A DNA stretch of 64,000 nt from Massilia sp. PAMC28688 (GTDB lineage Bacteria; Pseudomonadota; Gammaproteobacteria; Burkholderiales; Burkholderiaceae_D), in NCBI RefSeq assembly GCF_019443445.1, contig NZ_CP080378.1, positions 558,001 to 622,000 of the forward strand. Reading direction: 5' to 3'. The stretch's first letter is position 1, and every line of letters starts with the position of its first letter. The notes below the pieces were generated by a model, which was not told the origin of the DNA, did no database searches, and worked only from the letters and a program-made list of their open reading frames with translations. Of this stretch, positions 1 to 64,000 are shown one piece after another. The position numbers were made by a program, and so were the translations under genes.

Positions 1-1
1 G

Positions 2-829
2 CTGGCCGCGGGCGGGCTGCTGTCGCTGGCCGGTTACCTGGAAAAGACCAGTGGCGTGGTATCGGCATGGAGTTCGGTGTTCGTGATCCTGGGGATCACG
101 ATGGTGGTACTGGCGGCGTACAATTTCAGCGCCCTGCCCCAGGCGCGCAACGCCGCCGTGAACAGTCAGAGCGCGCGCGACATCGCCACCACCCTGTACG
201 AAGTGATTGTTGAATACTTCAGGAAGCCCGGCATCTGGATCGCGATCGCCTTTATCATCCTGTTTCGCGCCGGCGAAGCACAGGTGCAGACCATTGGCCC
301 CTTGTTCCTGCGCGAAGCACGCGAGCTGGGCGGCCTGGGACTGTCCACCAGTGAAGTGGGCGCCGTGTACGGCACCGCCGGCACCGTCGCATTCATTGTC
401 GGTAGTATTGCCGGCGGCTATTTCACTTCCTGGCTGGGCCTCAAGCGCGCGATCCTGCCACTGATCCTGGCCGTGAACCTGCCCAATATCGTGTTCTACT
501 ACCTCGCTGCCGCGCAGCCAACCGAACTGACGGTGATCGGCCTTGCCCTCGGTGTCGAAATGTTTGGCTACGGCTTTGGCTTCGTGGGCCTGATCCTGTA
601 CATGATGCAGGTGGTCGCACCGGGCAAATACCAGACCGCGCACTACGCACTGTCCACCGGCATCATGCAGCTGGGCTTTGCGCTGTTTAAGTACTTCAGC
701 GGCGATGTGCAGATCGCGCTCGGCTACCAGAACTTCTTCCTGTGGGTGCTGGCGTGCTCGGTGCCGGTCTTGGTGATGTCGCAGATGATTGGCATGAGTG
801 CCATTCAAAAGAACGTGGCGCCGGCCTGA
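2..829 (+). CDS. MFS permease, sugar-type (5' end outside window)
   Basis: The reading frame is open from the first bases, so the start lies upstream of the window; about 275 C-terminal residues are visible. The sequence is a run of hydrophobic helices separated by short charged loops, as expected for the second half of a 12-helix major facilitator. A stretch with GEAQVQTIGPLF and a glycine-rich helix (GSIAGGYFTSWLGLKRAI) resembles AmpG-like/PAT permeases that occur beside TonB receptors in Xanthomonas and Caulobacter sugar loci. Its stop codon overlaps the start of the next gene (TGATG), which implies co-transcription with the ABC ATPase. The substrate is not visible; a sugar or amino sugar is inferred from the locus. 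Confidence 0.8.
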   Translation: MAAGGLLSLAGYLEKTSGVVSAWSSVFVILGITMVVLAAYNFSALPQARNAAVNSQSARDIATTLYEVIVEYFRKPGIWIAIAFIILFRAGEAQVQTIGPLFLREARELGGLGLSTSEVGAVYGTAGTVAFIVGSIAGGYFTSWLGLKRAILPLILAVNLPNIVFYYLAAAQPTELTVIGLALGVEMFGYGFGFVGLILYMMQVVAPGKYQTAHYALSTGIMQLGFALFKYFSGDVQIALGYQNFFLWVLACSVPVLVMSQMIGMSAIQKNVAPA

Positions 830-1962
830 TGGCAAGCGTGAGCCTGCGGGGCATCGGCAAGCGCTACGGCAACGGTCATGCCGTCATTGACGGCGTGAAC
901 CTGGACATCGCCCACGGCGAATTCATGGTCTTTGTGGGGCCTTCGGGCTGCGGCAAGTCGACCCTGCTGCGCATGATCGCGGGACTGGAGCGCATCAGCG
1001 CAGGTGAACTCGCCATCGGCGGACAGCGGGCCAATGATCTGGCGCCGGCGCGGCGCGACCTGGCCATGGTGTTCCAGTCGTACGCCTTGTACCCGCACAT
1101 GACGGTGTTTGAAAACATGGCATTTGCGCTCAAACTGGCCGGCTGCAAGGGTGCGCAGCTGGAGCAGGCGGTGCAGCGCGCCGCCCACATCCTGCAGATC
1201 ACGGAGCTGCTGCAGCGGCGGCCCAAGGATCTCTCCGGCGGCCAGCGCCAGCGCGTGGCGATCGGGCGCGCCATCGTACGCAAGCCCGGCGTGTTCCTGT
1301 TTGACGAGCCGCTCTCGAACCTGGACGCGAGTCTGCGCGTGCAGATGCGCGCGGAACTGCGGCGCCTGCACCAGGACCTGGGCGCGACCATGATCTACGT
1401 GACGCACGACCAGGTGGAGGCGATGACGCTTGGCCAGCGCATCGCCGTCATCCACGCGGGGCGCATTGCGCAGGTGGGGACGCCGCAGGCGCTGTACAAC
1501 GCGCCGGCCAACCTGTTCGTGGCGGGCTTTCTGGGCGCGCCAAAAATGAATTTCATCGCGGCGCAGCTGGTGGAAGCGGCCCCCCAGAGTGCCAGGGTGA
1601 GTCTGGCCGACGGCACCGCAGTGATGGTGCCGGTGGACGCGCGCCGTGCGCAGCCGGGCGAGCAGCTCACGCTGGGCATTCGCGCCGAGCACCTGCTGCC
1701 TGACAGCGCCGGCCCCCACAGCATCGCCTTGACCGTCAATCAGGTGGAATACCTCGGTGACCAGACGATCGCCTACGCCAGCCTTGCAGGCAACGCGGTC
1801 CCGATTGCGCTGCGCCAGCACGCCACCAGCGTGGACCTGCACACTGGCGCCATCATTCACGTACGCCCCGACGCCAGGCACTGCCATCTGTTTGACAGCG
1901 CCGGCGACGCCTTCTTACATCCCGTTACTATTCCGCAGTCGAATCAAGCCACCATTGATTAG
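829..1962 (+). CDS. ABC transporter ATP-binding protein, MalK/UgpC type
   Basis: 377 residues. All ABC ATPase motifs are present in order: Walker A GPSGCGKST (37-45), Q-loop VFQSYALYPH (Q83), signature LSGGQRQR (135-142), Walker B VFLFDE (155-160) and the switch histidine in VTHD (H193). The C-terminal ~140 residues fit the OB/TOBE regulatory domain of the carbohydrate-importer subgroup (MalK, UgpC, MsmK). The start is the ATG overlapping the upstream stop; an in-frame extension further upstream lies inside the permease gene and was not used. No permease or binding-protein subunits follow, so this ATPase must energise an importer encoded elsewhere, perhaps several, as MsmK does. Confidence 0.92.
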   Translation: MASVSLRGIGKRYGNGHAVIDGVNLDIAHGEFMVFVGPSGCGKSTLLRMIAGLERISAGELAIGGQRANDLAPARRDLAMVFQSYALYPHMTVFENMAFALKLAGCKGAQLEQAVQRAAHILQITELLQRRPKDLSGGQRQRVAIGRAIVRKPGVFLFDEPLSNLDASLRVQMRAELRRLHQDLGATMIYVTHDQVEAMTLGQRIAVIHAGRIAQVGTPQALYNAPANLFVAGFLGAPKMNFIAAQLVEAAPQSARVSLADGTAVMVPVDARRAQPGEQLTLGIRAEHLLPDSAGPHSIALTVNQVEYLGDQTIAYASLAGNAVPIALRQHATSVDLHTGAIIHVRPDARHCHLFDSAGDAFLHPVTIPQSNQATID

Positions 1963-2095
1963 TTTATGTGACAATATGCGCTTCGCCTCGAGCGTCTGCG
2001 CTCCAGAGAAATTCTATTGCCACATAACATGTCCACTATTTGACGGGTTCGCGCGTTAGAGCAAAACCTGCACCAATTTATTTAAAGGATTATCC

Positions 2096-3466
2096 ATGTC
2101 CCAGTTTCGTCTCGTTCGCCTCAGCCTGATCGCCGCCGCCCTTGGCCTCTCCGCCGCGCCGGCCCTGCTCACCAGCGCCCATGCGCAAGCCCAGCCGGCC
2201 GCTGCGGCCGCCGCACCGGCGGCGCAAGAGACCATTCGTCCGGACATGTTCAAGCTGATCGATCCGGCCAAGGTCAAGGAGATGATGGCGGCGAAAAACT
2301 ACGCCGCTGTGCAAGCGAACCTGACTGCCGCACGCGCTTTCCCGAACATTACGCCTTACGAGATGTACGTGATCAACCGCATGGAACTGTCGCTGGGCGC
2401 GACCACGGGCAACGACAAGATGGCCATGGCTGCGCTGGAAGCGGTGATCAATTCGGGACGCTTGAACGCAACGGAGAAAGCCACCTTCATCGAGGCGCTG
2501 GCCAACTACCATTACAACGCCAAGGATTACAAGAAGGCGATCGAATGGATGAAGACCTACCAGAAGGAAAGCCCGACGCCGGAAAAAGTGACGCCGGCCC
2601 TGGCCCGCGCCTACTACATCACCGACGACTTCGCCAATGCGAAGGTGGAGGCGGAGCGCATGATTGCCGAGGCTGAAAAGGCAGGCCGCAAGCCATCGCA
2701 GGAAGACTACCGCCTGCTGGCCAGTGTCGCCGCCAAGCTCAAGGACAATGCCGGCTACATTGCCGCGACCGAAAAGCTGGTGGCCAGCTATCCGAGCGCC
2801 GATTTCTGGACCGACCTGATCCGCCGTCTGCACAACCAGAAGAACCTCAATGAGCGCCTGCGCCTGGACGTGTACCGCCTGCAGATGGCAACGGCCAAGG
2901 AAATGGAAGATGTGGAGTATATCGAAATGGCTGAGCGTGCCGCCGCTGCCGGTTTCTTCGCCGAAGCCAAGCAAGTGCTGGATGCAGGCTTTGCAGCGGG
3001 CAAGCTGGGCAATGGCGCTGACGCTGCCAAGCACAAGGCTGCGCTCGCCAAGGCAACCAAGAACGCGGCAGACGATGCCAAGACCATTGCCAACGGCGAA
3101 GCGGGCGCCATGAAGGCCAAGTCCGGCACCCCCCTGTTCAACCTGGGCCTGGCCTACGTTGGCATGGACCAGGCCGACAAGGGCATCGAGATGATGGAGC
3201 AAGGCATCGCCAAGGGCGGCATGAAAAATGCCGACGACAGCAAGCTGCGCCTGGCCGCAGCGTACGCCAAGGCTGGCCGCAAGGACGATGCACTCAAGAC
3301 CCTGCGCGAAGTCAAGGGCACTGACGGCGCGGCCGACATTGCCCGCTACTGGATACTGCATCTGAATGCACCGGCTGCAGGCACGGCAGCACCAGCTGCG
3401 GCCGGCGCTGCACCCGCGGCGACGGCGCCTGCTGCTGCACCAGCGCCGGCGGCACCGGCAAAATAA
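2096..3466 (+). CDS. Periplasmic TPR-repeat protein with Ala/Pro-rich tail
   Basis: 456 residues. The N-terminus is a clear signal peptide (charged start, hydrophobic core, cleavage near AHAQ, residue ~31). The body is a series of amphipathic helix pairs resembling tetratricopeptide repeats, for example segments around NYHYNAKDYKKAIEWMKTY and LYNLGLAY-like motifs, followed by an Ala/Pro-rich low-complexity tail of about 35 residues. A purine-rich AAAGGA lies 7-12 bases before the ATG. A rho-independent terminator follows. It sits between the ABC ATPase and the receptor locus, so a scaffold role at the envelope is possible but not shown by the sequence. Confidence 0.8.
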   Translation: MSQFRLVRLSLIAAALGLSAAPALLTSAHAQAQPAAAAAAPAAQETIRPDMFKLIDPAKVKEMMAAKNYAAVQANLTAARAFPNITPYEMYVINRMELSLGATTGNDKMAMAALEAVINSGRLNATEKATFIEALANYHYNAKDYKKAIEWMKTYQKESPTPEKVTPALARAYYITDDFANAKVEAERMIAEAEKAGRKPSQEDYRLLASVAAKLKDNAGYIAATEKLVASYPSADFWTDLIRRLHNQKNLNERLRLDVYRLQMATAKEMEDVEYIEMAERAAAAGFFAEAKQVLDAGFAAGKLGNGADAAKHKAALAKATKNAADDAKTIANGEAGAMKAKSGTPLFNLGLAYVGMDQADKGIEMMEQGIAKGGMKNADDSKLRLAAAYAKAGRKDDALKTLREVKGTDGAADIARYWILHLNAPAAGTAAPAAAGAAPAATAPAAAPAPAAPAK

Positions 3467-3498
3467 GCGCGCGGTCCGCGCGGTCAGGCGGCTGAGGG

Positions 3499-3534
3499 AG
3501 GCGGTTCGTGGCGCGAGTCACGCCCGCCTTTTTT
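3499..3534 (+). terminator. Rho-independent terminator after the TPR gene
   Basis: An imperfect GC-rich hairpin (left arm from 3499, right arm CACGCCCGCCT ending 3529) with one bulge and a loop of about eight bases runs straight into six T residues. It begins about 30 bases after the TPR stop codon. Confidence 0.75.
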
Positions 3535-3628
3535 CTTGACTGCATTTGTTAGCCAACGAACATTTCAATTGGTAAATCTCTTGCATACTTGATTCAGCAC
3601 TTGAGTACTTAGTTGGAGGAATCACCGC

Positions 3629-4234
3629 ATGAATGCAGTAATTTTCAAGCAGGACAATCCGGGCGCCGAACGCAGCCGCGTTTTGCTGATTGATGGATCG
3701 GAACAAGACGATTCGGCCCAGCGCGAGCACACGGTGCGCATGGTGCACCTGTCAAAACAGTTGCTGGAGGAATCCGGCATGGAAGTGGAATTGCTGGACC
3801 CGGCCCTGCACCGCTCCTCCGACGTCTACGAAAAATGGCTGTTTACCGATGGCGTCATGATCATTGCGCCCACCGGCTCGGAGGCGATCGGACGCCAGTT
3901 CCGGCCCGCCATTGACCGCCTGGCCGCTGCCGGCTACACCGCCAAGCTGGCCGACCGCGCCTACGGGGTGGTGGTGCATGGCCAGCGTGATCAGATGCCG
4001 GGCATGCGCGAAGACCTGACCGGCTGGCTCGATGGCATGGGCATGGTGGACGCGGACAGTTTTGCGGCGCTGGACCATCACCTGGGCTATCACGAGGGCG
4101 TACCGGGCGCGGCGCAGGAGCAGCACGACTACGAGGCTGAAGTGCGCAGCGTGGCGCGCGCGGTCAGCAACGCGGTGACCGAGCTGCGTGCCGGCAGGCT
4201 CACTCCCCCGGAACGGCGCGCCCGCGCCGCCTGA
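3629..4234 (+). CDS. Short flavodoxin-fold (NADPH-FMN reductase-like) protein
   Basis: 201 residues, with a GGAGG ribosome site at 3615. The order VLLIDGSEQDDSAQ near the N-terminus, a long helix, FTDGVMIIAPT, then AIDRL and AYGVVVHG matches the beta-alpha layout of flavodoxin-family FMN reductases such as WrbA-like proteins. In relatives the APT strand is followed by a Tyr/Trp-rich FMN loop and a long insertion; here it reads APTGSEAIGRQF and the insertion is missing, so flavin binding is uncertain. It converges on the cupin gene with only 4 bases between stops. The family assignment is from memory of motif order; function is unknown. Confidence 0.6.
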   Translation: MNAVIFKQDNPGAERSRVLLIDGSEQDDSAQREHTVRMVHLSKQLLEESGMEVELLDPALHRSSDVYEKWLFTDGVMIIAPTGSEAIGRQFRPAIDRLAAAGYTAKLADRAYGVVVHGQRDQMPGMREDLTGWLDGMGMVDADSFAALDHHLGYHEGVPGAAQEQHDYEAEVRSVARAVSNAVTELRAGRLTPPERRARAA

Positions 4235-4238
4235 CAGT

Positions 4239-5219
4239 CTACGGCGCCGGCCCGGACGGCCTGGCGCCCGACAGCACGCCGCGCGCATGCGGGTCGATAT
4301 GCGCGCCCGGGTGCGCCGGGTCGAACACATAATGGCCGAACAGGGCCGCCCACGCGCGCCGCTGTGCCGGCGGCAGCGCCCCCAGCGCCTGCATGCAGGC
4401 CACCATGCTGTCAAACACATCGACCGCGGCCGACGCCTGCCACCAGTAGTTGACCAGCATGTTGAGCATGCCGTGCGACTGCACATGGTGCCACCACAGC
4501 GTGGGGATGAAGAGCGCGTCGCCGGGCACCAGATCGGCCACCAGGGCATGCGCCAGTGCCTGGCGAAAGCGGGGAAAACGCGCGTGATCGGGCTGCGCGA
4601 AATCGACCATGCTGATGGGCGTGGGCGTGGGTGCGAAGTCCAGCGGCCCGATATACAGGTTACCCACCTGATCGGGCGGGAACAGGGTGAAGCGGCGCCG
4701 CCCGGCCACCACGCAGGCGAGATTGTGCGACTGGTCCACATGGGCCGGCGTGGTGATGGTATTGCCCAGCCAGATGCGCGGACGCACGGCGGCGTCGAGA
4801 AAAGGAAGCATGTGTTCGCGCGCAAAGCGGGGCGCACACTCATCGAGCAGGGCGCTTTGCACCGCCACCGAAGGCGGGTCGGCAAACTGCGAATAGCGCG
4901 CCAGCTGCTCGATCACGGCCGACAGCGGCAGCTTGCGGCGAACAAAGTTAAAGCCCTTCATGCCGGCACTGTAGAACAGCCTGCCCTGTTCCTGCGGCCC
5001 TGCCAGCAGCGCGTCGACCGGCGCGCCGCTGTCGCACTCCATCAGGTAGCCACACAGGTCTTCGGGCGAAGCCAGCGCGCGCCGCACCGCCGGCCAGTGG
5101 CGGACAAAGCCGCGCAGGATGGCCGGATGCTCGCCTGCCACAATGGCCTGGAATGCCGCCCCATCGACGGCTTGAAATTCGGGCAGTACCTGGTCTGAAG
5201 TCATATCCGATTCTGGCAT
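4239..5219 (-). CDS. Cupin_8/JmjC-like protein of the TonB-receptor locus
   Basis: 326 residues from the ATG at 5219; an alternative ATG is at 5204, and a third in-frame start at 5240 would lie inside the terminator hairpin. An HxD pair (H160-x-D162, in TPAHVDQS), a following LFPPDQ segment and a distal histidine in LWWHHV (about H244) form the 2-oxoglutarate/Fe(II) triad of cupin_8 hydroxylases. Proteins of this type sit beside TonB receptors and flavin halogenases in Xanthomonas/Caulobacter-like loci. A strong terminator separates it from the upstream receptor gene on the same strand, so it may depend on read-through. The substrate is unknown. Confidence 0.78.
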   Translation of the reverse strand: MPESDMTSDQVLPEFQAVDGAAFQAIVAGEHPAILRGFVRHWPAVRRALASPEDLCGYLMECDSGAPVDALLAGPQEQGRLFYSAGMKGFNFVRRKLPLSAVIEQLARYSQFADPPSVAVQSALLDECAPRFAREHMLPFLDAAVRPRIWLGNTITTPAHVDQSHNLACVVAGRRRFTLFPPDQVGNLYIGPLDFAPTPTPISMVDFAQPDHARFPRFRQALAHALVADLVPGDALFIPTLWWHHVQSHGMLNMLVNYWWQASAAVDVFDSMVACMQALGALPPAQRRAWAALFGHYVFDPAHPGAHIDPHARGVLSGARPSGPAP

Positions 5220-5256
5220 AAAAAAACCCGCCCGGGCCAAACCAGGCCGGGACGGG
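5220..5256 (-). terminator. Rho-independent terminator between receptor and cupin genes
   Basis: On the minus strand a 12-base-pair, nearly perfect GC stem (one C-C mismatch, one G-T pair) with a six-base loop is followed by seven T. It starts about 20 bases after the receptor stop codon and its T-tract touches the candidate cupin start codon at 5219. Confidence 0.8.
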
Positions 5257-5277
5257 AAAGCTTCAACTACCCAGACC

Positions 5278-8079
5278 TCAGTACTTCAGGCGCAGGCCGG
5301 CGTAATACTGGGCGCCGTTGGCATAGAAGCGTGCTGGCTGGTCCTTGTTGTAGTTGTAGTTTTTCAGGATCGGCTTGTTCAGGTTCTGGCCGCTGAAGGT
5401 GAGCGTCAGGTTCTTTGTCAGCGAATAGTTAAACGATACGGCCAGCTGGCCCACCGCATCCTGGTACAGCGGCGTTCCCCGGTCCAGCGCCGCCAGGTAG
5501 GACGAGCGCCAGGCATAGCTGATGCGGGCATTGAACTTGTCGTTTTCAAAGAAGGCGCCGGCGTTGGCCGTCACCTTCGATGCGCCCAGCAGGTCGCAAG
5601 GGCTGGACGTGGTCACGGTCTGCAGCGCCGGGCAGGTGCCGAAGTCCTGCTCGGAGTCGGCCAGGGTGACATTGCCGTCCACCCCGAAGCCCTGGCCCAG
5701 CGGCAGCTGCAGCGCAAATTCCGCACCCTTGATGGAGGCGCCCACGTTCACCGGCGAGGTGATGGTGTATTCCGCAAATACCGGGCTGCCCGATTGCTCG
5801 GACGCGCGGCTGTCAACGAAGGTGGCGCGCGAGCTGCCAAAGCCGACATAGTCGTTCAGGTCCATATAGAACAGGCCCACCGAGGCCAGGGCGCGCGGCG
5901 CGAAGTACCACTGCACGGTGCCGTCGATATTGTTCGAGATGACCGGCTGCAGCCTGGCGTTGCCGCCGTTGCCGGTATGGGTTTCGTCGGTCAGGCTGAC
6001 GGTGCCGCCCAGGGCGCCGAAGTCCGGCCGCGTCATGGTGCGCGAGACGCCGAAACGGGCCACCACGTCGGAGCGCACGTCGAACTTCAGGTTCAGGCTG
6101 GGCAGCACCTTGGTGTGGTTGTTTTCAATCGCGGTACGCTGCACGAAGCCGCCCCACGGGTAGGCCGGCAGATTGGCGCCGGGGACCTGGTTGGGCACGA
6201 TCTGGTAGCCGTTGGAAGTGCCTTCGGTCCGCACCACACGCACACCGAGGTTGCCGCTCCAGCCATCGCCTTCCATGTCGCCCGACAGGTAGATGGCCTT
6301 GGTCTTTTCGGTCAGGGCGAACATGTCGGTGTAGAAGGTGCGCGACAGGCTGCGGTTAGAGTGCAGGTCGCCCCAGGCGTTGAGAATGGCGCGGTCGATC
6401 TGCCACACGTTGCGCGGGAAGTCGCCGCCCAGGTCCTTGCCGAAGTCGCCCGGGTAGACTTCGCCGTTCCAGGCCGGGTTGGTATTGGCGGTGCCAGGCT
6501 CGGTATTGTCCCAGTTCGGTCCCTGCGCCACGGTGAAGTTGCTGCGCTCATGGTCGGTGCCGCGCACGCCGAATTTGAGGCCCGTGAAGGGGCCTGCATC
6601 GAGGCGGTATTCGGCATCGAGCTGGGCGTAGGTCTCTTCGTCCGAGGTGGTGGCCGGCGACAGGCCGAACACCCAGTCCAGGATGGTGCCGGTGAAGACC
6701 GAGGTATCGATCGACGGGAACTTGACCGTGGCCGGGCTGCCCAGGCCATTTAGCTGGTAGCTCACACCCGAATTGTTGACGTCACCCTCGTACACGCCCT
6801 GCGACGGCGTGGCGCCATAGCCGCGCGTCTTGCCGGCCTGGCCGCGCAGCACCAGGGCCTCGCTCATGCGGTACTTGAAGGCCAGGTCCAGAAAGTCGCT
6901 CTTGGCATAGGCGCCTTCGCGCACGATGTCGTCCACGATACCGTAGCGCAGGGGCGCGGCAGCCGTGCCGCGGTTGACGAAAGTGGCCGAGGTCAGGGTG
7001 CCATTGTGAACCGTGTAGCTGTCGGGCGAGACGCCGCCGCCCAGCGCGCCGCTGCCGAGCATGTCGGACATGTAGTTGCGGTTGTAGTTGCCCGCTTCAA
7101 GCTTGGAGCTGAAATAGGTCGCTTCGGCCGAAAAGTCGCGCGACGGCTTGAACTGGATGTCGACCAGGCCGCCCTTGCGGTGGCGCTCCTGCTCAAACAG
7201 CGAGGAACCGATCAGGCGCGGGTACCAGACATTGGCCAGGTCAGGGTTGGCCGTGGCGACGGGACCGTTGGCCGGGATCTGCGACCATTGCAGCAATTCC
7301 TGGCCGTCGCGGCGCAGGCTGCGCTTTTCGGAAAATCCCTGCAGCAGCACGCCCACGGTATTGGTGCTGTTCTTCCAGTTGACCAGGGCCGACACTTGCG
7401 GGTCGGTCTTGCCGGCCAGGGTGGCATGCACGGCCTGGATCGAGGCTTCAAAGGTCAGCGGGTTCTTGAAGTCCAGCGGCTTGCGGGTGATGACGTCCAC
7501 GGTGCCGGCCACCCCGCCTTCGATCAGGTCGGCGGTGGGACTCTTGCGCACCACGACCTGGCCCACGATTTCGGACGGCAGCAGCGAATAGCTGGCGCTG
7601 CGGCCCACGGCGCCCCCCACCTGGTCCAGCACGAACCAGTCTCCCGAGGCAATGGCATGGCCGTTGATGGTGGTCTGGGTCAGGCTGGGCGAGGTGCCGC
7701 GCAGGGACACGCGGTCGTTCTCGTCAAAGCCGCCGGAACCGGCCGCCGAGGAACTGATGTTCACGCCGGGCAGGCGCTGCAGCGAGTCGGCCACGTTCTT
7801 GTCGGGCATCTTGCCCACATCTTCCGCCGTGATGACTTCGACGTTGGCGGCGGCATTGCGCTTGACTGCCAGCGACTGCTGGAGCGAGGCGCGGATGCCG
7901 GTGACGATGACGACCTCGCCCTGGGACGCTTCCGGCGTGGCTTGCGGCGCTGCCTGGCGGGCACTGGCCGGCAGCGCCGTGCTCAATACCAGTGCGGCGA
8001 CGGCGGCAGCGGCCGGCGTGAGGCGGTTGATGACGAGTGGGCGCACCGGACGGCGTGCTGCTGCCTGATTCTGCTTCAT
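5278..8079 (-). CDS. TonB-dependent receptor (Xanthomonas/Caulobacter carbohydrate type)
   Basis: 933 residues. An N-terminal signal region with an Ala-rich core ends near residue 40; the TonB-box-like EVVIVTG follows at 55-61. The plug domain carries ITAEDVGKMPDKNVADSLQR and the region RVSLRGTSPS. The remaining ~700 residues show alternating beta-barrel strands, and the chain ends in an aromatic-containing GLRLKY typical of outer-membrane barrels. The layout matches the long receptors that import oligosaccharides in this clade. The divergent GntR regulator upstream, the cupin gene downstream and the nearby permease and ATPase support a sugar uptake role. The ligand cannot be read from the sequence; an amino sugar such as N-acetylglucosamine is a guess. 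Confidence 0.92.
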   Translation of the reverse strand: MKQNQAAARRPVRPLVINRLTPAAAAVAALVLSTALPASARQAAPQATPEASQGEVVIVTGIRASLQQSLAVKRNAAANVEVITAEDVGKMPDKNVADSLQRLPGVNISSSAAGSGGFDENDRVSLRGTSPSLTQTTINGHAIASGDWFVLDQVGGAVGRSASYSLLPSEIVGQVVVRKSPTADLIEGGVAGTVDVITRKPLDFKNPLTFEASIQAVHATLAGKTDPQVSALVNWKNSTNTVGVLLQGFSEKRSLRRDGQELLQWSQIPANGPVATANPDLANVWYPRLIGSSLFEQERHRKGGLVDIQFKPSRDFSAEATYFSSKLEAGNYNRNYMSDMLGSGALGGGVSPDSYTVHNGTLTSATFVNRGTAAAPLRYGIVDDIVREGAYAKSDFLDLAFKYRMSEALVLRGQAGKTRGYGATPSQGVYEGDVNNSGVSYQLNGLGSPATVKFPSIDTSVFTGTILDWVFGLSPATTSDEETYAQLDAEYRLDAGPFTGLKFGVRGTDHERSNFTVAQGPNWDNTEPGTANTNPAWNGEVYPGDFGKDLGGDFPRNVWQIDRAILNAWGDLHSNRSLSRTFYTDMFALTEKTKAIYLSGDMEGDGWSGNLGVRVVRTEGTSNGYQIVPNQVPGANLPAYPWGGFVQRTAIENNHTKVLPSLNLKFDVRSDVVARFGVSRTMTRPDFGALGGTVSLTDETHTGNGGNARLQPVISNNIDGTVQWYFAPRALASVGLFYMDLNDYVGFGSSRATFVDSRASEQSGSPVFAEYTITSPVNVGASIKGAEFALQLPLGQGFGVDGNVTLADSEQDFGTCPALQTVTTSSPCDLLGASKVTANAGAFFENDKFNARISYAWRSSYLAALDRGTPLYQDAVGQLAVSFNYSLTKNLTLTFSGQNLNKPILKNYNYNKDQPARFYANGAQYYAGLRLKY

Positions 8080-8147
8080 GTTTGATCCCCTGGAGTGCGG
8101 CTTCGCTGGGAAGCCTGTTCATTTTTCGGCAAGACAATTAATGCAAC

Positions 8148-8155
8148 TGGTACCA
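8148..8155. promoter_or_regulatory. Candidate GntR operator half-pair TGGTACCA
   Basis: A perfect 8-base palindrome TGGTACCA in the receptor/regulator intergenic region, 69 bases before the receptor start. It shares TGG/CCA arms with the DasR/NagR class of operators (consensus near TGGTCTAGACCA). Confidence 0.4.
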
Positions 8156-8190
8156 CTACTGCTAAAACCAATCTAGCGCCAATATACTAC

Positions 8191-8202
8191 TGGCTAATAC
8201 CA
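8191..8202. promoter_or_regulatory. Candidate GntR/UTRA operator TGGCTAATACCA
   Basis: A 12-base imperfect palindrome with TGG/CCA ends and a TA-containing centre, matching the spacing of HutC/DasR-type GntR operators. Another CCA half-site (TACCAAT, 8209-8215) lies seven bases on. It is placed between the receptor and regulator genes. Confidence 0.5.
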
Positions 8203-8276
8203 GATAGCTACCAATTTCCGTATTATTTTGGTATGCCGTTTCGTCAATCTCTGGGACAATGCCCGGGGTCAATAAG

Positions 8277-8288
8277 TGGTCTGCACCG
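8277..8288. promoter_or_regulatory. Candidate GntR/UTRA operator TGGTCTGCACCG
   Basis: This 12-mer matches the DasR/NagR-type palindrome TGGTCTAGACCA at nine of twelve positions. Further TTGGTAT and TGGTCT half-sites follow at 8229, 8333, 8343 and 8423, the last overlapping the regulator's start, which suggests autoregulation. Confidence 0.45.
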
Positions 8289-8426
8289 GGCGGGGGGATT
8301 GGAAGCGGCTCCAAGGGGCGCGGTGCCGGTTTTGGTCTAATTTTGGTATTATCGGAACCGGCCAGACCGGACCAACGGAAAGTGTGGCAAAGATGCAGCA
8401 CTTTTCTTTTTATAAGGCGTATTGGT

Positions 8427-9164
8427 ATGACCTCACTTGTCCACATCATGCAAAACCTGGCGCAGACGAGCAGCTTGCCGCTGTACCAGCAATTGCAGCG
8501 GGCACTGCGCGAAGCGATCGACAAGCGCGTCTTCGGCCCGGACGAGGCCTTGCCGGCAGAGCGCCAGCTCGCCACCGACCTGTCGATTTCGCGCATCACG
8601 GTGCGCAAGGCCATTGACGGCCTGGTCAGTGAAGGCTTGCTGGTCAAGCGGCCCGGTTCGGGCAACTTCATCAATACCAGGATTGAAAAGAATTTCGCCA
8701 AGCTGACCTCGTTTTCAGAAGACATCCTGGCGCGCGGGCGCACCCCGCGCAGCGTGTGGCTGGCCCGCTCGGAAGGCACGGTCACGCCGGAAGAAGCGAT
8801 GCGCCTGGGCCTGTCGCCGGGCGCGCCCGTGTACCGCTTTCACCGCATCCGCTACGCCGATGAAATTCCGATGTGTATCGAGTATGCGACCATCGTGGCG
8901 GCCGCCCTGCCCTCGCTTGAGACCGTGGGGGTGTCGATGTACCAGGCGCTGGAAGAGGCAGGCAACCGCCCGGTGCGGGCGCTGCAGCGACTGTCGGCCA
9001 TCTTGCTCAATGCCGAGCAGGCCAAGCTGCTCGACTCCAAACCGGGCGACGCGGGCCTGTCGGTGGAACGCCTGGGATTTTTGCGCGACGGCAGCGCCGT
9101 GGAGTTTTGCCGCTCTTACTTTCGCGGCGACATGTACGACTTCGTGGCCGAACTGAGTTCATAG
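8427..9164 (+). CDS. GntR-family regulator, HutC/UTRA type
   Basis: 245 residues. The winged-helix domain spans about 15-80 (SSLPLYQQLQRALREAI, ALPAERQLATDLSISRITVRKAI, SGNFI) and the UTRA effector domain about 95-240. The ATG at 8427 is preceded by AAGG at 8414; the in-frame extension upstream lies in intergenic DNA rich in operator-like half-sites and is rejected. UTRA domains bind small metabolites, often phosphorylated sugars (NagR/DasR) or histidine-pathway compounds (HutC). Its position facing the receptor gene makes it the likely local repressor. A 9-bp GC hairpin follows the stop codon. Confidence 0.9.
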   Translation: MTSLVHIMQNLAQTSSLPLYQQLQRALREAIDKRVFGPDEALPAERQLATDLSISRITVRKAIDGLVSEGLLVKRPGSGNFINTRIEKNFAKLTSFSEDILARGRTPRSVWLARSEGTVTPEEAMRLGLSPGAPVYRFHRIRYADEIPMCIEYATIVAAALPSLETVGVSMYQALEEAGNRPVRALQRLSAILLNAEQAKLLDSKPGDAGLSVERLGFLRDGSAVEFCRSYFRGDMYDFVAELSS

Positions 9165-9185
9165 CAGGCCGGGCAGCCGGCCTGC
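9164..9185. terminator. GC hairpin between convergent GntR and SDR genes
   Basis: A perfect 9-base-pair stem (GCAGGCCGG / CCGGCCTGC) with a four-base loop starts on the last base of the GntR stop codon. No T-tract follows, so it is a possible bidirectional or Rho-assisted stop rather than a classical terminator. Confidence 0.45.
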
Positions 9186-9192
9186 TGCTGCA

Positions 9193-9993
9193 CTAGATGG
9201 CGGTCAGACCGCCGTCAACGGCCAGCTGGTGACCGGTGACAAAGGAGCTCTTGTCCGAGCACAGCCACAGCGCCGCATTGGCCACTTCTGCCGGTTCGCC
9301 AAAACGCCCCAGGGGATGGACTTTTTTGAGTTTTTTCTCGCGCTGCGGTTCGCGCTCAAGCGCACGCGCCATCATGGGCGTATTGATCACGCCGGGGCAC
9401 ACGCTGTTGATCCGAATATTGCTCAGGGCGTACTCGGCCGCAGCCGTGCGCGTCATGCCCACGACGGCATGCTTGCTTGCCGCGTAGATGGGCTGGGTGG
9501 GGGCGCCCACCAGGCCGGCCACGGACGCGGTATTGACAATGCGCCCGCCCCCTTCCTGCTTGAGCATCTGGCGGATTTCATATTTCATGCACAGCCAGGT
9601 GCCCTTGACGTTCACACTCATGATGCGGTCAAACAACACTTCGTCGGTCTCGGCCAGTGGCAAGGCTTCTTCTTCAATCCCGGCATTATTGAAAGCACAA
9701 TCCAGGCGTCCATAATACGCAACAGTTTTGTCGATCAGGGCCTCGACTTCGGATGCCCGCGTCACATTGCATTGCACAAACAAGGCCTTGCCGCCCCCCT
9801 CCACAATCATGGCAGCGGTGGCATGGCCCCCGTCCACCGATGTATCGGCCACCACCACGCACGCCCCGGCGCGCCCGAAGGCCACTGCCGCCGCCCTGCC
9901 AATACCGCCTGCCGCCCCCGTTACCAGGACCACCTTGCCCTCGAACGAAGTATCTTTCACCTTAGTGTTGTGCACGATCTGACGCCTTTCCAT
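9193..9993 (-). CDS. Short-chain dehydrogenase/reductase
   Basis: 266 residues from ATG at 9993. The classical SDR signature is complete: TGAAGGIG cofactor loop (25-32), NNAG (102-105), catalytic serine in NTASVAG (S157) and YAASK (Y170, K174), ending with the usual VTGHQLAVDGG. An acidic D50 after the second strand favours NAD. A better ribosome site (GGAAAGG) precedes an internal GTG at 9975, so the true protein may be 260 residues. Best resemblance is to glucose/3-beta-hydroxysteroid-type SDRs; the substrate is not determinable. It converges with the GntR gene. Confidence 0.9.
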   Translation of the reverse strand: MERRQIVHNTKVKDTSFEGKVVLVTGAAGGIGRAAAVAFGRAGACVVVADTSVDGGHATAAMIVEGGGKALFVQCNVTRASEVEALIDKTVAYYGRLDCAFNNAGIEEEALPLAETDEVLFDRIMSVNVKGTWLCMKYEIRQMLKQEGGGRIVNTASVAGLVGAPTQPIYAASKHAVVGMTRTAAAEYALSNIRINSVCPGVINTPMMARALEREPQREKKLKKVHPLGRFGEPAEVANAALWLCSDKSSFVTGHQLAVDGGLTAI

Positions 9994-10067
9994 GTTGCAG
10001 TCCAGAAGTCGAAGCTTCCATAGAGCAACATCTTAGCGTAAAGATTCATGCTTCGCAGCAATAAATG

Positions 10068-10517
10068 TTATTGGCGTGCGCGTTTTTCGTGGCTTTGCTG
10101 ATGCGAACTGATACGCGACAGTTCCCCCATCTCTTCGGCCAGGAATTCGAGCAGGTCGTCCACGCTCACGATACCGGTCAGGCCGCCGCCACTGTTGACC
10201 ACGGGAACGCGCCGGATGCCGCGAAAGCGCATCCGTTCAATGGTTTCATAGACATCGTCTTCCTCGGCTGCCGTGAGCAGGTCGTCGCTCATGATGTCGC
10301 CCACCAGCAGGCTGGCCGGGTCCAGGCCCAGGGCAATCACGCCGACCACGATGTCGCGGTCGGTCACGATCCCGACCGGCATCTTTTCGCCATTGGGCTG
10401 GTCCACCACCACCACGTCGCCCACGTGGTATTTTCGCATCAGCAGGGCAGCGCCCTGCACCGTTTCATCGCGCTTGCAGTAGATGGTTTGTACCGTGCAG
10501 ATTTCGCCAACTTTCAT
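10068..10517 (-). CDS. CBS-pair domain protein
   Basis: 149 residues and essentially two CBS domains in tandem: residues about 1-65 (MKVGEICTVQTIYCKRDETV ending VGIVTDRDI) and about 75-135 (VGDIMSDDLLTA ending GIVSVDDLLEFL). A GGGGAGGG ribosome site ends just before the doublet ATGATG; the second ATG (10517) has workable spacing. Stand-alone CBS pairs bind adenine nucleotides and regulate partners; no partner domain is fused here. The chain ends in a short charged tail. It lies downstream of the DUF3579-like gene, separated by a 122-base GC-rich gap. Confidence 0.88.
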   Translation of the reverse strand: MKVGEICTVQTIYCKRDETVQGAALLMRKYHVGDVVVVDQPNGEKMPVGIVTDRDIVVGVIALGLDPASLLVGDIMSDDLLTAAEEDDVYETIERMRFRGIRRVPVVNSGGGLTGIVSVDDLLEFLAEEMGELSRISSHQQSHEKRARQ

Positions 10518-10639
10518 CATCCCTCCCCGGCCGCAGCCAAAGTCATGTTGGGCAGGCGCCCGCGCGCCCGCGCGAAGTCTTACGCTATCGCGGGCACCTT
10601 GACGGCAGTTGACATGGCTCAAACCGGCCACGGAGCAGC

Positions 10640-10984
10640 TCAGGCTTTCGGGTCGCCCGGTAATGGAAGGAAACAGGCGTCGACCACTTGCAGGTCGTTG
10701 TCCTTGGCGAAATTGCGCACGAAGTGGTAAGCCAGGGGTTCGAGCTGTTGCAGGTCGTTGTTGACCACCACGGCCTTGACACCGCCCAGCATGGTCGGAC
10801 GGACATAGGGGGAGTAGGACAGATGGGCATTGCGCCCGCCCGTGCCTTCCGGGCGAAAACAGGACATCACGCCGCACAGGCGGTCGGCCCAGTCGCTGGG
10901 ACGGAATTGCCGGCCGTCGCTGGTGAGGCCAAGAATGAAGAACTCTTCCTGCAGCTTCATCTTGTTGTCAGATAACTCGGCCAT
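10640..10984 (-). CDS. DUF3579-like conserved protein
   Basis: 114 residues. The conserved blocks ILGLTSDGRQFRPSDWADRL, YSPYVRP and PLAYHFVRNFAKDNDLQV match what I recall of DUF3579, a small family nearly confined to betaproteobacteria with no assigned function. There is no signal peptide or membrane helix. It is downstream of the CobD-like gene on the same strand with 120 bases between. The family name is from memory; what can be seen directly is a small soluble alpha/beta protein with strongly conserved aromatic and proline residues. Confidence 0.7.
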   Translation of the reverse strand: MAELSDNKMKLQEEFFILGLTSDGRQFRPSDWADRLCGVMSCFRPEGTGGRNAHLSYSPYVRPTMLGGVKAVVVNNDLQQLEPLAYHFVRNFAKDNDLQVVDACFLPLPGDPKA

Positions 10985-11104
10985 AGGCAGTCGGAAACGG
11001 GTGGCGTCCCGGGTGCTGGCACCCGGCTCGTGGAACCCCGGTATTATATCTTATAGAAGAGTCCCATGCACCCTGCGTCAAGCCGGCAGGGCGAAGGCAC
11101 CGGC

Positions 11105-12073
11105 TCAGGTGCTGCCGCCCAGCCAGTTGGCGCCGGATACGAGCAGCAGCAGCATCATCCATAGTAACAGGGCGCGCCACACCAGTCCCACCGTGCTTTG
11201 CAGTGCGCGCGCGCTTGGCTCTTCGCCGGGCATGATCTCGACATCGCTGTCGGTGGAATCGACCGTGGCCGCGTCCGGCGGCAAGACCTTGGAAGCGTTT
11301 TCGTTGGGGGTGCCCAGGCGAATGCCCATGGCGCCGCCGCCGGCGGCCAGGATGATGCCGCGCGGCTCTTCCGTCCAGCGGTGGGCGAAATTGCGCCATG
11401 CATAAATGGCATCCTCGAAATTGCCCACCACGGCAAAGGCAACTGCCGTCAGGCGCACGGGGATATAGTCGATCCAGTAAAAGGCGCGGGTGGCAAACTG
11501 GCCAAAGGCTTCATTGCGCATGTGTTCGGGCTCGTTCCAGGCGCGCGCCAGGTATTCCGAGACCCGGTACAGCACGGCGCCGGCCGGGCCGAGCGGCATC
11601 AGGACCCAGAAAAACACGCCAAACACATTGCGGTGGGTGGTGATCAGGGACTTTTCCACGGCAATGCGCGAAATTTCCGAGACATCCATGCCGACCGTGT
11701 CGATCTTGACCCATTCGGCCAGCAGGCGCCGCGCCTCGGCCTCATTGCCGGCCGACAGGGCCAGCTGGATGGAAGTGAAATAATGGCTATAGTGGCGAAA
11801 GCCCAGCGTCAGGTAGATGATGAGCACGTTCCAGGCAAAGGCCACCAGTTCCCAGCCCAGGTTCATGAACACCCAGTAGATGAGCGCGGTGGGGATCATA
11901 AGGCCGGCGATCAGCAGGAGCCAGCCCATGCGACCGTTGGCGGCATCACCGGCGTTGAACCAGCCTTCCATCTTCATGGCAAAGGCCTTGATCTCGGCAT
12001 AAATCAGATTGTCTGCGCGCAGGGGCTTCAATTGCTCGATGAGGAGCGCGCAAAGAATGGAGAGAAATGTCAT
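11105..12073 (-). CDS. CobD/CbiB-family membrane protein
   Basis: 322 residues starting at ATG 12073, with AAAGGA close upstream; a TTG one codon earlier is less likely. The N-terminal MTFLSILCALLIEQLKPL helix and the block FWYIDYIPVRL-like (YWIDYIPVRLTAVAFAVVGNFEDA) correspond to the CbiB/CobD/AmpE-type fold, where a conserved D-Y-x-P-x-R-L segment precedes a membrane helix. Several hydrophobic helices are evident and the last ~25 residues form a C-terminal helix. In betaproteobacteria this version is annotated as CobD/CbiB family but is found without a cobalamin operon, as here, so a role in aminopropanol attachment should not be assumed. Confidence 0.75.
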   Translation of the reverse strand: MTFLSILCALLIEQLKPLRADNLIYAEIKAFAMKMEGWFNAGDAANGRMGWLLLIAGLMIPTALIYWVFMNLGWELVAFAWNVLIIYLTLGFRHYSHYFTSIQLALSAGNEAEARRLLAEWVKIDTVGMDVSEISRIAVEKSLITTHRNVFGVFFWVLMPLGPAGAVLYRVSEYLARAWNEPEHMRNEAFGQFATRAFYWIDYIPVRLTAVAFAVVGNFEDAIYAWRNFAHRWTEEPRGIILAAGGGAMGIRLGTPNENASKVLPPDAATVDSTDSDVEIMPGEEPSARALQSTVGLVWRALLLWMMLLLLVSGANWLGGST

Positions 12074-12194
12074 CAATGGTCCTTTTCGAGTGCTGCGAGA
12101 CGGCGTCGCTCGCTACGATAGCGCAGAGCCAAGGCAGAATCAAACTTATTGGGGTAATTAACTGTAATTGCGCCCTGCCCGGCCCGCACCCGAC

Positions 12195-12863
12195 TCAGCC
12201 GGCGCGCAGGAAGTGGAACAGGTTGCGCAGCATGCCGGCCGTGGCGCCCCAGATGAAAAAGCGCTCGAAGGGCATGGCATAAAAGCTGCGCCGGCCCGAG
12301 CCGTCCGGCAAGTCGACCGACAGGCGGCGGTGATTGGCCCCGCTCATCAGGAAGGCCAGCGGCACTTCAAACACTTCGGCCACTTCATTGGGGTCGGGGG
12401 CCAGCGTGAACGGTGGCTGGACCAGGGCCACCACGGGGGTGACGCGGTAGCCGGTGCCGGTGACGTAATCGGGCAAGGTGCCGATCACCTCGATATGGCT
12501 GCGCGCCAGCCCGATTTCTTCCTCGGTCTCGCGCAGCGCCGTGTCCACGGCCGACAGGTCGAAGGCTTCGGCACGCCCGCCGGGAAAGCTGATCTGGCCG
12601 GCATGATCGGTCAGGTGCGCCGTGCGCAGGGTCAGCAGCATGGTCAGCCCCTGCTCCCGCTCGACGAGGGGAATCAAGACCGAGGCCGCCGTGATCTCCT
12701 TGCGCGAAGAAAACCATTCCGGCTCGGTTTCCGGCTCCCACTGGGGCGGGCTGGCGAAACAGGCGCGCAAGGCGGCCGCCGTCATGCGCTCGGGCGCCAG
12801 CGGCGCTTCGCTGCCGTAGGCATCGATGGGAAGCTGTTCCGGATCGAAGGGTAGTTGTGCCAA
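12195..12863 (-). CDS. NUDIX hydrolase, CoA pyrophosphatase type
   Basis: 222 residues. The NUDIX box is complete: GGRAEAFDLSAVDTALRET continuing EEEIGL, preceded by LTLRTAHLTDHAGQISFPGG, which is the NuCoA (UPF0035) motif of enzymes hydrolysing coenzyme A to phosphopantetheine and 3',5'-ADP. The first codon appears to be TTG (12863) with a weak AGGA/AAGAGA ribosome site; no ATG is available before residue 28. It is upstream of the CobD-like gene on the same strand, 121 bases apart. Confidence 0.88.
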   Translation of the reverse strand: MAQLPFDPEQLPIDAYGSEAPLAPERMTAAALRACFASPPQWEPETEPEWFSSRKEITAASVLIPLVEREQGLTMLLTLRTAHLTDHAGQISFPGGRAEAFDLSAVDTALRETEEEIGLARSHIEVIGTLPDYVTGTGYRVTPVVALVQPPFTLAPDPNEVAEVFEVPLAFLMSGANHRRLSVDLPDGSGRRSFYAMPFERFFIWGATAGMLRNLFHFLRAG

Positions 12864-12912
12864 TTCTCTTGTCCTGTCAATAAAGCCGCATGCAATATCA
12901 GCCTGCCCTTAT

Positions 12913-12940
12913 AAAAAAAGGCACCCGGGAGGATGCCTTT
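12913..12940 (-). terminator. Terminator of the rpsP-rimM-trmD-rplS operon
   Basis: A seven-base-pair stem (AAAGGCA / TGCCTTT) with a ten-base GC-rich loop is followed on the minus strand by a run of seven T. It lies 24 bases after the rplS stop codon. Confidence 0.8.
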
Positions 12941-12963
12941 CTTGAGAGTCGCAGTCGCCGATA

Positions 12964-13347
12964 TTACTTGGCAGCAGCGCTTGCGGCGCGGCGGTTTGGC
13001 AGCTTCTCTTTGATACGTGCCGACTTGCCCGAACGCTCGCGCAGGTAGTACAGCTTGGCACGGCGGACATCACCACGACGCTTGACTTCGATCGACGCGA
13101 TCAGCGGGGAATACAGCTGGAAGGTACGCTCGACGCCTTCGCCGGACGAGATCTTGCGAACGATGAAGTTCGAGTTCAGGCCACGGTTACGACGGGAGAT
13201 GACCACGCCTTCGTATGCCTGGGCGCGCTTGCGGGTGCCTTCGACGACGTTGACGTTGACGATGACGGTATCGCCTGGTGCAAAATCAGGAATCGTCTTG
13301 CCCAGACGGGCAATTTCTTCCTGCTCAAGTGCTTGAATCAGATTCAT
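12964..13347 (-). CDS. rplS: 50S ribosomal protein L19
   Basis: 127 residues beginning [17 protein letters not shown], with GGAG just upstream of ATG 13347. The sequence [50 protein letters not shown] (in part) and the basic C-terminus are diagnostic of L19, which sits at the 30S-50S interface. It is the last gene of the rpsP-rimM-trmD-rplS operon, 112 bases after trmD, and is followed by a strong terminator. A longer frame upstream is intergenic and rejected. Confidence 0.97.
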
Positions 13348-13459
13348 TTTATAACTCCAATAACCATCGTGCTGGCGCGCTGCCCGGCAAGCGGGTTGCC
13401 CAGTAGAGGATGGGGTTCTAACCACGCGGGCAACATGCCTGCGCTTCTTTACTGCCTTG

Positions 13460-14227
13460 CTACTGCTGCTGCGCAGGTTTGACCACACCTGCCAAAAACT
13501 GTTCATCGGCTTTCGTCAGCTGCCCGGCGCTGCGCGCACGGACCAGCAAATCGGGCCGCTTGCTGGCGGTCGCTTCGAGCATGCGCTCGCGCCGCCACTT
13601 GACAATCTCTGCATGGTTGCCGCCCATGAGTACTGGCGGCACGCCCACACCTTCATACATGTCGGGCCGGGTGTAATGGGGCGAATCGAGCAGGCCGTTG
13701 ACAAAACTGTCTTCGAGCGCCGATGCGTCGTCACCGAGCACGCCCGGCAATTGCCGGATCAGCGCATCCATCAGCGCCATGGCCGGCAGTTCGCCGCCGG
13801 AAAGGACGAAATCGCCAAGGCTGATTTCCTCGTCAACACAGCGGTCCAGCAAGCGCTGGTCGACCGCTTCATAGCGACCGCACAGCAAGACCAGACCCGC
13901 CTCGTCCTTGAGCTGCATGACCTTGTCGTGGGTCAGCGGCTTGCCTTGCGGCGACATGAACAGGACGCGCGGCACCGGCAATTCTGCCATGACCTGGCGT
14001 TGCTTGGCCGCGGCAATGGCCGCTTCCAGCGGTCTGGCCAGCATCACCATCCCCGGGCCGCCGCCGTACGGGCGGTCATCCACGGTGCGGTGGTTGTCGG
14101 TCGTGAAATCGCGCGGATTCCAGGTCGACAGCTCCCAGCGCTTTTGCTCAAAGGCGCGCCGGGTGACCCCGGACTGCGTCAATGCGGCAAACATTTCGGG
14201 AAACAAGCTCACGACATCAAAGTGCAT
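13460..14227 (-). CDS. trmD: tRNA (guanine37-N1)-methyltransferase
   Basis: 255 residues, the normal length. [13 protein letters not shown] at the N-terminus, [11 protein letters not shown] around residue 53-63, and [12 protein letters not shown] with [14 protein letters not shown] form the trefoil-knot SAM-binding core of TrmD, which methylates G37 of tRNAs to prevent frameshifting. It is in the canonical operon position after rimM (26 bases) and before rplS. Confidence 0.97.
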
Positions 14228-14253
14228 CGCAACCCCGCTGGGCAGACCCGGCC

Positions 14254-14802
14254 TTAATAATCGAGGCCCCAGTCCACCGTAATGGTCTTGCCCGCCTGGT
14301 CGACCGTCTTGACGAACTGGTCTACAAACGGGATCAGGCGCTCGGGCGCCTTGTCACCTTCCGCTGCCACCGGCGTGATCCGCAGAATCGATTGCGCGCC
14401 GTTGTGCATCATGTCGGTGACCTGACCGAGGGCTTCGCCCTGCAGGTTCACCACTGCCAGGCCGATCAGATCGGCCCAGTAAAATTCGTTGTCCTCGAGC
14501 TGGGGAAACTCGCTGCGCGGAACCGAGACAGCGGCACCCTTGAGCGCCTCCGCAGCATCGCGTCCCAGCACATCGACCAGCTGCGCCACGACGTCGCCGC
14601 CGTGAATTTTTGCAGTCCGTACCTTCACAGCCCGCAGGCCCGGTTTGTCGAGCCACCAGGTCTTGACGTTCAGCAGCGCATCCGCATCGGTCGAAAACGG
14701 GGTGACCCGAATCGAACCGGTGACCCCGAAGGGACCGGATACGTACCCGACTTGCGTCAGGTCGTCAGGGACTTGCACCCCGGATGCTGCCAAATCGCTC
14801 AA
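14254..14802 (-). CDS. rimM: 16S rRNA maturation factor RimM
   Basis: About 182 residues. [17 protein letters not shown] at the N-terminus and the PRC-barrel part ([20 protein letters not shown], ending [16 protein letters not shown]) identify RimM, which aids 30S head assembly with ribosomal protein S19. No ATG exists in a sensible position: the frame is open through rpsP, and plausible starts are TTG 14802, TTG 14793 or GTG 14778; I chose 14802 for length, with low certainty. The gene begins shortly after the rpsP stop at 14819. Confidence 0.93.
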
Positions 14803-14818
14803 ACCTGGTTCAGACGAA

Positions 14819-15070
14819 TCAAGCAGCTGCTTTTGGCTGGCTGTTAACCAGACGGGCAACGGTTGGCGACAGTTGTGCGCCAACGCCTTGCCAGTAGGCC
14901 AGACGGTCAGCGGTAATACGCAGGCCAACTTCCTGGCCGGCGGCCATCGGGTTGTAGAAACCGATGCGCTCGATGAAGCGGCCGTCGCGGCGATTGCGCG
15001 AGTCCGTTGCAACGATGTTGAAGAACGGGCGCTTCTTGGCGCCTCCACGAGCTAAACGAATAACGACCAT
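14819..15070 (-). CDS. rpsP: 30S ribosomal protein S16
   Basis: 83 residues. [39 protein letters not shown] and a C-terminal TVARLV are diagnostic of S16. It is the first gene of the operon with rimM, trmD and rplS. A GGAATT element lies before the ATG and a promoter with a perfect TATAAT lies about 40 bases upstream. Confidence 0.97.
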
Positions 15071-15110
15071 AATAATTCCAAAAAGTTGTGCTGGGCGGAA
15101 AAAGCCGACA

Positions 15111-15140
15111 ATTATAGCGCGCTATGCCGCGCAGCAGCAA
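15111..15140 (-). promoter_or_regulatory. Sigma-70-type promoter for rpsP operon
   Basis: On the minus strand TTGCTG (15135-15140) and TATAAT (15111-15116) are separated by 18 bases, giving a leader of roughly 35 bases before the rpsP start. Confidence 0.55.
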
Positions 15141-15303
15141 GCGTTAATGACAACAGGGCGCGCACATCGGGAAGAATCGACGATTATCGCCGATTTTGGC
15201 ATTCCCCGCCACCGTCAATTCGCTGCCACAATGCTGCGGCCGCAGCGAATATGACCGATACTGCCCACTTTCATTCCATTAGCCGCTTACTGACTGCTCT
15301 TTC

Positions 15304-15720
15304 ATGCCGACCATCCACAAAAACAAGACCTTTGCCACCTTCCTGGCCCTGACCCTGGGCGGGCTGGGCGTTCACCGTTTTTACTTGCGCGGGCCGTTTG
15401 ACAAGCTGGGCATGCTGCATGCGGCCAGCGTGCCGGTGTCCGGCCTCGTCATTGGCCTGGCGCCGGACGTGCATGGCTTTTACCAGGTGCTGCCGGTATT
15501 GATATCGTACGTGGTGGGGTTTCTGGAAGCGCTGATTGTCGGATTGACACCCGACGAGAAATTTGATGCCAGCTTCAATGCCGGCTCAGGCAAGACCAGC
15601 GCATCGAGCTGGATTCTTGCAGTACTGCTGGTGACAACCATGTTGGTGGGAACCACCGCCCTGATTGCCACCATGTCACGCCTGAACGACCTGCTCTACA
15701 CGAGCGGCTCGTTCGGCTGA
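15304..15720 (+). CDS. TM2-domain membrane protein
   Basis: 138 residues. The N-terminal part KTFATFLALTLGGLGVHRFYL, with the G-x-H-x-F-Y signature, is the TM2 domain, two membrane helices joined by a short turn. Two further hydrophobic segments follow (about 55-80 and 100-122), so four membrane helices are expected. The biochemical role of bacterial TM2 proteins is unknown. Its stop codon lies in a small 7-bp hairpin without T-tract and it converges on the lipoprotein gene 29 bases away. Confidence 0.8.
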   Translation: MPTIHKNKTFATFLALTLGGLGVHRFYLRGPFDKLGMLHAASVPVSGLVIGLAPDVHGFYQVLPVLISYVVGFLEALIVGLTPDEKFDASFNAGSGKTSASSWILAVLLVTTMLVGTTALIATMSRLNDLLYTSGSFG

Positions 15721-15749
15721 ACCGAACGGACCGCCCGCCAGAACGGATC

Positions 15750-17774
15750 TTAATGCGCGTGACGGCGTGAAGCGACGTCTTCGCGGGCACGGCTGGTTTT
15801 CTCGGCCATGCTGCTGAGATTAAAGCTGAAGCGGGCCGGCTGCGGCGCACCCAGCACCAGGTTGGCATCCCAGCTCACGCCGGTACGCATCTGAATCGGG
15901 GCCGGCAAGGCATCGACTTCGGCCTGGTTGATCCACGGTGCAATGCGGGCCACGACCGGTTTCAGGCGCGCCTTGATGGCAGGGGTGCCGATCCGGCCAC
16001 GCTGGCCCCAGGCCACGATCAGCTGGTCGCTGGTCATGCCTTCGGTGTAGCGGTTGGTGTAGCCAACGTCGTAGCGCACCCCATGACGGTAAGCCATCAT
16101 GAACTCTTCAAACAGCATGGCCAGGTCTTCCCGCGAATTCGATGGCGCCTTGGTCACGTCATCGATGTACAGCGAGTAGGCGTAGTCGTCATTGGCAATA
16201 TCGGACTCGAAGAAGCTGCCGACCTGGGCTGCCGTATAGGCTTTCTGGGTCGCCGTCGCCGTGGCGCCCTGGTACAGCACCTGGCCGAGACCCCGCATTT
16301 CCGCCGAACGCAGCGGGAAGTTCGCTGCCAGGTAATCCGATGGCAGCGACAGTGCATTAATGCGTGGCACCACGTTCATCAGGATCGACTTGTTCGGGTC
16401 GAGCGCGCGCTCGGCCGGCGGGAAGAAGTCTGCCGCGTGGGCCAGCTCGTGATACATCAGGCGGCCCAGGCCAAACAGCAGCTGGCTTTCAGGCCGCACC
16501 ACGCGCTCGGTGGGCGAATAGCTCTCGCGTGCGTAGTCGTTGTTGATGACCTGGCGGCCAACACCGGTAAAGTTGAGCTGCTCGGCAAAGGCTGCGCGGT
16601 AGTCCGGCACTTCCGTCACCACATCGCGTTCCTTGGCGTTGAGCCACAGGTAATCGGCGTCGAGGTAGATGGCGCCCGTGTGCGGCTGGTAGAAGCTTGG
16701 ACGCACGTGCGAGCCGATCACGATCGCCGTCACGCTGCCGAGCATGCGGCGGAAGTCGCCCTTGGCATCCTGGTTGATCAGGAAGGACTCAAAGTTCTTG
16801 CCCAGGAAATCATGCGAGACCAGCACACGGCTCATCACCTGCGCCACGGTTGGGATATTGCCTTCGCCAACGGTGGTGGCCAGCAGCGGCAGCTTGCTGG
16901 CGGTGCACAGGTTGGTGGCACCGGTACTGTTATTGAAGAACAGCGACACGTCATAGGTGCAGCTGGCCAGCACGCCGGCAAACGGGCCACCGGCCACATA
17001 CGGATGCACGCGGGCGGACTGCTCGAAAATATAGCCATCCGGACGCACTGCCTGGCGGTCAATGCTCACGATCACTTCATCGGAATCGACCCGGCCACTG
17101 CTGGTGGTCATGGTGGCGCGGAACTTGAGGGCCACGTCGGCAGGCGGCGTGTCGACCGGGGTGGGCGAGGCCGGGGACCTGAAGAACAGGACCTGCGGAT
17201 CGCGCGTGTCCATGGTCACGTCGGGACCTGCAATTTTTTCCCACACAATCTTGCTCACTGTCTCGCCATTGAGCAGGACTGGCCAGGCACGCACGGATGT
17301 ATCGGTGTTCACGCGCAGCGAGTGGTCGGCGCGCAGCGTGATGAAGCTGCCGGCAGGTGCCGCGGTGACGGCAATGCTGGTGGTGGCGCTGGAGGCGCGG
17401 CCATCGGTCAGAACTGCGTCGGCACGCAGCACCACCGTGCCGGTTTCGGCAGGCTCGAACGACACGGTCGGGTTGCGCGCCGCTGCCAGGGTCACGCTCG
17501 GACCACTGACCTGGGTCCACAGGACGCTGGCAATCGGTGCCGAGCAGCCGGACAGGGCAGCGGCGCCGGCGGTCTTGCCCGCCGCAACCGAGGCATCGGA
17601 CACGATGGAGATGCACGGTGCCGGCGTGGGTGTAGGCGTCGGGGTGGGCGTTGGAGTTGGAGTGGGTGTCGGCGTACTGCCGCCGCCACCGCCACCACCG
17701 CCGCCACAAGCGGTCAGCAGCAGAGCCAGGGTCAGGGCAGCGGGCTTGCAGGCAACGCGAATGAGATGTTTCAT
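15750..17774 (-). CDS. Surface lipoprotein with PT linker and HExxH zincin motif
   Basis: 674 residues from ATG 17774 (GGAATAA upstream). The signal peptide ends in lipobox LLLTAC, then a run of ten Gly and an (TP)n linker of about 11 units. Residues ~60-240 are two Ig/PKD-like beta domains (SGPSVTLAAARNPTVSFEP; KIVWEKIAGPDVT). The C-terminal ~430 residues hold HELAH at 442-446 (16437-16451), which fits the HExxH zinc site of metallopeptidases, with an acidic helix EDLAMLFEEFMM about 90 residues later as a possible third ligand. I do not recognise a named peptidase family, so protease activity is inference from the motif and extracellular layout. Confidence 0.75.
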   Translation of the reverse strand: MKHLIRVACKPAALTLALLLTACGGGGGGGGGSTPTPTPTPTPTPTPTPTPAPCISIVSDASVAAGKTAGAAALSGCSAPIASVLWTQVSGPSVTLAAARNPTVSFEPAETGTVVLRADAVLTDGRASSATTSIAVTAAPAGSFITLRADHSLRVNTDTSVRAWPVLLNGETVSKIVWEKIAGPDVTMDTRDPQVLFFRSPASPTPVDTPPADVALKFRATMTTSSGRVDSDEVIVSIDRQAVRPDGYIFEQSARVHPYVAGGPFAGVLASCTYDVSLFFNNSTGATNLCTASKLPLLATTVGEGNIPTVAQVMSRVLVSHDFLGKNFESFLINQDAKGDFRRMLGSVTAIVIGSHVRPSFYQPHTGAIYLDADYLWLNAKERDVVTEVPDYRAAFAEQLNFTGVGRQVINNDYARESYSPTERVVRPESQLLFGLGRLMYHELAHAADFFPPAERALDPNKSILMNVVPRINALSLPSDYLAANFPLRSAEMRGLGQVLYQGATATATQKAYTAAQVGSFFESDIANDDYAYSLYIDDVTKAPSNSREDLAMLFEEFMMAYRHGVRYDVGYTNRYTEGMTSDQLIVAWGQRGRIGTPAIKARLKPVVARIAPWINQAEVDALPAPIQMRTGVSWDANLVLGAPQPARFSFNLSSMAEKTSRAREDVASRRHAH

Positions 17775-17939
17775 GAAGTTATTCCCGAAAAAATGTTGAA
17801 CTACAGGCGAACTCTGCCACAACGCATTATGAGCAGGCGCGCCGCAATCCGGCGATCAAGAGCGAAAGTGTTTCACTGGTTACATGTCGATTACAATAGC
17901 CCAACTTAGCCCCCCGCACGATTGACCAGGAGAAAAATA

Positions 17940-18533
17940 ATGTTAAAACGTCACCATATGCTTGGATTGTTGTTTGTTAGCGTCATGACAAGTGCGGCAG
18001 CGGGCGACCAGCGCACCCAGTATGCATACGACACGCGCGAAGTGGCGGCGCGTTTTGCGGAAGACCGGGCCATTTGCGCGGAAGAGCGCAATCACGGCCA
18101 GCGCAAGAAATGCCTGCGCACCGCCGGCGCCGAGCGTGATCGCGCCATGGCACAGCTGCGCGCGCAGCATCGGCCGGGCCGGCAGCATGCCAGCGTGGGA
18201 TGCCATGATTGCGCCCGCGTGACGGCAGTCAATGTCAGTGAGCAGCGCGGCGACAGCAATGCGCTGGGCGTGGTGGCCGGCGGCGCGGCCGGCGCCCTGC
18301 TGGGCAGCCAGATCGGTGATGGCTCGGGCAAGACGGCCGCGACGATTGCCGGCGCGGTGGGTGGCGCTTACCTGGGCAAGCGCATCCAGGAAAAATCGGG
18401 CCGCAGCAAGGTCTGGCAGGTGGAAGTCGAATACGAGAACGGACGTCGCCGTTCGTTCTCGTTTGATCGCGATCCGGGCATCGTGCGGGGCGATCGGGTG
18501 CGTAACGCAGGCACGTCCATCACCCGCATCTGA
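17940..18533 (+). CDS. Glycine-zipper 2TM outer-membrane-type protein
   Basis: 197 residues from ATG 17940, with AGGAGA at 17928; a TTG six codons earlier is rejected. A signal peptide (cleavage near SAAAG, residue ~22) is followed by a charged region with four Cys, then two glycine-zipper helices GVVAGGAAGALLGSQIGDGSG and TIAGAVGGAYLGKRI (about 118-155), the pattern of SlyB/YmgG-like Rick_17kDa proteins. The C-terminus is a basic beta-type domain (WQVEVEYENGRRRSFSF). Such proteins sit in or under the outer membrane; the exact role is unknown. Confidence 0.8.
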   Translation: MLKRHHMLGLLFVSVMTSAAAGDQRTQYAYDTREVAARFAEDRAICAEERNHGQRKKCLRTAGAERDRAMAQLRAQHRPGRQHASVGCHDCARVTAVNVSEQRGDSNALGVVAGGAAGALLGSQIGDGSGKTAATIAGAVGGAYLGKRIQEKSGRSKVWQVEVEYENGRRRSFSFDRDPGIVRGDRVRNAGTSITRI

Positions 18534-18565
18534 GCGGGACGGTCCAGCGGCAAGGCGCCGTCCAC

Positions 18566-18602
18566 AAAAAAGCCCCCGGGTGATGCCGACCGGGGGCTTT
18601 TT
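18566..18602. terminator. Bidirectional terminator between glycine-zipper and acyl-CoA dehydrogenase genes
   Basis: A perfect nine-base-pair stem (AGCCCCCGG / CCGGGGGCT) with a ten-base loop has six A on its left and five T on its right, so it can terminate both converging transcripts. Confidence 0.85.
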
Positions 18603-18623
18603 GTTAGCTCATCTGGTCTACCG

Positions 18624-20414
18624 TCAGAACTGGTCTTCGGCCAGCGCCAGCACGCCGGCGCTGCCTTCGACGATGGCGGTGCGCATGCCGCTCGCCTGGG
18701 TCAGGATGTGGTCGGCAAAAAAGCGCGCGGTGGCGATCTTGGCCTTGTAGAAGGACGCATCGCCCTCGCCCGCATCAAGCTTGTTCTGTGCCACCAGTGC
18801 CGCGCGGGCCATCACCCAGCCGCCGAGCACGATACCGGCCAGCTTCAGGTACAGCACGCTGCCCGAGAACACGCCCTTGATATCGGACTTCATATTGGCT
18901 GCGGTGAATTCCACCACCGCCTCCAGCGCCGCGCTGCCTTCGGACAGGGCGCGGTGGATGGCCTTGAAGTCGTCACCGGCGGCCGCCGCCAGTTCGGCCT
19001 CGGTGGCACGCACCTGGGCGATGATGCCCTTGGCGACCGCGCCGCCGTCGCGTACCGTCTTGCGGCCGACCAGGTCATTGGCCTGGATGGCGGTGGTGCC
19101 TTCATAGATGGTCAGGATCTTGGCATCGCGGTAGTGCTGGGCAGCGCCGGTTTCCTCGATAAAGCCCATGCCGCCGTGGATCTGCACGCCGTCGCGCGTG
19201 ACATCCTGCGACATCTCGGTGGACCAGCCCTTGATGATCGGTACCAGGTATTCGTACACGGCCAGATTGGCCTTGCGCGTCTCCGGGTCCGGATGGTGGT
19301 GGGCCACGTCGCTGATGCCGGCGCCCACATAAGCGAGGGCACGCGCCGCCTCGGTCTGCGAACGCATGGACATGAGCATGCGGCGCACGTCCGGATGATG
19401 GATGATGGAGACGGGACCTGCGGAACCGGCCAGGTCGCGCGACTGCACGCGGTCCTTGGCAAAGGCGACCGCCTGCTGGTAGGCGCGCTCGGCCAGGCCG
19501 ATGCCCTGCATGCCCACGCCAAAGCGGGCCGCGTTCATCATGATGAACATGTATTCCAGGCCGCGGTTCTCTTCGCCCACCAGGGTGCCGATGGCGCCGC
19601 CGTGGTCGCCGAACTGCAGCACCGCCGTCGGGCTGGCCTTGATGCCCAGTTTGTGCTCGATCGAGACGCAGTGGGCGTCATTGCGCGCGCCCAGGGTGCC
19701 GTCGGCGTTGACCAGGAACTTGGGCACGATGAACAGCGAGATGCCTTTCACGCCCGGGGGCGCGTCCGGGGTGCGCGCCAGCACCAGGTGGACGATGTTC
19801 TCGGCCATGTCGTGTTCACCATAGGTGATGAAGATCTTGGTGCCGAACACCTTGTAGGTGCCGTCGTCCTGCGGCACCGCGCGGGTGCGCACGGCTGCCA
19901 GGTCGGAACCGGCCTGTGGCTCGGTCAGGTTCATGGTGCCGGTCCACTTGCCCGAGATGAGGGGCTCGAGGTAGGTCGCCTTTTGCGCGTCGGAGCCGGC
20001 CGTCAGGAGCGCTTCGATGGCGCCGTCCGACAGCAGCGCCACCAGCGCAAACGAGATCGAGGCGGCGTTGAGCATTTCGATGCAGGGCGTAGCCACCAGC
20101 TTGGGCAAGCCCTGGCCGCCAAAGTCCTGCGGGTGCTGCACACCCTGCCAGCCTGCTTCGGCAAAGCTCTTGAAGGCTTCCTTGAAGCCCTTGGCGGTGG
20201 TGACCTGGCCGTCGTGCCAGAAGCTCGGGTCCTTGTCGCTTGGCCAGTTCAGGGGCGCCACCACGGAGGTGCAGAATTTCGCATTTTCTTCCAGTACCGC
20301 TTCGACCGTGTCGGCGGTGGCGTCTTCGCAGCCCGGAAGCGCATTGACGGTGGACAGTCCGGCCAGTTCGTTCATCACGAACAGCATGTCTTTCAGTGGG
20401 GCTTTGTAGCTCAC
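18624..20414 (-). CDS. Acyl-CoA dehydrogenase with extra C-terminal domain
   Basis: 596 residues from GTG 20414, which has AGGAG at ideal spacing; this gives the family-typical start [17 protein letters not shown]. The core shows the FAD/acyl-CoA motifs [37 protein letters not shown] and the catalytic-region [20 protein letters not shown], whose Glu is the expected base. The ~130-residue C-terminal extension matches the Acyl-CoA_dh_C-type extended dehydrogenases of proteobacteria. It reduces ETF, whose genes lie immediately upstream on the same strand, but a terminator stands between them. Likely role: fatty-acid or related acyl-CoA oxidation. Confidence 0.94.
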
Positions 20415-20434
20415 CTTGATCTCCTGGTCATTAC

Positions 20435-20467
20435 AAAAAAAGCGCACTCACCGGAGGTGAAATGCGC
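20435..20467 (-). terminator. Rho-independent terminator after etfA
   Basis: On the minus strand GCGCATTTCACC and GGTGAGTGCGC pair around a three-base loop with one bulge and are followed by seven T. It separates etfBA from the acyl-CoA dehydrogenase gene. Confidence 0.8.
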
Positions 20468-20496
20468 CCTTGGGTATGATCGCCCGCTGCGGGCAA

Positions 20497-21429
20497 TTAA
20501 CCGAGTTGTTTTACGAGGTCGGGTACGACTTCGAACAGGTCGCCCACGATGCCGTAGTCGGCCACCGAAAAGATCGGCGCTTCCGGATCCTTGTTGATGG
20601 CGACGATGGTCTTCGAGTCCTTCATGCCGGCCAGGTGCTGGATGGCGCCCGAAATGCCGACCGCGATGTACAGGCTCGGAGCGACGATCTTGCCGGTCTG
20701 GCCAACCTGCCAGTCGTTGGGCACAAAGCCTGCGTCCACGGCCGCGCGCGAGGCGCCCATGGCCGCGCCCAGCTTGTCAGCCAGCGGCTCGAGGATCTTG
20801 AAGTTGTCGCCCGAACCCATGCCGCGGCCACCGGAGACGATGATCTTGGCGGCGGTCAGTTCCGGACGGTCCGACTTGGCCAGCTCGCGGCCGACAAAGC
20901 TCGACTTGCCCGAATCGGCAACGGCGGCCAGCGCTTCGGTGGCGGCCGAGCCGCCGGTGGCGGCAGCCGAATCGAAACCGGTGGTGCGCACGGTGATGAC
21001 CTTGATCTTGTCCGACGACTGCACGGTGGCGATCGCGTTACCGGCATAGATGGGGCGCTCGAAGGTGTCGGGCGCATCGACCTTGGTGATTTCCGAGATC
21101 TGGGCCACGTCCAGCTTGGCGGCCACGCGCGGCAGGATGTTCTTGCCGTAGGCGGTGGCAGGCGCGAGGATGTGCGAGTAATTGGCGGCCACTGCCAGGA
21201 TCTGCTCGGCCACGTTTTCGGCCAGGCCGTCGGCGTGGTGCGGGGCGTCGGCAACCAGTACCTTGGTCACGCCGGCGATCTGCGCCGCTTCCGCGGCAGC
21301 GGCGCCGCAGTTGCTGCCGGCGACCAGGATGTGGACTTCACCGCCGCACTGCGACGCTGCGGTAACGGTGTGGTGGGTGCTGCCCTTCAGGGAAGCGTTG
21401 TCGTGTTCTGCGATGACTAATGCGGCCAT
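20497..21429 (-). CDS. etfA: Electron transfer flavoprotein subunit alpha
   Basis: 310 residues from ATG 21429 with AAGGATT upstream. The C-terminal FAD-binding part is clear: [43 protein letters not shown] and [19 protein letters not shown] carries electrons from acyl-CoA dehydrogenases to ETF-quinone oxidoreductase. It is 14 bases downstream of etfB in one operon. Confidence 0.97.
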
Positions 21430-21443
21430 GATCAATCCTTAAA

Positions 21444-22193
21444 TTAGAGTACTTTGGCTTCGGTCTTGAGCTTGGCAACCAGGGTCGCGGCGTCCGGGAC
21501 CTTGATACCAGCGGAGCGCTTCGCAGGCTCGACCACCTTGAGTGTCTTCAGGCGCGGGGCAATGTCCACACCCAGGTCTTCCGGCTTGATCACTTCCAGC
21601 GGCTTTTTCTTGGCCTTCATGATGTTGGGCAGGGTGACGTAGCGCGGCTCGTTCAGGCGCAGGTCGGTGGTGATGATGGCCGGCAGCGACAGCGCCAGCG
21701 TTTCCAGGCCGCCGTCCACTTCGCGGGTGACGGTGACCTTGTCGCCTTCGAGCACAACCTTGGAGGCGAAGGTCGCCTGTGGCCAGCCCAGCAGCGCTGC
21801 CAGCATCTGGCCGGTCTGGTTGGAATCGTCGTCGATGGCCTGCTTGCCCAGGATGATCAGCTGTGGCTGCTCCTTGTCGGCCAACGCGCGGATCAGCTTG
21901 GCAACTGCCAGCGGCTCCAGCTCACTGGTCGTTTCCACCAGGATGCCGCGGTCGGCGCCAATGGCCATACCGGTGCGCAGGGTTTCCTGGGCTTGCGTCA
22001 CGCCGCACGAGATCGCCACAACTTCGGTGACCTTGCCGGCTTCCTTCAGGCGCATCGCTTCTTCGAGGGCGATTTCGTCGAAGGGGTTCATCGACATTTT
22101 GACGTTGGCGATATCGACGCCGCTGCCATCGGACTTGACGCGGACTTTGACGTTGTAGTCGACTACGCGTTTGACGGGAACCAGGACTTTCAT
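21444..22193 (-). CDS. etfB: Electron transfer flavoprotein subunit beta
   Basis: 249 residues, the usual length. [38 protein letters not shown] and [20 protein letters not shown] are conserved ETF-beta blocks; this subunit binds AMP and contacts the dehydrogenase. AAAGG precedes the ATG. The gene is first in etfBA; upstream lie a perfect TATAAT (22244-22249, minus strand) and a 12-base palindrome. Confidence 0.97.
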
Positions 22194-22243
22194 AGGTATG
22201 CCTTTGGGAAATGGAATAAGGTGACGTTACTAAAGTGGCCTAG

Positions 22244-22249
22244 ATTATA
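22244..22249 (-). promoter_or_regulatory. -10 element of the etfBA promoter
   Basis: Perfect TATAAT on the minus strand, about 50 bases before the etfB start. No good -35 hexamer is seen at the expected distance, which suggests an activator or a weak basal promoter. Confidence 0.45.
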
Positions 22250-22279
22250 AGAGCAAAATCGTTTCAGCACTAAATTAAA

Positions 22280-22291
22280 GCACGATCGTGC
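22280..22291. promoter_or_regulatory. Palindrome GCACGATCGTGC upstream of etfBA
   Basis: A perfect 12-base inverted repeat centred about 40 bases upstream of the -10 box. Its position and form fit an operator for a TetR-type regulator of fatty-acid or branched-chain acyl-CoA catabolism, as known in betaproteobacteria, but I cannot match it to a named consensus. Confidence 0.45.
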
Positions 22292-22399
22292 GATTTTTAG
22301 GTAGAGGAAATCCTCGAATCGTCGGCCATTTGAGTGGAAGTAACAGGAAGGCGAAGCGCGCGCTGGGGCACCCCGCCCGGGACAGGACAAGGCAGCGTT

Positions 22400-22657
22400 T
22401 TATTTGCGGCGCATCAAAAACGTGAATTCGTAACCGTTCTGGCTGTGGGCCAGCAAGGCATTGCCGGTCTGCTTGGCAAACGCCTGAAAGTCACGCACGG
22501 AACCGGAATCGGTGGCGACGATCTTGAGGACTTCGCCCGTCTCCATCTCGGCCAGGGCCTTCTTGGCCTTGAGAATTGGCAGGGGACAGTTGAGACCGCG
22601 GGCATCGAGTTCTTTGTGGAATTCCATGATTTCGCTGTCGAAAGTTGTTTCGCTCAT
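22400..22657 (-). CDS. tusA: TusA/SirA-like sulfur carrier protein
   Basis: 85 residues from ATG 22657. The N-terminal ELDARGLNCPLPILKAKKAL holds the invariant CPxP motif whose cysteine carries persulfide sulfur in tRNA thiolation and molybdenum-cofactor pathways. The C-terminal half (VLKIVATDSGSVRDFQAFAKQTGN) completes the two-layer fold. An in-frame upstream extension lies in AT-rich promoter DNA and is rejected. It stands alone, downstream of nothing on its strand except alaS 212 bases away. Confidence 0.9.
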   Translation of the reverse strand: MSETTFDSEIMEFHKELDARGLNCPLPILKAKKALAEMETGEVLKIVATDSGSVRDFQAFAKQTGNALLAHSQNGYEFTFLMRRK

Positions 22658-22811
22658 CGAGTGCTCTACTGGGTTGGTTGTACTCACGCGCCCAATATAC
22701 TCCAAATATAAATATATGACGCACCGCACCAATATTTAAGTTTTTTGTTGCATGATCACAACGACAATAGACATGTTGGAAAAGCCACGTTCTATTGGAG
22801 AATGAGGGTGT

Positions 22812-22845
22812 AAAAATGAACATCCCCGCGCGCGGCGGGGATGTT
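22812..22845 (-). terminator. Terminator of alaS
   Basis: A perfect 11-base-pair stem (AACATCCCCGC / GCGGGGATGTT) with a five-base loop, followed on the minus strand by CATTTTTA. It starts about 25 bases after the alaS stop codon. Confidence 0.75.
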
Positions 22846-22869
22846 GGTACTGCAAAAACGACTTGTGGT

Positions 22870-25479
22870 TTACATGCGCTGCGCGACCCAGGCTGCAACG
22901 CCGGCCAGGGCGTCAGGCAGGCCGCTCGGGTCCGTACCGCCGGCCTGTGCCATGTCGGGACGTCCGCCACCCTTGCCGCCCACCTGCTGGGCCACAAAAT
23001 TGACCAGTTCGCCCGCCTTGACCCGGGACGTGGCATCCGCCGTCACGCCCGCAATCAGGCTCACCTTGCCGCCGTCAACGCTGGCCAGCACGATGGCCGC
23101 GGTCTTGAGCTTGTCCTTGAGCTTATCCATGGTTTCGCGCAGGCGCGCCACGTCGGCGCCGTCCAGCGTGGCGGCCAGCACCTTGATGCCGTTCACGTCC
23201 ACGGCCTGGGTCACGAGTTCATCACCCTGCCCCGACGCCAGCTTCGACTTGAGCGCGGCCAGTTCCTTTTCCAGCGACTTGACCTGATCCTGCACCTGGG
23301 CGATGCGGGTGGTCAGTTCTTCCGGATTGGTCTTGAGGGCGCCGGCCGCTTCCTGCAGGCGGCGGTTGAGCGACTGCACCAGCGCCAGCGCGCCCTCGCC
23401 CGTCACCGCTTCCACGCGCCGGATGCCGGCAGCCACGCCGCCTTCGCCCACAATCTTGAACAGGCCGATGTCGCCGGTGCGGGTCACGTGCACGCCGCCA
23501 CACAGCTCCTTGGACGAGCCGATATCGAGCACGCGCACCTCGTCGCCGTATTTTTCGCCAAACAGCGCCATGGCGCCATGCTTGACGGCGTCGTCGAACG
23601 ACATGTGCTGCGCCTTTGTTTCATGGTTCTGCAGGATTTCGCGGTTGACGATCGCTTCCACCTGGGCGATCTGCTCGGCCGTCAGCGGGGCATTGTGCGA
23701 AAAGTCGAAGCGGGTCTTGTCCGGATCGACCAGCGAGCCTTTTTGCGCCACGTGGCCGCCCAGTACTTCGCGCAGGGCCTTGTGCATCAGGTGCGTGGCC
23801 GAATGGTTGCGGATGGTGCGCGCGCGCTTGGCTTCGTCCACATTGGCGTCCACCGTGTCGCCCACCTTGAGCGTGCCGGAACGCAGCACGCCGTGGTGGC
23901 CATACACGTCGGCCTGCACCTTGAGCGTGTCTTCCACTTCAAACTGCGCGCCGGCGGACGTGAGCACGCCCTGGTCGCCCACCTGGCCGCCCGACTCGGC
24001 GTAGAACGGGGTGGTGTCCAGCACCACCATGCCGGCCTGACCGGCTTTCAGTTCCTGCACCGAGACACCGTCCGCGTACAGGGCTGTCACGTGGCTGCCG
24101 TGAACGAGCTTGTCGTAGCCGACAAACTTGTTCTTCTCGCCGCTGTATTCGACCTTGGCGATCGACTTGAACTTGCCGGCCGCGCGTGCGGTCTTTTGGT
24201 CTTCTTCCATGGCGGCCTTGAAGCCGGCTTCGTCGAGCGTGATGCCGCGTTCGCGGCAGATGTCGGCGGTCAGGTCGAGCGGGAAGCCATAGGTGCTGTA
24301 GAGCGTAAAGGCGGTGACGCCATCGAGCTTTTTGGCATCCTTTGCCAGCTGCGCTTCCAGGATCTTCATGCCGTTTTCCAGCGTCTCGCCAAAGCGCTCT
24401 TCCTCGGTCTTGAGCACCTGGGCCACGCGCTCGGCGGCGTCAGCCAGTTCAGGGTAGGCAGTGCCCATCTGCTCGTTCAGGTCCTGTACCAGCTTGTAGA
24501 AGAATGGCTTGGTCTGGCCCAGCTTGTGGCCGTGGCGCAGGGCGCGGCGGATAATGCGGCGCAGGACATAGCCATGGCTCTCGGGCGCCGGAATGATGCC
24601 GTCGACGATCATGAACGACGCGGCGCGGATATGGTCGGCGATCACGCGCAGCGACTTGTTTTCCAGGTCGGTGGCACCGGTTTCGCGGGCGGCAGCGTGG
24701 ATCAATGCCTGGAACAGGTCGATCTCGTAATTGGAGTGCACGTGCTGCAGCACGGCGGCCAGGCGCTCCATGCCCATGCCGGTATCGACGCACGGCTTGG
24801 GCAGCTTGTGCATCACGCCTGCTTCGTCGCGGTTGAACTGCATGAACACCAGGTTCCATATCTCGATGAAGCGGTCGCCGTCTTCGTCGGGCGAACCGGG
24901 AGGGCCGCCGGCGATGTCGGCGCCGTGATCGTAGAACACTTCGGTGCACGGGCCGCACGGGCCGGTATCGGCCATCTGCCAGAAGTTGTCCGAGGCGTAG
25001 CGCGCGCCCTTGTTGTCGCCGATGCGGATGATGCGCTCTTTTGGCACGCCGATCTCGTTGGCCCAGATGTCGTAGGCTTCATCGTCTTCCTGGTACACGG
25101 TGACGGTCAGCTTTTCCGGCGGCAGGCCGTAGACCTGGGTGAGCAGCTCCCAGCAGTAGGCAATCGCATCGCGTTTGAAGTAGTCGCCAAAGCTGAAGTT
25201 ACCGAGCATCTCGAAAAACGTGTGGTGGCGCGCGGTGTAGCCGACGTTTTCCAGATCATTGTGCTTGCCGCCGGCGCGTACGCAGCGCTGCACCGAGGTG
25301 GCGCGCGTATACGGGCGGCTGTCGGTGCCGGTGAACACATCCTTGAACTGGACCATGCCGCTGTTCGTCAACAACAAGGTGGGATCGTTACCCGGCACCA
25401 GGGAGCTGGAACGGACAATCGTATGGCCCTTCGATTCAAAGAATTTCAGGAATTTGTCGCGAATTTCGGATGATTTCAT
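22870..25479 (-). CDS. alaS: Alanyl-tRNA synthetase
   Basis: 869 residues, normal length. Class II core motifs: [50 protein letters not shown]. The editing domain carries the zinc ligands [11 protein letters not shown] and [13 protein letters not shown], and the C-terminal C-Ala domain ends [12 protein letters not shown]. It charges tRNA-Ala and clears mischarged Ser/Gly. A TATAAT lies at 25520-25525 on the minus strand about 40 bases before the start. Confidence 0.98.
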
Positions 25480-25567
25480 GTCGTTTGGGCGAGTGAGAGC
25501 AGCATGCTATAAAAAGACGATTATAGCCTAGTCGCCCGGCCCCATTGTAGAGGGCAGGCTCGCCATT

Positions 25568-26323
25568 TCAGCGCGGGCCGTGGGGGCCGATCAGGTCCAG
25601 CCGGTCGGTACACAGGCCGTCCACGCCCCACGCCACGATCGTGCGCGCGCGCGCCGGATCGTTGACGGTGTAGCAAAACAGCCCGAACCCGGCCTGCTTT
25701 ACCTGCTGCGCCAGGGCCGGCGTCAGGAACTTGTGGTTGGTGTGGATGGCAACCGCGTCCAGGGCGCGGGCGTCGGTTTCCCAGCTGCCTTCGAGCCGGT
25801 CCACCAGCAGCGCGCGCGGCAGGCCGGGGGCGGCGGCGCGCGCGGCGGCCAGCGCCTCGCGGCTGAACGACGACAGCAGCGGCAGCAGCGCTGCGTCATC
25901 GCGGGCCAGCTCAGGGCCAAACATGGCGGCCGTGAGGCCCGCCACGACGGTGCCGGTCTGGCTGTCAAATCCCGGGGCCGGCTTGATTTCAATGTTCATC
26001 CAGATGCCGTGGGCACGGCAGGCAGCGGCAAAGTCGGCAAACAGGGGCACGGTCTCGCCGCGATAGCGCTCACCGAACCAGCTGCCGGCATCCATGGCCG
26101 CCAGTTCCCCGGCATCATAGTCAAACACATTGCCGGTGCCGGCCACGGTGCGGCCAAGGTAGGGGTCGTGCATCACCACCGGCACGCCGTCGCGCGCCAG
26201 CATGACGTCAAATTCCACGGCGTGAAAACCGTGTTCCAGGCCGCAGCGCAGGGCGGCCATGGTGTTTTCAGGGGCGAGCTTGCCGCCGCCCCGGTGCGCG
26301 AGGTAGGTTGGATAAGGCCACAT
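25568..26323 (-). CDS. ugpQ: Glycerophosphodiester phosphodiesterase
   Basis: 251 residues, single GDPD domain with no signal peptide, so cytosolic. The start has LAHRGGGKLAPENTMAA, where the HRG and E-N-T residues form the active site, then VEFDVMLARDGVPVVMHDP with the E-x-D pair and the second catalytic His. These enzymes release glycerol-3-phosphate from deacylated phospholipids; UgpQ is the cytosolic form. It is 18 bases downstream of the GlxA-type regulator and probably co-transcribed with it. Confidence 0.9.
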   Translation of the reverse strand: MWPYPTYLAHRGGGKLAPENTMAALRCGLEHGFHAVEFDVMLARDGVPVVMHDPYLGRTVAGTGNVFDYDAGELAAMDAGSWFGERYRGETVPLFADFAAACRAHGIWMNIEIKPAPGFDSQTGTVVAGLTAAMFGPELARDDAALLPLLSSFSREALAAARAAAPGLPRALLVDRLEGSWETDARALDAVAIHTNHKFLTPALAQQVKQAGFGLFCYTVNDPARARTIVAWGVDGLCTDRLDLIGPHGPR

Positions 26324-26341
26324 GGCGGCACGATACCATCT

Positions 26342-27331
26342 TTACGCGGGCCCCGTCCGGAAGCGGCGCCGGTACTCGGCCGGGGTGTGGCCCACCAGGC
26401 GCTTGAACAGGGTGCTGAAGGTGGCCACGTCGCCGTAACCGACCTGTCCGGTCACCTGCGCCACCGCCAGCGTGGTCGATTCCAGCAGCAGCCGTGCCTT
26501 GTCCACACGCGCGCGCTGCAGGTAGCCAAGGGGCGTGGCGCCGGTGTCGTCCTTGAAGCGGCGCAGCAGGGTGCGCGGGCTGACATGGAAGCTGTCGGCC
26601 AGGCGCTGCAGATCGTAGGGCTCGGCCAGGCGATGGTCGATCCAGGCACGCACGCTGGCGCCAAAGCCGGCCGCCGGCGGCGCCATCATGCGCGCATCGA
26701 TGTAGGGCGCCTGGCTGGTGCGGTTTTCGTCGAGCATGGCCATGCGCGCCACGGCGCGCAGCACCCGCGGCGGGGCCGACTGGCGCACCAGGTCCATGGC
26801 CAGGTCAAAGGCGGCGCTGAAGGAACCGGTGGTGGTCACGCCGCCATCGCTCACCAGCATGGCGGCCGCCTGCACGTCGGCATGCGGGAAACGCAGCGCC
26901 AGGTCGGGAGCGAACAGCCAGGAAGTGGTGGCGCGCCGGCCGTCGAGCAGGCCCGCCTCGCCCAGCAGAAAGGCGCCAACACAGGTCGCCGCAACCGGTA
27001 TGCCGCGGGCGAACATGGCATCGAGGTAGGCCGCTTCCGCCGCCAGGTGGGTGAGCGGGCGCAGGCAGCTGGCGCGGTCGGCCAGTTCCATGCCGGGGAC
27101 GACGAGCAGGTCGGCCTTGAGCCGGCGGCTGGCGCGCCGGGTGCCGATGCGAAAGCCACCGGCGGCAGCGACGCTCTCGCCCAGCATGCCGAGCACGGCT
27201 ACCTGAAACAGCGGCCCCGCGTGGCCCAGCGCCGCGGCCACCCGGTTTGCCATGAGCAGGGTGTCGCACAGGCCGAACACTTCCATGCCCATGCAGCCTT
27301 CGTAAGCGAGAATGGCAATGTGTTTTGTCAT
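26342..27331 (-). CDS. GlxA-type transcriptional regulator (DJ-1/PfpI + AraC HTH)
   Basis: 329 residues from ATG 27331 (MTKHIAILAYEGCMGMEVFG). Residues ~1-185 form a DJ-1/PfpI-like domain with the nucleophile-elbow ATCVGAFLLGEAGLLDGRRAT. Residues ~220-325 form a double HTH of the AraC family (LQRLADSFHVSPRTLLRRFK and VAQVTGQVGYGDVATFSTLFKRLVG, ending TPAEYRRRF). Relatives regulate nitrogen or quaternary-amine catabolism, but the effector is unknown. It is divergent from the MBL-fold/DJ-1 pair across ~95 bases, the usual arrangement of a regulator and its target. Confidence 0.92.
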   Translation of the reverse strand: MTKHIAILAYEGCMGMEVFGLCDTLLMANRVAAALGHAGPLFQVAVLGMLGESVAAAGGFRIGTRRASRRLKADLLVVPGMELADRASCLRPLTHLAAEAAYLDAMFARGIPVAATCVGAFLLGEAGLLDGRRATTSWLFAPDLALRFPHADVQAAAMLVSDGGVTTTGSFSAAFDLAMDLVRQSAPPRVLRAVARMAMLDENRTSQAPYIDARMMAPPAAGFGASVRAWIDHRLAEPYDLQRLADSFHVSPRTLLRRFKDDTGATPLGYLQRARVDKARLLLESTTLAVAQVTGQVGYGDVATFSTLFKRLVGHTPAEYRRRFRTGPA

Positions 27332-27425
27332 CTGGCGATAATGCCATAGTTTATGGCGATAGCGCCACTTCATTGTGGCGCGTGGCAGGACCACAATGGC
27401 TTGTCGCCACTACCGGAATTTCACC

Positions 27426-28226
27426 GTGCAGATTACCCAGCTCCGCAACGCCACCATCATCGTCCACACGCGCCATCACCATGTGCTGGTCGACCCCATG
27501 CTTGCCCCGCGCGGCGCCCTGCCTCCGCTGCGCGTGTTTGACGGCAAGCGCCAGCGCAATCCGCTGGTGGACCTGCCGGAGGGCACCGAGGCCTTGCTCG
27601 ACCAGGTCACGCACTGCCTGATCACGCACTGCCAGAAGGGCCACTTCGACCACCTGGACCGGGCCGGCAAGCGCTTCCTGCGCGAACGCCAGATTCCCAT
27701 CATTTGCAGCGCGCACGATGCCCGGTACCTGCGCAGCCGGGGACTGAACGTGCAGCCGCTGCCGGCCGGCGCCGGCCCCCACCCTTTTCTGGGCGGCAGC
27801 ATCGAGACGGTAGTCTGCACCCACGGACGGGGCCTGGTGGGCGCGCTGATGGAACACGGAGTAGGCTTTTTCCTTGATCTGCCGGGCGAGCCGACGCTGT
27901 ATATCAGCGGCGACACCGTGCTCACGGAACAGGTACGCTCGGTCGTCATCGCACGCCAGCCCGCCATCTGCGTGGTGCCGGCCGGCGGAGCCCGGTTTGA
28001 CCTGGGTGGCGAGATCATCATGGGTCCGCCCGACGTGATCGCGCTGGCGCGCCTGGCGCGCGGCACGGTCATGGCCAATCACCTGGAGGCACTGAGCCAT
28101 TGCGCACCGACGCGCGCCCAGGTGCTGGCGCTGGCACAGGCGAACGCACTGGGCGGGCGCATCCTGGCACCGGCCGATGGCCAGACGCTACACTTCAACA
28201 CCGTGGAGGCCTGTCATGCAGCTTAG
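27426..28226 (+). CDS. MBL-fold hydrolase-like protein with altered metal motif
   Basis: 266 residues from GTG 27426 (GGAA upstream); an ATG at 27396 with AGGA upstream is an alternative. The fold markers are VQITQLRNATIIV, LVDPMLAP, LYISGDTVLTEQV and VMANHLEALSHC. The family metal motif normally reads T-H-x-H-x-D-H-x-D; here it is THCQKGHFD, so one His and one Asp are replaced by Gln and Gly. Two-metal hydrolysis as in relatives is therefore doubtful, though other residues could compensate. Its end overlaps the next gene by 11 bases. Confidence 0.8.
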   Translation: MQITQLRNATIIVHTRHHHVLVDPMLAPRGALPPLRVFDGKRQRNPLVDLPEGTEALLDQVTHCLITHCQKGHFDHLDRAGKRFLRERQIPIICSAHDARYLRSRGLNVQPLPAGAGPHPFLGGSIETVVCTHGRGLVGALMEHGVGFFLDLPGEPTLYISGDTVLTEQVRSVVIARQPAICVVPAGGARFDLGGEIIMGPPDVIALARLARGTVMANHLEALSHCAPTRAQVLALAQANALGGRILAPADGQTLHFNTVEACHAA

Positions 28227-28926
28227 CATTGTCTTGTTCGATGGTTTCACGGCGCTCGATGTGGTGGGCGGATATGAAGTGCTGCGCAACGTGCCGGGAG
28301 TGCAGGTGCAGTTCGTGGCCGCCGCCAGCGGCATTGTGGCATCCGACAGCGGCGCCCTCGGCATGATGGCCGCCAGCGCATTTGCGCAGGCGGCGCCGGC
28401 CGATATCCTGTACGTGCCGGGCGGGCCCGGCGTGCCTGGGGCGCTGGACGACGCTGCCCTGCTTGACTATGTGGCGCGCAGCGCGGCGCGGGCAGCGTGG
28501 ATGTTTGGGGTGTGCAACGGGGTCGAGATCCTGGGCGCGGCCGGCTTGCTCAAGGGCCGCTCGGTCACCACCAATATGTTCAGCCGTAATGCCGTTGCAG
28601 CCTACGGCGCCACCGTCCTGCGCGAGCGCTATGTGCGTGACGGCCAGCTGGTGACCGGCGCCGGCGTGTCCAGCAGCATCGATGCAGCGCTGTACCTGGC
28701 AGGGCTGATCGCGGGCGACACGGTGGCGCGCACCATTCAGCTTGGCATCGAATACTACCCCGCACCGCCACACGGCAATGGCTGCCCGGATGAACAGCCC
28801 CTGCCCATCCGGGCCATCGTCGGGATGATTGAAAAGACGCGCGAAAAGCGGCTGGCGGCACGCCACATCCCGTATCCGCACGTCACGTCGGGCGCAGGAT
28901 CGAAACCGGCGACACCAGATACATAA
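28216..28926 (+). CDS. DJ-1/PfpI family protein
   Basis: 236 residues, ATG 28216 with GGAGG at 28205. The sequence QLSIVLFDGFTALDVVGGYEVL supplies the conserved acidic residue of the active site and MFGVCNGVEILGAAGLL the nucleophilic elbow with C100. It resembles the isonitrile-hydratase/GlxA-like branch of DJ-1 proteins. It overlaps the MBL gene by 11 bases, so the two are translationally coupled, and it is a single-domain relative of the N-terminal half of the divergent GlxA-type regulator. Its substrate is unknown. Confidence 0.85.
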   Translation: MQLSIVLFDGFTALDVVGGYEVLRNVPGVQVQFVAAASGIVASDSGALGMMAASAFAQAAPADILYVPGGPGVPGALDDAALLDYVARSAARAAWMFGVCNGVEILGAAGLLKGRSVTTNMFSRNAVAAYGATVLRERYVRDGQLVTGAGVSSSIDAALYLAGLIAGDTVARTIQLGIEYYPAPPHGNGCPDEQPLPIRAIVGMIEKTREKRLAARHIPYPHVTSGAGSKPATPDT

Positions 28927-29233
28927 AGATGGCGCTGTTGGCCAGCACCGTGACCCAGAAGCGCGCGGCGAACGAGCGCTTGTGCGACTTGTGGCGCAGG
29001 AGTTGCTGGGCCACGACCGCGCCCGGCCAGCCACACGCCAGACCCATGAGGAGCAGCAGGTTCTCCGACGTGCGCCAGCGTCCGGCCTTGGCCGCTGCCT
29101 TGTCCACCGCATACATGGCAAAACACGCGGCGCTGGCCGCTGCATACAGGACCGCGAGCGCGGGCGGCACCGCCCACCAGTGCACGGCGGCGCCGAACAT
29201 CGCAGCGAACAGGACAAGGGCGAGGACACGCAT
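28883..29233 (-). CDS. DUF1294 membrane protein
   Basis: 116 residues from ATG 29233; an open extension to 29380 exists but has no recognisable domain. AMYAVDKAAAKAGRWRTSEN, LLLLMGLACGWPGAVVAQQLLRHKS and FWVTVLANSAIFMY are the conserved DUF1294 blocks, with about four membrane helices. The family is often fused to a cold-shock domain, which is absent here. Its 3' end overlaps the convergent DJ-1 gene by 44 bases. Function unknown. Confidence 0.8.
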   Translation of the reverse strand: MRVLALVLFAAMFGAAVHWWAVPPALAVLYAAASAACFAMYAVDKAAAKAGRWRTSENLLLLMGLACGWPGAVVAQQLLRHKSHKRSFAARFWVTVLANSAIFMYLVSPVSILRPT

Positions 29234-29424
29234 GGCGGCACGAATGATCTCAAAAGCACAGTCTATGTCCTGCAGGAAATAAAGTCCAAGGATTCTTGCG
29301 AAGCTGTCAGCAATCCCGGCGCTTCGTGCGGTGCCGAACAGATCACGCGGCGGCGTGCGCCTATTCTCCACCATCGGCATTGCTCATGTGGCAATGGCTG
29401 CTAACACTCATCCGTGGAGGTTTT

Positions 29425-29943
29425 ATGGCTTTCGATCTTGGCAGCGTGCTGCAGCAGTACCTGAGCGGCGCCGCAAACATGAACAATGGCCGCGCGGTCG
29501 ATGACTTCGACCAGGTGGCACAAAATGCCCCCCGTTCCACCATGGCCGAGGGTGTGACTGAGGCCCTGCGCTCGGACCAGACGCCACCCTTCCCGCAAAT
29601 GGTCGGCCAGATGTTTGACCAGAGCGACGCGACCCAGCGCGCCGGCATGCTCAACCAGCTGCTGCGCGGCATCGGGCCAGGACTGCTGAGCTCTATCGCC
29701 GGGGGCGCACTGGGCAATATGTTCCGCGGCGATGCGCCGCCTGCCGTCACGCCGGAACAGGCGGCCGCCATGACCCCGGAACAGGTGCGTCAGATCGCGG
29801 AAAAGGCGGAGCAGGAAAACCCGGGCATTGTCGAGCGCATGGGCGACTTCTATGCCGAGCATCCAACACTGGTCAAATCCATCGGCGGCGCCGCGCTGGC
29901 GATCGTCCTGGGCCGCGTGGCCCAAAACATGCAGCGTCACTAA
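29425..29943 (+). CDS. Conserved hypothetical protein, Ala/Gly/Met-rich
   Basis: 172 residues from ATG 29425 with GGAGG at 29416. I do not recognise a family. Visible features: an N-terminal helix (FDLGSVLQQYLSG), a glycine-rich hydrophobic segment GIGPGLLSSIAGGALGNMF (~residues 88-106), a Pro-Glu-Gln helical stretch TPEQAAAMTPEQVRQIAEKAE, and a C-terminal hydrophobic helix (GGAALAIVLGRVAQ). No signal peptide. It is followed after 25 bases by the DUF3597 gene with its own ribosome site, so they likely form a pair. Confidence 0.7.
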   Translation: MAFDLGSVLQQYLSGAANMNNGRAVDDFDQVAQNAPRSTMAEGVTEALRSDQTPPFPQMVGQMFDQSDATQRAGMLNQLLRGIGPGLLSSIAGGALGNMFRGDAPPAVTPEQAAAMTPEQVRQIAEKAEQENPGIVERMGDFYAEHPTLVKSIGGAALAIVLGRVAQNMQRH

Positions 29944-29968
29944 TCACTAATCACTGAAGGAGTCATAC

Positions 29969-30385
29969 ATGGGCATTCTGAGCAATATTTTCCGCAAGAT
30001 CTTCCCTTCCTCGCATCCGGCCGTGCAAAGCCCCAAGCCAGCCACCCCGGCCCCGTCGATGCAGTCGACCCAGGTCGCGCAGGCCGCTCCGGCACCCCAG
30101 CGCACCGCACCGCCGCCGGTAGCGCCGATGGAACAGGTAGACGTGGAAGCCATTCTCAACGGCATGCCGCAGGCGTCGAGCCTGAACTGGCGCACGTCGA
30201 TCGTGGACCTGCTCAAGCTGCTCAACCTGGACAGCGACCTGGCGTCGCGCAAGGAACTGGCGGCCGAGCTTGACTACAAGGGTGACACCAGCGATTCGGC
30301 AACCATGAACATCTGGCTGCATCGCCAGGTCATGAACAAGCTCGCCGCCAACGGCGGCAAGGTGCCGGCTGACCTGCGCGACTAG
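29969..30385 (+). CDS. DUF3597-type small protein
   Basis: 138 residues with GGAG before ATG 29969. The N-terminal MGILSNIFRKIF is amphipathic, a Pro/Ala-rich linker covers ~14-55, and the C-terminal ~80 residues (VDVEAILNGMPQASSLNWRTS, SIVDLLKLLNLDSDLASRKELAAEL, MNIWLHRQVMNKLAANGGKVP) match DUF3597, related to LysM-adjacent small proteins of unknown function. Its stop codon overlaps the stop of the opposite zinc-ribbon gene in the tetramer CTAG. Confidence 0.82.
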   Translation: MGILSNIFRKIFPSSHPAVQSPKPATPAPSMQSTQVAQAAPAPQRTAPPPVAPMEQVDVEAILNGMPQASSLNWRTSIVDLLKLLNLDSDLASRKELAAELDYKGDTSDSATMNIWLHRQVMNKLAANGGKVPADLRD

Positions 30386-31362
30386 GCGCCGTCCGCCACG
30401 CTGGGCGTGCCACATGCCGTACAAAAACGCGCGAAAGCAGTTTTGCGCGTTTTGCATTTACCGCAAGAATTGAAGAGGCGCGTACCGCAATGGGGGCAAT
30501 AGTCCTGTTCCTCAGATTGCGCCGTGGGACGGGCGCACGCCGGGCAGGCAGCAGGTGCAGAGCCGGCGCCAGCGGCATCGCCGGCCTGCAGTGACAGGAT
30601 GGCGAAGCGCCCCACCAGCACGGTGATGACGATGCCCACGATATAGCGTACATAACCGCTGTAGGCCGGCACATGTGGCACCAGCTCGACAAAAAACGTG
30701 AATGCGGCAAAAAAGATGTAGCCCCAGATAAATGGCCACCAGTGGCTGCCGCGTTTTTTGATGAACAGCCAGCAGGCCAGCAGCACCAGCGGCGCGGTGA
30801 TGGCCAGCCGGTACAGGAAAGCCTGCATCTGCTGGTGCCAGCGGGCCTGTTCCAGGGCGGCCAGGGCCGCCCGCTCCAGGCTGCTCCAGTGACGGCTGGC
30901 CTGGTCGCGTTGCTCGATGGCCTGCAAGAGGGCTTGCTCCTGGGCCCGCACGGCGGCCAGGGTGGCCTGCTCGGCCGCGCGGACCTGGTCCAGTTCGCTG
31001 GTGCGGATCAGCAATTCCGACTCCTGGTCGGGACGGGCGGCGGCGTCGCGGGAGGCAAGCCACAGGTCAAAGTTTTGCCTGGCCAAAGTGGTGTTGGTTT
31101 TTGCAACGCCGAGTTTGTGGCGAGCCTGCTCCAGGTGCATGCGCACGCTCTGGACCCGGGCTTCGGCCAGGTGCAGCTGGTGCTGGGCATTGCTACTACG
31201 GGTCGGATCGGAAAATTGCTGCAGCGTCAGGGGTCGCTCCGCTTCCCACAGCTTGTCCAGCAATTTGCCGCCCAGTCCGATCAGGAAGGCGGCAAAGACG
31301 GCGGCCACGAGCCACAGCGCGGCCTGCACCCAAGTGTTTGTCAAGCGCAATAGTTGCCCCAT
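30382..31362 (-). CDS. Membrane protein with coiled coil and C-terminal zinc ribbons
   Basis: 326 residues, GGAGG before ATG 31362. One membrane helix near the N-terminus (~14-33), then a long coiled-coil region (~55-175, rich in Gln, Ala, Glu, Arg), three hydrophobic helices (~185-265), and a cytosolic C-terminus with zinc-ribbon cysteines: CPAC, CPHC, CGKC and CTAC from ~residue 280. Pairs of CxxC like this are structural or nucleic-acid/protein-binding zinc ribbons. I do not recognise a named family. Confidence 0.75.
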   Translation of the reverse strand: MGQLLRLTNTWVQAALWLVAAVFAAFLIGLGGKLLDKLWEAERPLTLQQFSDPTRSSNAQHQLHLAEARVQSVRMHLEQARHKLGVAKTNTTLARQNFDLWLASRDAAARPDQESELLIRTSELDQVRAAEQATLAAVRAQEQALLQAIEQRDQASRHWSSLERAALAALEQARWHQQMQAFLYRLAITAPLVLLACWLFIKKRGSHWWPFIWGYIFFAAFTFFVELVPHVPAYSGYVRYIVGIVITVLVGRFAILSLQAGDAAGAGSAPAACPACARPTAQSEEQDYCPHCGTRLFNSCGKCKTRKTAFARFCTACGTPSVADGA

Positions 31363-31598
31363 GATTGCCTCCTGAAACGGGGGTTGAGAAGGAAATCATG
31401 CACGGGAACAGGGCCGGCGGTGTGCTGCTGGCGCAAGGCTGGCCGCTTTGCCGGCGAGCGGCAAGGGGCGCGCCATGCAGGCGGTCGTTCAGTGCGCCAG
31501 CGCCTGGCCAGGCGCCGAAGGAATGCATCCGTGAACTTTCTGTAACTGAGCTTTATCTAACAATACAAGTTGATGTTCCATTACATCGGGAAAAAAAT

Positions 31599-33887
31599 AT
31601 GAACACAGCAAAACCGGATCCGCTGCAAGCCCCCCTGGAACTATGGGGCGGGCTGGAATGCACAGTGAACCGCGTCGGCGACGAGTTTTACAGCCAGATC
31701 GAACGCAACGGCCATTGCCACCGGGGCGATGACATTGACCGCTTCGCGTCGCTCGGCATTCGCGCCATCCGCTACCCCATTCTGTGGGAACGCACCGCAC
31801 CCGAGGGCCTGGACAAGGCCGACTGGAGCTGGCCGGACGAGCGCCTGCCGGCCCTGCGCGCCGCCGGCATCACCCCCATCGCCGGCCTGGTGCACCACGG
31901 CAGCGGCCCGCGCCACACCAGCCTGGTTGACCCCGGCTTTGCACAGGGACTGGCGGCCTACGCGCAGGCCGTTGCCACCCGTTATCCCTGGATTGAGTAC
32001 TACACGCCCGTCAATGAGCCACTGACCACGGCCCGCTTCAGCGGCCTGTATGGTCTGTGGTACCCGCACGGGCGCGACGACCGCACCTTCATCCAGGCCC
32101 TGCTGGTGCAGTGCAAGGCCACCGTGCTGTCCATGCAGGCGGTGCGGCGCATCAATCCCAGCGCCAAGCTGGTCCAGACAGATGACCTGGGCAAGACGTA
32201 CAGCACACCGGAGCTGCATGAAGCGGCCGACTTCTACAACGCGCGCCGCTGGCTGGCATGGGACCTGCTGTGTGGCAAGGTCGACGAGCAATACCCGATC
32301 TGGCCTTATCTCATCCGCTCCGGCATTGACCCGGCCGAGCTGCTTTGGTTCCGTGACAATCCCTGCCCGCCGGACATTATCGGCGTCAACTATTACGTGA
32401 CAAGCGAGCGCTGGCTTGACCACCGCGCCGACCGCTATCCCGCCCATTTCCGCGGCAGCATTGGCGGCCAGCCTTGCGCCGACATTGAAACGGCGCGCGT
32501 GCTGGCCACGCCCACGGCCGGGATCGGCCCCCTGCTGCACGAAGTATGGGACCGCTACGGCATCCCGATTGCCGTCACCGAAGCGCATATCGATGCCAAC
32601 CGCGAAGACCAGCTGCGCTGGCTGCTGGAAGTATGGGATGCCAGCGCCCGGGCCCGCCAGGCCGGGGTGGACGTGCGCGCCGTGACCGTGTGGTCGCTGC
32701 TCGGCTCCTTCGACTGGAACAGTCTGGTCACCACCAACAAGGGCTACTACGAGCCCGGTCCGTTCGACATCCGTTCGCCGCAGCCGCGCCCCACGGCGCT
32801 GGCGGCCATGATGCGCGAACTGGCCGGGGGCAAGCCACTGTCCCATCCCGTGCTGCGTGGCCAGGGCTGGTGGCGCCGTCCGGGCCGCTTCCTGTGCCCA
32901 CCCATTGCCACCCCCGAAGCGCTCAGTTCCATCTCGGCCGACGGCCACCTGAGCGTGGGCACCCATGCCGCGCCCATCCTCATCACCGGCGCCACCGGTA
33001 CCCTGGGCCGCGCCTTTGCCCGGGTGTGCAAGGGCCGCAACCTGGCCTACCGGCTCCTCAGCCGCAAGGACATGGATATAGCGGACCAGCACTCAGTGGA
33101 GCAAGCCATTGCCCAGTTCCAACCCTGGGCCATCATCAATGCCAGTGGCTACGTGCGCGTGGACGATGCCGAGCATGACGTGGAACGGTGCTTCCGCGAA
33201 AATGTCCAGGGGCCATCCGTGCTGGCCGCTGCCTGCGCCCGTCATGGCATCCATCTCACCACCTTTTCCAGCGATTTGGTGTTTGACGGCCAGCAAGACA
33301 GCCCTTACACGGAAAACGACAGCGTGGCCCCGCTCAATATCTATGGCCAGAGCAAGGCGGCGGCCGAGCAGATCGTGCTCGATCAGCACAGCGGCGCACT
33401 GGTGGTACGCACCAGCGCCTTTTTCGGGCCGTGGGACAGCCATAATTTTGTCACCATCGCCATCGACACGCTCGGACGCGGCGCACCGTTTACCGTGGCC
33501 AGCGACCTGACCGTGACCCCCACCTATGTGCCGGACCTGGTGCATGCCTGCCTGGACCTCATCATCGACCGCGAATGCGGCGTGTGGCATCTCACCAATG
33601 GCACCGCCCTCACCTGGGCGGCGCTGGCCGAGAGCGCAGCCCGGCAAGCGGGGGTGGACGCCAGCCGGCTCGAACTGCGCCGCGCCGCCGACTTTGGCTA
33701 CCAGGCCCAGCGGCCCGTCTACAGCGCCCTGGGCAGCAACCGCGCCATCCTGCTGCCGCCCCTGGACACGGCCATTGCGCGCTTCCTGCACATGCGTGCG
33801 GAACCCGCGGAACTCGAAGAGCTCATCCACACCACGGAAACGCGCCAGGTGCCGGCCGAGCCGGAGCGCATGGTGGTGGCGCCCTGA
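31599..33887 (+). CDS. Fusion: GH1-like glycosidase + RmlD-like sugar-nucleotide reductase
   Basis: 762 residues from ATG 31599 after GGGAAAAAAA. Residues ~12-400 form a GH1-type TIM barrel: WERTAPEG, YTPVNEPLTTARFSGLYG with the acid/base Glu (~139), NYYVTSERW, and IAVTEAHID with the nucleophile-position Glu (~328), followed by VWSLLGSFDWNSL. Residues ~459-740 form an NAD-binding extended SDR of the dTDP-4-dehydrorhamnose reductase type: ILITGATGTLGRAF, FSSDLVFDG and YGQSKAAAEQ (Y-x-x-x-K). Both halves keep their catalytic residues. Joining a glycoside hydrolase to a sugar-nucleotide reductase in one chain is unusual; the product is unknown. Confidence 0.85.
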   Translation: MNTAKPDPLQAPLELWGGLECTVNRVGDEFYSQIERNGHCHRGDDIDRFASLGIRAIRYPILWERTAPEGLDKADWSWPDERLPALRAAGITPIAGLVHHGSGPRHTSLVDPGFAQGLAAYAQAVATRYPWIEYYTPVNEPLTTARFSGLYGLWYPHGRDDRTFIQALLVQCKATVLSMQAVRRINPSAKLVQTDDLGKTYSTPELHEAADFYNARRWLAWDLLCGKVDEQYPIWPYLIRSGIDPAELLWFRDNPCPPDIIGVNYYVTSERWLDHRADRYPAHFRGSIGGQPCADIETARVLATPTAGIGPLLHEVWDRYGIPIAVTEAHIDANREDQLRWLLEVWDASARARQAGVDVRAVTVWSLLGSFDWNSLVTTNKGYYEPGPFDIRSPQPRPTALAAMMRELAGGKPLSHPVLRGQGWWRRPGRFLCPPIATPEALSSISADGHLSVGTHAAPILITGATGTLGRAFARVCKGRNLAYRLLSRKDMDIADQHSVEQAIAQFQPWAIINASGYVRVDDAEHDVERCFRENVQGPSVLAAACARHGIHLTTFSSDLVFDGQQDSPYTENDSVAPLNIYGQSKAAAEQIVLDQHSGALVVRTSAFFGPWDSHNFVTIAIDTLGRGAPFTVASDLTVTPTYVPDLVHACLDLIIDRECGVWHLTNGTALTWAALAESAARQAGVDASRLELRRAADFGYQAQRPVYSALGSNRAILLPPLDTAIARFLHMRAEPAELEELIHTTETRQVPAEPERMVVAP

Positions 33888-34010
33888 GGATTGCGATCCT
33901 GCCGCCAGTTCCGGCCCCGACACACCCGCCTGCCCGGGTGTGGCCGGTGGCCGCTGGCACCCTGGCGTACTATAGAATGACACGGCTTAGCATCCATCCC
34001 GGGACAACTC

Positions 34011-35774
34011 GTGCAAGAGCAACACGCCTTTCCATTTCTGCGAGAAATACTGCTGTTTCTGGCCCTGGCCGGCATCCTGATTCCCCTGCTGGCTCGCCTG
34101 CGCGTGAACCAGGTGCTCGGCTTTCTGGCAGCCGGCGTGCTGCTCGGACCGTTCGGCCTGGGCTTGCTGGCCGGTGACCTGCCCTGGCTTTCCTACCTGA
34201 CCTTTCCGAGGGAAGAAGGGGTGGTGGCCCTGGCCGAGCTGGGCGTGATCTTCCTGATGTTCATGATCGGCCTGGAACTGTCCGCGGCACGCCTGTGGTC
34301 CCTGCGGCGCTGGGTGTTTGGCGCCGGCAGCGCCCAGGTGCTGCTGTCGGCAGCCGCCATTGGCAGTGCCATCTGGTGGTTCACGGGCCGCCTCGACACG
34401 GCCATCATTCTTGGGCTGGTGCTGTCGCTCTCCTCGACCGCGGTCGTCATGCAGCTGCTGACGGCGCAGCACAGTACCGCCACGCCGCTGGGCCAGGCCG
34501 CGTTTTCCGTCCTCATGCTGCAGGACCTGGCCGTGGTACCCCTGCTGATCCTGGTGGGCGCCATGAGCGGCGGTGCCAGCGCCAGCCTGGGCGTGCTGGT
34601 GCTGGCCGCCATGGCCAAGGCAGCGCTGGCGATCGCCGTCATTTACCTCGTCGGTGGACGCGTGGTCCAGCCCATGTTCCGCGCCTTTGCCAGCCACCGT
34701 CAGCCCGACGTCTTCATGGCGCTGACCTTGCTCACCACGCTCGGCATTGCCGCGCTGTCGGCCGCAGCCGGCCTGTCGATGGCGCTGGGCGCCCTGATCG
34801 CCGGCGTCCTGCTGGCCGAAACCGAGTTCACCCACGAAGTCGAACTGATGATCGCGCCGTTCAAGGGCTTGCTGATGGGACTGTTTTTCATGACGGTGGG
34901 CATGGGCATGGACGTGCGCCAGATCGTGGCCCATCCGTGGCTGCTGCTCTCGGCCGTGCTGGCCCTGATCGGCGTCAAGGCCCTGATCGTGGCCATGCTG
35001 TTCCGGCTCGGCGGCCTGCCGTGGGGCCGCGCGGCCGAGGGCGGGCTGCTGCTCGGCCAGGGCGGCGAATTCGCATTTATCGTCATCGGCTACGCCACCC
35101 AGGGCGCGCTCATCGATACCAACCTGGGCCAGATGGTGCTGCTGGCTGTGGGCCTGAGCCTGTTTGCCACCCCGCCCCTGGCAAGACTGGGCCGCATCAT
35201 CGGCGAGCGGCGCCAGGCGGCCGACGATGCCGCCGCCGCCCTGCGCGACCAGGCCGACCTGGAAGCGGCGCGCGGGCGCATCATCATTGCCGGCTTCGGC
35301 CGCGTGGGGCGCCAGCTGGCCAAGCTGCTGACGGAACAGGGCATCGCTTTCGTGGCCTTCGAGACCGAGGCGAGCCTGGTGGCACAGGCCCGCGCCGAGG
35401 GCTACCCCGTGTTTTTCGGCGACGCTTCGCGCCCGGAACTGCTGCGCCGCGTCGATGCCGGCAGTGCGCCGGCCATCCTGCTGACGATGGACCATGCAGC
35501 GTCGGCCGTTCATGCAGTGCGCGGGATTCGGCGCGAATTTCCGCAGGTAGCCCTGTATGCGCGTTCGCGCGATGAAAAGCACGCCTGCGACCTCAAGCTC
35601 GCCGGCGCCACCATCGTGGTGCCGGAAACGCTGGAGGCCGGCCTGCAGCTGTCTGCCTTTGCGCTCGAGGCGGGCGGCCTGGAGGTGGCGCATGTGGACC
35701 GCCTGATCGACGCCGAGCGCAAGCTGTTCCTGGCGCGCCTGTCGGAACAATCGGTCCGCGCCGCAGCGCAGTGA
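34011..35774 (+). CDS. CPA2 cation:proton antiporter with RCK domain (KefB/YbaL type)
   Basis: 587 residues from GTG 34011. About 12 membrane helices fill residues 1-385, including GFLAAGVLLGPFGLGLLAG, LFLMFMIGLELS, LSLSSTAVVMQLL and LAETEFTHEVELMIAPFKGLL. A TrkA-N/RCK Rossmann domain follows at ~420-540 (IIIAGFGRVGRQLAKLL), where NAD(H) or nucleotides gate transport. There is no separate KefG/KefF partner nearby. It exchanges K+ or Na+ for protons and helps envelope pH and electrophile resistance. The next gene starts 12 bases later. Confidence 0.92.
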   Translation: MQEQHAFPFLREILLFLALAGILIPLLARLRVNQVLGFLAAGVLLGPFGLGLLAGDLPWLSYLTFPREEGVVALAELGVIFLMFMIGLELSAARLWSLRRWVFGAGSAQVLLSAAAIGSAIWWFTGRLDTAIILGLVLSLSSTAVVMQLLTAQHSTATPLGQAAFSVLMLQDLAVVPLLILVGAMSGGASASLGVLVLAAMAKAALAIAVIYLVGGRVVQPMFRAFASHRQPDVFMALTLLTTLGIAALSAAAGLSMALGALIAGVLLAETEFTHEVELMIAPFKGLLMGLFFMTVGMGMDVRQIVAHPWLLLSAVLALIGVKALIVAMLFRLGGLPWGRAAEGGLLLGQGGEFAFIVIGYATQGALIDTNLGQMVLLAVGLSLFATPPLARLGRIIGERRQAADDAAAALRDQADLEAARGRIIIAGFGRVGRQLAKLLTEQGIAFVAFETEASLVAQARAEGYPVFFGDASRPELLRRVDAGSAPAILLTMDHAASAVHAVRGIRREFPQVALYARSRDEKHACDLKLAGATIVVPETLEAGLQLSAFALEAGGLEVAHVDRLIDAERKLFLARLSEQSVRAAAQ

Positions 35775-35786
35775 TATGATGGCGCC

Positions 35787-36524
35787 GTGAAAACCATTGC
35801 TTCCCGCCTCCTGCTCACCTGCGCCTTGCTGCTGGCCGTCGTGGCGCGCGCGGAAGTGGTCAACGTCTACACCAGCGCTAACTTTGCGCCGCTCATGCTG
35901 GGCCACGGCGGCGGCCTGTATCCCGACCTGATCGCCCACCTCAACAAGCACTCCGGCAGCCTGCAATACAAATTGTTTTACCTGCCGCGCAAGCGCCTGC
36001 AGGTCAAGCTGGAAGACGGCAGCCTCGATGGCATCGTCATCGGCATGATGCCGGAATGGCTGGACGACCCTGACCAGAGCAAATACAAGTGGACGGCCCC
36101 CTTTGCGACCGACCGTTTCGCCCTGGTGTCGCTTGCCTCCAGGCCGGTCGACCCCAACCGCTCGGCCATCCTGGCACCGGGTACCATTGGCGTGACCACC
36201 GGGTACGTGTATCCGGGCCTGGACAGCTGGTTTGCGCGCGCGGGCCTCAAGCGCCTGGGCAGCGTGAGCGACGAAAAGAATATCGAAAAGCTGCTGCTGG
36301 GGCGCGTGGACTGCGTGCTGGTGGCCGAATCGATGGCGCGCTACTTCGTGCGCCGCCATCACCTGGGATGGAAGCTGCGGATCTACCCCATGCCCGGCGA
36401 ACCGACCGAACGGCGCTTCCTGGTCCAGCAGCGCGACGCCCGTCTGTTCGAGCCGCTCAGCGCGGCCGTGCGCAAGCTGCGCGACGATCCGGCTTGGCGC
36501 CGCGCGGCAGCTGCCTACGACTAG
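35787..36524 (+). CDS. Periplasmic solute-binding-like protein (SBP_bac_3 type)
   Basis: 245 residues from GTG 35787. A signal peptide (cleavage near VARA, residue 22) leads into a two-lobe binding fold: VNVYTSANFAPLMLG, LYPDLIAHLNK, KLEDGSLDGIVIGMMPEW, and GVTTGYVYPGLDSWFARAGLK, which is the hinge and second lobe of bacterial amino-acid-type binding proteins. No ABC permease genes follow; such orphan proteins in this clade often act with sensors. It lies 12 bases after the antiporter and is followed by a convergent FAD gene. Confidence 0.82.
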   Translation: MKTIASRLLLTCALLLAVVARAEVVNVYTSANFAPLMLGHGGGLYPDLIAHLNKHSGSLQYKLFYLPRKRLQVKLEDGSLDGIVIGMMPEWLDDPDQSKYKWTAPFATDRFALVSLASRPVDPNRSAILAPGTIGVTTGYVYPGLDSWFARAGLKRLGSVSDEKNIEKLLLGRVDCVLVAESMARYFVRRHHLGWKLRIYPMPGEPTERRFLVQQRDARLFEPLSAAVRKLRDDPAWRRAAAAYD

Positions 36525-36534
36525 GCGGCCGGCA

Positions 36535-38145
36535 TCAGCGCGCCAGGATCTTGCGCGCCGCTTCCATGCCCCACCACGCCGCCTCTTCAAACACTGAAAA
36601 TCCCGTCAGGTCGCTGTGGGCGAAGACGACCGGACCGTCCACTGCCCGCAGGGCCGCCAGTCCCGCGTTGCTGCGAAAGCCCGGCAGCGGAATGGCCATG
36701 GCATGGCCGCGCAGGGTGATCTCCACCCGCTCCACGTACAGGCCGAACTTCCAGCCGTAAGCCGCTTTCAGGTCGGCGCTGGCCAGCGCCACCAGATCGT
36801 CCGCACTGGCCGACTGCATCCAGCGCCGCGCCGCCAGGGGCGTGCGGTCCGACAGCGCCACATAACTGCTGAACACTGTCTTTTCCGGCGGCGTGACCCG
36901 GATATCCTGATGGGTGGAGACCACGTAGCCCAGGCCCGGCTCCTGGTACACCACGTTGTCCCAGGCCAGGGGCGCCTCGGGCAGCTCGGGCGGAAAGCGG
37001 CGCATCAGGAAGTTGGCCACCATCCAGGGCGCATACTGCGGCATGTCGCGCCGCGCATCGAAGCCGTACGCGCCCATGTCCTGCACCACGCGCGCCGCCA
37101 CATGCAGCGGCATGGCGCACACCGCCTTCCTCGCCCGTACCAGGTAAGTGCGGGCCACGCCACCGTCCAGGGTAAAGCACAGCGCTTGCACGCCGCCGGC
37201 AGTGCGGCGCAGGCTGACCACGCTGCCCGCCTGGCGGCGCGCGCCAGAGCGCGCGGCCAGCTGCTCGGCCACCGGCTGCATGCCGCCCGGCCAGGTCAGC
37301 CACGCGCCCGGCTCGGCATTGGCGGCCTGCCCGCCGCGGCTGCAAAAATAGTGCAGGCCCGCCCAGGCCGACACCTGGTCATAGCGGCTGCCGTAATCGT
37401 CGCGGCAGCAGTAATTGAGATACCAGTGCAACGTCGGCGAGCGGTAGCCGCCCTGCTCCAGCCACTGCCTGAAGGTGATGCGGTCGAGCTGCGCCAGCGC
37501 CGCGTCGCTGGATGAATGCAGCGCCGGGAACACAAAGGCGCGCCTGCCATCGCTGCCGCGCAGCTGGCGCAGGCGCTCCACTTCGGCAAAAAAGCGCTGG
37601 TGCTCGGCCAGTTCATCCGGCCCCACGCCCTCGGCCGGCATGCCGCCTTCGTGCCACGCGCCCCGGAACAGCAGGCGCTCGTGGGGCCCGTGCAGCAGGA
37701 AGCGCTCGTCGTACACGGGCCGCTCGCCAAACGGATCGCGCGAAATGATGCCTAGGTCGAACAGCATTTCGCGCACGTGGGCCGACTCCTGCGACGGCAG
37801 CGGCAGGTAATGGGCGCCGGTGGGAAAGGCCAGGTCGCCAAAACTGCCGCCGGCCGCATTGCCAAACGGTTGCGGGCCGTCGACCATGACCACATTGCGC
37901 TGCCCTTCCTTGCCCAGCTTCCAGGCCGCCGTCAGTCCGGCCACGCCGGAGCCCAGGATCACCACATCGGCGTCGATCACACTTGATGGTGGCGGCAGCG
38001 GGCGGCGGTCGCGCAGGTAGTGGCCTTCATCGCGCCCCGGGTAATGCAGCGTGGGCGTGATCTCCTGCCAGCGATGCAGGCCCGCGCCCGACAATGCAGC
38101 GGTCCCCGCGGCGCCGGCCAGCGACAGGAAGGAGCGGCGGTCCAT
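36535..38145 (-). CDS. Tat-signal FAD-dependent oxidoreductase of the polyamine island
   Basis: 536 residues. The start MDRRSFLSLAGAAGTAALSG is a twin-arginine signal, so the folded flavoprotein should be exported. ADVVILGSGVAGLTAAWKLG is the FAD-binding GxGxxG motif (~residues 44-62) with a VVMVDGPQPFGNAAGG segment after it; the C-terminus GPVVFAHSDLTGF is the second FAD contact, as in flavin amine oxidases/protoporphyrinogen-oxidase-like enzymes. Its ATG overlaps the stop of the spermidine synthase gene (TGATG). An amine or polyamine oxidase role is inferred from that coupling, not demonstrated. Confidence 0.82.
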   Translation of the reverse strand: MDRRSFLSLAGAAGTAALSGAGLHRWQEITPTLHYPGRDEGHYLRDRRPLPPPSSVIDADVVILGSGVAGLTAAWKLGKEGQRNVVMVDGPQPFGNAAGGSFGDLAFPTGAHYLPLPSQESAHVREMLFDLGIISRDPFGERPVYDERFLLHGPHERLLFRGAWHEGGMPAEGVGPDELAEHQRFFAEVERLRQLRGSDGRRAFVFPALHSSSDAALAQLDRITFRQWLEQGGYRSPTLHWYLNYCCRDDYGSRYDQVSAWAGLHYFCSRGGQAANAEPGAWLTWPGGMQPVAEQLAARSGARRQAGSVVSLRRTAGGVQALCFTLDGGVARTYLVRARKAVCAMPLHVAARVVQDMGAYGFDARRDMPQYAPWMVANFLMRRFPPELPEAPLAWDNVVYQEPGLGYVVSTHQDIRVTPPEKTVFSSYVALSDRTPLAARRWMQSASADDLVALASADLKAAYGWKFGLYVERVEITLRGHAMAIPLPGFRSNAGLAALRAVDGPVVFAHSDLTGFSVFEEAAWWGMEAARKILAR

Positions 38146-39656
38146 CAGCGGATCACCTGCTGCCAGTCCTGCTCGAATTCCTTGACCAGCGACTGCGTGT
38201 TGAGGCGGTTCGGCGCCATGGCGCGCGGCTGCATGTCAGGCGGGAAGGTGAACATTTCGCGCGTGGTTGCCTCATTCAGGAAGCGCATCGGCAGCCGGTA
38301 GCTTGCCGGCGGCGCAAAGGCATGCTCGGGTGAGGCCATGATGAACCCCCATTCGCCGAATGATGGCACATACACGTGATAAGGCCAGGTGCGCATGCCC
38401 ACTTCGCGCAGCGTGGCGTCGATGGTCCAGAAGGCATTGGGCGCAAAGAACGGCGAGGTGGACTGCACCACCACCAGGCCCCGGGCCGCTACGTGGTTCT
38501 TCACCACCGAATAGAACGGCACCGAATACAGCTTGCCCAGCGCGAAACTGGACGGATCGGGGAAATCGATCAGGGCGACGTCGAACATCTCGCTCGTGTT
38601 CTTGAGCCACACCGCGGCGTCGGCGTTGACGACGGTGACGCGCTTGTCGGCAAAGGCGCCGCCATTGAGCCGGACCAGCTCCGGGCGCGTGCTGAAGACA
38701 CCGGTCATGACGGGATCGAGGTCGACCACGGTAACGTGGCTCACGTTGGGATAGCGCAGCACTTCGCGCAGCGCCAGCCCGTCGCCGCCACCCATAATCA
38801 GCACGCGCCGCGCCCAGGGGAGCGACTGCAGCGCGGGATGGACCAGCGCCTCGTGATAGCGGTATTCGTCGCGCGAGGAAAACTGCAGGTTGCCATTGAT
38901 GTAGAGGCGCGTGTCATCCTTCCAGCGCGTGATCACCAGCCGCTGGTACGGCGTGCTGGTGGCATACACGATCTGGTCGCCCATCAGGCCCTGCTCGCCC
39001 CACTGGACCAGCCGGTCCGACAGGATGAAGCCGAATACCAGCGTGGCCATGACGGCCGATGCCCGCAGCACGCGAGCGCCGCCATCCATCAGCTCATGGC
39101 GGAACACGTACAGCGTCCACATGCCCACGCCCACGTTGAGCATCCCGAACAAAAAGCCGGTACGGACCAGGCCCAGGGTAGGCGCGAGCACCAGCGGAAA
39201 CAGCAGCGACACGGCCAGCGCGCCCAGGTAGTCAAAGGTGAGCACGCGGCTCACCACCTCGTTGAAGGACGTGTCGCGCGCGTTCAGGGCGCGCATCACG
39301 AGCGGCACTTCCATGCCCACCATGGCGCCGATCATGAAGACCAGTATGTATAACAGCGTGCGGAACGGTACTTCCATCCACGAAAACGTCATGAACAGGA
39401 TGGCCGCCGACAGCCCGCCAATGAGGCCGACTGCCAGCTCGATGTCGACAAAGCGAGCCAGCACGTCTTTGTCGCTGACGTACTTGGACAGGTGGGCGCC
39501 CACGCCCATGGCAAACAGGTAGCAGCCGATGATGGTGGAAAACTGCATGATCGAGTCGCCCAGCAGGTAGCTCGACAGGGCAGCGGCGATCAGTTCATAG
39601 GCTAGGCCACAGGAGGCGACCACAAAGACGGAAAGTATAAGAATTCGTTTGGTCAT
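38145..39656 (-). CDS. speE: Membrane-anchored spermidine synthase (polyamine aminopropyltransferase)
   Basis: 503 residues. Residues 1-~215 are seven to eight membrane helices with conserved ASCGLAYELIAAALSSYLLGDS; residues ~230-500 are the aminopropyltransferase domain: YATSTPYQRLVITRW, GNLQFSSRDEYRYHEALVHPA, VLIMGGGDGLALREVLRYP (SAM-binding GGGDG at 289-293), VVDLDPVM and IDFPDPSSFALGKLYS. It transfers aminopropyl from decarboxylated SAM to putrescine. Decarboxylated SAM would be made by SpeD 3 kb away. The gene is divergent from the DUF350-SPFH operon over 66 bases. An FAD enzyme gene overlaps its 3' end. Confidence 0.9.
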   Translation of the reverse strand: MTKRILILSVFVVASCGLAYELIAAALSSYLLGDSIMQFSTIIGCYLFAMGVGAHLSKYVSDKDVLARFVDIELAVGLIGGLSAAILFMTFSWMEVPFRTLLYILVFMIGAMVGMEVPLVMRALNARDTSFNEVVSRVLTFDYLGALAVSLLFPLVLAPTLGLVRTGFLFGMLNVGVGMWTLYVFRHELMDGGARVLRASAVMATLVFGFILSDRLVQWGEQGLMGDQIVYATSTPYQRLVITRWKDDTRLYINGNLQFSSRDEYRYHEALVHPALQSLPWARRVLIMGGGDGLALREVLRYPNVSHVTVVDLDPVMTGVFSTRPELVRLNGGAFADKRVTVVNADAAVWLKNTSEMFDVALIDFPDPSSFALGKLYSVPFYSVVKNHVAARGLVVVQSTSPFFAPNAFWTIDATLREVGMRTWPYHVYVPSFGEWGFIMASPEHAFAPPASYRLPMRFLNEATTREMFTFPPDMQPRAMAPNRLNTQSLVKEFEQDWQQVIR

Positions 39657-39722
39657 GTCTCGTCTTTTGATCTAAGATTCCGTGGTGCTGTCATTTTGAC
39701 TATCTTAACCGGGGAGGAACGC

Positions 39723-40109
39723 GTGCCCGCCATCCTAAACTATCTGCTCCACCTTGCAACAGCGGTCGCGCTGGTCATGATCTTTTTCGCGCTCTACACG
39801 CGCATGACCCCGTACGACGAAGTGAAGCTGATCCGCGAAGGCAACCACGCCGCTGCACTGTCCCTGGGCGGCACCCTGATCGGCTTTTCCCTGCCGCTGG
39901 CATCGGCCCTGCTCAACTACGGCGACTACTATCTGTTCCTGGGCTGGGGCGCAGGCGCCATGCTGATCCAGGTACTGGTCTTCCACGGCACCATGCGCCT
40001 GCTCAAAATGTCGAAGGACCAGATCGAATCGGACAACTCGGCCTTTGGCGTGCTGCTCGGCTCCATCTCGATTGCCATCGGCCTGGTCAACGCCGGTTCG
40101 GTATCCTGA
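39723..40109 (+). CDS. DUF350 membrane protein
   Basis: 128 residues from GTG 39723 with GGGGAGGA at ideal distance; an in-frame upstream ATG (39696) lacks a ribosome site. Four membrane helices (~5-27, 48-70, 75-95, 105-125) and the motifs FFALYTRMTPYDEVKLIREGNHAAALSLGG (in part), GFSLPLASAL and VFHGTMRLLKM are typical of DUF350, the family of E. coli YjfL, which occurs in operons with PspA paralogues and polyamine enzymes. Function unknown; a membrane-stress role is suspected. Confidence 0.85.
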   Translation: MPAILNYLLHLATAVALVMIFFALYTRMTPYDEVKLIREGNHAAALSLGGTLIGFSLPLASALLNYGDYYLFLGWGAGAMLIQVLVFHGTMRLLKMSKDQIESDNSAFGVLLGSISIAIGLVNAGSVS

Positions 40110-40152
40110 TCCTCGTTTCACCTTTTATATCTGCATACACAGGAGGTTCACC

Positions 40153-41199
40153 ATGTCCATCGGCTCATTCATCAGAAAGCAGTTTATCGATGTCCTGCAG
40201 TGGAACGAGGAGACCGAGGGCGTGCTCGCCTGGCGCTTTCCGATGCAGGACTTTGAAATCCAGAACGGCGCCATCCTCAATGTGCGCGAGTCGCAGATTG
40301 CCGTCTTCGTCAACGAAGGCACCATCGCCGACGTCTTCGGGCCCGGCACCCACAAGCTCACCACCCAGACCCTGCCGGTGCTGACCAACCTGCGCAACTG
40401 GGACAAGTTCTTCGATTCGCCGTTCAAGTCCGACGTCTACTACTTCAGCACCCGCGTGCAGACCGGCCGCAAATGGGGCACGCCGCAGCCGATCACGATC
40501 CGCGACAAGGATTTCGACATGATCCGCGTGCGGGCCTTCGGCATGTTCTCGTACCGCGTGGCCGACCCGCGCAAATTCTTTACCGAACTCTCCGGCACGC
40601 GCGAAGTCTACACCCGCGACGACGTGGAAGAACAGCTGCGCGGCCTGCTCATGGCCACCATGGCCTCGTCGCTGGGTACGTCCAACGTGGCATTCCTGGA
40701 CATGGCCGCCAACCAGGCCCTCATGGCCGAACAGGTCAAGGGCGACCTGGCCGAAGCCTTCCTGCGCTACGGCATCGGCCTTGACGAATTCAATGTCGCC
40801 AGCGTCAGCCTGCCGGAAGAACTTCAGTCGGCGCTCGACGAGCGCATCTCCGCCGGCATGAAGGGCGGGCTTTCCGCCGACAAGATGGGCGGGTTCACCA
40901 AGTTCCAGGTGGCCAGCAGCATTCCGCTGGCGGCGCAGAACGAAGGCGGTCTGGCCGGCATTGGGGCTGGCCTTGGCGCCGGCGCCATGATGGGCCAGGC
41001 CATGGCGCAGAGCCTGGGCGGCATGATGGGCCAGGGCCAGCCGGCCGCAGCCGCAGCCCCAGCGGCTCCGGCGGCGCCGGCCGAAGTGCCGATCGAGGAA
41101 CGCCTGGCCAAGCTCAAGGGCCTGCTGGACAAGGGACTGATCTCGGCTGCCGATTACGACAGCACCAAGGCAGAACTGCTCAAGAAGCTGATCGGCTGA
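40153..41199 (+). CDS. SPFH-domain protein with C-terminal SHOCT
   Basis: 348 residues, AGGAGG before ATG 40153. Residues ~1-250 are an SPFH/Band-7-like domain of the YdjL/virion-core type: FIRKQFIDVLQWNEETEGVL, VFVNEGTIADVFGPGTHKL, VRAFGMFSYRVADPRKFFTEL and LRYGIGLDEFNVASVSLPEEL. A Gly/Ala/Met-rich hydrophobic linker (GAGLGAGAMMGQAMAQ) follows, and the last ~30 residues (EERLAKLKGLLDKGLISAAD) are a SHOCT oligomerisation motif. Such proteins scaffold membrane microdomains. It is second in the DUF350-SpeD operon. Confidence 0.88.
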   Translation: MSIGSFIRKQFIDVLQWNEETEGVLAWRFPMQDFEIQNGAILNVRESQIAVFVNEGTIADVFGPGTHKLTTQTLPVLTNLRNWDKFFDSPFKSDVYYFSTRVQTGRKWGTPQPITIRDKDFDMIRVRAFGMFSYRVADPRKFFTELSGTREVYTRDDVEEQLRGLLMATMASSLGTSNVAFLDMAANQALMAEQVKGDLAEAFLRYGIGLDEFNVASVSLPEELQSALDERISAGMKGGLSADKMGGFTKFQVASSIPLAAQNEGGLAGIGAGLGAGAMMGQAMAQSLGGMMGQGQPAAAAAPAAPAAPAEVPIEERLAKLKGLLDKGLISAADYDSTKAELLKKLIG

Positions 41200-41209
41200 C
41201 CGGCGCACG

Positions 41210-42676
41210 ATGCAGACAGTTTCCTGCCCGAGCTGCGGCGCCCCGGTCGAATTCAAGTCGCACGCCTCCGTCATGGCGGTGTGCGAGTACTGCCGCGCGG
41301 CCGTCATCAAGGATGCCGACAGCGTCAAGGACATGGGCAAGCTCTCTGCGGTGCTGGAAGACTATTCGCCGTTCCAGGTCGGCACTGCCGGGAGCTACGG
41401 CACGCGCGGCTTCACCGTGGTTGGCCGTATCCAGCTGCGCTACGAACAGGGCATGTGGAATGAGTGGCATGTGCTGTTTGACGATGGCAGCAGCGGCTGG
41501 CTCAGTGATGCATCAGGCATGTACACCCTCACCTCTGCGCATCCGGCCCCGCCGGGCGTGCCGTCCTTTGACCAGCTTGCGCCGGGCAAGGTGTACAACA
41601 TAGGCGGGCGGCAGTTTACTGCCGCCGACCGGCGCGAGGCGCAATGTATCGGCGGCCAGGGCGAGCTGCCGTTTCGCGTCGGGGATGGCTGGCGCGTACG
41701 TGCCGCCGACCTGCGCTCAGGCAGCGCCTTCCTCACGCTCGACTATACCGACGGCGACACGCCGCTCATGTACCACGGCGAGGCAGTCACCCTCGACCAG
41801 CTCAAGCTGCAGCTGCTGCGCGATGACGATGCCATCAAGGCCAGCGCGGGCCGCTATCGTGGCAAGCTCGATACCCTCGATTGCCCCAGCTGCGGCAGCG
41901 GCATCAGATACGTTCCCGGCGTGACCACGACCGTGGTGTGTCCGGCCTGCGCGGCGCAGCTGGACGCGGGCAATCCCAAGGTGCAGGTGCTGGAAGCGGG
42001 CCGCCGCGCCCTCACGCCCAAGTGGACGCTGGAACTGGGTGCATCGGCAGCCATCCAGGGTCAGAAATACACGCTGATCGGCGCCATGGTGCGCGCCGAC
42101 GAAGAAGGCGAAGAGTGGAACGAGTACCTCCTGTTCAGCGCCAGGCGCGGCTTTCTGTGGCTGATCGAGAGCAGCGAAGGCTGGTTCCAGTCCAGTGTGC
42201 AGCCGGAGTGGCCACAGTGGCACTCCCTGCACGCTACCAGCGCAACGCTGCAAAACACCCGCTACGACAAGACTTATGACTACGAGAGCCGCGTGGTGCA
42301 CGCGGCCGGTGCGTTCAACTGGCGCGTGGCTGCCGGCGACAAGGCGCACGTGTACGAGTTTGAAAGCGGCAGCAACTCGCTGGCGGCGGAACTGACGGCG
42401 GACGAACTGACGTGGTCGCGCTCGTCCCCGGTGTCCGAGAGCCAGGTGCAGGCCTGGTTCGGCAAGCGCGCGGCTCCCGGACGGGCACCGGCGCCGGCAC
42501 AGGATGACCGCGGCAAACTGTATTCGACCCAGATGAAGTTTGTCTGGTGGATCCTGGGCCTGAACGCCATTCCGCTCCTGATTGCCTTTGGCGACACCTT
42601 CTTGCTCACCGTGGGCGCGCTGATTGCACTGTTTTATCCGGCCAAATCCCTCCAGGGCGACAAGGACTCCGAATGA
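41210..42676 (+). CDS. DUF4178 protein with two zinc ribbons and C-terminal membrane hairpin
   Basis: 488 residues. An N-terminal zinc ribbon has C6/C9 and C25/C28 (CPSC...CEYC), a second ribbon (CPSCGSGIRY, CPAC) starts near residue 224, and each is followed by a beta-rich DUF4178-like domain (GRIQLRYEQGMWNEWHVLF; GAMVRADEEGEEWNEYLLF). Two hydrophobic helices close the protein (WWILGLNAIPLLIAFG, FLLTVGALIALFYP). DUF4178 genes recur beside spermidine synthase, SpeD and DUF350; their function is not known. The stop overlaps the start of the next small gene by ATGA. Confidence 0.85.
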   Translation: MQTVSCPSCGAPVEFKSHASVMAVCEYCRAAVIKDADSVKDMGKLSAVLEDYSPFQVGTAGSYGTRGFTVVGRIQLRYEQGMWNEWHVLFDDGSSGWLSDASGMYTLTSAHPAPPGVPSFDQLAPGKVYNIGGRQFTAADRREAQCIGGQGELPFRVGDGWRVRAADLRSGSAFLTLDYTDGDTPLMYHGEAVTLDQLKLQLLRDDDAIKASAGRYRGKLDTLDCPSCGSGIRYVPGVTTTVVCPACAAQLDAGNPKVQVLEAGRRALTPKWTLELGASAAIQGQKYTLIGAMVRADEEGEEWNEYLLFSARRGFLWLIESSEGWFQSSVQPEWPQWHSLHATSATLQNTRYDKTYDYESRVVHAAGAFNWRVAAGDKAHVYEFESGSNSLAAELTADELTWSRSSPVSESQVQAWFGKRAAPGRAPAPAQDDRGKLYSTQMKFVWWILGLNAIPLLIAFGDTFLLTVGALIALFYPAKSLQGDKDSE

Positions 42677-42843
42677 ATACCAAATACTTCCTGTACGCGC
42701 TGGCACTGACGATCGTGACGACCGTCATCAACTGGTCCAACGCGATCAGCCATATATCCAGCTCCGGCTCGGGCAGCAGCTACAACCGCACTGGCGGCAG
42801 CAGCACCGGCGGTGGCTTCTATGGAGGCGGCGGCCACAAATGA
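42673..42843 (+). CDS. 56-residue membrane peptide with Ser/Gly-rich tail
   Basis: Begins at ATG 42673 overlapping the DUF4178 stop (ATGA) and ends in a second ATGA shared with speD. One N-terminal hydrophobic helix (KYFLYALALTIVTTVINW) is followed by a Ser/Gly-rich tail ending GGGFYGGGGHK. It could be a small membrane subunit of the island. Support is the two coupled overlaps rather than homology; I do not recognise the family. Confidence 0.72.
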   Translation: MNTKYFLYALALTIVTTVINWSNAISHISSSGSGSSYNRTGGSSTGGGFYGGGGHK

Positions 42844-43238
42844 CCGCAGGCGCGCACCGCCCTGCGGGCACCCACCTGCTGGCAGACTTTTACGGAGTCG
42901 ACCCGGCCCGGCTGGTGGCCGCGAACGACATCGATGCGCTGCTGCGCGCGGGCGCGCTGGCCGCGGGCGCGCGCATCCTGCACAGCCACTTTCACAGCTT
43001 TGGCGAATCCCAGGGCGTGACCGGCGTGGTACTGCTGGCAGAATCCCACATCTCCATCCACACCTGGCCCGAATACGGCTTCGCCGCGGCCGACATTTTC
43101 ATGTGCGGCGACGCCCAGCCACGCCTGGCGCTCGAGCTCATTGAACGCGTGCTCAAGCCCGCCTCGTCGATTGTGCAGCATATCGCGCGCGGCCGCGCCG
43201 TAATTCCAGGCCATATTCCGGAACCTGCGCCGCTATAA
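42840..43238 (+). CDS. speD: S-adenosylmethionine decarboxylase proenzyme, prokaryotic SpeD
   Basis: 132 residues from ATG 42840. The motif LLAESHISIHTWPEYGFAA contains E68-S69, the self-cleavage site whose serine becomes the pyruvoyl cofactor, and H74; C89 in IFMCG is the second catalytic residue of the small bacterial class. The product, decarboxylated SAM, is the aminopropyl donor for the spermidine synthase of the same island. Start overlaps the upstream stop (ATGA). Confidence 0.95.
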   Translation: MTAGAHRPAGTHLLADFYGVDPARLVAANDIDALLRAGALAAGARILHSHFHSFGESQGVTGVVLLAESHISIHTWPEYGFAAADIFMCGDAQPRLALELIERVLKPASSIVQHIARGRAVIPGHIPEPAPL

Positions 43239-43268
43239 TTGCTTCCTTTTGCCACCGCTTCCGCCAAC

Positions 43269-44513
43269 ATGACAACTGCTATGCAAGGCATGCCCAAGGC
43301 CCTTGGCCATATTCGTGTACTCGACCTCTCGCGCGTGCTCGCAGGCCCCTGGTGTTCACAGAACCTGGCCGATCTGGGCGCCGACGTGATCAAGATCGAG
43401 CGCCCCGGCGCGGGCGACGACACGCGCGCCTGGGGCCCGCCCTACGCCAGGGATGCCGAGGGCAAGGACACCAGCGAAGCGGCCTACTACCTGTCGGCCA
43501 ACCGGGGCAAGCGTTCCGTCACGGTCGATATCGCCAGCAGCGAGGGCCAGGCCATCATCCGCGATCTGGCCAGGCATGCCGACGTGGTCCTGGAAAACTA
43601 CAAGGTGGGACAGCTCAAGCGCTACGGCCTCGATTACGACTCGCTCAGGCAGGTCAAGCCGGACCTGGTGTACTGCTCGGTCACCGGCTTTGGCCAGGAT
43701 GGCCCGTACGCGCACCGCGCAGGCTACGACTTCTTGATCCAGGGCATGGGCGGCCTGATGTCGGTGACCGGCGAGCGCGATGACCTGCCCGGCGGCGGTC
43801 CGCAAAAGGCGGGCGTGGCGCTGACCGACATCATGACCGGGATGTACGCCACTGTCGCCATCCTCGCCGCCCTCACCCACCGCGACCGCACCGGCACCGG
43901 CCAGTACATCGACATGGCGCTGCTCGACACCCAGGTGGCCATGCTGGCCAACATGGGCAGCAACTACCTCAACAGCGGCAAGCCGCCCAAGCGCTGGGGC
44001 AACGCGCACGCCAATATCGTCCCGTACCAGACTTTTGCCTGCGCCGATGGCTACATCATTGTCGCCACCGGCAACGATGGCCAGTACCAGAAATTCGTCG
44101 AAGCGGGAGAGCGCGCCGACCTGGCGTCCGACGAGCGCTTTGTGACCAATCCGCTGCGCGTAAAAAACCGGGAGGTCCTGGTGCCGCTGCTGGCGGAGAT
44201 GGTCAAGACGCGCAGCCGCGACGAGTGGATCAGCAAACTCGAAGCTGTGGGCGTGCCGTGCGGGCCGATCAACGATATCGGTGAAGTGTTCGAGAACCCG
44301 CAGGTGAAAGCACGCGGTACTGCATTCGAGATGGATCACCCGGCAGCGGGCAAGGTCAAGCTGGTACGCAGCCCCATGAAGCTATCGGTCACGCCGGCGC
44401 AGGCCGAGCTGCCGCCACCGATGCTGGGCCAGCACACCGACGAAGTGCTGCGCGACGTGCTTGGCCGCAGCGGCGACGAGATCGCGGCCCTGCGCGAGAA
44501 GGGTGTGCTCTAG
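43269..44513 (+). CDS. CaiB/BaiF family CoA-transferase
   Basis: 414 residues from ATG 43269; ATGs at 43281 and 43290 are alternatives and none has a strong ribosome site. HIRVLDLSRVLAGPWCSQNLADLGADVIKIERPGAGDD (in part), NRGKRSVTVDI, VTGFGQDGPYAHRAGYDFLIQGMGGLM and the DIMTGMYATVAIL region with the catalytic-position Asp identify a class III CoA-transferase, closest in style to formyl-CoA/succinyl-CoA:dicarboxylate transferases. A TATAAT at 43234-43239 may be its own -10 box, so it need not belong to the speD operon. Confidence 0.92.
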   Translation: MTTAMQGMPKALGHIRVLDLSRVLAGPWCSQNLADLGADVIKIERPGAGDDTRAWGPPYARDAEGKDTSEAAYYLSANRGKRSVTVDIASSEGQAIIRDLARHADVVLENYKVGQLKRYGLDYDSLRQVKPDLVYCSVTGFGQDGPYAHRAGYDFLIQGMGGLMSVTGERDDLPGGGPQKAGVALTDIMTGMYATVAILAALTHRDRTGTGQYIDMALLDTQVAMLANMGSNYLNSGKPPKRWGNAHANIVPYQTFACADGYIIVATGNDGQYQKFVEAGERADLASDERFVTNPLRVKNREVLVPLLAEMVKTRSRDEWISKLEAVGVPCGPINDIGEVFENPQVKARGTAFEMDHPAAGKVKLVRSPMKLSVTPAQAELPPPMLGQHTDEVLRDVLGRSGDEIAALREKGVL

Positions 44514-44534
44514 GGCTGCTGCAGGCCATCGCAA

Positions 44535-46076
44535 TCAGCGGCTCTCCAGCGCGAGCAGCTGTTTGCGGCGCTCCGCGTTCTGCGGTTCCAGCTCCAGGCC
44601 GCGCCGGAAACTCCGGGCTGCCTCGTCGCGCTGGCCAAGCGCCAGATGGGCGGCGGCCAGGCCATCCATCATTCCCGCATCGGCCGGGTACAGGTGTACT
44701 CCCAGCGCGAAGATATGGCGCGCATCCTGCGCCTTGCCACGTTCCAGCAGCCCGCCGCCCCATTGGCTGATGGCGCGCGGTGCAAGCGTAAATGCCGGCT
44801 GGCGCGCCGTGATCCGGTTGTACGCGGCTATCGCATTGGCAAAGCCGGTGCGGCCCAGTTCCGCGGCCAGGCTTTCCAGTGTCGGCGCAGGGCTGGCCGC
44901 GAGACGGATATCAGTCACCATCAGGCGCGGCGGCACGCCATTGGCCACCGGTTTGTTCATCAGGAAGGCCTTGCCCGTCGGGTCGCCCTTCAGATAGGTG
45001 TCCAGGAAGCGCCGCACATAGCGCGCCGCCCAGCTGTACGCGAGCGTGGCCTCTTCCCGCGTGTACTGGTCAAACGATTCATCCGGGGCAAAGCGCAGCA
45101 TGAAGGAATCAAAGTCCGAATGCGACATCGGGTTCATGGTCAGGATGTAGGTGTCGGCATGGACCATCTTGTTCAGCAGGCTGTAGCTGATGTTGAGACC
45201 ATGTTTGTTGATCGTTTCGGCCGAATGCGGGCGCGCCCCCACATACAGCATGGGCGCCGTCAAGCGCTCCGGCAAGACATAGCGCGCGGCAGTACTGCTG
45301 CCGTCGACATACTGCGAATGCGCGCGAACGGAGCCGTCCAGGCTCACCACGGCGCCGATGCGGTCATCGCGCGCGGCAGCCAGCACGTTGGCCAGCCCTC
45401 CCCAGCTGTAACCCATCACGCCGATACGGGCCGCGTCCACATTCGGCAGCGAGCGCGCAAATCCCGCCAGGAAGGCCATGTCGGCGGCCTGCGCTTCCAG
45501 TCCGTCAAGGTCCTTGGTCATCGCACGCGACCTGGCACCCACCGACGGGCTGGCGATGACCACGTAACCATGGCTGGCCAGATACTCGCACAGGTCGGCA
45601 TTATCCATGGCCGCCGTGCCGAAGCTGGGGCCGTAGACGACCGCCGGGAAGCGCCCCTGGCGCGCAGCAGCGTCGCGCGAGGCCGTCATGGCGGCGGCCA
45701 GGGCCTGCTGCGCCGGCGCAGCGCGGGGCCCGGCCGTTGCCATGTCCAGCTCCGCCTTGATGCGGCGCGCCTTGTCCGCCGCGCTGGCACTGAAGTCGTC
45801 TTCTGCGCCAAGCGTGTCGAAATAGTCGCGATATGCCATCGGCCTGCCTTGCGCAGCGGCGGGGTACCAGATCAAGGTTTGCACCGGCCTTGCGCGCTCA
45901 CCTGTATATGGCTGGCCCGTGACCAGGTCCGTCGCGCTGCGGTAAGCGCGCGAGTAGTCGTACTGCTCCACCACCCGGAAGCCCACCGGATATTTCCCCG
46001 CCCCCGCCAGGCCCAGGGCTGCCGCGTGCGCGGCGCAGCACATCCCGGCCAGGATTAACAAAACCAGTTTGATCAT
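44535..46076 (-). CDS. Secreted alpha/beta-hydrolase with C-terminal TPR
   Basis: 513 residues. A signal peptide (cleavage near AHAA, residue ~18) precedes a dienelactone-hydrolase-like domain: TLIWYPAAAQG, FPAVVYGPSFGT, YLASHGYVVIASPSVG, and the nucleophile elbow GVMGYSWGGLANVL (GxSxG) with later D and H candidates. The last ~90 residues are TPR-like helices (GLAAAHLALGQRDEAARSFRRGLELEPQN). The combination suggests a periplasmic esterase or peptidase that binds partners. It faces the CoA-transferase gene. Confidence 0.82.
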   Translation of the reverse strand: MIKLVLLILAGMCCAAHAAALGLAGAGKYPVGFRVVEQYDYSRAYRSATDLVTGQPYTGERARPVQTLIWYPAAAQGRPMAYRDYFDTLGAEDDFSASAADKARRIKAELDMATAGPRAAPAQQALAAAMTASRDAAARQGRFPAVVYGPSFGTAAMDNADLCEYLASHGYVVIASPSVGARSRAMTKDLDGLEAQAADMAFLAGFARSLPNVDAARIGVMGYSWGGLANVLAAARDDRIGAVVSLDGSVRAHSQYVDGSSTAARYVLPERLTAPMLYVGARPHSAETINKHGLNISYSLLNKMVHADTYILTMNPMSHSDFDSFMLRFAPDESFDQYTREEATLAYSWAARYVRRFLDTYLKGDPTGKAFLMNKPVANGVPPRLMVTDIRLAASPAPTLESLAAELGRTGFANAIAAYNRITARQPAFTLAPRAISQWGGGLLERGKAQDARHIFALGVHLYPADAGMMDGLAAAHLALGQRDEAARSFRRGLELEPQNAERRKQLLALESR

Positions 46077-46117
46077 GAATACCTCACTAGAAGCACAGCG
46101 ATGGGAATGATGGCGGC

Positions 46118-46648
46118 TTACTTAGGCTCGCCTTTGGACGACCAGAACACGCTGGCGATCTTCCACTGCCCATCCTTGTTCTTCATCATCTGCCACGTTT
46201 CCAGGCCGTGGTTTTCGATTTTGCCGTCGAAGCGGAAGTCGAAATCGAACATCACCACGGCCGTGTTGTCATCCTGCGTGATGCGCACATTGTAGAAGCG
46301 CTCTTCGATCGTGCCTTTCTTTTCGCGGGCGATCATGGATGCAAACTGCGGGTAGCCTGCCGGATTGATGCCGTTGAAGTTGGCGTCCGCCTTGGCCTGG
46401 ACATTCTTGATCGCCTGCGGCCGCGCCGGATTGGCAAACAGGATGTCGGACGAGATCATGAGCGACGACAGCAGATGCGCATCCCCGGTCTTCAAGGCCG
46501 TCTGGAAGTCCGTGATGACCTTGTTGATGGCCGCCGTGTCTTCGGGCGTACTGATGTATTTGCCGACAAAGGCCGGATCGGCGGCGCTGGCCAGAGGCGA
46601 TAGCGAGATGGCAGTAGCCAGGAAGAGGGATTGAACGAGGGTGCGCAT
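46118..46648 (-). CDS. Secreted NTF2-like (SnoaL/DUF4440-type) protein
   Basis: 176 residues, AAGGAGA before ATG 46648. A signal peptide ends near residue 22 (LASAADP). The rest is a cone-shaped NTF2 fold by pattern: a long helix INKVITDFQTALKTGDAHLLSS, then strands VRITQDDNTAVVMFDFDFRFDG and ETWQMMKNKDGQWKIASVFWS, the usual last strands of SnoaL/DUF4440 domains. No enzymatic residues can be assigned. It is 41 bases upstream of the hydrolase-TPR gene on the same strand. Confidence 0.75.
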   Translation of the reverse strand: MRTLVQSLFLATAISLSPLASAADPAFVGKYISTPEDTAAINKVITDFQTALKTGDAHLLSSLMISSDILFANPARPQAIKNVQAKADANFNGINPAGYPQFASMIAREKKGTIEERFYNVRITQDDNTAVVMFDFDFRFDGKIENHGLETWQMMKNKDGQWKIASVFWSSKGEPK

Positions 46649-46761
46649 GGTGTCTCCTTATTGTTGGAAACACATACTAGCCCAGAAAATCAGAGAATTG
46701 CAACTACAAGGAAGTTATTTTTGCTAGGAGATAGCAAAAACAACTTCCCATCGCAAGAAGG

Positions 46762-47655
46762 CTAGCCGTAATCGGCTTCCAGCTCCGATCCCGCGTAGTT
46801 TTCAAACTCGGCAAAGAGCGTCTTCATGGCCGTGCGCGAGCGAATTTTCTGGATGACGGTGCAGTGGGTGCGGTAGGACGCGATGCGCTCGGCGATGACC
46901 GGCTGGTGCTGGGGCGGGATCTGCGCCATGAGCGCGGCCCAGCCCTCTTCAAAGTCCGGCTTGTTCTTGCGCACCGACTTGACCAGGCGCTCGAAGTCCT
47001 TCTGGCTTGAACGCGCAACGATCCGCCCGCCTCCCTCGATGGCGGAAATGATGGCCACGGCGATCACGCCCTCGGCGTTCAGGTCCGGATCGTTGATTGG
47101 CCCGGCATAATGATGGCGACGCAGCCAGCCGGCGGCACGCACGATCGCCTGCACTGCCTTGCGCTGGCGATGCTGGGTGGCGTAACGCTCAAAACCGGCC
47201 CAGTTCTGGGTCGGATCGGCGTAGCAGATGTCGACGAACAGCTCCTTGAGGCGCCGCTGCAGGTACACCGGGTCCTGGTCGTACTCGCCCACCAGCGAAT
47301 CCTCGGGCAGTGCTGCGAGCTCGCGGATCATGCGAAAACCCGTCTGGAAGACGTGTTCGGCTCCCTGCTCGATCAGGTAGTGCATGGCCGCTTCGTCATC
47401 CTCGTCCGGCTCCAGGTCGTGGTCCAGGCCCAGCGACACGCAGCCCACCGTCAGGTAGTAGGCGCGCACGATGCCTTCGGCCGTTTTATCGTTGGTGAAT
47501 TTTTCCGCCACCATGGCCGTGATGCCGGACAGTTCGTCGGCCATGATCACGGCGTGGTCTTCCACGTCGTGCCTGGCCAGGCAGCGAATTGCCAGCACCA
47601 GCCGTGGCAGGCGCTCGACGACGAGCGCGGGCAGCATGCCTTGCGACTCGTCCAT
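46762..47655 (-). CDS. Hypothetical protein C of J-domain operon
   Basis: 297 residues starting at ATG 47655, which overlaps the upstream stop (TGATG); a GTG one codon earlier is possible. Mostly helical, with acidic stretches (GLDHDLEPDEDDEAAMHYL) and a block EGVIAVAIISAIEGGGRIVARSSQKDFERLVKSV. No signal peptide, membrane helix or catalytic motif is visible. I do not recognise the family. It is the last gene of a four-gene operon headed by a J-domain protein. Confidence 0.75.
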   Translation of the reverse strand: MDESQGMLPALVVERLPRLVLAIRCLARHDVEDHAVIMADELSGITAMVAEKFTNDKTAEGIVRAYYLTVGCVSLGLDHDLEPDEDDEAAMHYLIEQGAEHVFQTGFRMIRELAALPEDSLVGEYDQDPVYLQRRLKELFVDICYADPTQNWAGFERYATQHRQRKAVQAIVRAAGWLRRHHYAGPINDPDLNAEGVIAVAIISAIEGGGRIVARSSQKDFERLVKSVRKNKPDFEEGWAALMAQIPPQHQPVIAERIASYRTHCTVIQKIRSRTAMKTLFAEFENYAGSELEADYG

Positions 47656-48434
47656 CACGAAAAGATACCCGTGCCGATGCTCTTGCGCGCGCCGCGCTTG
47701 GGAATGGCGCTGCGCTGCGACGGCACCTGCTTGCGCAGGCGGTACAGCAGCTCCTTGGTCGAGCGCTGCAGGAATTTGGGTTCCTCGTCGGGATCGTCCG
47801 AGTATTCGGCGTCGGCCAGGTCGCCGCTATGGCGAAAGTCCGGGAACAGCTCGAACAGCGCGCGGTCCCAGCCATCTTCGCTGGCGCGCACCAGTTCCAC
47901 CGCCAGCGGCACCACGTCGCTGTCGGACGACGACTGGGCGGTGATGTACTGGCCCTTGGCCAGCACTTCGCCGGCCAGTTCCAGCATCTCTTTTGGTGCC
48001 ATCGAAAACAGGATGGCAAAGATGGTGGCCCCGTAATCGGTGGCCGAGGCTTCGGCCAGCAGCTCGTGGCGGCGCTCCACGTCGTCGGTGGAAAACACGA
48101 TGCCGTGCACGTGCGCGAACAGCGACTCGGCCACGCGCTCGGGATCGTCCTCGATCATGTCGTCGGACCAGGTGGCGGCAAAGAACGCCAGGCTGTCGGC
48201 CCATGCCTTGGGCGGCACCAGCAGGGTGGCCAGCGAGGTTTTGCCGCCGTCAAAGCCGGCCAGGTGCAGCGCGGTGACCTGCGGCGCCAGCTGTCCCAGT
48301 ACTTCAACCACGGCCAGGTCGCCATGCTGCTCCACTGCTTCCGAAAACGCCTGCTCGGCGTGATGCAGGGAGCCGGCCAGTACCAGTTCGCTGACCTGCT
48401 TGCTCAGTGCGGGAAGATTGGCTTTTTCACTCAT
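47655..48434 (-). CDS. Hypothetical protein B of J-domain operon
   Basis: 259 residues. Helix-rich and acidic: a repeat-like N-terminus (ALSKQVSELVLAGSLHHAEQAFSEAVEQHG), then AATWSDDMIEDDPERVAESLFAHVHGIVF and ATIFAILFSMAPKEMLELAGEVL. The last ~25 residues are basic (KQVPSQRSAIPKRGARKS). Could be a TPR-like scaffold; not recognised. It begins 2 bases after the upstream gene's stop and overlaps the downstream one by 1 base. Confidence 0.75.
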   Translation of the reverse strand: MSEKANLPALSKQVSELVLAGSLHHAEQAFSEAVEQHGDLAVVEVLGQLAPQVTALHLAGFDGGKTSLATLLVPPKAWADSLAFFAATWSDDMIEDDPERVAESLFAHVHGIVFSTDDVERRHELLAEASATDYGATIFAILFSMAPKEMLELAGEVLAKGQYITAQSSSDSDVVPLAVELVRASEDGWDRALFELFPDFRHSGDLADAEYSDDPDEEPKFLQRSTKELLYRLRKQVPSQRSAIPKRGARKSIGTGIFS

Positions 48435-48436
48435 CC

Positions 48437-48931
48437 TCAGTCCTCCTGGTCAAACATCTGCGCAAAGTCGTCGGACACGCCATCGTCGTCTTCCACGTCG
48501 TCGCCGTCATCGTTCTCGCCCAGCTGGTCGAAGGACTGGTCTTCCTCGTCCCACATGCGCGGGTTCTTGAAGAGGAAGGCGGTGATGATGGCCTGGCGCG
48601 CCAGATCGGGATGGTTTTCCGTCATGGCCGCGTACATGGCCGCGGCGTCGCCTTCGCAGGCTGCCATGGTGAATACCTTTTCCGGGTTGCCGCCATCGTA
48701 TTCGCCGGCTTCTGCCAACAGGCCCTTGGCATTGCTGAAGGTGATGTGGTCCACCAGCGCAAAGCTCATCATGTTGACGTCTTCGATGCCGCCGCCGGCA
48801 GCGTACTCGCTCACCAGGGCCGACTGCATCATTTCGTAGTTCTTGCGGTTGGGCGGGTCGCCCAGGATGCCGTCGATCTGGCCGCCAAGCTCGCGCGACT
48901 GGTAGGCAAATTCGGGGTGTACTTTTCTCAT
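48437..48931 (-). CDS. Hypothetical protein A of J-domain operon, acidic tail
   Basis: 164 residues. The first ~130 are helical (PNRKNYEMMQSALVSEYAAGG, MYAAMTENHPDLARQAIITAF); the C-terminus is strikingly acidic (ENDDGDDVEDDDGVSDDFAQM). No signal or membrane segment. It lies 46 bases after the J-domain gene. An acidic client-binding or chaperone-like tail is a possible reading; no family is recognised. Confidence 0.75.
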   Translation of the reverse strand: MRKVHPEFAYQSRELGGQIDGILGDPPNRKNYEMMQSALVSEYAAGGGIEDVNMMSFALVDHITFSNAKGLLAEAGEYDGGNPEKVFTMAACEGDAAAMYAAMTENHPDLARQAIITAFLFKNPRMWDEEDQSFDQLGENDDGDDVEDDDGVSDDFAQMFDQED

Positions 48932-48977
48932 GTCGTGTCCTGTAAATGGGTGCTGTTGCTGCTGGCCGGGACCGCGC

Positions 48978-49268
48978 TTACGCCGGCAGGCTCACGCCGT
49001 TCAAGGCAAACAGGGACCGCCACAATTCGAACGCCTCGGCCTCGGCATCGAGAATGATGCGGTGGTTGATGCTCTGGTTGTATTCGTCCCTCCTGGCCCG
49101 GTCGGACAGGATTTCGTAGGCCTTGGTGATGCTCTGGAAGCGCGCCTTGGCACCCGGCGCATCGTTGCGGTCGGGATGGTAGCGCATGGCCAGGGAACGG
49201 TAGATCTTCTTGATCTCGTCATCGCTGGCATTGGGCGCGACGCCGAGGACGGCGTATAAATTTTCCAT
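48978..49268 (-). CDS. Small J-domain co-chaperone
   Basis: 96 residues from ATG 49268 with GGGAG upstream. Residues 1-65 are a J domain ([32 protein letters not shown] at 31-33, [15 protein letters not shown]), which stimulates DnaK ATPase. The zinc-finger and substrate-binding domains of DnaJ are absent; the last ~30 residues ([17 protein letters not shown]) form a short helical tail that could recruit the downstream-encoded proteins. First gene of the four-gene operon. Confidence 0.9.
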
Positions 49269-49420
49269 TTCAGAAACTCCCGGTGACAGCAAAAAACAGT
49301 AAAGAGGGATTATCCTATAGAAAGCGCGGCGGCGGGTAGCGGCGCGGGGCGCCTGCCCCTGTAGGAGTGCCTCGCGTACGGTAAAATGCTGCGATCTGAT
49401 CCTTTCTAGGCATTTACCTG

Positions 49421-51178
49421 ATGAGCAACGACAAAAATAACGTCCCGGCACCGGCCAATGCGCCCTCGCCCAACTTCCTGCGGGCCATTGTCGAGAACGA
49501 CCTGGCCGCCGGCACCCATGTGCGAGCCGGCCTGCCACCGGTGATCACGCGCTTTCCACCGGAGCCGAACGGCTATCTGCACGTGGGCCACGCCAAGTCG
49601 ATCCACGTCAATTTTGGCCTGGCGCGCGACTATGGCGGGCGCTGCCACCTGCGCTTTGACGATACCAATCCGGAAAAGGAAGATACCGAATACGTCGATA
49701 CCATCAAGGACAGCGTGAAGTGGCTCGGTTTCGACTGGGAGCAGGATGGCCAGTCGCATCTGTACTTCGCGAGCGACTATTTCGAGCAGCTCTATACCAT
49801 GGCCGAGTACCTGATCACGTCCGGCCACGCCTATGTGGACAGCCAGAGTGCCGAGGACATGGCAAGGAACCGGGGCAATTTCGGCACGCCCGGCACCAAT
49901 TCGCCCTTCCGCGACCGCCCGGCCGCGGAATCGCTGGCGCTGTTTCGCGCCATGCGCGCCGGTCAATTCAAGGACGGTGAGCACATCCTGCGCGCGAAGA
50001 TCAGCGAAGACGGCATGGCCTCGCCCAACATGAACATGCGCGACCCGGCCATCTACCGCATCCGCCACGCGCACCACCACCGCACCGGCGACGCCTGGTG
50101 CATCTATCCGATGTATGACTACACCCATCCGATTTCGGACGCGCTGGAGAACATCACCCATTCGGTGTGCACGCTCGAATTCCAGGACCACCGCCCGTTC
50201 TACGACTGGCTGCTGGCGACCCTGGCCGAAGGCGGCTTCTTCAAGCAGCCGGTGCCGCGCCAGTACGAATTCGCGCGCCTGAACACCACCTACGTCGTCA
50301 CCAGCAAGCGCAAGCTGCGCCAGCTGGTCGAGGAAGGCATCGTGTCGGGCTGGGACGATCCGCGCATGCCGACTCTGGTCGGCCTGCGCCGGCGCGGCTT
50401 CACGCCCGACTCGATCAAGCTGTTCTGCGACCGCACCGGCACCTCCAAGAGCGACGGCTGGATCGACATGAGCGTGCTCGAAGGCGCGCTGCGCGACGAC
50501 CTCGATCCCAAGGCGCCGCGCGCCACCGCCGTGCTGCGGCCCCTCAAACTCATTATCGACAACTTCCCGGCCGACCTGTCGGTGCCGTGTTCGTGCCCCG
50601 TGCACCCGCACTTCCCCGAACGCGGCGAGCGTACTTTCCCGATCACGCGCGAATTGTGGATCGAGCAGGAAGACTTCATGGAAGTGCCGAGCAAGGGCTA
50701 CTTCCGCTTCTACCCGCCCATTGGCGACGCGCCGGGCAGCCGCGTGCGCCTGCGCCACGGCTATGTGGCCGAATGCGTGGGCTACGACAAGGATGCCGAC
50801 GGCAAGGTCAGCGCGGTCCACGTGAAGTATTTCGAGGACAGCAAGTCGGGCACCGAAGGCTCGAATGCGTACAAGGTCAAGGGCAACATCCACTGGGTGA
50901 GCGCGGCGACGGCCCTTGAAGCGGAAGTGCGCCTGTACGACCGCCTGTTCCTCGATCCGCATCCCGATGCAGGCGGCAAGGACTTCAAGACCGCCCTCAA
51001 CCCTGCGGCGCTGGAAGTGGTGACGGCCTACCTGGAGCCGGGGATGAGCGCGGCCGAACCGGAACAGCGCTTCCAGTTCGAGCGCCATGGCTACTTTGTG
51101 GCCGACCGGGTCGATTCGGCACCGGGCAAACCGGTGTTCAACCGGGTCACAACGCTCAAGGACAGCTGGGGCAAATAG
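49421..51178 (+). CDS. glnS: Glutaminyl-tRNA synthetase
   Basis: 585 residues. Class I motifs: [15 protein letters not shown] (HVGH at 54-57, the HIGH box) and VVTSKRKL (~290, KMSKS-like). [31 protein letters not shown] and the C-terminal anticodon-binding beta-barrels are typical of GlnRS. It charges tRNA-Gln directly. A clear terminator follows. The N-terminal ~20 residues are Asn/Pro-rich and probably disordered. Confidence 0.97.
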
Positions 51179-51221
51179 CTGACATACGGCGTCGCCAATG
51201 TGCGACGCTTTCGCCCTCACG

Positions 51222-51256
51222 ATCCCGCTCCGGCCCGCGCTGCAGCGGGATTTTTT
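51222..51256 (+). terminator. Rho-independent terminator after glnS
   Basis: An eight-base-pair perfect stem (ATCCCGCT / AGCGGGAT) with a 14-base GC-rich loop that can extend the stem, followed by six T including the stem end. It starts about 40 bases after the glnS stop. Confidence 0.75.
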
Positions 51257-51341
51257 GATATTCATCAACTTAACAATATGCAAACCTAGCAGGACGGATA
51301 GGTAGGCGGTTAAGGTCCTATCGGTTAACTTAGATCAAACC

Positions 51342-53228
51342 ATGCAGCGCCATTTGCGGCTACCGAAAGGATTGCAACGCGCAATGCGAACCCACCATTC
51401 CACGACCAAGAGCTTCTCGACCACACGGCCGGCCATGTGGATCGGGGTGCCCTTGTCGATCACGGTTGGCCTGGCGCTGTACGTGATGACGGCCGGCTCG
51501 ATTGAAGCCGATTCGCGCCAGCGTTTTTCGGCCCACGCGCAAAACGCCCGCAACATCATTGTCGCGCGCATCAAGTCGTATACCGATGTCCTGCGCGGCA
51601 CGGCCAGCCTGTTCCAGACCAGCTATCCGCTCACGCGCCGCCAGTTCCACGGTTACGTGCAGGGGCTGGAGCTGGCGCGCCACTTCCCTGCCATCGAAAC
51701 GATCAACTTTGCCGAATTCGTCAAGGACGAGAACCGCGAAGCATTCGAGCGGCGTATCCGCAGCGAGCTCAATGCCGACATCGACGGCGTGACGCGCTTC
51801 GAGATTCGCCCGCCGGGCCGGCGTGCCGAATACAGCGTGCTGACGTTCATCGAGCCGATCGAACCGGGCAACAAGGCTATCGGTTTCGACCTGCAGGCCA
51901 ACCCGCTGCAGCAGGTCAACCATGTGGCCTTGCGCGATGGCGGCCAGCTCATTTCCTCAGGCATGCCGGTTGCTGCCATGTCCGGCCGCAACCGCACCGG
52001 GCTGGCCATGCGCTTGCCCATCTATCTGCCGCACGCGCCCACCAGCACCGTCAAGGAACGGCGCGCAGCCTTTGTCGGCTCGGTCGGCATTGCCTTCAGC
52101 GTCGACAAGCTGGTGCTGGGCGTGATCGATGAAATGCCCGTCAAAAACGTGCGCATGACGCTGGTGGACAACGCCATTGGCGTGGACCGCAAACGGGGGC
52201 GCGTGCTGTTCGATACCCAACCAGGGCTGGCCGCGCGCCGCACCGGTGTCAACCTGCTCAGCGACCGTTTCAGCAGCACGCTGCCGATAGACTTCAATGG
52301 GCGCCAGTGGGATGCGACCTTCAGCATCGCTGCGCGCGACCTGTACACCGGCTTTGAGGAATTCGTGCCCTGGCTGGCGATGGCGGCCGGCTTTACCAGT
52401 TCGATGCTGCTGTACGCCCTGTTCCACGCGCTGACGTCGTCGCGCCGGCGCGCCATCAAGATGGCCAAGGGGATGACGCGCGAGCTGCGCGAAAGCCAGA
52501 CCAAGCTGCAGCAGTCGCACCAGAACCTGCGGCGCCTGGCCGCGCATGCGGATCAGATCAAGGAAGGCGAACGCAAACGCATCGCACGCGAAATCCACGA
52601 CGACCTGGGACAGAACCTGCTGGCACTGCGCATCGAGGCCGACATGCTGGCCACGCGCACCCGCGACAAGCACCCGCGCCTGCATGCGCGCGCGCGCGGC
52701 ACGCTGCAGCAGATTGACGCGACCATCAAGAGCGTGCGCCAGATTATCAATGACCTGCGCCCGAATGTGCTGGACCTGGGCCTGTCGGCGGCGGTGGAGT
52801 GGCAGATCGCCGAGTTCCGGCGCCGGACCGGGATCGCCTGCGAGCTCATTGACGAGCCCAAGGACGTCACCCTCAACGACCATGCCGCCACGGCCTTTTT
52901 CCGCATCCTGCAAGAGTCGCTCAGCAACATCGTGCGTCATGCCCATGCCACGGCGGTGCGCGTGCAGCTGTGCTCCGACGGGCGCCAGCTCACCATGACC
53001 GTCACCGACAACGGCATCGGACTGGGAGCGCGCGAAAGGGGCAAGGCCGGCTCCTTTGGCCTGGTCGGCATCGAAGAACGCATCAGCATCCTGGGTGGTT
53101 CGTGTTCCATCAGCAGCGCCGACGGCGAAGGCACCACGGTGTGCGTGTCGGTGCCGCTGCAGGAACCCGGACGTGACGCCAGCTCCCCTCCGGCTGGCCC
53201 GTCCTCACGGCACCCGGCGCTTGTCTGA
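51342..53228 (+). CDS. CHASE-domain sensor histidine kinase (HisKA_3 type), orphan
   Basis: 628 residues from ATG 51342; ATG 51384 with AAAGGA upstream is an alternative. TM1 ~33-52, then a periplasmic CHASE domain (~75-290: SLFQTSYPLTRRQFHGYV, FPAIETINFAEFV, GFDLQANPLQQVN), TM2 ~345-365, and a NarL-partner kinase core: H-box REIHDDLGQNLLALRIEADML (His ~418), N-box QESLSNIVRHAH and G-box DNGIGLGARERGK, SFGLVGIEERI. CHASE domains sense small extracellular ligands such as cytokinins or peptides. No response regulator is adjacent, so its partner is elsewhere. It ends 277 bases before the CMLQP-repeat gene. Confidence 0.92.
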   Translation: MQRHLRLPKGLQRAMRTHHSTTKSFSTTRPAMWIGVPLSITVGLALYVMTAGSIEADSRQRFSAHAQNARNIIVARIKSYTDVLRGTASLFQTSYPLTRRQFHGYVQGLELARHFPAIETINFAEFVKDENREAFERRIRSELNADIDGVTRFEIRPPGRRAEYSVLTFIEPIEPGNKAIGFDLQANPLQQVNHVALRDGGQLISSGMPVAAMSGRNRTGLAMRLPIYLPHAPTSTVKERRAAFVGSVGIAFSVDKLVLGVIDEMPVKNVRMTLVDNAIGVDRKRGRVLFDTQPGLAARRTGVNLLSDRFSSTLPIDFNGRQWDATFSIAARDLYTGFEEFVPWLAMAAGFTSSMLLYALFHALTSSRRRAIKMAKGMTRELRESQTKLQQSHQNLRRLAAHADQIKEGERKRIAREIHDDLGQNLLALRIEADMLATRTRDKHPRLHARARGTLQQIDATIKSVRQIINDLRPNVLDLGLSAAVEWQIAEFRRRTGIACELIDEPKDVTLNDHAATAFFRILQESLSNIVRHAHATAVRVQLCSDGRQLTMTVTDNGIGLGARERGKAGSFGLVGIEERISILGGSCSISSADGEGTTVCVSVPLQEPGRDASSPPAGPSSRHPALV

Positions 53229-53321
53229 CACCGTCTTTCGCATTGTCCTATACAGCGCCTGCGGCAGCAGCTGAAGCCGTCGTCAGCCCAGGCGTCATGG
53301 CTTAGGAATACGTGAAAGTGT

Positions 53322-53341
53322 TTGTTGAGTGAAATCAACAA
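53322..53341. promoter_or_regulatory. Inverted repeat TTGTTGA-N6-TCAACAA upstream of CMLQP-repeat gene
   Basis: Perfect seven-base arms with a six-base centre, 165 bases before the repeat gene and 94 after the kinase gene. Symmetry and location suit an operator or a short hairpin; no T-tract follows. Confidence 0.4.
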
Positions 53342-53505
53342 TGCCGGGACGCAACGGCGCAACATCCTCATCTAGTAACGCAAATCAATGCTTTTAGGAA
53401 TTTGATTTCTTACTGGATACAGAAAGGAGCACGCCGAGCTGGGCTTTACCGTCATTCAAACAGGGATGTCTCACCACAAACTACACTCTACAAAGAGGAA
53501 AAATC

Positions 53506-54471
53506 ATGAAAACCAATAACATCTTCGACGCCATCAATGCACTGAACCTGGAGCCAATCAAGACCAAACTGATGCACGCCGCGTCGGGCGAAGGCTGGAG
53601 TCGCGCCAAAGCCGATGCCATCGCCATCGAGTACTGCCGGTTTTTGTTTTTGATGCACAGTTATCCCCATGAGCAGGTGGCCCCCACGGTCGATGTCGAT
53701 ACCTTCTGGCATTACCACATCCTTGATACGATGAAGTATGCGGCCGATTGCGAACAGACCTTTGGCTACTTCCTGCACCACTATCCGTACGTTGGCCTCG
53801 ACACCGATGAACAGGATGGCGCCGATGCGCGCGGCGGCAATCGCATGAAAGAACTGTACGAGCACACTTTCGGCGAGCCGTACATTCGCGCTGAAGCCTA
53901 TGGCACTGATGCCGCCCAGGCCGCCAGTGCCTACTGCATGCTGCAACCAGGCATGAAGGCAGGGACCGATGGCGCGTACTGCATGCTGCAGCCGGGGTTG
54001 AAAGCCGGTACCGATGCAGCTTACTGCATGCTGCAGCCGAGCGTGAAAGCCGGTACCGACGCAGCGTATTGCATGCTGCAGCCACAGGCAAAACACGCTG
54101 GCGCCGAAGCTGCATACTGCATGCTGCAACCGGGCGTGAAAGCCGGCACCGACGCAGCCTATTGCATGCTGCAGCCGAGCGTGAAAGCCGGTAGCGACGC
54201 CGCTTATTGCATGCTGCAGCCACAAGTAAAACAAGCGGGAGTAAAACAAGCGGGGACCCGGATTGCTGACTGCATGCTGCAGCCACGGGTCAAAGCCGGC
54301 GCCGAGGCTGCTTACTGCATGCTGCAGCCACAAGTGAAACAAGGAGCCGCCACGGCTTACTGCATGCTGCAACCGCAAGTGCAGCAGGCAGGTACAGAGT
54401 CAGCCTATTGCATGCTGCAGCCGCAGGCTCGCGCACCGCAGCGCTGCGCAGCACCGATATTGCCGGCCTGA
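53506..54471 (+). CDS. GRDP-like domain protein with eleven CMLQP tail repeats
   Basis: 321 residues, AGAGGA before ATG 53506. Residues ~1-128 resemble the bacterial glycine-rich-domain-protein-like (GRDP-like) domain: SVDVDTFWHYHILDT-type motif as VDVDTFWHYHILDTMKYAADC, then FGYFLHHYPYVG and RMKELYEHTFGEPYIRAEAYG; the His/Asp/Cys cluster suggests metal binding. From residue 142 to 307 a tail repeats (A/D)YCMLQP eleven times (Cys at 144, 159, 174, 189, 205, 220, 235, 256, 271, 286, 302), mostly every 15 residues, with linkers such as GVKAGTDAA. No signal peptide or membrane helix is evident. The tail is either a multi-core peptide precursor or a metal/thiol-binding array; I know of no characterised protein like it. 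No modifying enzyme is next to it. Confidence 0.85.
   Translation: MKTNNIFDAINALNLEPIKTKLMHAASGEGWSRAKADAIAIEYCRFLFLMHSYPHEQVAPTVDVDTFWHYHILDTMKYAADCEQTFGYFLHHYPYVGLDTDEQDGADARGGNRMKELYEHTFGEPYIRAEAYGTDAAQAASAYCMLQPGMKAGTDGAYCMLQPGLKAGTDAAYCMLQPSVKAGTDAAYCMLQPQAKHAGAEAAYCMLQPGVKAGTDAAYCMLQPSVKAGSDAAYCMLQPQVKQAGVKQAGTRIADCMLQPRVKAGAEAAYCMLQPQVKQGAATAYCMLQPQVQQAGTESAYCMLQPQARAPQRCAAPILPA
53929..54426 (+). repeat. Eleven-copy ~45-bp coding repeat (YCMLQP unit)
   Basis: Eleven copies of the core TGCATGCTGCA, invariant at DNA level. The flanking Tyr (TAC/TAT), Gln (CAG/CAA) and Pro (CCA/CCG) codons vary silently. Spacing is 45 bases for most copies, 48 or 63 for three. Ten units read YCMLQP and one (at 256) reads DCMLQP. 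Confidence 0.95.
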
Positions 54472-54538
54472 TTGTCTCGCCTGGCCGGCGAGAGCCGGTT
54501 CGGGCACGCTACGACGCGCTCGCGTCATCAAACGCACT

Positions 54539-54589
54539 ACGCCGTCTTGCCCCGCCTGCCTCCGGCAGGATGAAGGAGCAAGACGGCGT
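54539..54589. repeat. Nested perfect inverted repeat downstream of the CMLQP gene
   Basis: Twelve-base perfect arms (ACGCCGTCTTGC, 54539-54550; GCAAGACGGCGT, 54578-54589) enclose a second perfect stem (CCTGCC / GGCAGG, 54555-54569). It lies about 70 bases after the stop codon and ends 46 bases before the convergent HTH gene's stop. There is no T-tract, so it may stabilise mRNA, extrude as a cruciform, or block both converging transcripts. Confidence 0.7.
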
Positions 54590-54635
54590 GTCACTTCAGC
54601 GTCCCACGGCGCGATCGCCGCCAGCCTGGAGCGGC

Positions 54636-54905
54636 TTAAGCCGCCACCGAGTGGAATGGTGTGACCTGCACACCCATCAAAGACTTCAGTTCCCGGATGC
54701 TGAATTCGCTCACTTCATGCATACGCAGCAAGATCGTGGCGCCGATTGGCAGCGTGCGGTGGCGAATCTTGCTGATGACCGGTGGCGCCACTTCCAGGGC
54801 GCGCGAGAGCGCTGCATCATTCTTGAGGTTCAGCCGCTCCATGATCGCGTCAAGAACGCGGTTGGGATCATAGGTTGCCTCTGTGGGCACATGTCTTGTC
54901 GTCAT
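54636..54905 (-). CDS. Small XRE-like helix-turn-helix protein
   Basis: 89 residues. A single helix-turn-helix domain is visible (NRVLDAIMERLNLKNDAALSRALEV then PPVISKIRHRTLPIGATILLRMHEV), with the recognition helix near SKIRHRT. Short unstructured N-terminus, C-terminal SIRELKSLMG. It converges on the CMLQP-repeat gene. Its upstream region holds two palindromes that could be its operators. Similar small regulators are common in Oxalobacteraceae; target unknown. Confidence 0.72.
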   Translation of the reverse strand: MTTRHVPTEATYDPNRVLDAIMERLNLKNDAALSRALEVAPPVISKIRHRTLPIGATILLRMHEVSEFSIRELKSLMGVQVTPFHSVAA

Positions 54906-55053
54906 GACTACATTCTTTCAAAAATTCACATTCCGCAGCATGTTTGCCGCGGGCTCGTCGCTACCAGCAAAAACACCGCTCCCCTCACCTTTCAGGCACA
55001 TTCGATACGGTCATCAAACGCGTCCGAACAGCTTCGGTAACATTGACATTTGC

Positions 55054-55413
55054 TTAAGCTGTGACATTCTCACACAAAATTGGTTTGTGTTTAAGTAAAT
55101 TTTGATGTGTTTGTGTCGCGACACAGGAAATTTTCATAGCGGCGAGGAGGAAGTCGCATGCCAGCGTCGTGGCCAGACGGGTATAGGCGGTGGGAATTAG
55201 ATAGAATTGCAGCGGCAGACACTGGACATCGGCCCGCATGAGGCGCCAGCCCAGCAAGGCCCGGATTTCTTCAGGCGACGGCGGCGGACGGCGGCCGGCC
55301 CGGCGCGCCACGAGCCGCGCTGCCATATAGGCGCGGACCTGTTCCTTGGTAGGTTGTGTGATGCGGTGTGGCATGGCAGGCTCTAGCACAAGTAAATAAT
55401 CCGGGATGGACAT
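55054..55413 (-). CDS. Hypothetical small protein, betaproteobacterial type
   Basis: 119 residues from ATG 55413 (GGTGAG upstream); ATG 55374 is an alternative. A basic helical segment RAYMAARLVARRAGRRPPPSPEEIRALLGWRLM is followed by LPLQFYLIPTAYTRLAT. The last ~30 residues (SCVATQTHQNLLKHKPILCENVTA) come from AT-richer DNA with different codon use, which suggests that the natural stop was lost and the frame reads into intergenic sequence. Function unknown. Confidence 0.5.
   Translation of the reverse strand: MSIPDYLLVLEPAMPHRITQPTKEQVRAYMAARLVARRAGRRPPPSPEEIRALLGWRLMRADVQCLPLQFYLIPTAYTRLATTLACDFLLAAMKISCVATQTHQNLLKHKPILCENVTA
55060..55074. promoter_or_regulatory. Inverted repeat TGTGA-N5-TCACA
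   Basis: Perfect arms with a five-base centre, like a CRP/FNR-type site but one base shorter than the usual N6. It overlaps the 3' end of the hypothetical gene at 55054-55413 and lies 155 bases upstream of the HTH gene. Confidence 0.4.
55112..55125. promoter_or_regulatory. Perfect palindrome TGTGTCGCGACACA
   Basis: A 14-base perfect palindrome in the AT-richer segment upstream of the HTH gene. Symmetry suggests a dimeric regulator site. TGTG/CACA arms recur in the neighbouring inverted repeat. Confidence 0.45.
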
Positions 55414-55479
55414 TACTCACCATATGCCTGCGCAGAAATTGCCCTTTGAGGAAGCTCAATCGGACAATGGTGCGCCGCA

Positions 55480-55683
55480 TCAAGCTTTTTGGCTGGCCAT
55501 AAAAATGGTCTTGGCATCCTTGTGGGCGCGATCGATATTGCGCAGCGCTTCCTGCTCGTCGTGCTGCACGAAAAATTCCGCGTCCTGGGCCTTGACCACG
55601 AGCTTGATGGCGGCGGCATCGCTGAGATTGTATTTCTCCACGATCAGCGTCGTGACTTCATCCAGATATTCTTCGTAGGTCAT
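55480..55683 (-). CDS. Hypothetical 67-residue protein
   Basis: From ATG 55683 with GGGAA ten bases upstream; ATG 55695 is weaker. A single mixed-helix protein: YEEYLDEVTTLIVEKYNLS, DAAAIKLVVKAQDAEFF and NIDRAHKDAKTIFMA. No signal, membrane or catalytic motif. Not recognised, but the codon pattern and good start support a real small gene. Confidence 0.65.
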   Translation of the reverse strand: MTYEEYLDEVTTLIVEKYNLSDAAAIKLVVKAQDAEFFVQHDEQEALRNIDRAHKDAKTIFMASQKA

Positions 55684-55711
55684 CGTTGTTCCCATCGCAT
55701 AGTCAAGCCCC

Positions 55712-56602
55712 TCATTCTACCAGTGCCATGGCCGTGAGCGATGTGCAGACATCGGGGTGCCGCAGGCGCACACCCAGTTCGCGCTTGATGCGCGCATTGC
55801 GCATGCGGCGCGATTCCGACATGAACGACAGCAGCATGGGCGATACTTGCAGGACCAGTTGCTCTCTCGCGACGCGCGGCGGACGCGCCATACCGAACGC
55901 ATCAGCCACGGCATCGAAATAATCAGCCATCTTCATCTGCGTGTCATCGACCGCGTGGTACACCCGTCCAGGCCGCCCCTTGAACAAAGCTTGCACCACA
56001 ATGCGGGCCAGGTCGTCGGCATGGATGTGGTTGGTGAAGACGTCTTCCTGCGCCAGCAAGGCAGGCGTGCCCTGCTGCAGACGGCGCAGCGGCAGGCGAT
56101 CACGGGCATAAATGCCCGGCACGCGCAAAATGGCCAGCCTGGCCCCGCTGGCGCGCGCCCACTTGCGCAAGACCTGTTCCGCATCCACCCGGCGCATGGC
56201 GCGGGCATTGCGCGGCGCTACCGGGCGCGTTTCATCGATCAGCGCGCCGCCGCAGTCACCGTACACGCCCGTGGTACTCACATAAACCATGCGCGCGCCC
56301 TCAGGTAGAATGGCGCACAAGTTGCGCGTCCGCTGGTCCCGCACGCCTTCGGACTGGGGCGGCGCCAGGTGCACGACATGGTGCGCCAGGCCCGCCAGGC
56401 GCTTCAGCGTCGCCGGCCGGTCAAGGTCGGCCAGGATGGGAATGGCCCCTGCCGCCCGCAGCTCGGCGCAGCGCTCGGGCGAACTGGTGACGGCAACAAT
56501 GCGGAAACGGTGGCGCAGCAGCGGCAGCAGGCGCATGCCCACATCGCCGCAGCCCAGCACCAGCAGGCGTGGCCGCTTGAGTGTATGTTTGATGTTGTTC
56601 AT
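55712..56602 (-). CDS. NAD-dependent epimerase/dehydratase-like protein (YeeZ type)
   Basis: 296 residues from ATG 56602. LLVLGCGDVGMRLLPLL is the dinucleotide-binding GxGxxG loop, followed by an acidic-ended second strand region, STTGVYGDCGG (the S-x-x-x-Y motif partly degenerate) and FTNHIHADDLARIVVQAL, all typical of atypical extended SDRs of the YeeZ branch. The YxxxK catalytic pair is not obvious, so a classical epimerase activity is doubtful. It is divergent from the ferredoxin-reductase gene, with only 12 bases between starts. Confidence 0.8.
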   Translation of the reverse strand: MNNIKHTLKRPRLLVLGCGDVGMRLLPLLRHRFRIVAVTSSPERCAELRAAGAIPILADLDRPATLKRLAGLAHHVVHLAPPQSEGVRDQRTRNLCAILPEGARMVYVSTTGVYGDCGGALIDETRPVAPRNARAMRRVDAEQVLRKWARASGARLAILRVPGIYARDRLPLRRLQQGTPALLAQEDVFTNHIHADDLARIVVQALFKGRPGRVYHAVDDTQMKMADYFDAVADAFGMARPPRVAREQLVLQVSPMLLSFMSESRRMRNARIKRELGVRLRHPDVCTSLTAMALVE

Positions 56603-56614
56603 TTTGAGGATTGT

Positions 56615-57640
56615 ATGACGTTCCAAGTTACTGTTCAGCCTAGCGGCCATCAATTTGACTGCGAAGCCGACGAAACCGTGCTGGCGGCGGCGATTCGGGC
56701 CGGCATCGGCCTGCCTTATGGCTGCAAGAACGGCGCCTGTGGATCGTGCAAGGGCAAGGTAGTGCAAGGGGCGGTGTCTCATCGCGCCCACCAGCAGCGC
56801 GCCCTGAGCGAAGACGAAAAGGCCCAGGGCTTTTCCCTGTTCTGCTGCGCCACCACGGCGGCCGACCTCGTGATCGAAGCGCGTGAAGTGGGCGGCAGCA
56901 GCGAGTACCCGGTGCGCAAGATGCCCTCGCGCGTGCTAGCCATGGAAAAAGTCGCGCCCGATGTGATCGTGCTCACCTTGCAGCTGCCGGCCAACGAAGC
57001 CCTTGCCTACCGCGCCGGACAGTATATCGAATTCATGCTGCGCGATGGCAAGCGGCGCAGCTACAGCATGGCCAACGCGCCCAGCCTGGACGCCCCGCTC
57101 ACCCTGCATATCCGCTACATGGCGGGCGGCATGTTCACCGAACACGTGTTCAATACCATGAAGGAGCGCGACATCCTGCGCTTCGAAGGGCCGCACGGCA
57201 GCTTTTTCCTGCGCGAAGAGTCGGACAAGCCGATCGTGCTGCTGGCCTCGGGAACCGGCTTTGCGCCCATCAAGGCGCTGGTTGAGCACATGATCCACCT
57301 GCAGTCGACCCGGCCTGTCAGCCTGTACTGGGGCGGACGCCGCCCGCTCGACCTGTACATGAACAGCCTGTGCGAGCAGTGGGCAGCGACGCTGCCGAAC
57401 TTGCGCTACATTCCCGTGGTCTCACATGCACTGCCGGACGACCAGTGGACCGGCCGTACCGGCTTTGTGCATGCCGCCGTCCTGCAGGACTTGCCCGACC
57501 TGTCCGGCCACCAGGTGTATGCCTGCGGCGCGCCGGTGGTGGTGGAATCGGCCCAGCGCGACTTTGTCGAGCGTTGTGGCCTGCCGCCGGAGGAATTCTT
57601 CGCCGATGCCTTTACCAGCGAAGCAGATCTGCACAACTAG
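56615..57640 (+). CDS. 2Fe-2S ferredoxin-NAD(P)H reductase (CDP-6-deoxy-glucoseen reductase type)
   Basis: 341 residues, GAGGA before ATG 56615. N-terminal 2Fe-2S domain: C37, C42, C45 (YGCKNGACGSCKG) and C77/C78 (FSLFCCAT). The FAD domain has RRSYSMANAP and the NAD domain GTGFAPIKALVEHM and YWGGRRPLDLYM, closing VYACGAPVVVESAQ. The order 2Fe-2S-FAD-NAD matches AscD-like and phenol/CDP-sugar reductases that feed electrons to an oxygenase or dehydratase. No partner is adjacent. Confidence 0.92.
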   Translation: MTFQVTVQPSGHQFDCEADETVLAAAIRAGIGLPYGCKNGACGSCKGKVVQGAVSHRAHQQRALSEDEKAQGFSLFCCATTAADLVIEAREVGGSSEYPVRKMPSRVLAMEKVAPDVIVLTLQLPANEALAYRAGQYIEFMLRDGKRRSYSMANAPSLDAPLTLHIRYMAGGMFTEHVFNTMKERDILRFEGPHGSFFLREESDKPIVLLASGTGFAPIKALVEHMIHLQSTRPVSLYWGGRRPLDLYMNSLCEQWAATLPNLRYIPVVSHALPDDQWTGRTGFVHAAVLQDLPDLSGHQVYACGAPVVVESAQRDFVERCGLPPEEFFADAFTSEADLHN

Positions 57641-57648
57641 CCCCGCCG

Positions 57649-58260
57649 CTAGCGGCGCCGCACCGTGCTGGCATCGAACTTGTCACGGTGCTTGCCGCTG
57701 ATGCCGCTGTAGAACTGCTGGATTTCGGCCATGTCGGCAGTGATGTCGCCCGTGGTCACAAACATGCGCCCGATGCCGCCGCGTTTGCGCGCGTAATCCA
57801 GGTAGGCCATGGCAATGGGGACCCCGGCGCCATGGGCCATATGGTAGAAGCCGGTTTTCCAGTGGGTCACCTTGCCGCGCGTGCCCTCGGGCGCCACGAT
57901 CACGGCCAGCCGTTCGCGTTCCTGGAAGGCCTTGATCGTGGTCTGCACCGTATTGTTCGATGCGCTGCGGTCGATGGGAATACCGCCCAGCCAGCGCGAC
58001 AGCCAGCCGATCGGCCAGCTGAACAAGCTCGCTTTCGCCATCCAGTACACGCGCAGGCGCAGCTGGAAGCACAGCATGAGCGTGATTGGAAAGTCCCAGT
58101 TGCTGGTGTGCGGGGCGGCAATGAGCACATACTTGGGATAGGCCGCGATCTCGTCCGGCGACATGCCCTCCGTACGCCAGCCCGTGCTGCGCATGGCAAA
58201 CCGTGACACGCCAAGCATCAGGCGATTGATCAGGGGCGTTTCAAAAATAGTCCGCTGCAT
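57649..58260 (-). CDS. 1-acylglycerol-3-phosphate acyltransferase-type protein
   Basis: 203 residues from ATG 58260 (GGAA upstream). The HX4D motif is APHTSNWDFP (H51, D56) and the substrate motif is APEGTRGK; LMLCFQLRLRVYWMAKASLF and WLSRWLGGIPIDR are the usual flanking blocks. These enzymes transfer an acyl chain to lysophosphatidic acid or related acceptors at the inner membrane. It converges with the reductase gene. Confidence 0.9.
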   Translation of the reverse strand: MQRTIFETPLINRLMLGVSRFAMRSTGWRTEGMSPDEIAAYPKYVLIAAPHTSNWDFPITLMLCFQLRLRVYWMAKASLFSWPIGWLSRWLGGIPIDRSASNNTVQTTIKAFQERERLAVIVAPEGTRGKVTHWKTGFYHMAHGAGVPIAMAYLDYARKRGGIGRMFVTTGDITADMAEIQQFYSGISGKHRDKFDASTVRRR

Positions 58261-58407
58261 TGCTGGTTCCGGTAAATATGCTTCCACAAGGCACTATTTT
58301 ACCCCGCCTGCATATGCGAAACCGTTGTTTGCCAGCCCTGGCGGCCCTTATTTTGTCCGCCCGGCGAGCGCGGCGCGGAGCGGCAGGCAGACGCCACATC
58401 AGGCACA

Positions 58408-59688
58408 ATGTCGTTCCTTCAAGAATTTTTCCGCGAATCTGCAATGTCCTTCATGTCGCCCACCAATGGCTTGCGCGTCTTGCGTAACCGCAATTTCGCC
58501 TGTTACCTGTCGGCGCGCGTCCTGGGTACCCTTGCAGTGCAGATGCAGAGTGTGGCCATTGGCTGGCAGGTGTACCAGATCACCGGCAGCCTGTTCGACC
58601 TCGGCTTGATTGGCCTGGCGCAATTTGCCCCCTTCCTCGTGTTGATCTTGCTGGCCGGCCATGTGGCCGACCGCTACAACCGGCGCACCATCATCATGCT
58701 GTGCCTGGCGGTACAGCTATTGTGCGCATTCCTGCTGCTGGCCTTTACCTACAGCGGTTCGCGCGTCGTCTGGCCCGTGTTCGCAGTGCTGGTGCTGTTT
58801 GGCAGCGCCCGGGCCTTCATGATGCCGGCTACCCAGGCCGTGCTGCGCAACATTGTGCCCATTGAGCAGTTCAGCGAAGCGGTGGCCCTCAGCTCTTCCG
58901 CCTTTCACGTGGCGGTGATTGCCGGCCCGATCCTGGGCGGTCTGCTGTACCTGGCCGGCCCCTCCACCGTGTACCTGGCTGCCGTGACACTGCTGGTGCT
59001 GTCGGTTGTGCTGATGGGTTGGACGCGGGCCGCACCCCAGGCGGTCAATACCGAGCCGGCCACCTGGCACACGGTGCTCGAAGGCCTGCGCTTTGTGTGG
59101 TCACGCCCCATCATGCTGGGCGCCATTTCGCTGGACCTGTTCGCGGTCCTGTTTGGCGGGGCCACCGCCTTGTTGCCTGCCTACGCGCGCGATGTGCTGC
59201 AAGTCGGTCCCACTGGCCTGGGCTTTCTGCGCACGGCACCGGGCGTGGGCGCGGCCATCTGTTCCATTGCCCTGGCTTTCTTTCCGCTGCAGCGGCGCGT
59301 GGGGGCATGGATGTTTGGCGGCGTGGCCGTGTTCGGACTGGCCACGCTCACGCTGGGCCTGACCGACAGCTTTGCCGTGGCGCTGGCGGCCCTGTTGCTG
59401 CTGGGAGCGGGTGACATGGTCAGCGTGTATGTCCGCCACCTGCTGGTCCAGTATGAAACGCCCGATGCAATCCGCGGCCGGGTCAGTGCCGTCAATGCGG
59501 TCTTCATTGGCGCTTCCAACGAACTGGGCGAATTTGAATCCGGTATCACGGCCGGCTGGTTCGGCCTGGTGCGCGCCATCGTCTTTGGCGGCGCCGCCAC
59601 CCTGGCCGTGACGGCCATCTGGATGGTCAAGTTTCCGGTGCTGTCGAAGATGGATCGCTTTCCTCATCATGACAAGCCGCCGCTGTGA
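58408..59688 (+). CDS. MFS transporter, EntS-like
   Basis: 426 residues from ATG 58408; ATG 58444 is an alternative. Twelve hydrophobic helices; NRNFACYLSARVLGTLAVQMQSVAIGWQVYQITGS and LAGHVADRYNRRTIIM contain the MFS motif A region (GxxaDRxxRR). The long family (DUF894-type) includes the enterobactin exporter EntS. A short basic C-terminal tail follows. Substrate unknown; no biosynthetic genes are adjacent. Confidence 0.88.
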   Translation: MSFLQEFFRESAMSFMSPTNGLRVLRNRNFACYLSARVLGTLAVQMQSVAIGWQVYQITGSLFDLGLIGLAQFAPFLVLILLAGHVADRYNRRTIIMLCLAVQLLCAFLLLAFTYSGSRVVWPVFAVLVLFGSARAFMMPATQAVLRNIVPIEQFSEAVALSSSAFHVAVIAGPILGGLLYLAGPSTVYLAAVTLLVLSVVLMGWTRAAPQAVNTEPATWHTVLEGLRFVWSRPIMLGAISLDLFAVLFGGATALLPAYARDVLQVGPTGLGFLRTAPGVGAAICSIALAFFPLQRRVGAWMFGGVAVFGLATLTLGLTDSFAVALAALLLLGAGDMVSVYVRHLLVQYETPDAIRGRVSAVNAVFIGASNELGEFESGITAGWFGLVRAIVFGGAATLAVTAIWMVKFPVLSKMDRFPHHDKPPL

Positions 59689-59849
59689 CCCAGGCTGCGC
59701 TCCGCTTGAAACTGACCAGGAAGTATGAAAGGTGTAAGATCAAACCGTGCGCAATGTCGTTGCCAGCGCCGGCGCGGCAGTTTTGACTGCCGCGGCGCAC
59801 ACAGCGCCGGCCTGGAGCAATACCTTTATGAACAACCGGGAGTGAGCTT

Positions 59850-60215
59850 ATGCAAATTAACATCAATACCGACAAGACGATCGAGCGTCACCAGGGCCTG
59901 GACGACCATGTGCAGTCAGTGGTTGCGGCTGCGGTGCAGCGTTTTGCCGATCACATCACTCGCGTCGAAGTTCACCTCAGTGACGAACTGAGCCAAAAGT
60001 CGGCTGACGGCGGCAATCGCTGCCTGCTTGAAGCTCGCGTGACGGGCTACCAGCCAATCGCCGTCAGCGCGCATGCCGAGTCGCTGCACCAGGCTATTTC
60101 TGGCGCGGCAGACAAGCTCAAGCGTGCAATCGACAGCGCCCTGGGCCGCCTGCACGACAAGCAGATGCATGCCACGCCAACCCTGGTGGCCGAGCCTGAC
60201 GAAGTGAACGAGTAA
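59850..60215 (+). CDS. HPF/RaiA-family ribosome-associated protein
   Basis: 121 residues, GGGAG before ATG 59850. A single HPF/RaiA-like domain with the motifs TRVEVHLSDELSQK, CLLEARVTGYQPIAVSAHAESLHQAISGAADKLKRAI. Unlike long HPF it has no C-terminal dimerisation domain. Members bind 30S subunits and slow translation in stress. It has no obvious operon partner. Confidence 0.85.
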   Translation: MQININTDKTIERHQGLDDHVQSVVAAAVQRFADHITRVEVHLSDELSQKSADGGNRCLLEARVTGYQPIAVSAHAESLHQAISGAADKLKRAIDSALGRLHDKQMHATPTLVAEPDEVNE

Positions 60216-60325
60216 GATCCGGGTATCCTGGCGGCCACGGCTGCCAGGTGGGGACCGGCAAGGCCCATGCCTGTTGACCGGATTGCCCCGTATTCCCCTG
60301 TTGCCCCATACTGCCCCTGCCTGAC

Positions 60326-61114
60326 CTACACCCAGCCCTTGCCGGCCAGCTCGCGCAGGTAGCCCAGGCCCGCCAGCGACCGTGTACCGTACCAGGACAA
60401 CATTTCGCCATCGACCAGATACACCGGCTTGCCAATCTGTTGTTCCAGCGCGTCCACATGTGCTTCCTGGAAGCGATAGGGCTCGGTGGACAGCAGCACG
60501 CAATCGAGCCCGGCCACCAAGGACTCGCTCCATGTAAACGCCGGATAGCGCGCACTGCCCAGCACTGGCGTGGTCCAGCCAATCTCGGCCAGCATGCGGG
60601 CAATATAGGTGTCGGCTGAAATGCTCATCCAGGGGTCTTTCCAGATGCAATAGAGCACCGTTGCCGGCCGGCCGCGGGGCGCCGCCTGCAGGCGCGCATA
60701 CGCCTCCTCGAACCGGGCACACCATTGCTGCGCGGCCGGCTCGACGCAAAAAATGCCGCCAAGCAGGCGCGCCAGACCCAGATTGTCGCGCGGTGCCATG
60801 GGATGGGTCACGACCAGGTGGGGGACGAATTCGGCAAGCAAGTCCGCCGTCGGCTTTTCATTCTCATCGATATTGACGATGACGTGGGTGGGCGCCAGCT
60901 TGCGGATCTTGTCCACATTGACATCCTTGGTACCGCCGACCTTGGCAATGGCTTGCACCGTGTCACGCGGGTGGATGCAAAAGCCGGTACGGCCCACGAT
61001 TTGCGGGGCCAGGCCAAAATCGCACAGCATCTCGGTAATGGAGGGCACCAGCGACACGATGCGCGCATGCGGGTCGGGAAGGTGGGTGGTGCCGAGGGCG
61101 TCGGTGAGGAGCAT
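60326..61114 (-). CDS. Cobalamin/metal-chelate-binding-type protein without signal peptide
   Basis: 262 residues from ATG 61114 (LLTDALGTTHLPDPHARIVSLVPSITEML). The RIVSLVPSITEMLCDFGL block and the helical backbone linking two lobes match BtuF/FecB-type receptors. A signal peptide is missing and no ABC permease is near, so a cytosolic role, or a start lying elsewhere, is likely. It is divergent from the diguanylate cyclase gene. Confidence 0.78.
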   Translation of the reverse strand: MLLTDALGTTHLPDPHARIVSLVPSITEMLCDFGLAPQIVGRTGFCIHPRDTVQAIAKVGGTKDVNVDKIRKLAPTHVIVNIDENEKPTADLLAEFVPHLVVTHPMAPRDNLGLARLLGGIFCVEPAAQQWCARFEEAYARLQAAPRGRPATVLYCIWKDPWMSISADTYIARMLAEIGWTTPVLGSARYPAFTWSESLVAGLDCVLLSTEPYRFQEAHVDALEQQIGKPVYLVDGEMLSWYGTRSLAGLGYLRELAGKGWV

Positions 61115-61208
61115 GGGATGGGAGCGTGGCGAGCGAAGCTGCCATTGGAACACTGTTATGATGCGATTGCCAAGTGGTCAGGGCGACAATCTACGAGTGA
61201 GGACAACT

Positions 61209-62174
61209 TTGGAACAGACAGGCATCTTTGCACAGTCCACGTATACCATCGACGATCTGCAATTGTTTCAGGACTGCGACCACGGGGCGCTGGCACCCCT
61301 GCTGGCCAACTGTGCCATCCTCCGGCTGGCCGATGGCGAATTGCTTGAAGACAGCGCCCGGGCGCGGCTGTTCATCGTCCTCTCGGGCGCACTGGCCGTC
61401 TCGGCCGATGTGGAGGCCGGCGCGGGCGACGGCGTAGCCAGCCGCATCTTGCCCGGCGAAAGCGCGGGCGAGCAGGCAGTGCTGGACGACAGCGCCAACC
61501 TGTCGGCCATGGCCGCCGTGGGCAGCACCGAACTGCTGGTCATTGACGCAGAACTGGTCTGGACGCTCATTGACAAGTCCGGTGGGCTGGCGCGCAACCT
61601 GCTGCGCATGCTGTCCTTCAGGGTACGCGCAGCCAATGCGCAGCTGCGCCGCGGCCAGAAGCTGGGCGAGTTCTACCGCAAGATGTCGATGAACGATGGC
61701 CTGACGGGCCTGTACAACCGCACCTGGCTGGCCGACATGCTGCCGAAGATGGTGGCCACCGCCCAGCGCGCCGGCACACCCCTGTCGCTGCTCATGATAG
61801 ACCTCGACCACTTCAAAACGTTCAACGATACCCATGGCCACCTGACCGGCGACGATGCCCTGCGCGCGGCCGCCGGCGTGGTCGGCGTGGCCCTGCGCCC
61901 GTCCGACTTTGCCGTTCGCTACGGGGGCGAGGAAATGATGGTGCTGCTGCCCGAAACAAGCGAACTGCTGGCCGTGATGGTGGCCGAACGGCTGGTGGCG
62001 CGCATGCGCGAAACCATGATCTTCCCGGACATGCGCCAGCCCCTGCCCCACATCACGGCCTCGGTCGGGGTGGCCGTACTGGCCGAAGGCATGGATGATC
62101 TGGGCCTGATTGCCGCCGCCGATGCCGCCTTGTACCGCGCCAAGAATGGCGGGCGCGACCAGGTGGCGCTCTAG
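61209..62174 (+). CDS. Diguanylate cyclase with CRP-like N-terminal domain
   Basis: 321 residues from TTG 61209, which has GAGGA at five bases; ATG 61158/61161 is an alternative. Residues ~18-125 resemble a cyclic-nucleotide-binding beta-roll (RLADGELLEDSARARLFIVLSGAL, LPGESAGEQAVLDD). Residues ~155-320 are a GGDEF domain: MNDGLTGLYNRTWL, LLMIDLDHFKTFND, RxxD inhibitory site R230-D233 and the catalytic loop RYGGEEM (239-243). The fifth residue is Met rather than Phe; all other catalytic residues are present, so activity is plausible. It should make c-di-GMP under control of the sensor domain. Confidence 0.88.
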   Translation: MEQTGIFAQSTYTIDDLQLFQDCDHGALAPLLANCAILRLADGELLEDSARARLFIVLSGALAVSADVEAGAGDGVASRILPGESAGEQAVLDDSANLSAMAAVGSTELLVIDAELVWTLIDKSGGLARNLLRMLSFRVRAANAQLRRGQKLGEFYRKMSMNDGLTGLYNRTWLADMLPKMVATAQRAGTPLSLLMIDLDHFKTFNDTHGHLTGDDALRAAAGVVGVALRPSDFAVRYGGEEMMVLLPETSELLAVMVAERLVARMRETMIFPDMRQPLPHITASVGVAVLAEGMDDLGLIAAADAALYRAKNGGRDQVAL

Positions 62175-62281
62175 AACCCGCGCCGCAATTGCGCGCCAAG
62201 GTTGACAGCGGCGCCGGCCTTGGTCAGCATAGGCGCCGCGCGGCGGCATTTCCGCCCGGCGTACGCACCCACTGACCATTC

Positions 62282-63730
62282 ATGAGCACGCATACCTTTC
62301 TCTGGCACGACTACGAAACCTTTGGCGCCCAGCCGCGCCGCGACCGGCCGGCCCAGTTTGCCGCCATCCGCACCGATGCCAGCCTCAACGAGATTGGCGA
62401 GCCGATCATGCTGTATTGCCAGCCGGCGCCCGATTTCCTGCCCGACCCGCAATCCTGCCTGATCACGGGGATCACGCCCCAGGCCTGCCTGGCGCAGGGC
62501 GTGCCCGAGCACGAATTTGCGCGCATCGTGGAGGCCGCCTTCAGCGAGCCGGGCACCATCGGCGTGGGCTACAACACGATCCGCTTCGACGATGAAGTCA
62601 CGCGCTTCCTGTTCTGGCGTAACCTGATCGATCCCTACGCGCGCGAATGGCAAAACAATTGTGGACGCTGGGATTTGCTGGACGTCATCCGCATGACTTA
62701 CGCGCTGCGCCCGGAAGGCATCGAGTGGCCGCGGCACGAAGACGGGCGTCCCAGCTTCAAGCTTGAACACCTGAGCCGGGCCAACGGCCTGGTGCACGAG
62801 GCGGCCCACGATGCCCTGTCCGATGTGCGCGCCACCATTGCGCTGGCACGCCTGATCCGCGACAAGCAGCCCAAGCTGTTCGATTTCTGCCTGGCCCTGC
62901 ACAAGAAGGAGCGGGTCGCCACCGAGATTGGCATGCACCTGCCGGCGCCCCAGCGCCAGCCATTCCTGCACGTGACCGGCATGTTCCCGGCCGAATACGG
63001 CTGCATCGCTCTGGTCTATCCGCTGGGCACGCATCCGACCAACAAGAATGAAATCCTGGTGTGGGATTGCCGGCATGACCCCTCGGAACTGTTCGGTCTG
63101 GACGTGGAAACGATCCGCCTGCGCTTGTTCACCCGCTCGGCCGACTTGCCCGAGGGCGTGACGCGCCTGCCGATCAAGAGCATCCACCTGAACAAATCGC
63201 CAATGCTGGTGTCGAACCTGAAAACCCTGTCCGCCATCCAGGCCGAACGCTGGGCACTGGACCTGGAACAGTGCCGGGCCCACGCAGCGCTGGCGGCGGC
63301 GGGGCCGGACATGAGCCAGATCTGGGCGCAGGTTTACCAGCGCGCCGCCAGCGTGGAAGAGACCGATGTGGACGAAGACCTGTACGGCGGCTTTGTCAGC
63401 AATAACGACCGGCGCAAGCTGGCCTCGCTGCGCGCCGAGTCACCGGCGCAGCTGGCGGCGGCACGGCCATCGTTTGAAGACGAGCGCCTGGCGGAACTCG
63501 TGTTCCGCTATCGGGCACGCAACTTTCCCCACACGCTGACGCAGCAGGAAGCGCAGCAGTGGGACGCGCACCGCGCCGCGCGCCTGTTCGACGGCGCCGC
63601 CGGCGCACGCACCATCGAGCAGCTCTTTGCAGAGATCGACACCCTGTCCGAAGACGCGGACGAGCGCGCCGAAAACATCCTCGGTGAACTGTACGATTAT
63701 GCGGAAATGATCGCCCCACCGAGATTGTGA
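62282..63730 (+). CDS. sbcB: Exodeoxyribonuclease I
   Basis: 482 residues. The first motif of the DEDDh nuclease is HDYETFGAQPRRDRPAQF (D10, E12), with later FDDEVTRFLFWRN, HDALSDVRATIALARLI carrying the final H and D, and the SH3-like/ExoI C-terminal domains. ExoI degrades single-stranded DNA 3'-to-5' in repair and recombination. Confidence 0.95.
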   Translation: MSTHTFLWHDYETFGAQPRRDRPAQFAAIRTDASLNEIGEPIMLYCQPAPDFLPDPQSCLITGITPQACLAQGVPEHEFARIVEAAFSEPGTIGVGYNTIRFDDEVTRFLFWRNLIDPYAREWQNNCGRWDLLDVIRMTYALRPEGIEWPRHEDGRPSFKLEHLSRANGLVHEAAHDALSDVRATIALARLIRDKQPKLFDFCLALHKKERVATEIGMHLPAPQRQPFLHVTGMFPAEYGCIALVYPLGTHPTNKNEILVWDCRHDPSELFGLDVETIRLRLFTRSADLPEGVTRLPIKSIHLNKSPMLVSNLKTLSAIQAERWALDLEQCRAHAALAAAGPDMSQIWAQVYQRAASVEETDVDEDLYGGFVSNNDRRKLASLRAESPAQLAAARPSFEDERLAELVFRYRARNFPHTLTQQEAQQWDAHRAARLFDGAAGARTIEQLFAEIDTLSEDADERAENILGELYDYAEMIAPPRL

Positions 63731-63784
63731 CGCCACCCTATGCCGGTGCTACAATCGTTGGCTTACCAACCAACCAAGATTGCC

Positions 63785-64000
63785 ATGCGCTCATCTGCTC
63801 CCCTGTGGTTTGCTTCCCTTCTTGCCCTGTCGCCGCTGGTATCGGCCCAGGGAGGCAGCGCTCCCGCGGCGGCGCCGGTCATTGCGTCCGCGCCGCTTGC
63901 CTGCAAGGCCGGCCAGGCCATCAGCGAGGAAGGTTTCGTCAAGCTCGGCGGCATCGAGCAGTGGGTGACCATCAAGGGCAGTGACTGCCGCAATCCGGTC
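63785..64000 (+). CDS. Secreted alpha/beta-hydrolase (3' end outside window)
   Basis: 72 residues visible. A signal peptide (WFASLLALSPLVSAQ) is followed by a Cys-containing segment and GGIEQWVTIKGSDCRNPV, the start of an alpha/beta hydrolase of the proline-iminopeptidase style, where an oxyanion H-G-G-P segment would follow. The gene continues beyond the window. Confidence 0.6.
   Translation, partial: MRSSAPLWFASLLALSPLVSAQGGSAPAAAPVIASAPLACKAGQAISEEGFVKLGGIEQWVTIKGSDCRNPV

Follow-up and report, generated by a model that had tools for sequence, protein, structure and literature searches.

Several described systems bear on the locus analysed here. Multi-copy precursors such as yeast alpha-factor and the FMRFamide-type neuropeptides keep their cores alike as the spacers between them drift, and the precursor of the Dictyostelium peptide SDF-2 is of a different kind from the protein analysed here. 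In bacterial pheromone-receptor pairs such as ComX-ComP, the genes for cue and receptor are adjacent and the sensor half co-diverges. The Pfam family PF07173 takes its name from plant proteins that have a glycine-rich region. Among receptors with a CHASE sensor domain, PcrK is reported to sense isopentenyladenine, and its pocket is described as being opened by an unidentified periplasmic molecule (both from the available part of PMC7072313). DhkA, also a CHASE receptor, reportedly recognises a peptide, and as of 2007 the ligand was known for only a few CHASE receptors (from the available part of PMC1863423).

The window, which is the whole 64,000-nucleotide stretch analysed here, contains on its forward strand an open reading frame (53506..54471, 321 amino acids in the ORF listing) that had been described in an earlier note as a GRDP-like domain followed by eleven repeated units, and this description holds. 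The GRDP-like domain occupies residues 1-125 (53506..53880, +; profile match and AF2 model). The array that follows (53929..54423, +) has eleven near-identical units with variable linkers, ten reading AYCMLQP and one ADCMLQP, which start at residues 142, 157, 172, 187, 203, 218, 233, 254, 269, 284, and 300 and together span residues 142-306. The period of about 15 residues given earlier is likewise borne out: spacing is 15 or 16, with the single exception of 21 between units 7 and 8, and Tandem Repeats Finder detects the array at a period of 45 (score 301) and of 138 (score 430). Over positions -1..+5 the units have a pS of 0.53 and no non-synonymous changes (pN 0), as calculated from ten of the eleven units, the motif filter having removed the ADCMLQP unit. 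Because synonymous sites have diverged between units without non-synonymous change, the array is not a product of chance. A 296-residue open frame lies antisense to the gene (53488-54378, -) and similar antisense frames recur in relatives; these look like an effect of codon composition.

The window protein matches PF07173 over residues 43-81 at 21.2 bits, just below the Pfam cut-off of 22.7; four of the seven homologues scanned pass the cut-off (P0007, P0017, P0046, and P0082) and three do not reach it (P0043, P0052, and P0096). PF27765.1 is the precomputed assignment for the window protein (P0001) and for other listed homologues, and our Pfam scan of the window protein and the seven homologues returned no PF27765 match. 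AF2 models the domain as helices, with pLDDT above 80 in every ten-residue block of residues 11-130; the array tail is modelled at a pLDDT of about 44-73, with most cores drawn as short strands. Columns invariant in 53 relatives include D65, W68, H69, H71, I72, L73, T75, Y78, D81, G87, H91, H92, P94, and F122; the alignments used in this study (A1, A2, and A3) are hand-picked subsets of 36, 53, and 43 sequences. By hydropathy, the window protein has no signal peptide, membrane helix, or N-terminal hydrophobic stretch, and mean hydropathy over 19 residues exceeds 1.6 in only one of 101 array proteins, where the stretch lies in the tail.

The genome from which the window comes has one array gene, and the family is large. 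Among 7999 scored candidates, 1955 homologues were found at E <= 1e-3, and 115 of the best 120 of these have at least three units. A species-genome scan yielded 247 relatives, from which 78 loci holding 100 array genes were retained (one gene in 57 loci, two in 20, and three in one), which together with the window array gives the 101 arrays compared. Each array repeats its own core, with the common pattern Ala-[Tyr/Phe/Trp/His]-[Cys/Ser]-xxx; in the best 120 homologues the aromatic-Cys pair is followed by MYRP, MLRTP, IRTDPP, MVKP, GRAP, CYVP, AMRPP, VLDSK, and other sequences. The Cys that seemed a constant of the window unit is not one family-wide, since 38 of the 101 arrays have Cys at this position and 63 have Ser; in 62 of the 63 Ser-type arrays the tail is without any Cys. 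In the loci read, Cys predominates in Massilia and Telluria and Ser in Janthinobacterium, Duganella, Rugamonas, and Pseudoduganella, with exceptions in Duganella (Cys in L054 and L063) and Massilia (Ser in L037, L043, L050, L058, and L068). In many Ser-type arrays, for example L016, L052, and L068, a C-terminal motif [FLM]Y..RP.L recurs after the last unit. Spacing between units ranges from 6 to 36 residues, and 16 of 94 arrays keep to a single spacing.

Selection was analysed in the 97 arrays with at least four units; L007:1, L062:1, L076:2, and L081:1, each with fewer than four aromatic units, were dropped. Identity at core positions +2..+4 is 0.82-0.92 within arrays versus 0.20-0.39 between arrays, and at linker positions (-6..-3 and +7..+14) within-array identity is 0.36-0.49. 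Positions 0 and +1 (the aromatic residue and Cys/Ser) are left out of this comparison because the motif search itself fixes them. Core pN is 0.10 and core pS 0.49, compared with 0.38 and 0.61 in the linker, and pN is lower in the core than in the linker in 94 of the 97 arrays taken individually. Such frequent synonymous differences mean that the units are not fresh copies. By this measure, the cores are kept alike inside each array by purifying selection, yet differ between arrays. Low pN with high pS in the core therefore argues for some reader of the core, and for one that reads the same core about ten times. The earlier note had taken tails that vary freely and have no conserved Cys as a sign of a disordered linker; the tails do vary and their Cys is not constant, but each protein preserves its own core closely, and so the tail is not a mere linker.

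More distant GRDP-like relatives that were read have the domain alone, or with Gly/Cys-rich or other short tails. In 44 remote or weakly matching loci (L122-L140 and L149-L173, about 1.5 kb of flank) no array-type CHASE partner was seen, and none of the proteins read from part of these loci has an array. The GRDP-like proteins of L105 and L125 end in a short tail, CWHDC..RCWHAC, in place of an array, and those of L122, L123, and L149 have a CPNCGRR motif after the domain, which is possibly half of a zinc ribbon. Two unusual loci were recorded: L081, a locus in a metagenome-assembled genome labelled Streptosporangiaceae with a module of Oxalobacteraceae type, is probably misbinned, and in L007, from a genome (G231) estimated to be 48% complete, the reading frames of array and kinase are both broken.

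The gene 277 bp upstream of the window array (51342..53228, +) encodes a sensor histidine kinase with the architecture CHASE-HisKA_3-HATPase_c, all three domains being over the Pfam cut-off (116.9, 53.2, and 48.6 bits). Its CHASE domain (residues 98-277; 51633..52172, +) is flanked by long helices, from which, together with its family, it is expected to lie in the periplasm, and its kinase part matches DesK/VraS-type structures. First taken for an orphan sensor kinase, it belongs to a conserved group of CHASE-domain receptors: in 77 of the 78 loci the first array gene is preceded on the same strand by a homologue (median gap 183 bp), and in the remaining one (L040) the contig begins 540 bp before the array gene. 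Synteny is shared with glnS, an anchor upstream of the kinase and outside the module (49421..51178, +; cluster in 45 of 78 loci), and with a small downstream gene, so adjacency in much of the clade could simply be inherited. Three observations indicate that the linkage is more than inherited synteny. In Albitalea (L042) the partner is a CHASE-PAS-GAF-GGDEF-EAL protein 15 bp upstream of the array gene, and the glnS and kinase clusters of the window type are both unseen there; with the output thus swapped, what remains in common is CHASE and its membrane region. In five basal loci from three other genera of the family (L118, L180, L182, L184, and L185) a related kinase stands head-to-head with the array gene, and the four of these kinases that were scanned are all CHASE-PAS-HisKA_3-HATPase_c. 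Kinase-array pairs are also doubled in L009, L011, and L079 and tripled in L015. Elsewhere, a single kinase precedes two array genes with different cores in 17 loci, and a short array copy of three units (L186) has no CHASE neighbour. Judged from gene order across these genomes, the kinase is not a chance neighbour of the array gene, and the CHASE receptor and the array protein very probably form a coupled two-gene module.

The duplicated pairs show which parts of the module change together. In four within-genome comparisons (L079, L009, L011, and K2/K3 of L015), kinase residues 381-605 differ by 0-4% and the GRDP-like domains by 0.8-3.2%, while the CHASE domains differ by 36-42% and the cores also differ. 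The duplicates are near-identical over kinase residues of about 331-600 and over the GRDP-like domain to about residue 120, with an abrupt change to the CHASE domain and to the array; pS is 0.48-0.57 in CHASE versus 0.04-0.14 in the kinase. The contrast is milder for K1 of L015 against K2 and K3 (a difference of 4-6% in the kinase, 14-15% in the GRDP-like domain, and 41-44% in CHASE), and two kinases in L069, the second without an array gene in the DNA at hand, differ by 7% in the kinase and 47% in CHASE. Across genomes, the same core goes with a closer CHASE: receptors sharing FCAGPR differ by 1.1% and those sharing YCAGPW by 14.7%, and among those sharing YCASPR the difference is 9.4% between L009 and L011 and 27-29% with L015. 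These comparisons suggest joint divergence of CHASE and array against a conserved kinase and GRDP-like domain, and from the pattern in the duplicates CHASE and array are therefore read as specificity halves. It could also be that two fast-changing segments each escape gene conversion independently, leaving the kinase and the GRDP-like domain alike.

The covariation tests on 30 and on 26 pairs drew on 63 of 84 kinases, those left out being 17 with two array genes, the second kinase of L069 (L069_K2, array gene unseen), and the kinases of L042, L007, and L062. When the tandem loci are taken alone (ten pairs), the distance between cores tracks that between CHASE domains (Mantel r 0.57, p 0.0003) and not that between kinases (0.19, p 0.16) or GRDP-like domains (0.23, p 0.11). 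With 30 disjoint pairs, tandem loci included (31 before one was dropped for zero kinase distance), the correlation of core with CHASE given kinase and N-terminal domain is 0.67 (p 9e-5). In 26 pairs without the five tandem loci the correlation with CHASE is 0.24-0.35 and not significant (p 0.10-0.25), and that with the GRDP-like domain, at 0.33-0.51 (p 0.01-0.12), is as strong or stronger.

Other neighbours are less informative. A small convergent gene encoding an HTH-like protein of 89 amino acids (54636..54905, -) has no Pfam match and a weak, below-cut-off match resembling HigA antitoxin; in 71 of 78 loci the minus strand carries a homologue no more than 2.5 kb downstream, and on this gene order the gene may be part of the module or just another element of the shared synteny. 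An MFS_3-type transporter 4 kb downstream of the array gene (58408-59688, +; cluster in 45 of 78 loci) is separated from it by unrelated genes, and nothing indicates peptide transport or a tie to the array. No dedicated peptide exporter or protease was found among the neighbours scanned (window genes in 47655-60215 and ten cluster representatives). The genome has five further CHASE regions, the closest of which (37%) is in a CHASE-PAS-HisKA-REC-Hpt hybrid kinase identified by domain scan (L179:4878-8099; G000:C1 about 4297377-4300598). In a CHASE tree, similar long frames of other array-bearing genomes appear to group with this hybrid kinase, near the array-linked receptors; among these frames the domain scan covered the one from the window's own genome. 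Receptors of this group could respond to that cue as well, and might be the partners of the second array gene in many Ser-type loci.

Where cores are private, under selection, and present in many copies next to a sensor domain that diverges with them, the plainest reading is a cue and its receptor. We tentatively propose, as something that could well be the case, a two-gene sensory module in which the repeated core is a cue specific to species or gene copy and is read by the adjoining CHASE domain. The array gene would be one half of this module and the receptor next door the other, the two staying together through changes of gene order and receptor output and being duplicated together; together they may thus make up a peptide-specific signalling pair that has not been described before. 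The core would be released by a protease or displayed many times to become the cue for CHASE, the aromatic residue (Y, F, W, or H) of the core possibly occupying with its side chain the adenine-ring site of cytokinin receptors, and the role of leader or handling part would fall to the GRDP-like domain. The module is well supported, the peptide cue is a step that we infer, and we hold with moderate confidence that CHASE reads a cue which the array provides or bears. The weak point is topology, since no export signal is present in the array protein, whereas CHASE is expected in the periplasm. Also against the cue reading are the cytokinin-type fold of CHASE, the lack of a dedicated exporter or protease among the neighbours scanned, the non-significant core-CHASE covariation outside the tandem loci, and the 17 loci with one kinase before two different arrays. 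A fuller version would make the module a bacterial counterpart of multi-copy prohormones, with a cytosolic precursor of some ten private hexa- to heptapeptides of the form Ala-aromatic-Cys/Ser-xxx, matched to CHASE and existing as distinct duplicated pairs within a genome; this version is doubtful.

It is unlikely, though less so than the remaining alternatives, that CHASE reads a cytokinin-like small molecule and that the array protein is an intracellular downstream or feedback partner, whose cores bind something in the cytoplasm and ride along with the receptor. The best structural matches of the CHASE model are PcrK (TMt 0.79) and AHK4 (0.75), and Asp183, invariant in 43 kinases, aligns with the Asp of the LD motif of both. 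With these matches to cytokinin sensors and the invariant Asp, a small-molecule ligand is at least as natural for the domain; the modelled fold and the Asp agree with the window kinase as a putative cytokinin receptor, isopentenyladenine is the reported ligand of PcrK (available part of PMC7072313), and the array protein looks cytosolic. A small molecule alone, however, leaves unexplained why CHASE and array diverge jointly in duplicates whose kinase is constant, and why each array has a private core.

Cores could instead be self-recognising stickers, with units that stack or cluster, private sequences that prevent mixing of paralogues, and a receptor that controls assembly. Sameness within arrays and freedom between them fit this idea, as do the short strands drawn for most cores and the aromatic residue or His at position 0 in all 97 array consensuses, although the motif search requires the latter. 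Against it stand the tail pLDDT of about 44-73 and the irregular spacing, single in few arrays, which does not fit a regular solenoid; self-recognition also does not predict linkage to CHASE, and stickers are distinctly improbable.

The earlier note had proposed a leader with a multi-core peptide precursor, and the layout stands, with cores selected alike behind a leader-like domain and drifting linkers; the proposal that the array is a RiPP precursor, in which the Cys or Ser of each core is modified and the product released, receives no help from gene position and is quite unlikely. In its favour, several maturase classes act on both Cys and Ser, these two residues exchange at one position of the core, and of the 12 genomes examined all have YcaO and 11 have MNIO. 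The YcaO common to all 12, however, is a long open frame of about 740-870 residues in a family that also matches in E. coli (further copies occur in G070, G192, and G201), and a genome with a six-unit AYCLGPG array (G273) has no MNIO match. The search for the tail and its conserved neighbours that the same note had suggested found the family and its CHASE receptor and, among the neighbours scanned, no YcaO or other maturase. The scan took in window genes from 47655 to 60215 and ten proteins standing for conserved clusters of neighbours, four of which have no Pfam match at all, and no YcaO, MNIO, or C39 match of the 12 genomes falls within the array locus. An MNIO gene (PF05114; G000:C1:540289-541068) lies about 71 kb from the window array, and in 10 of the 12 genomes MNIO and array are separated by a similar stretch of about 57-82 kb. 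A tandem soft-metal or thiol-binding array, also raised earlier from the one Cys and one Met of each window unit and in keeping with the conserved His, Cys, and Asp of the GRDP-like domain, is rejected as the common function of the family because 63 of 101 arrays use Ser, nearly all of them without tail Cys, and is very improbable as an explanation of the module.

Literature searches, in which subscription journals were thinly covered, found no publication on the array or on the CHASE-array pair. The module is real, selected, widespread, and undescribed in the literature searched; its domains are ordinary and their combination is unusual. The family would supply directly synthesisable ligand candidates for CHASE receptors, and the duplicated pairs of four genomes, as natural specificity swaps, would serve as built-in controls. 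If the cue reading is true, Gram-negative soil and root bacteria have a genetically encoded, fast-diversifying peptide cue; if it is false, selection within arrays still demands a partner that reads the core, and the linkage to CHASE indicates where to look. The N-terminal domain is held in common with the GRDP-like proteins of PF07173 and PF27765 ("glycine-rich domain-containing protein-like," in Massilia and others), while the plant proteins of PF07173 have a glycine-rich region where the array is found here. PcrK of Xanthomonas and AHK4 of Arabidopsis share with the array's partner the CHASE fold, the sensor kinase, and the conserved Asp, and differ in that the kinase part here matches DesK/VraS-type structures; to our knowledge, neither is paired with a repeat protein. 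DhkA and SDF-2 of Dictyostelium offer a receptor of the CHASE family reported to recognise a peptide, in a eukaryote (available part of PMC1863423). Although the array protein is without a secretion signal or known processing site, and its GRDP-like domain has no counterpart in multi-copy precursors or in ComX-ComP, the module shares with these systems cores that are alike, spacers that drift, and an adjacent receptor, whose sensor half co-diverges in the tandem duplicates.
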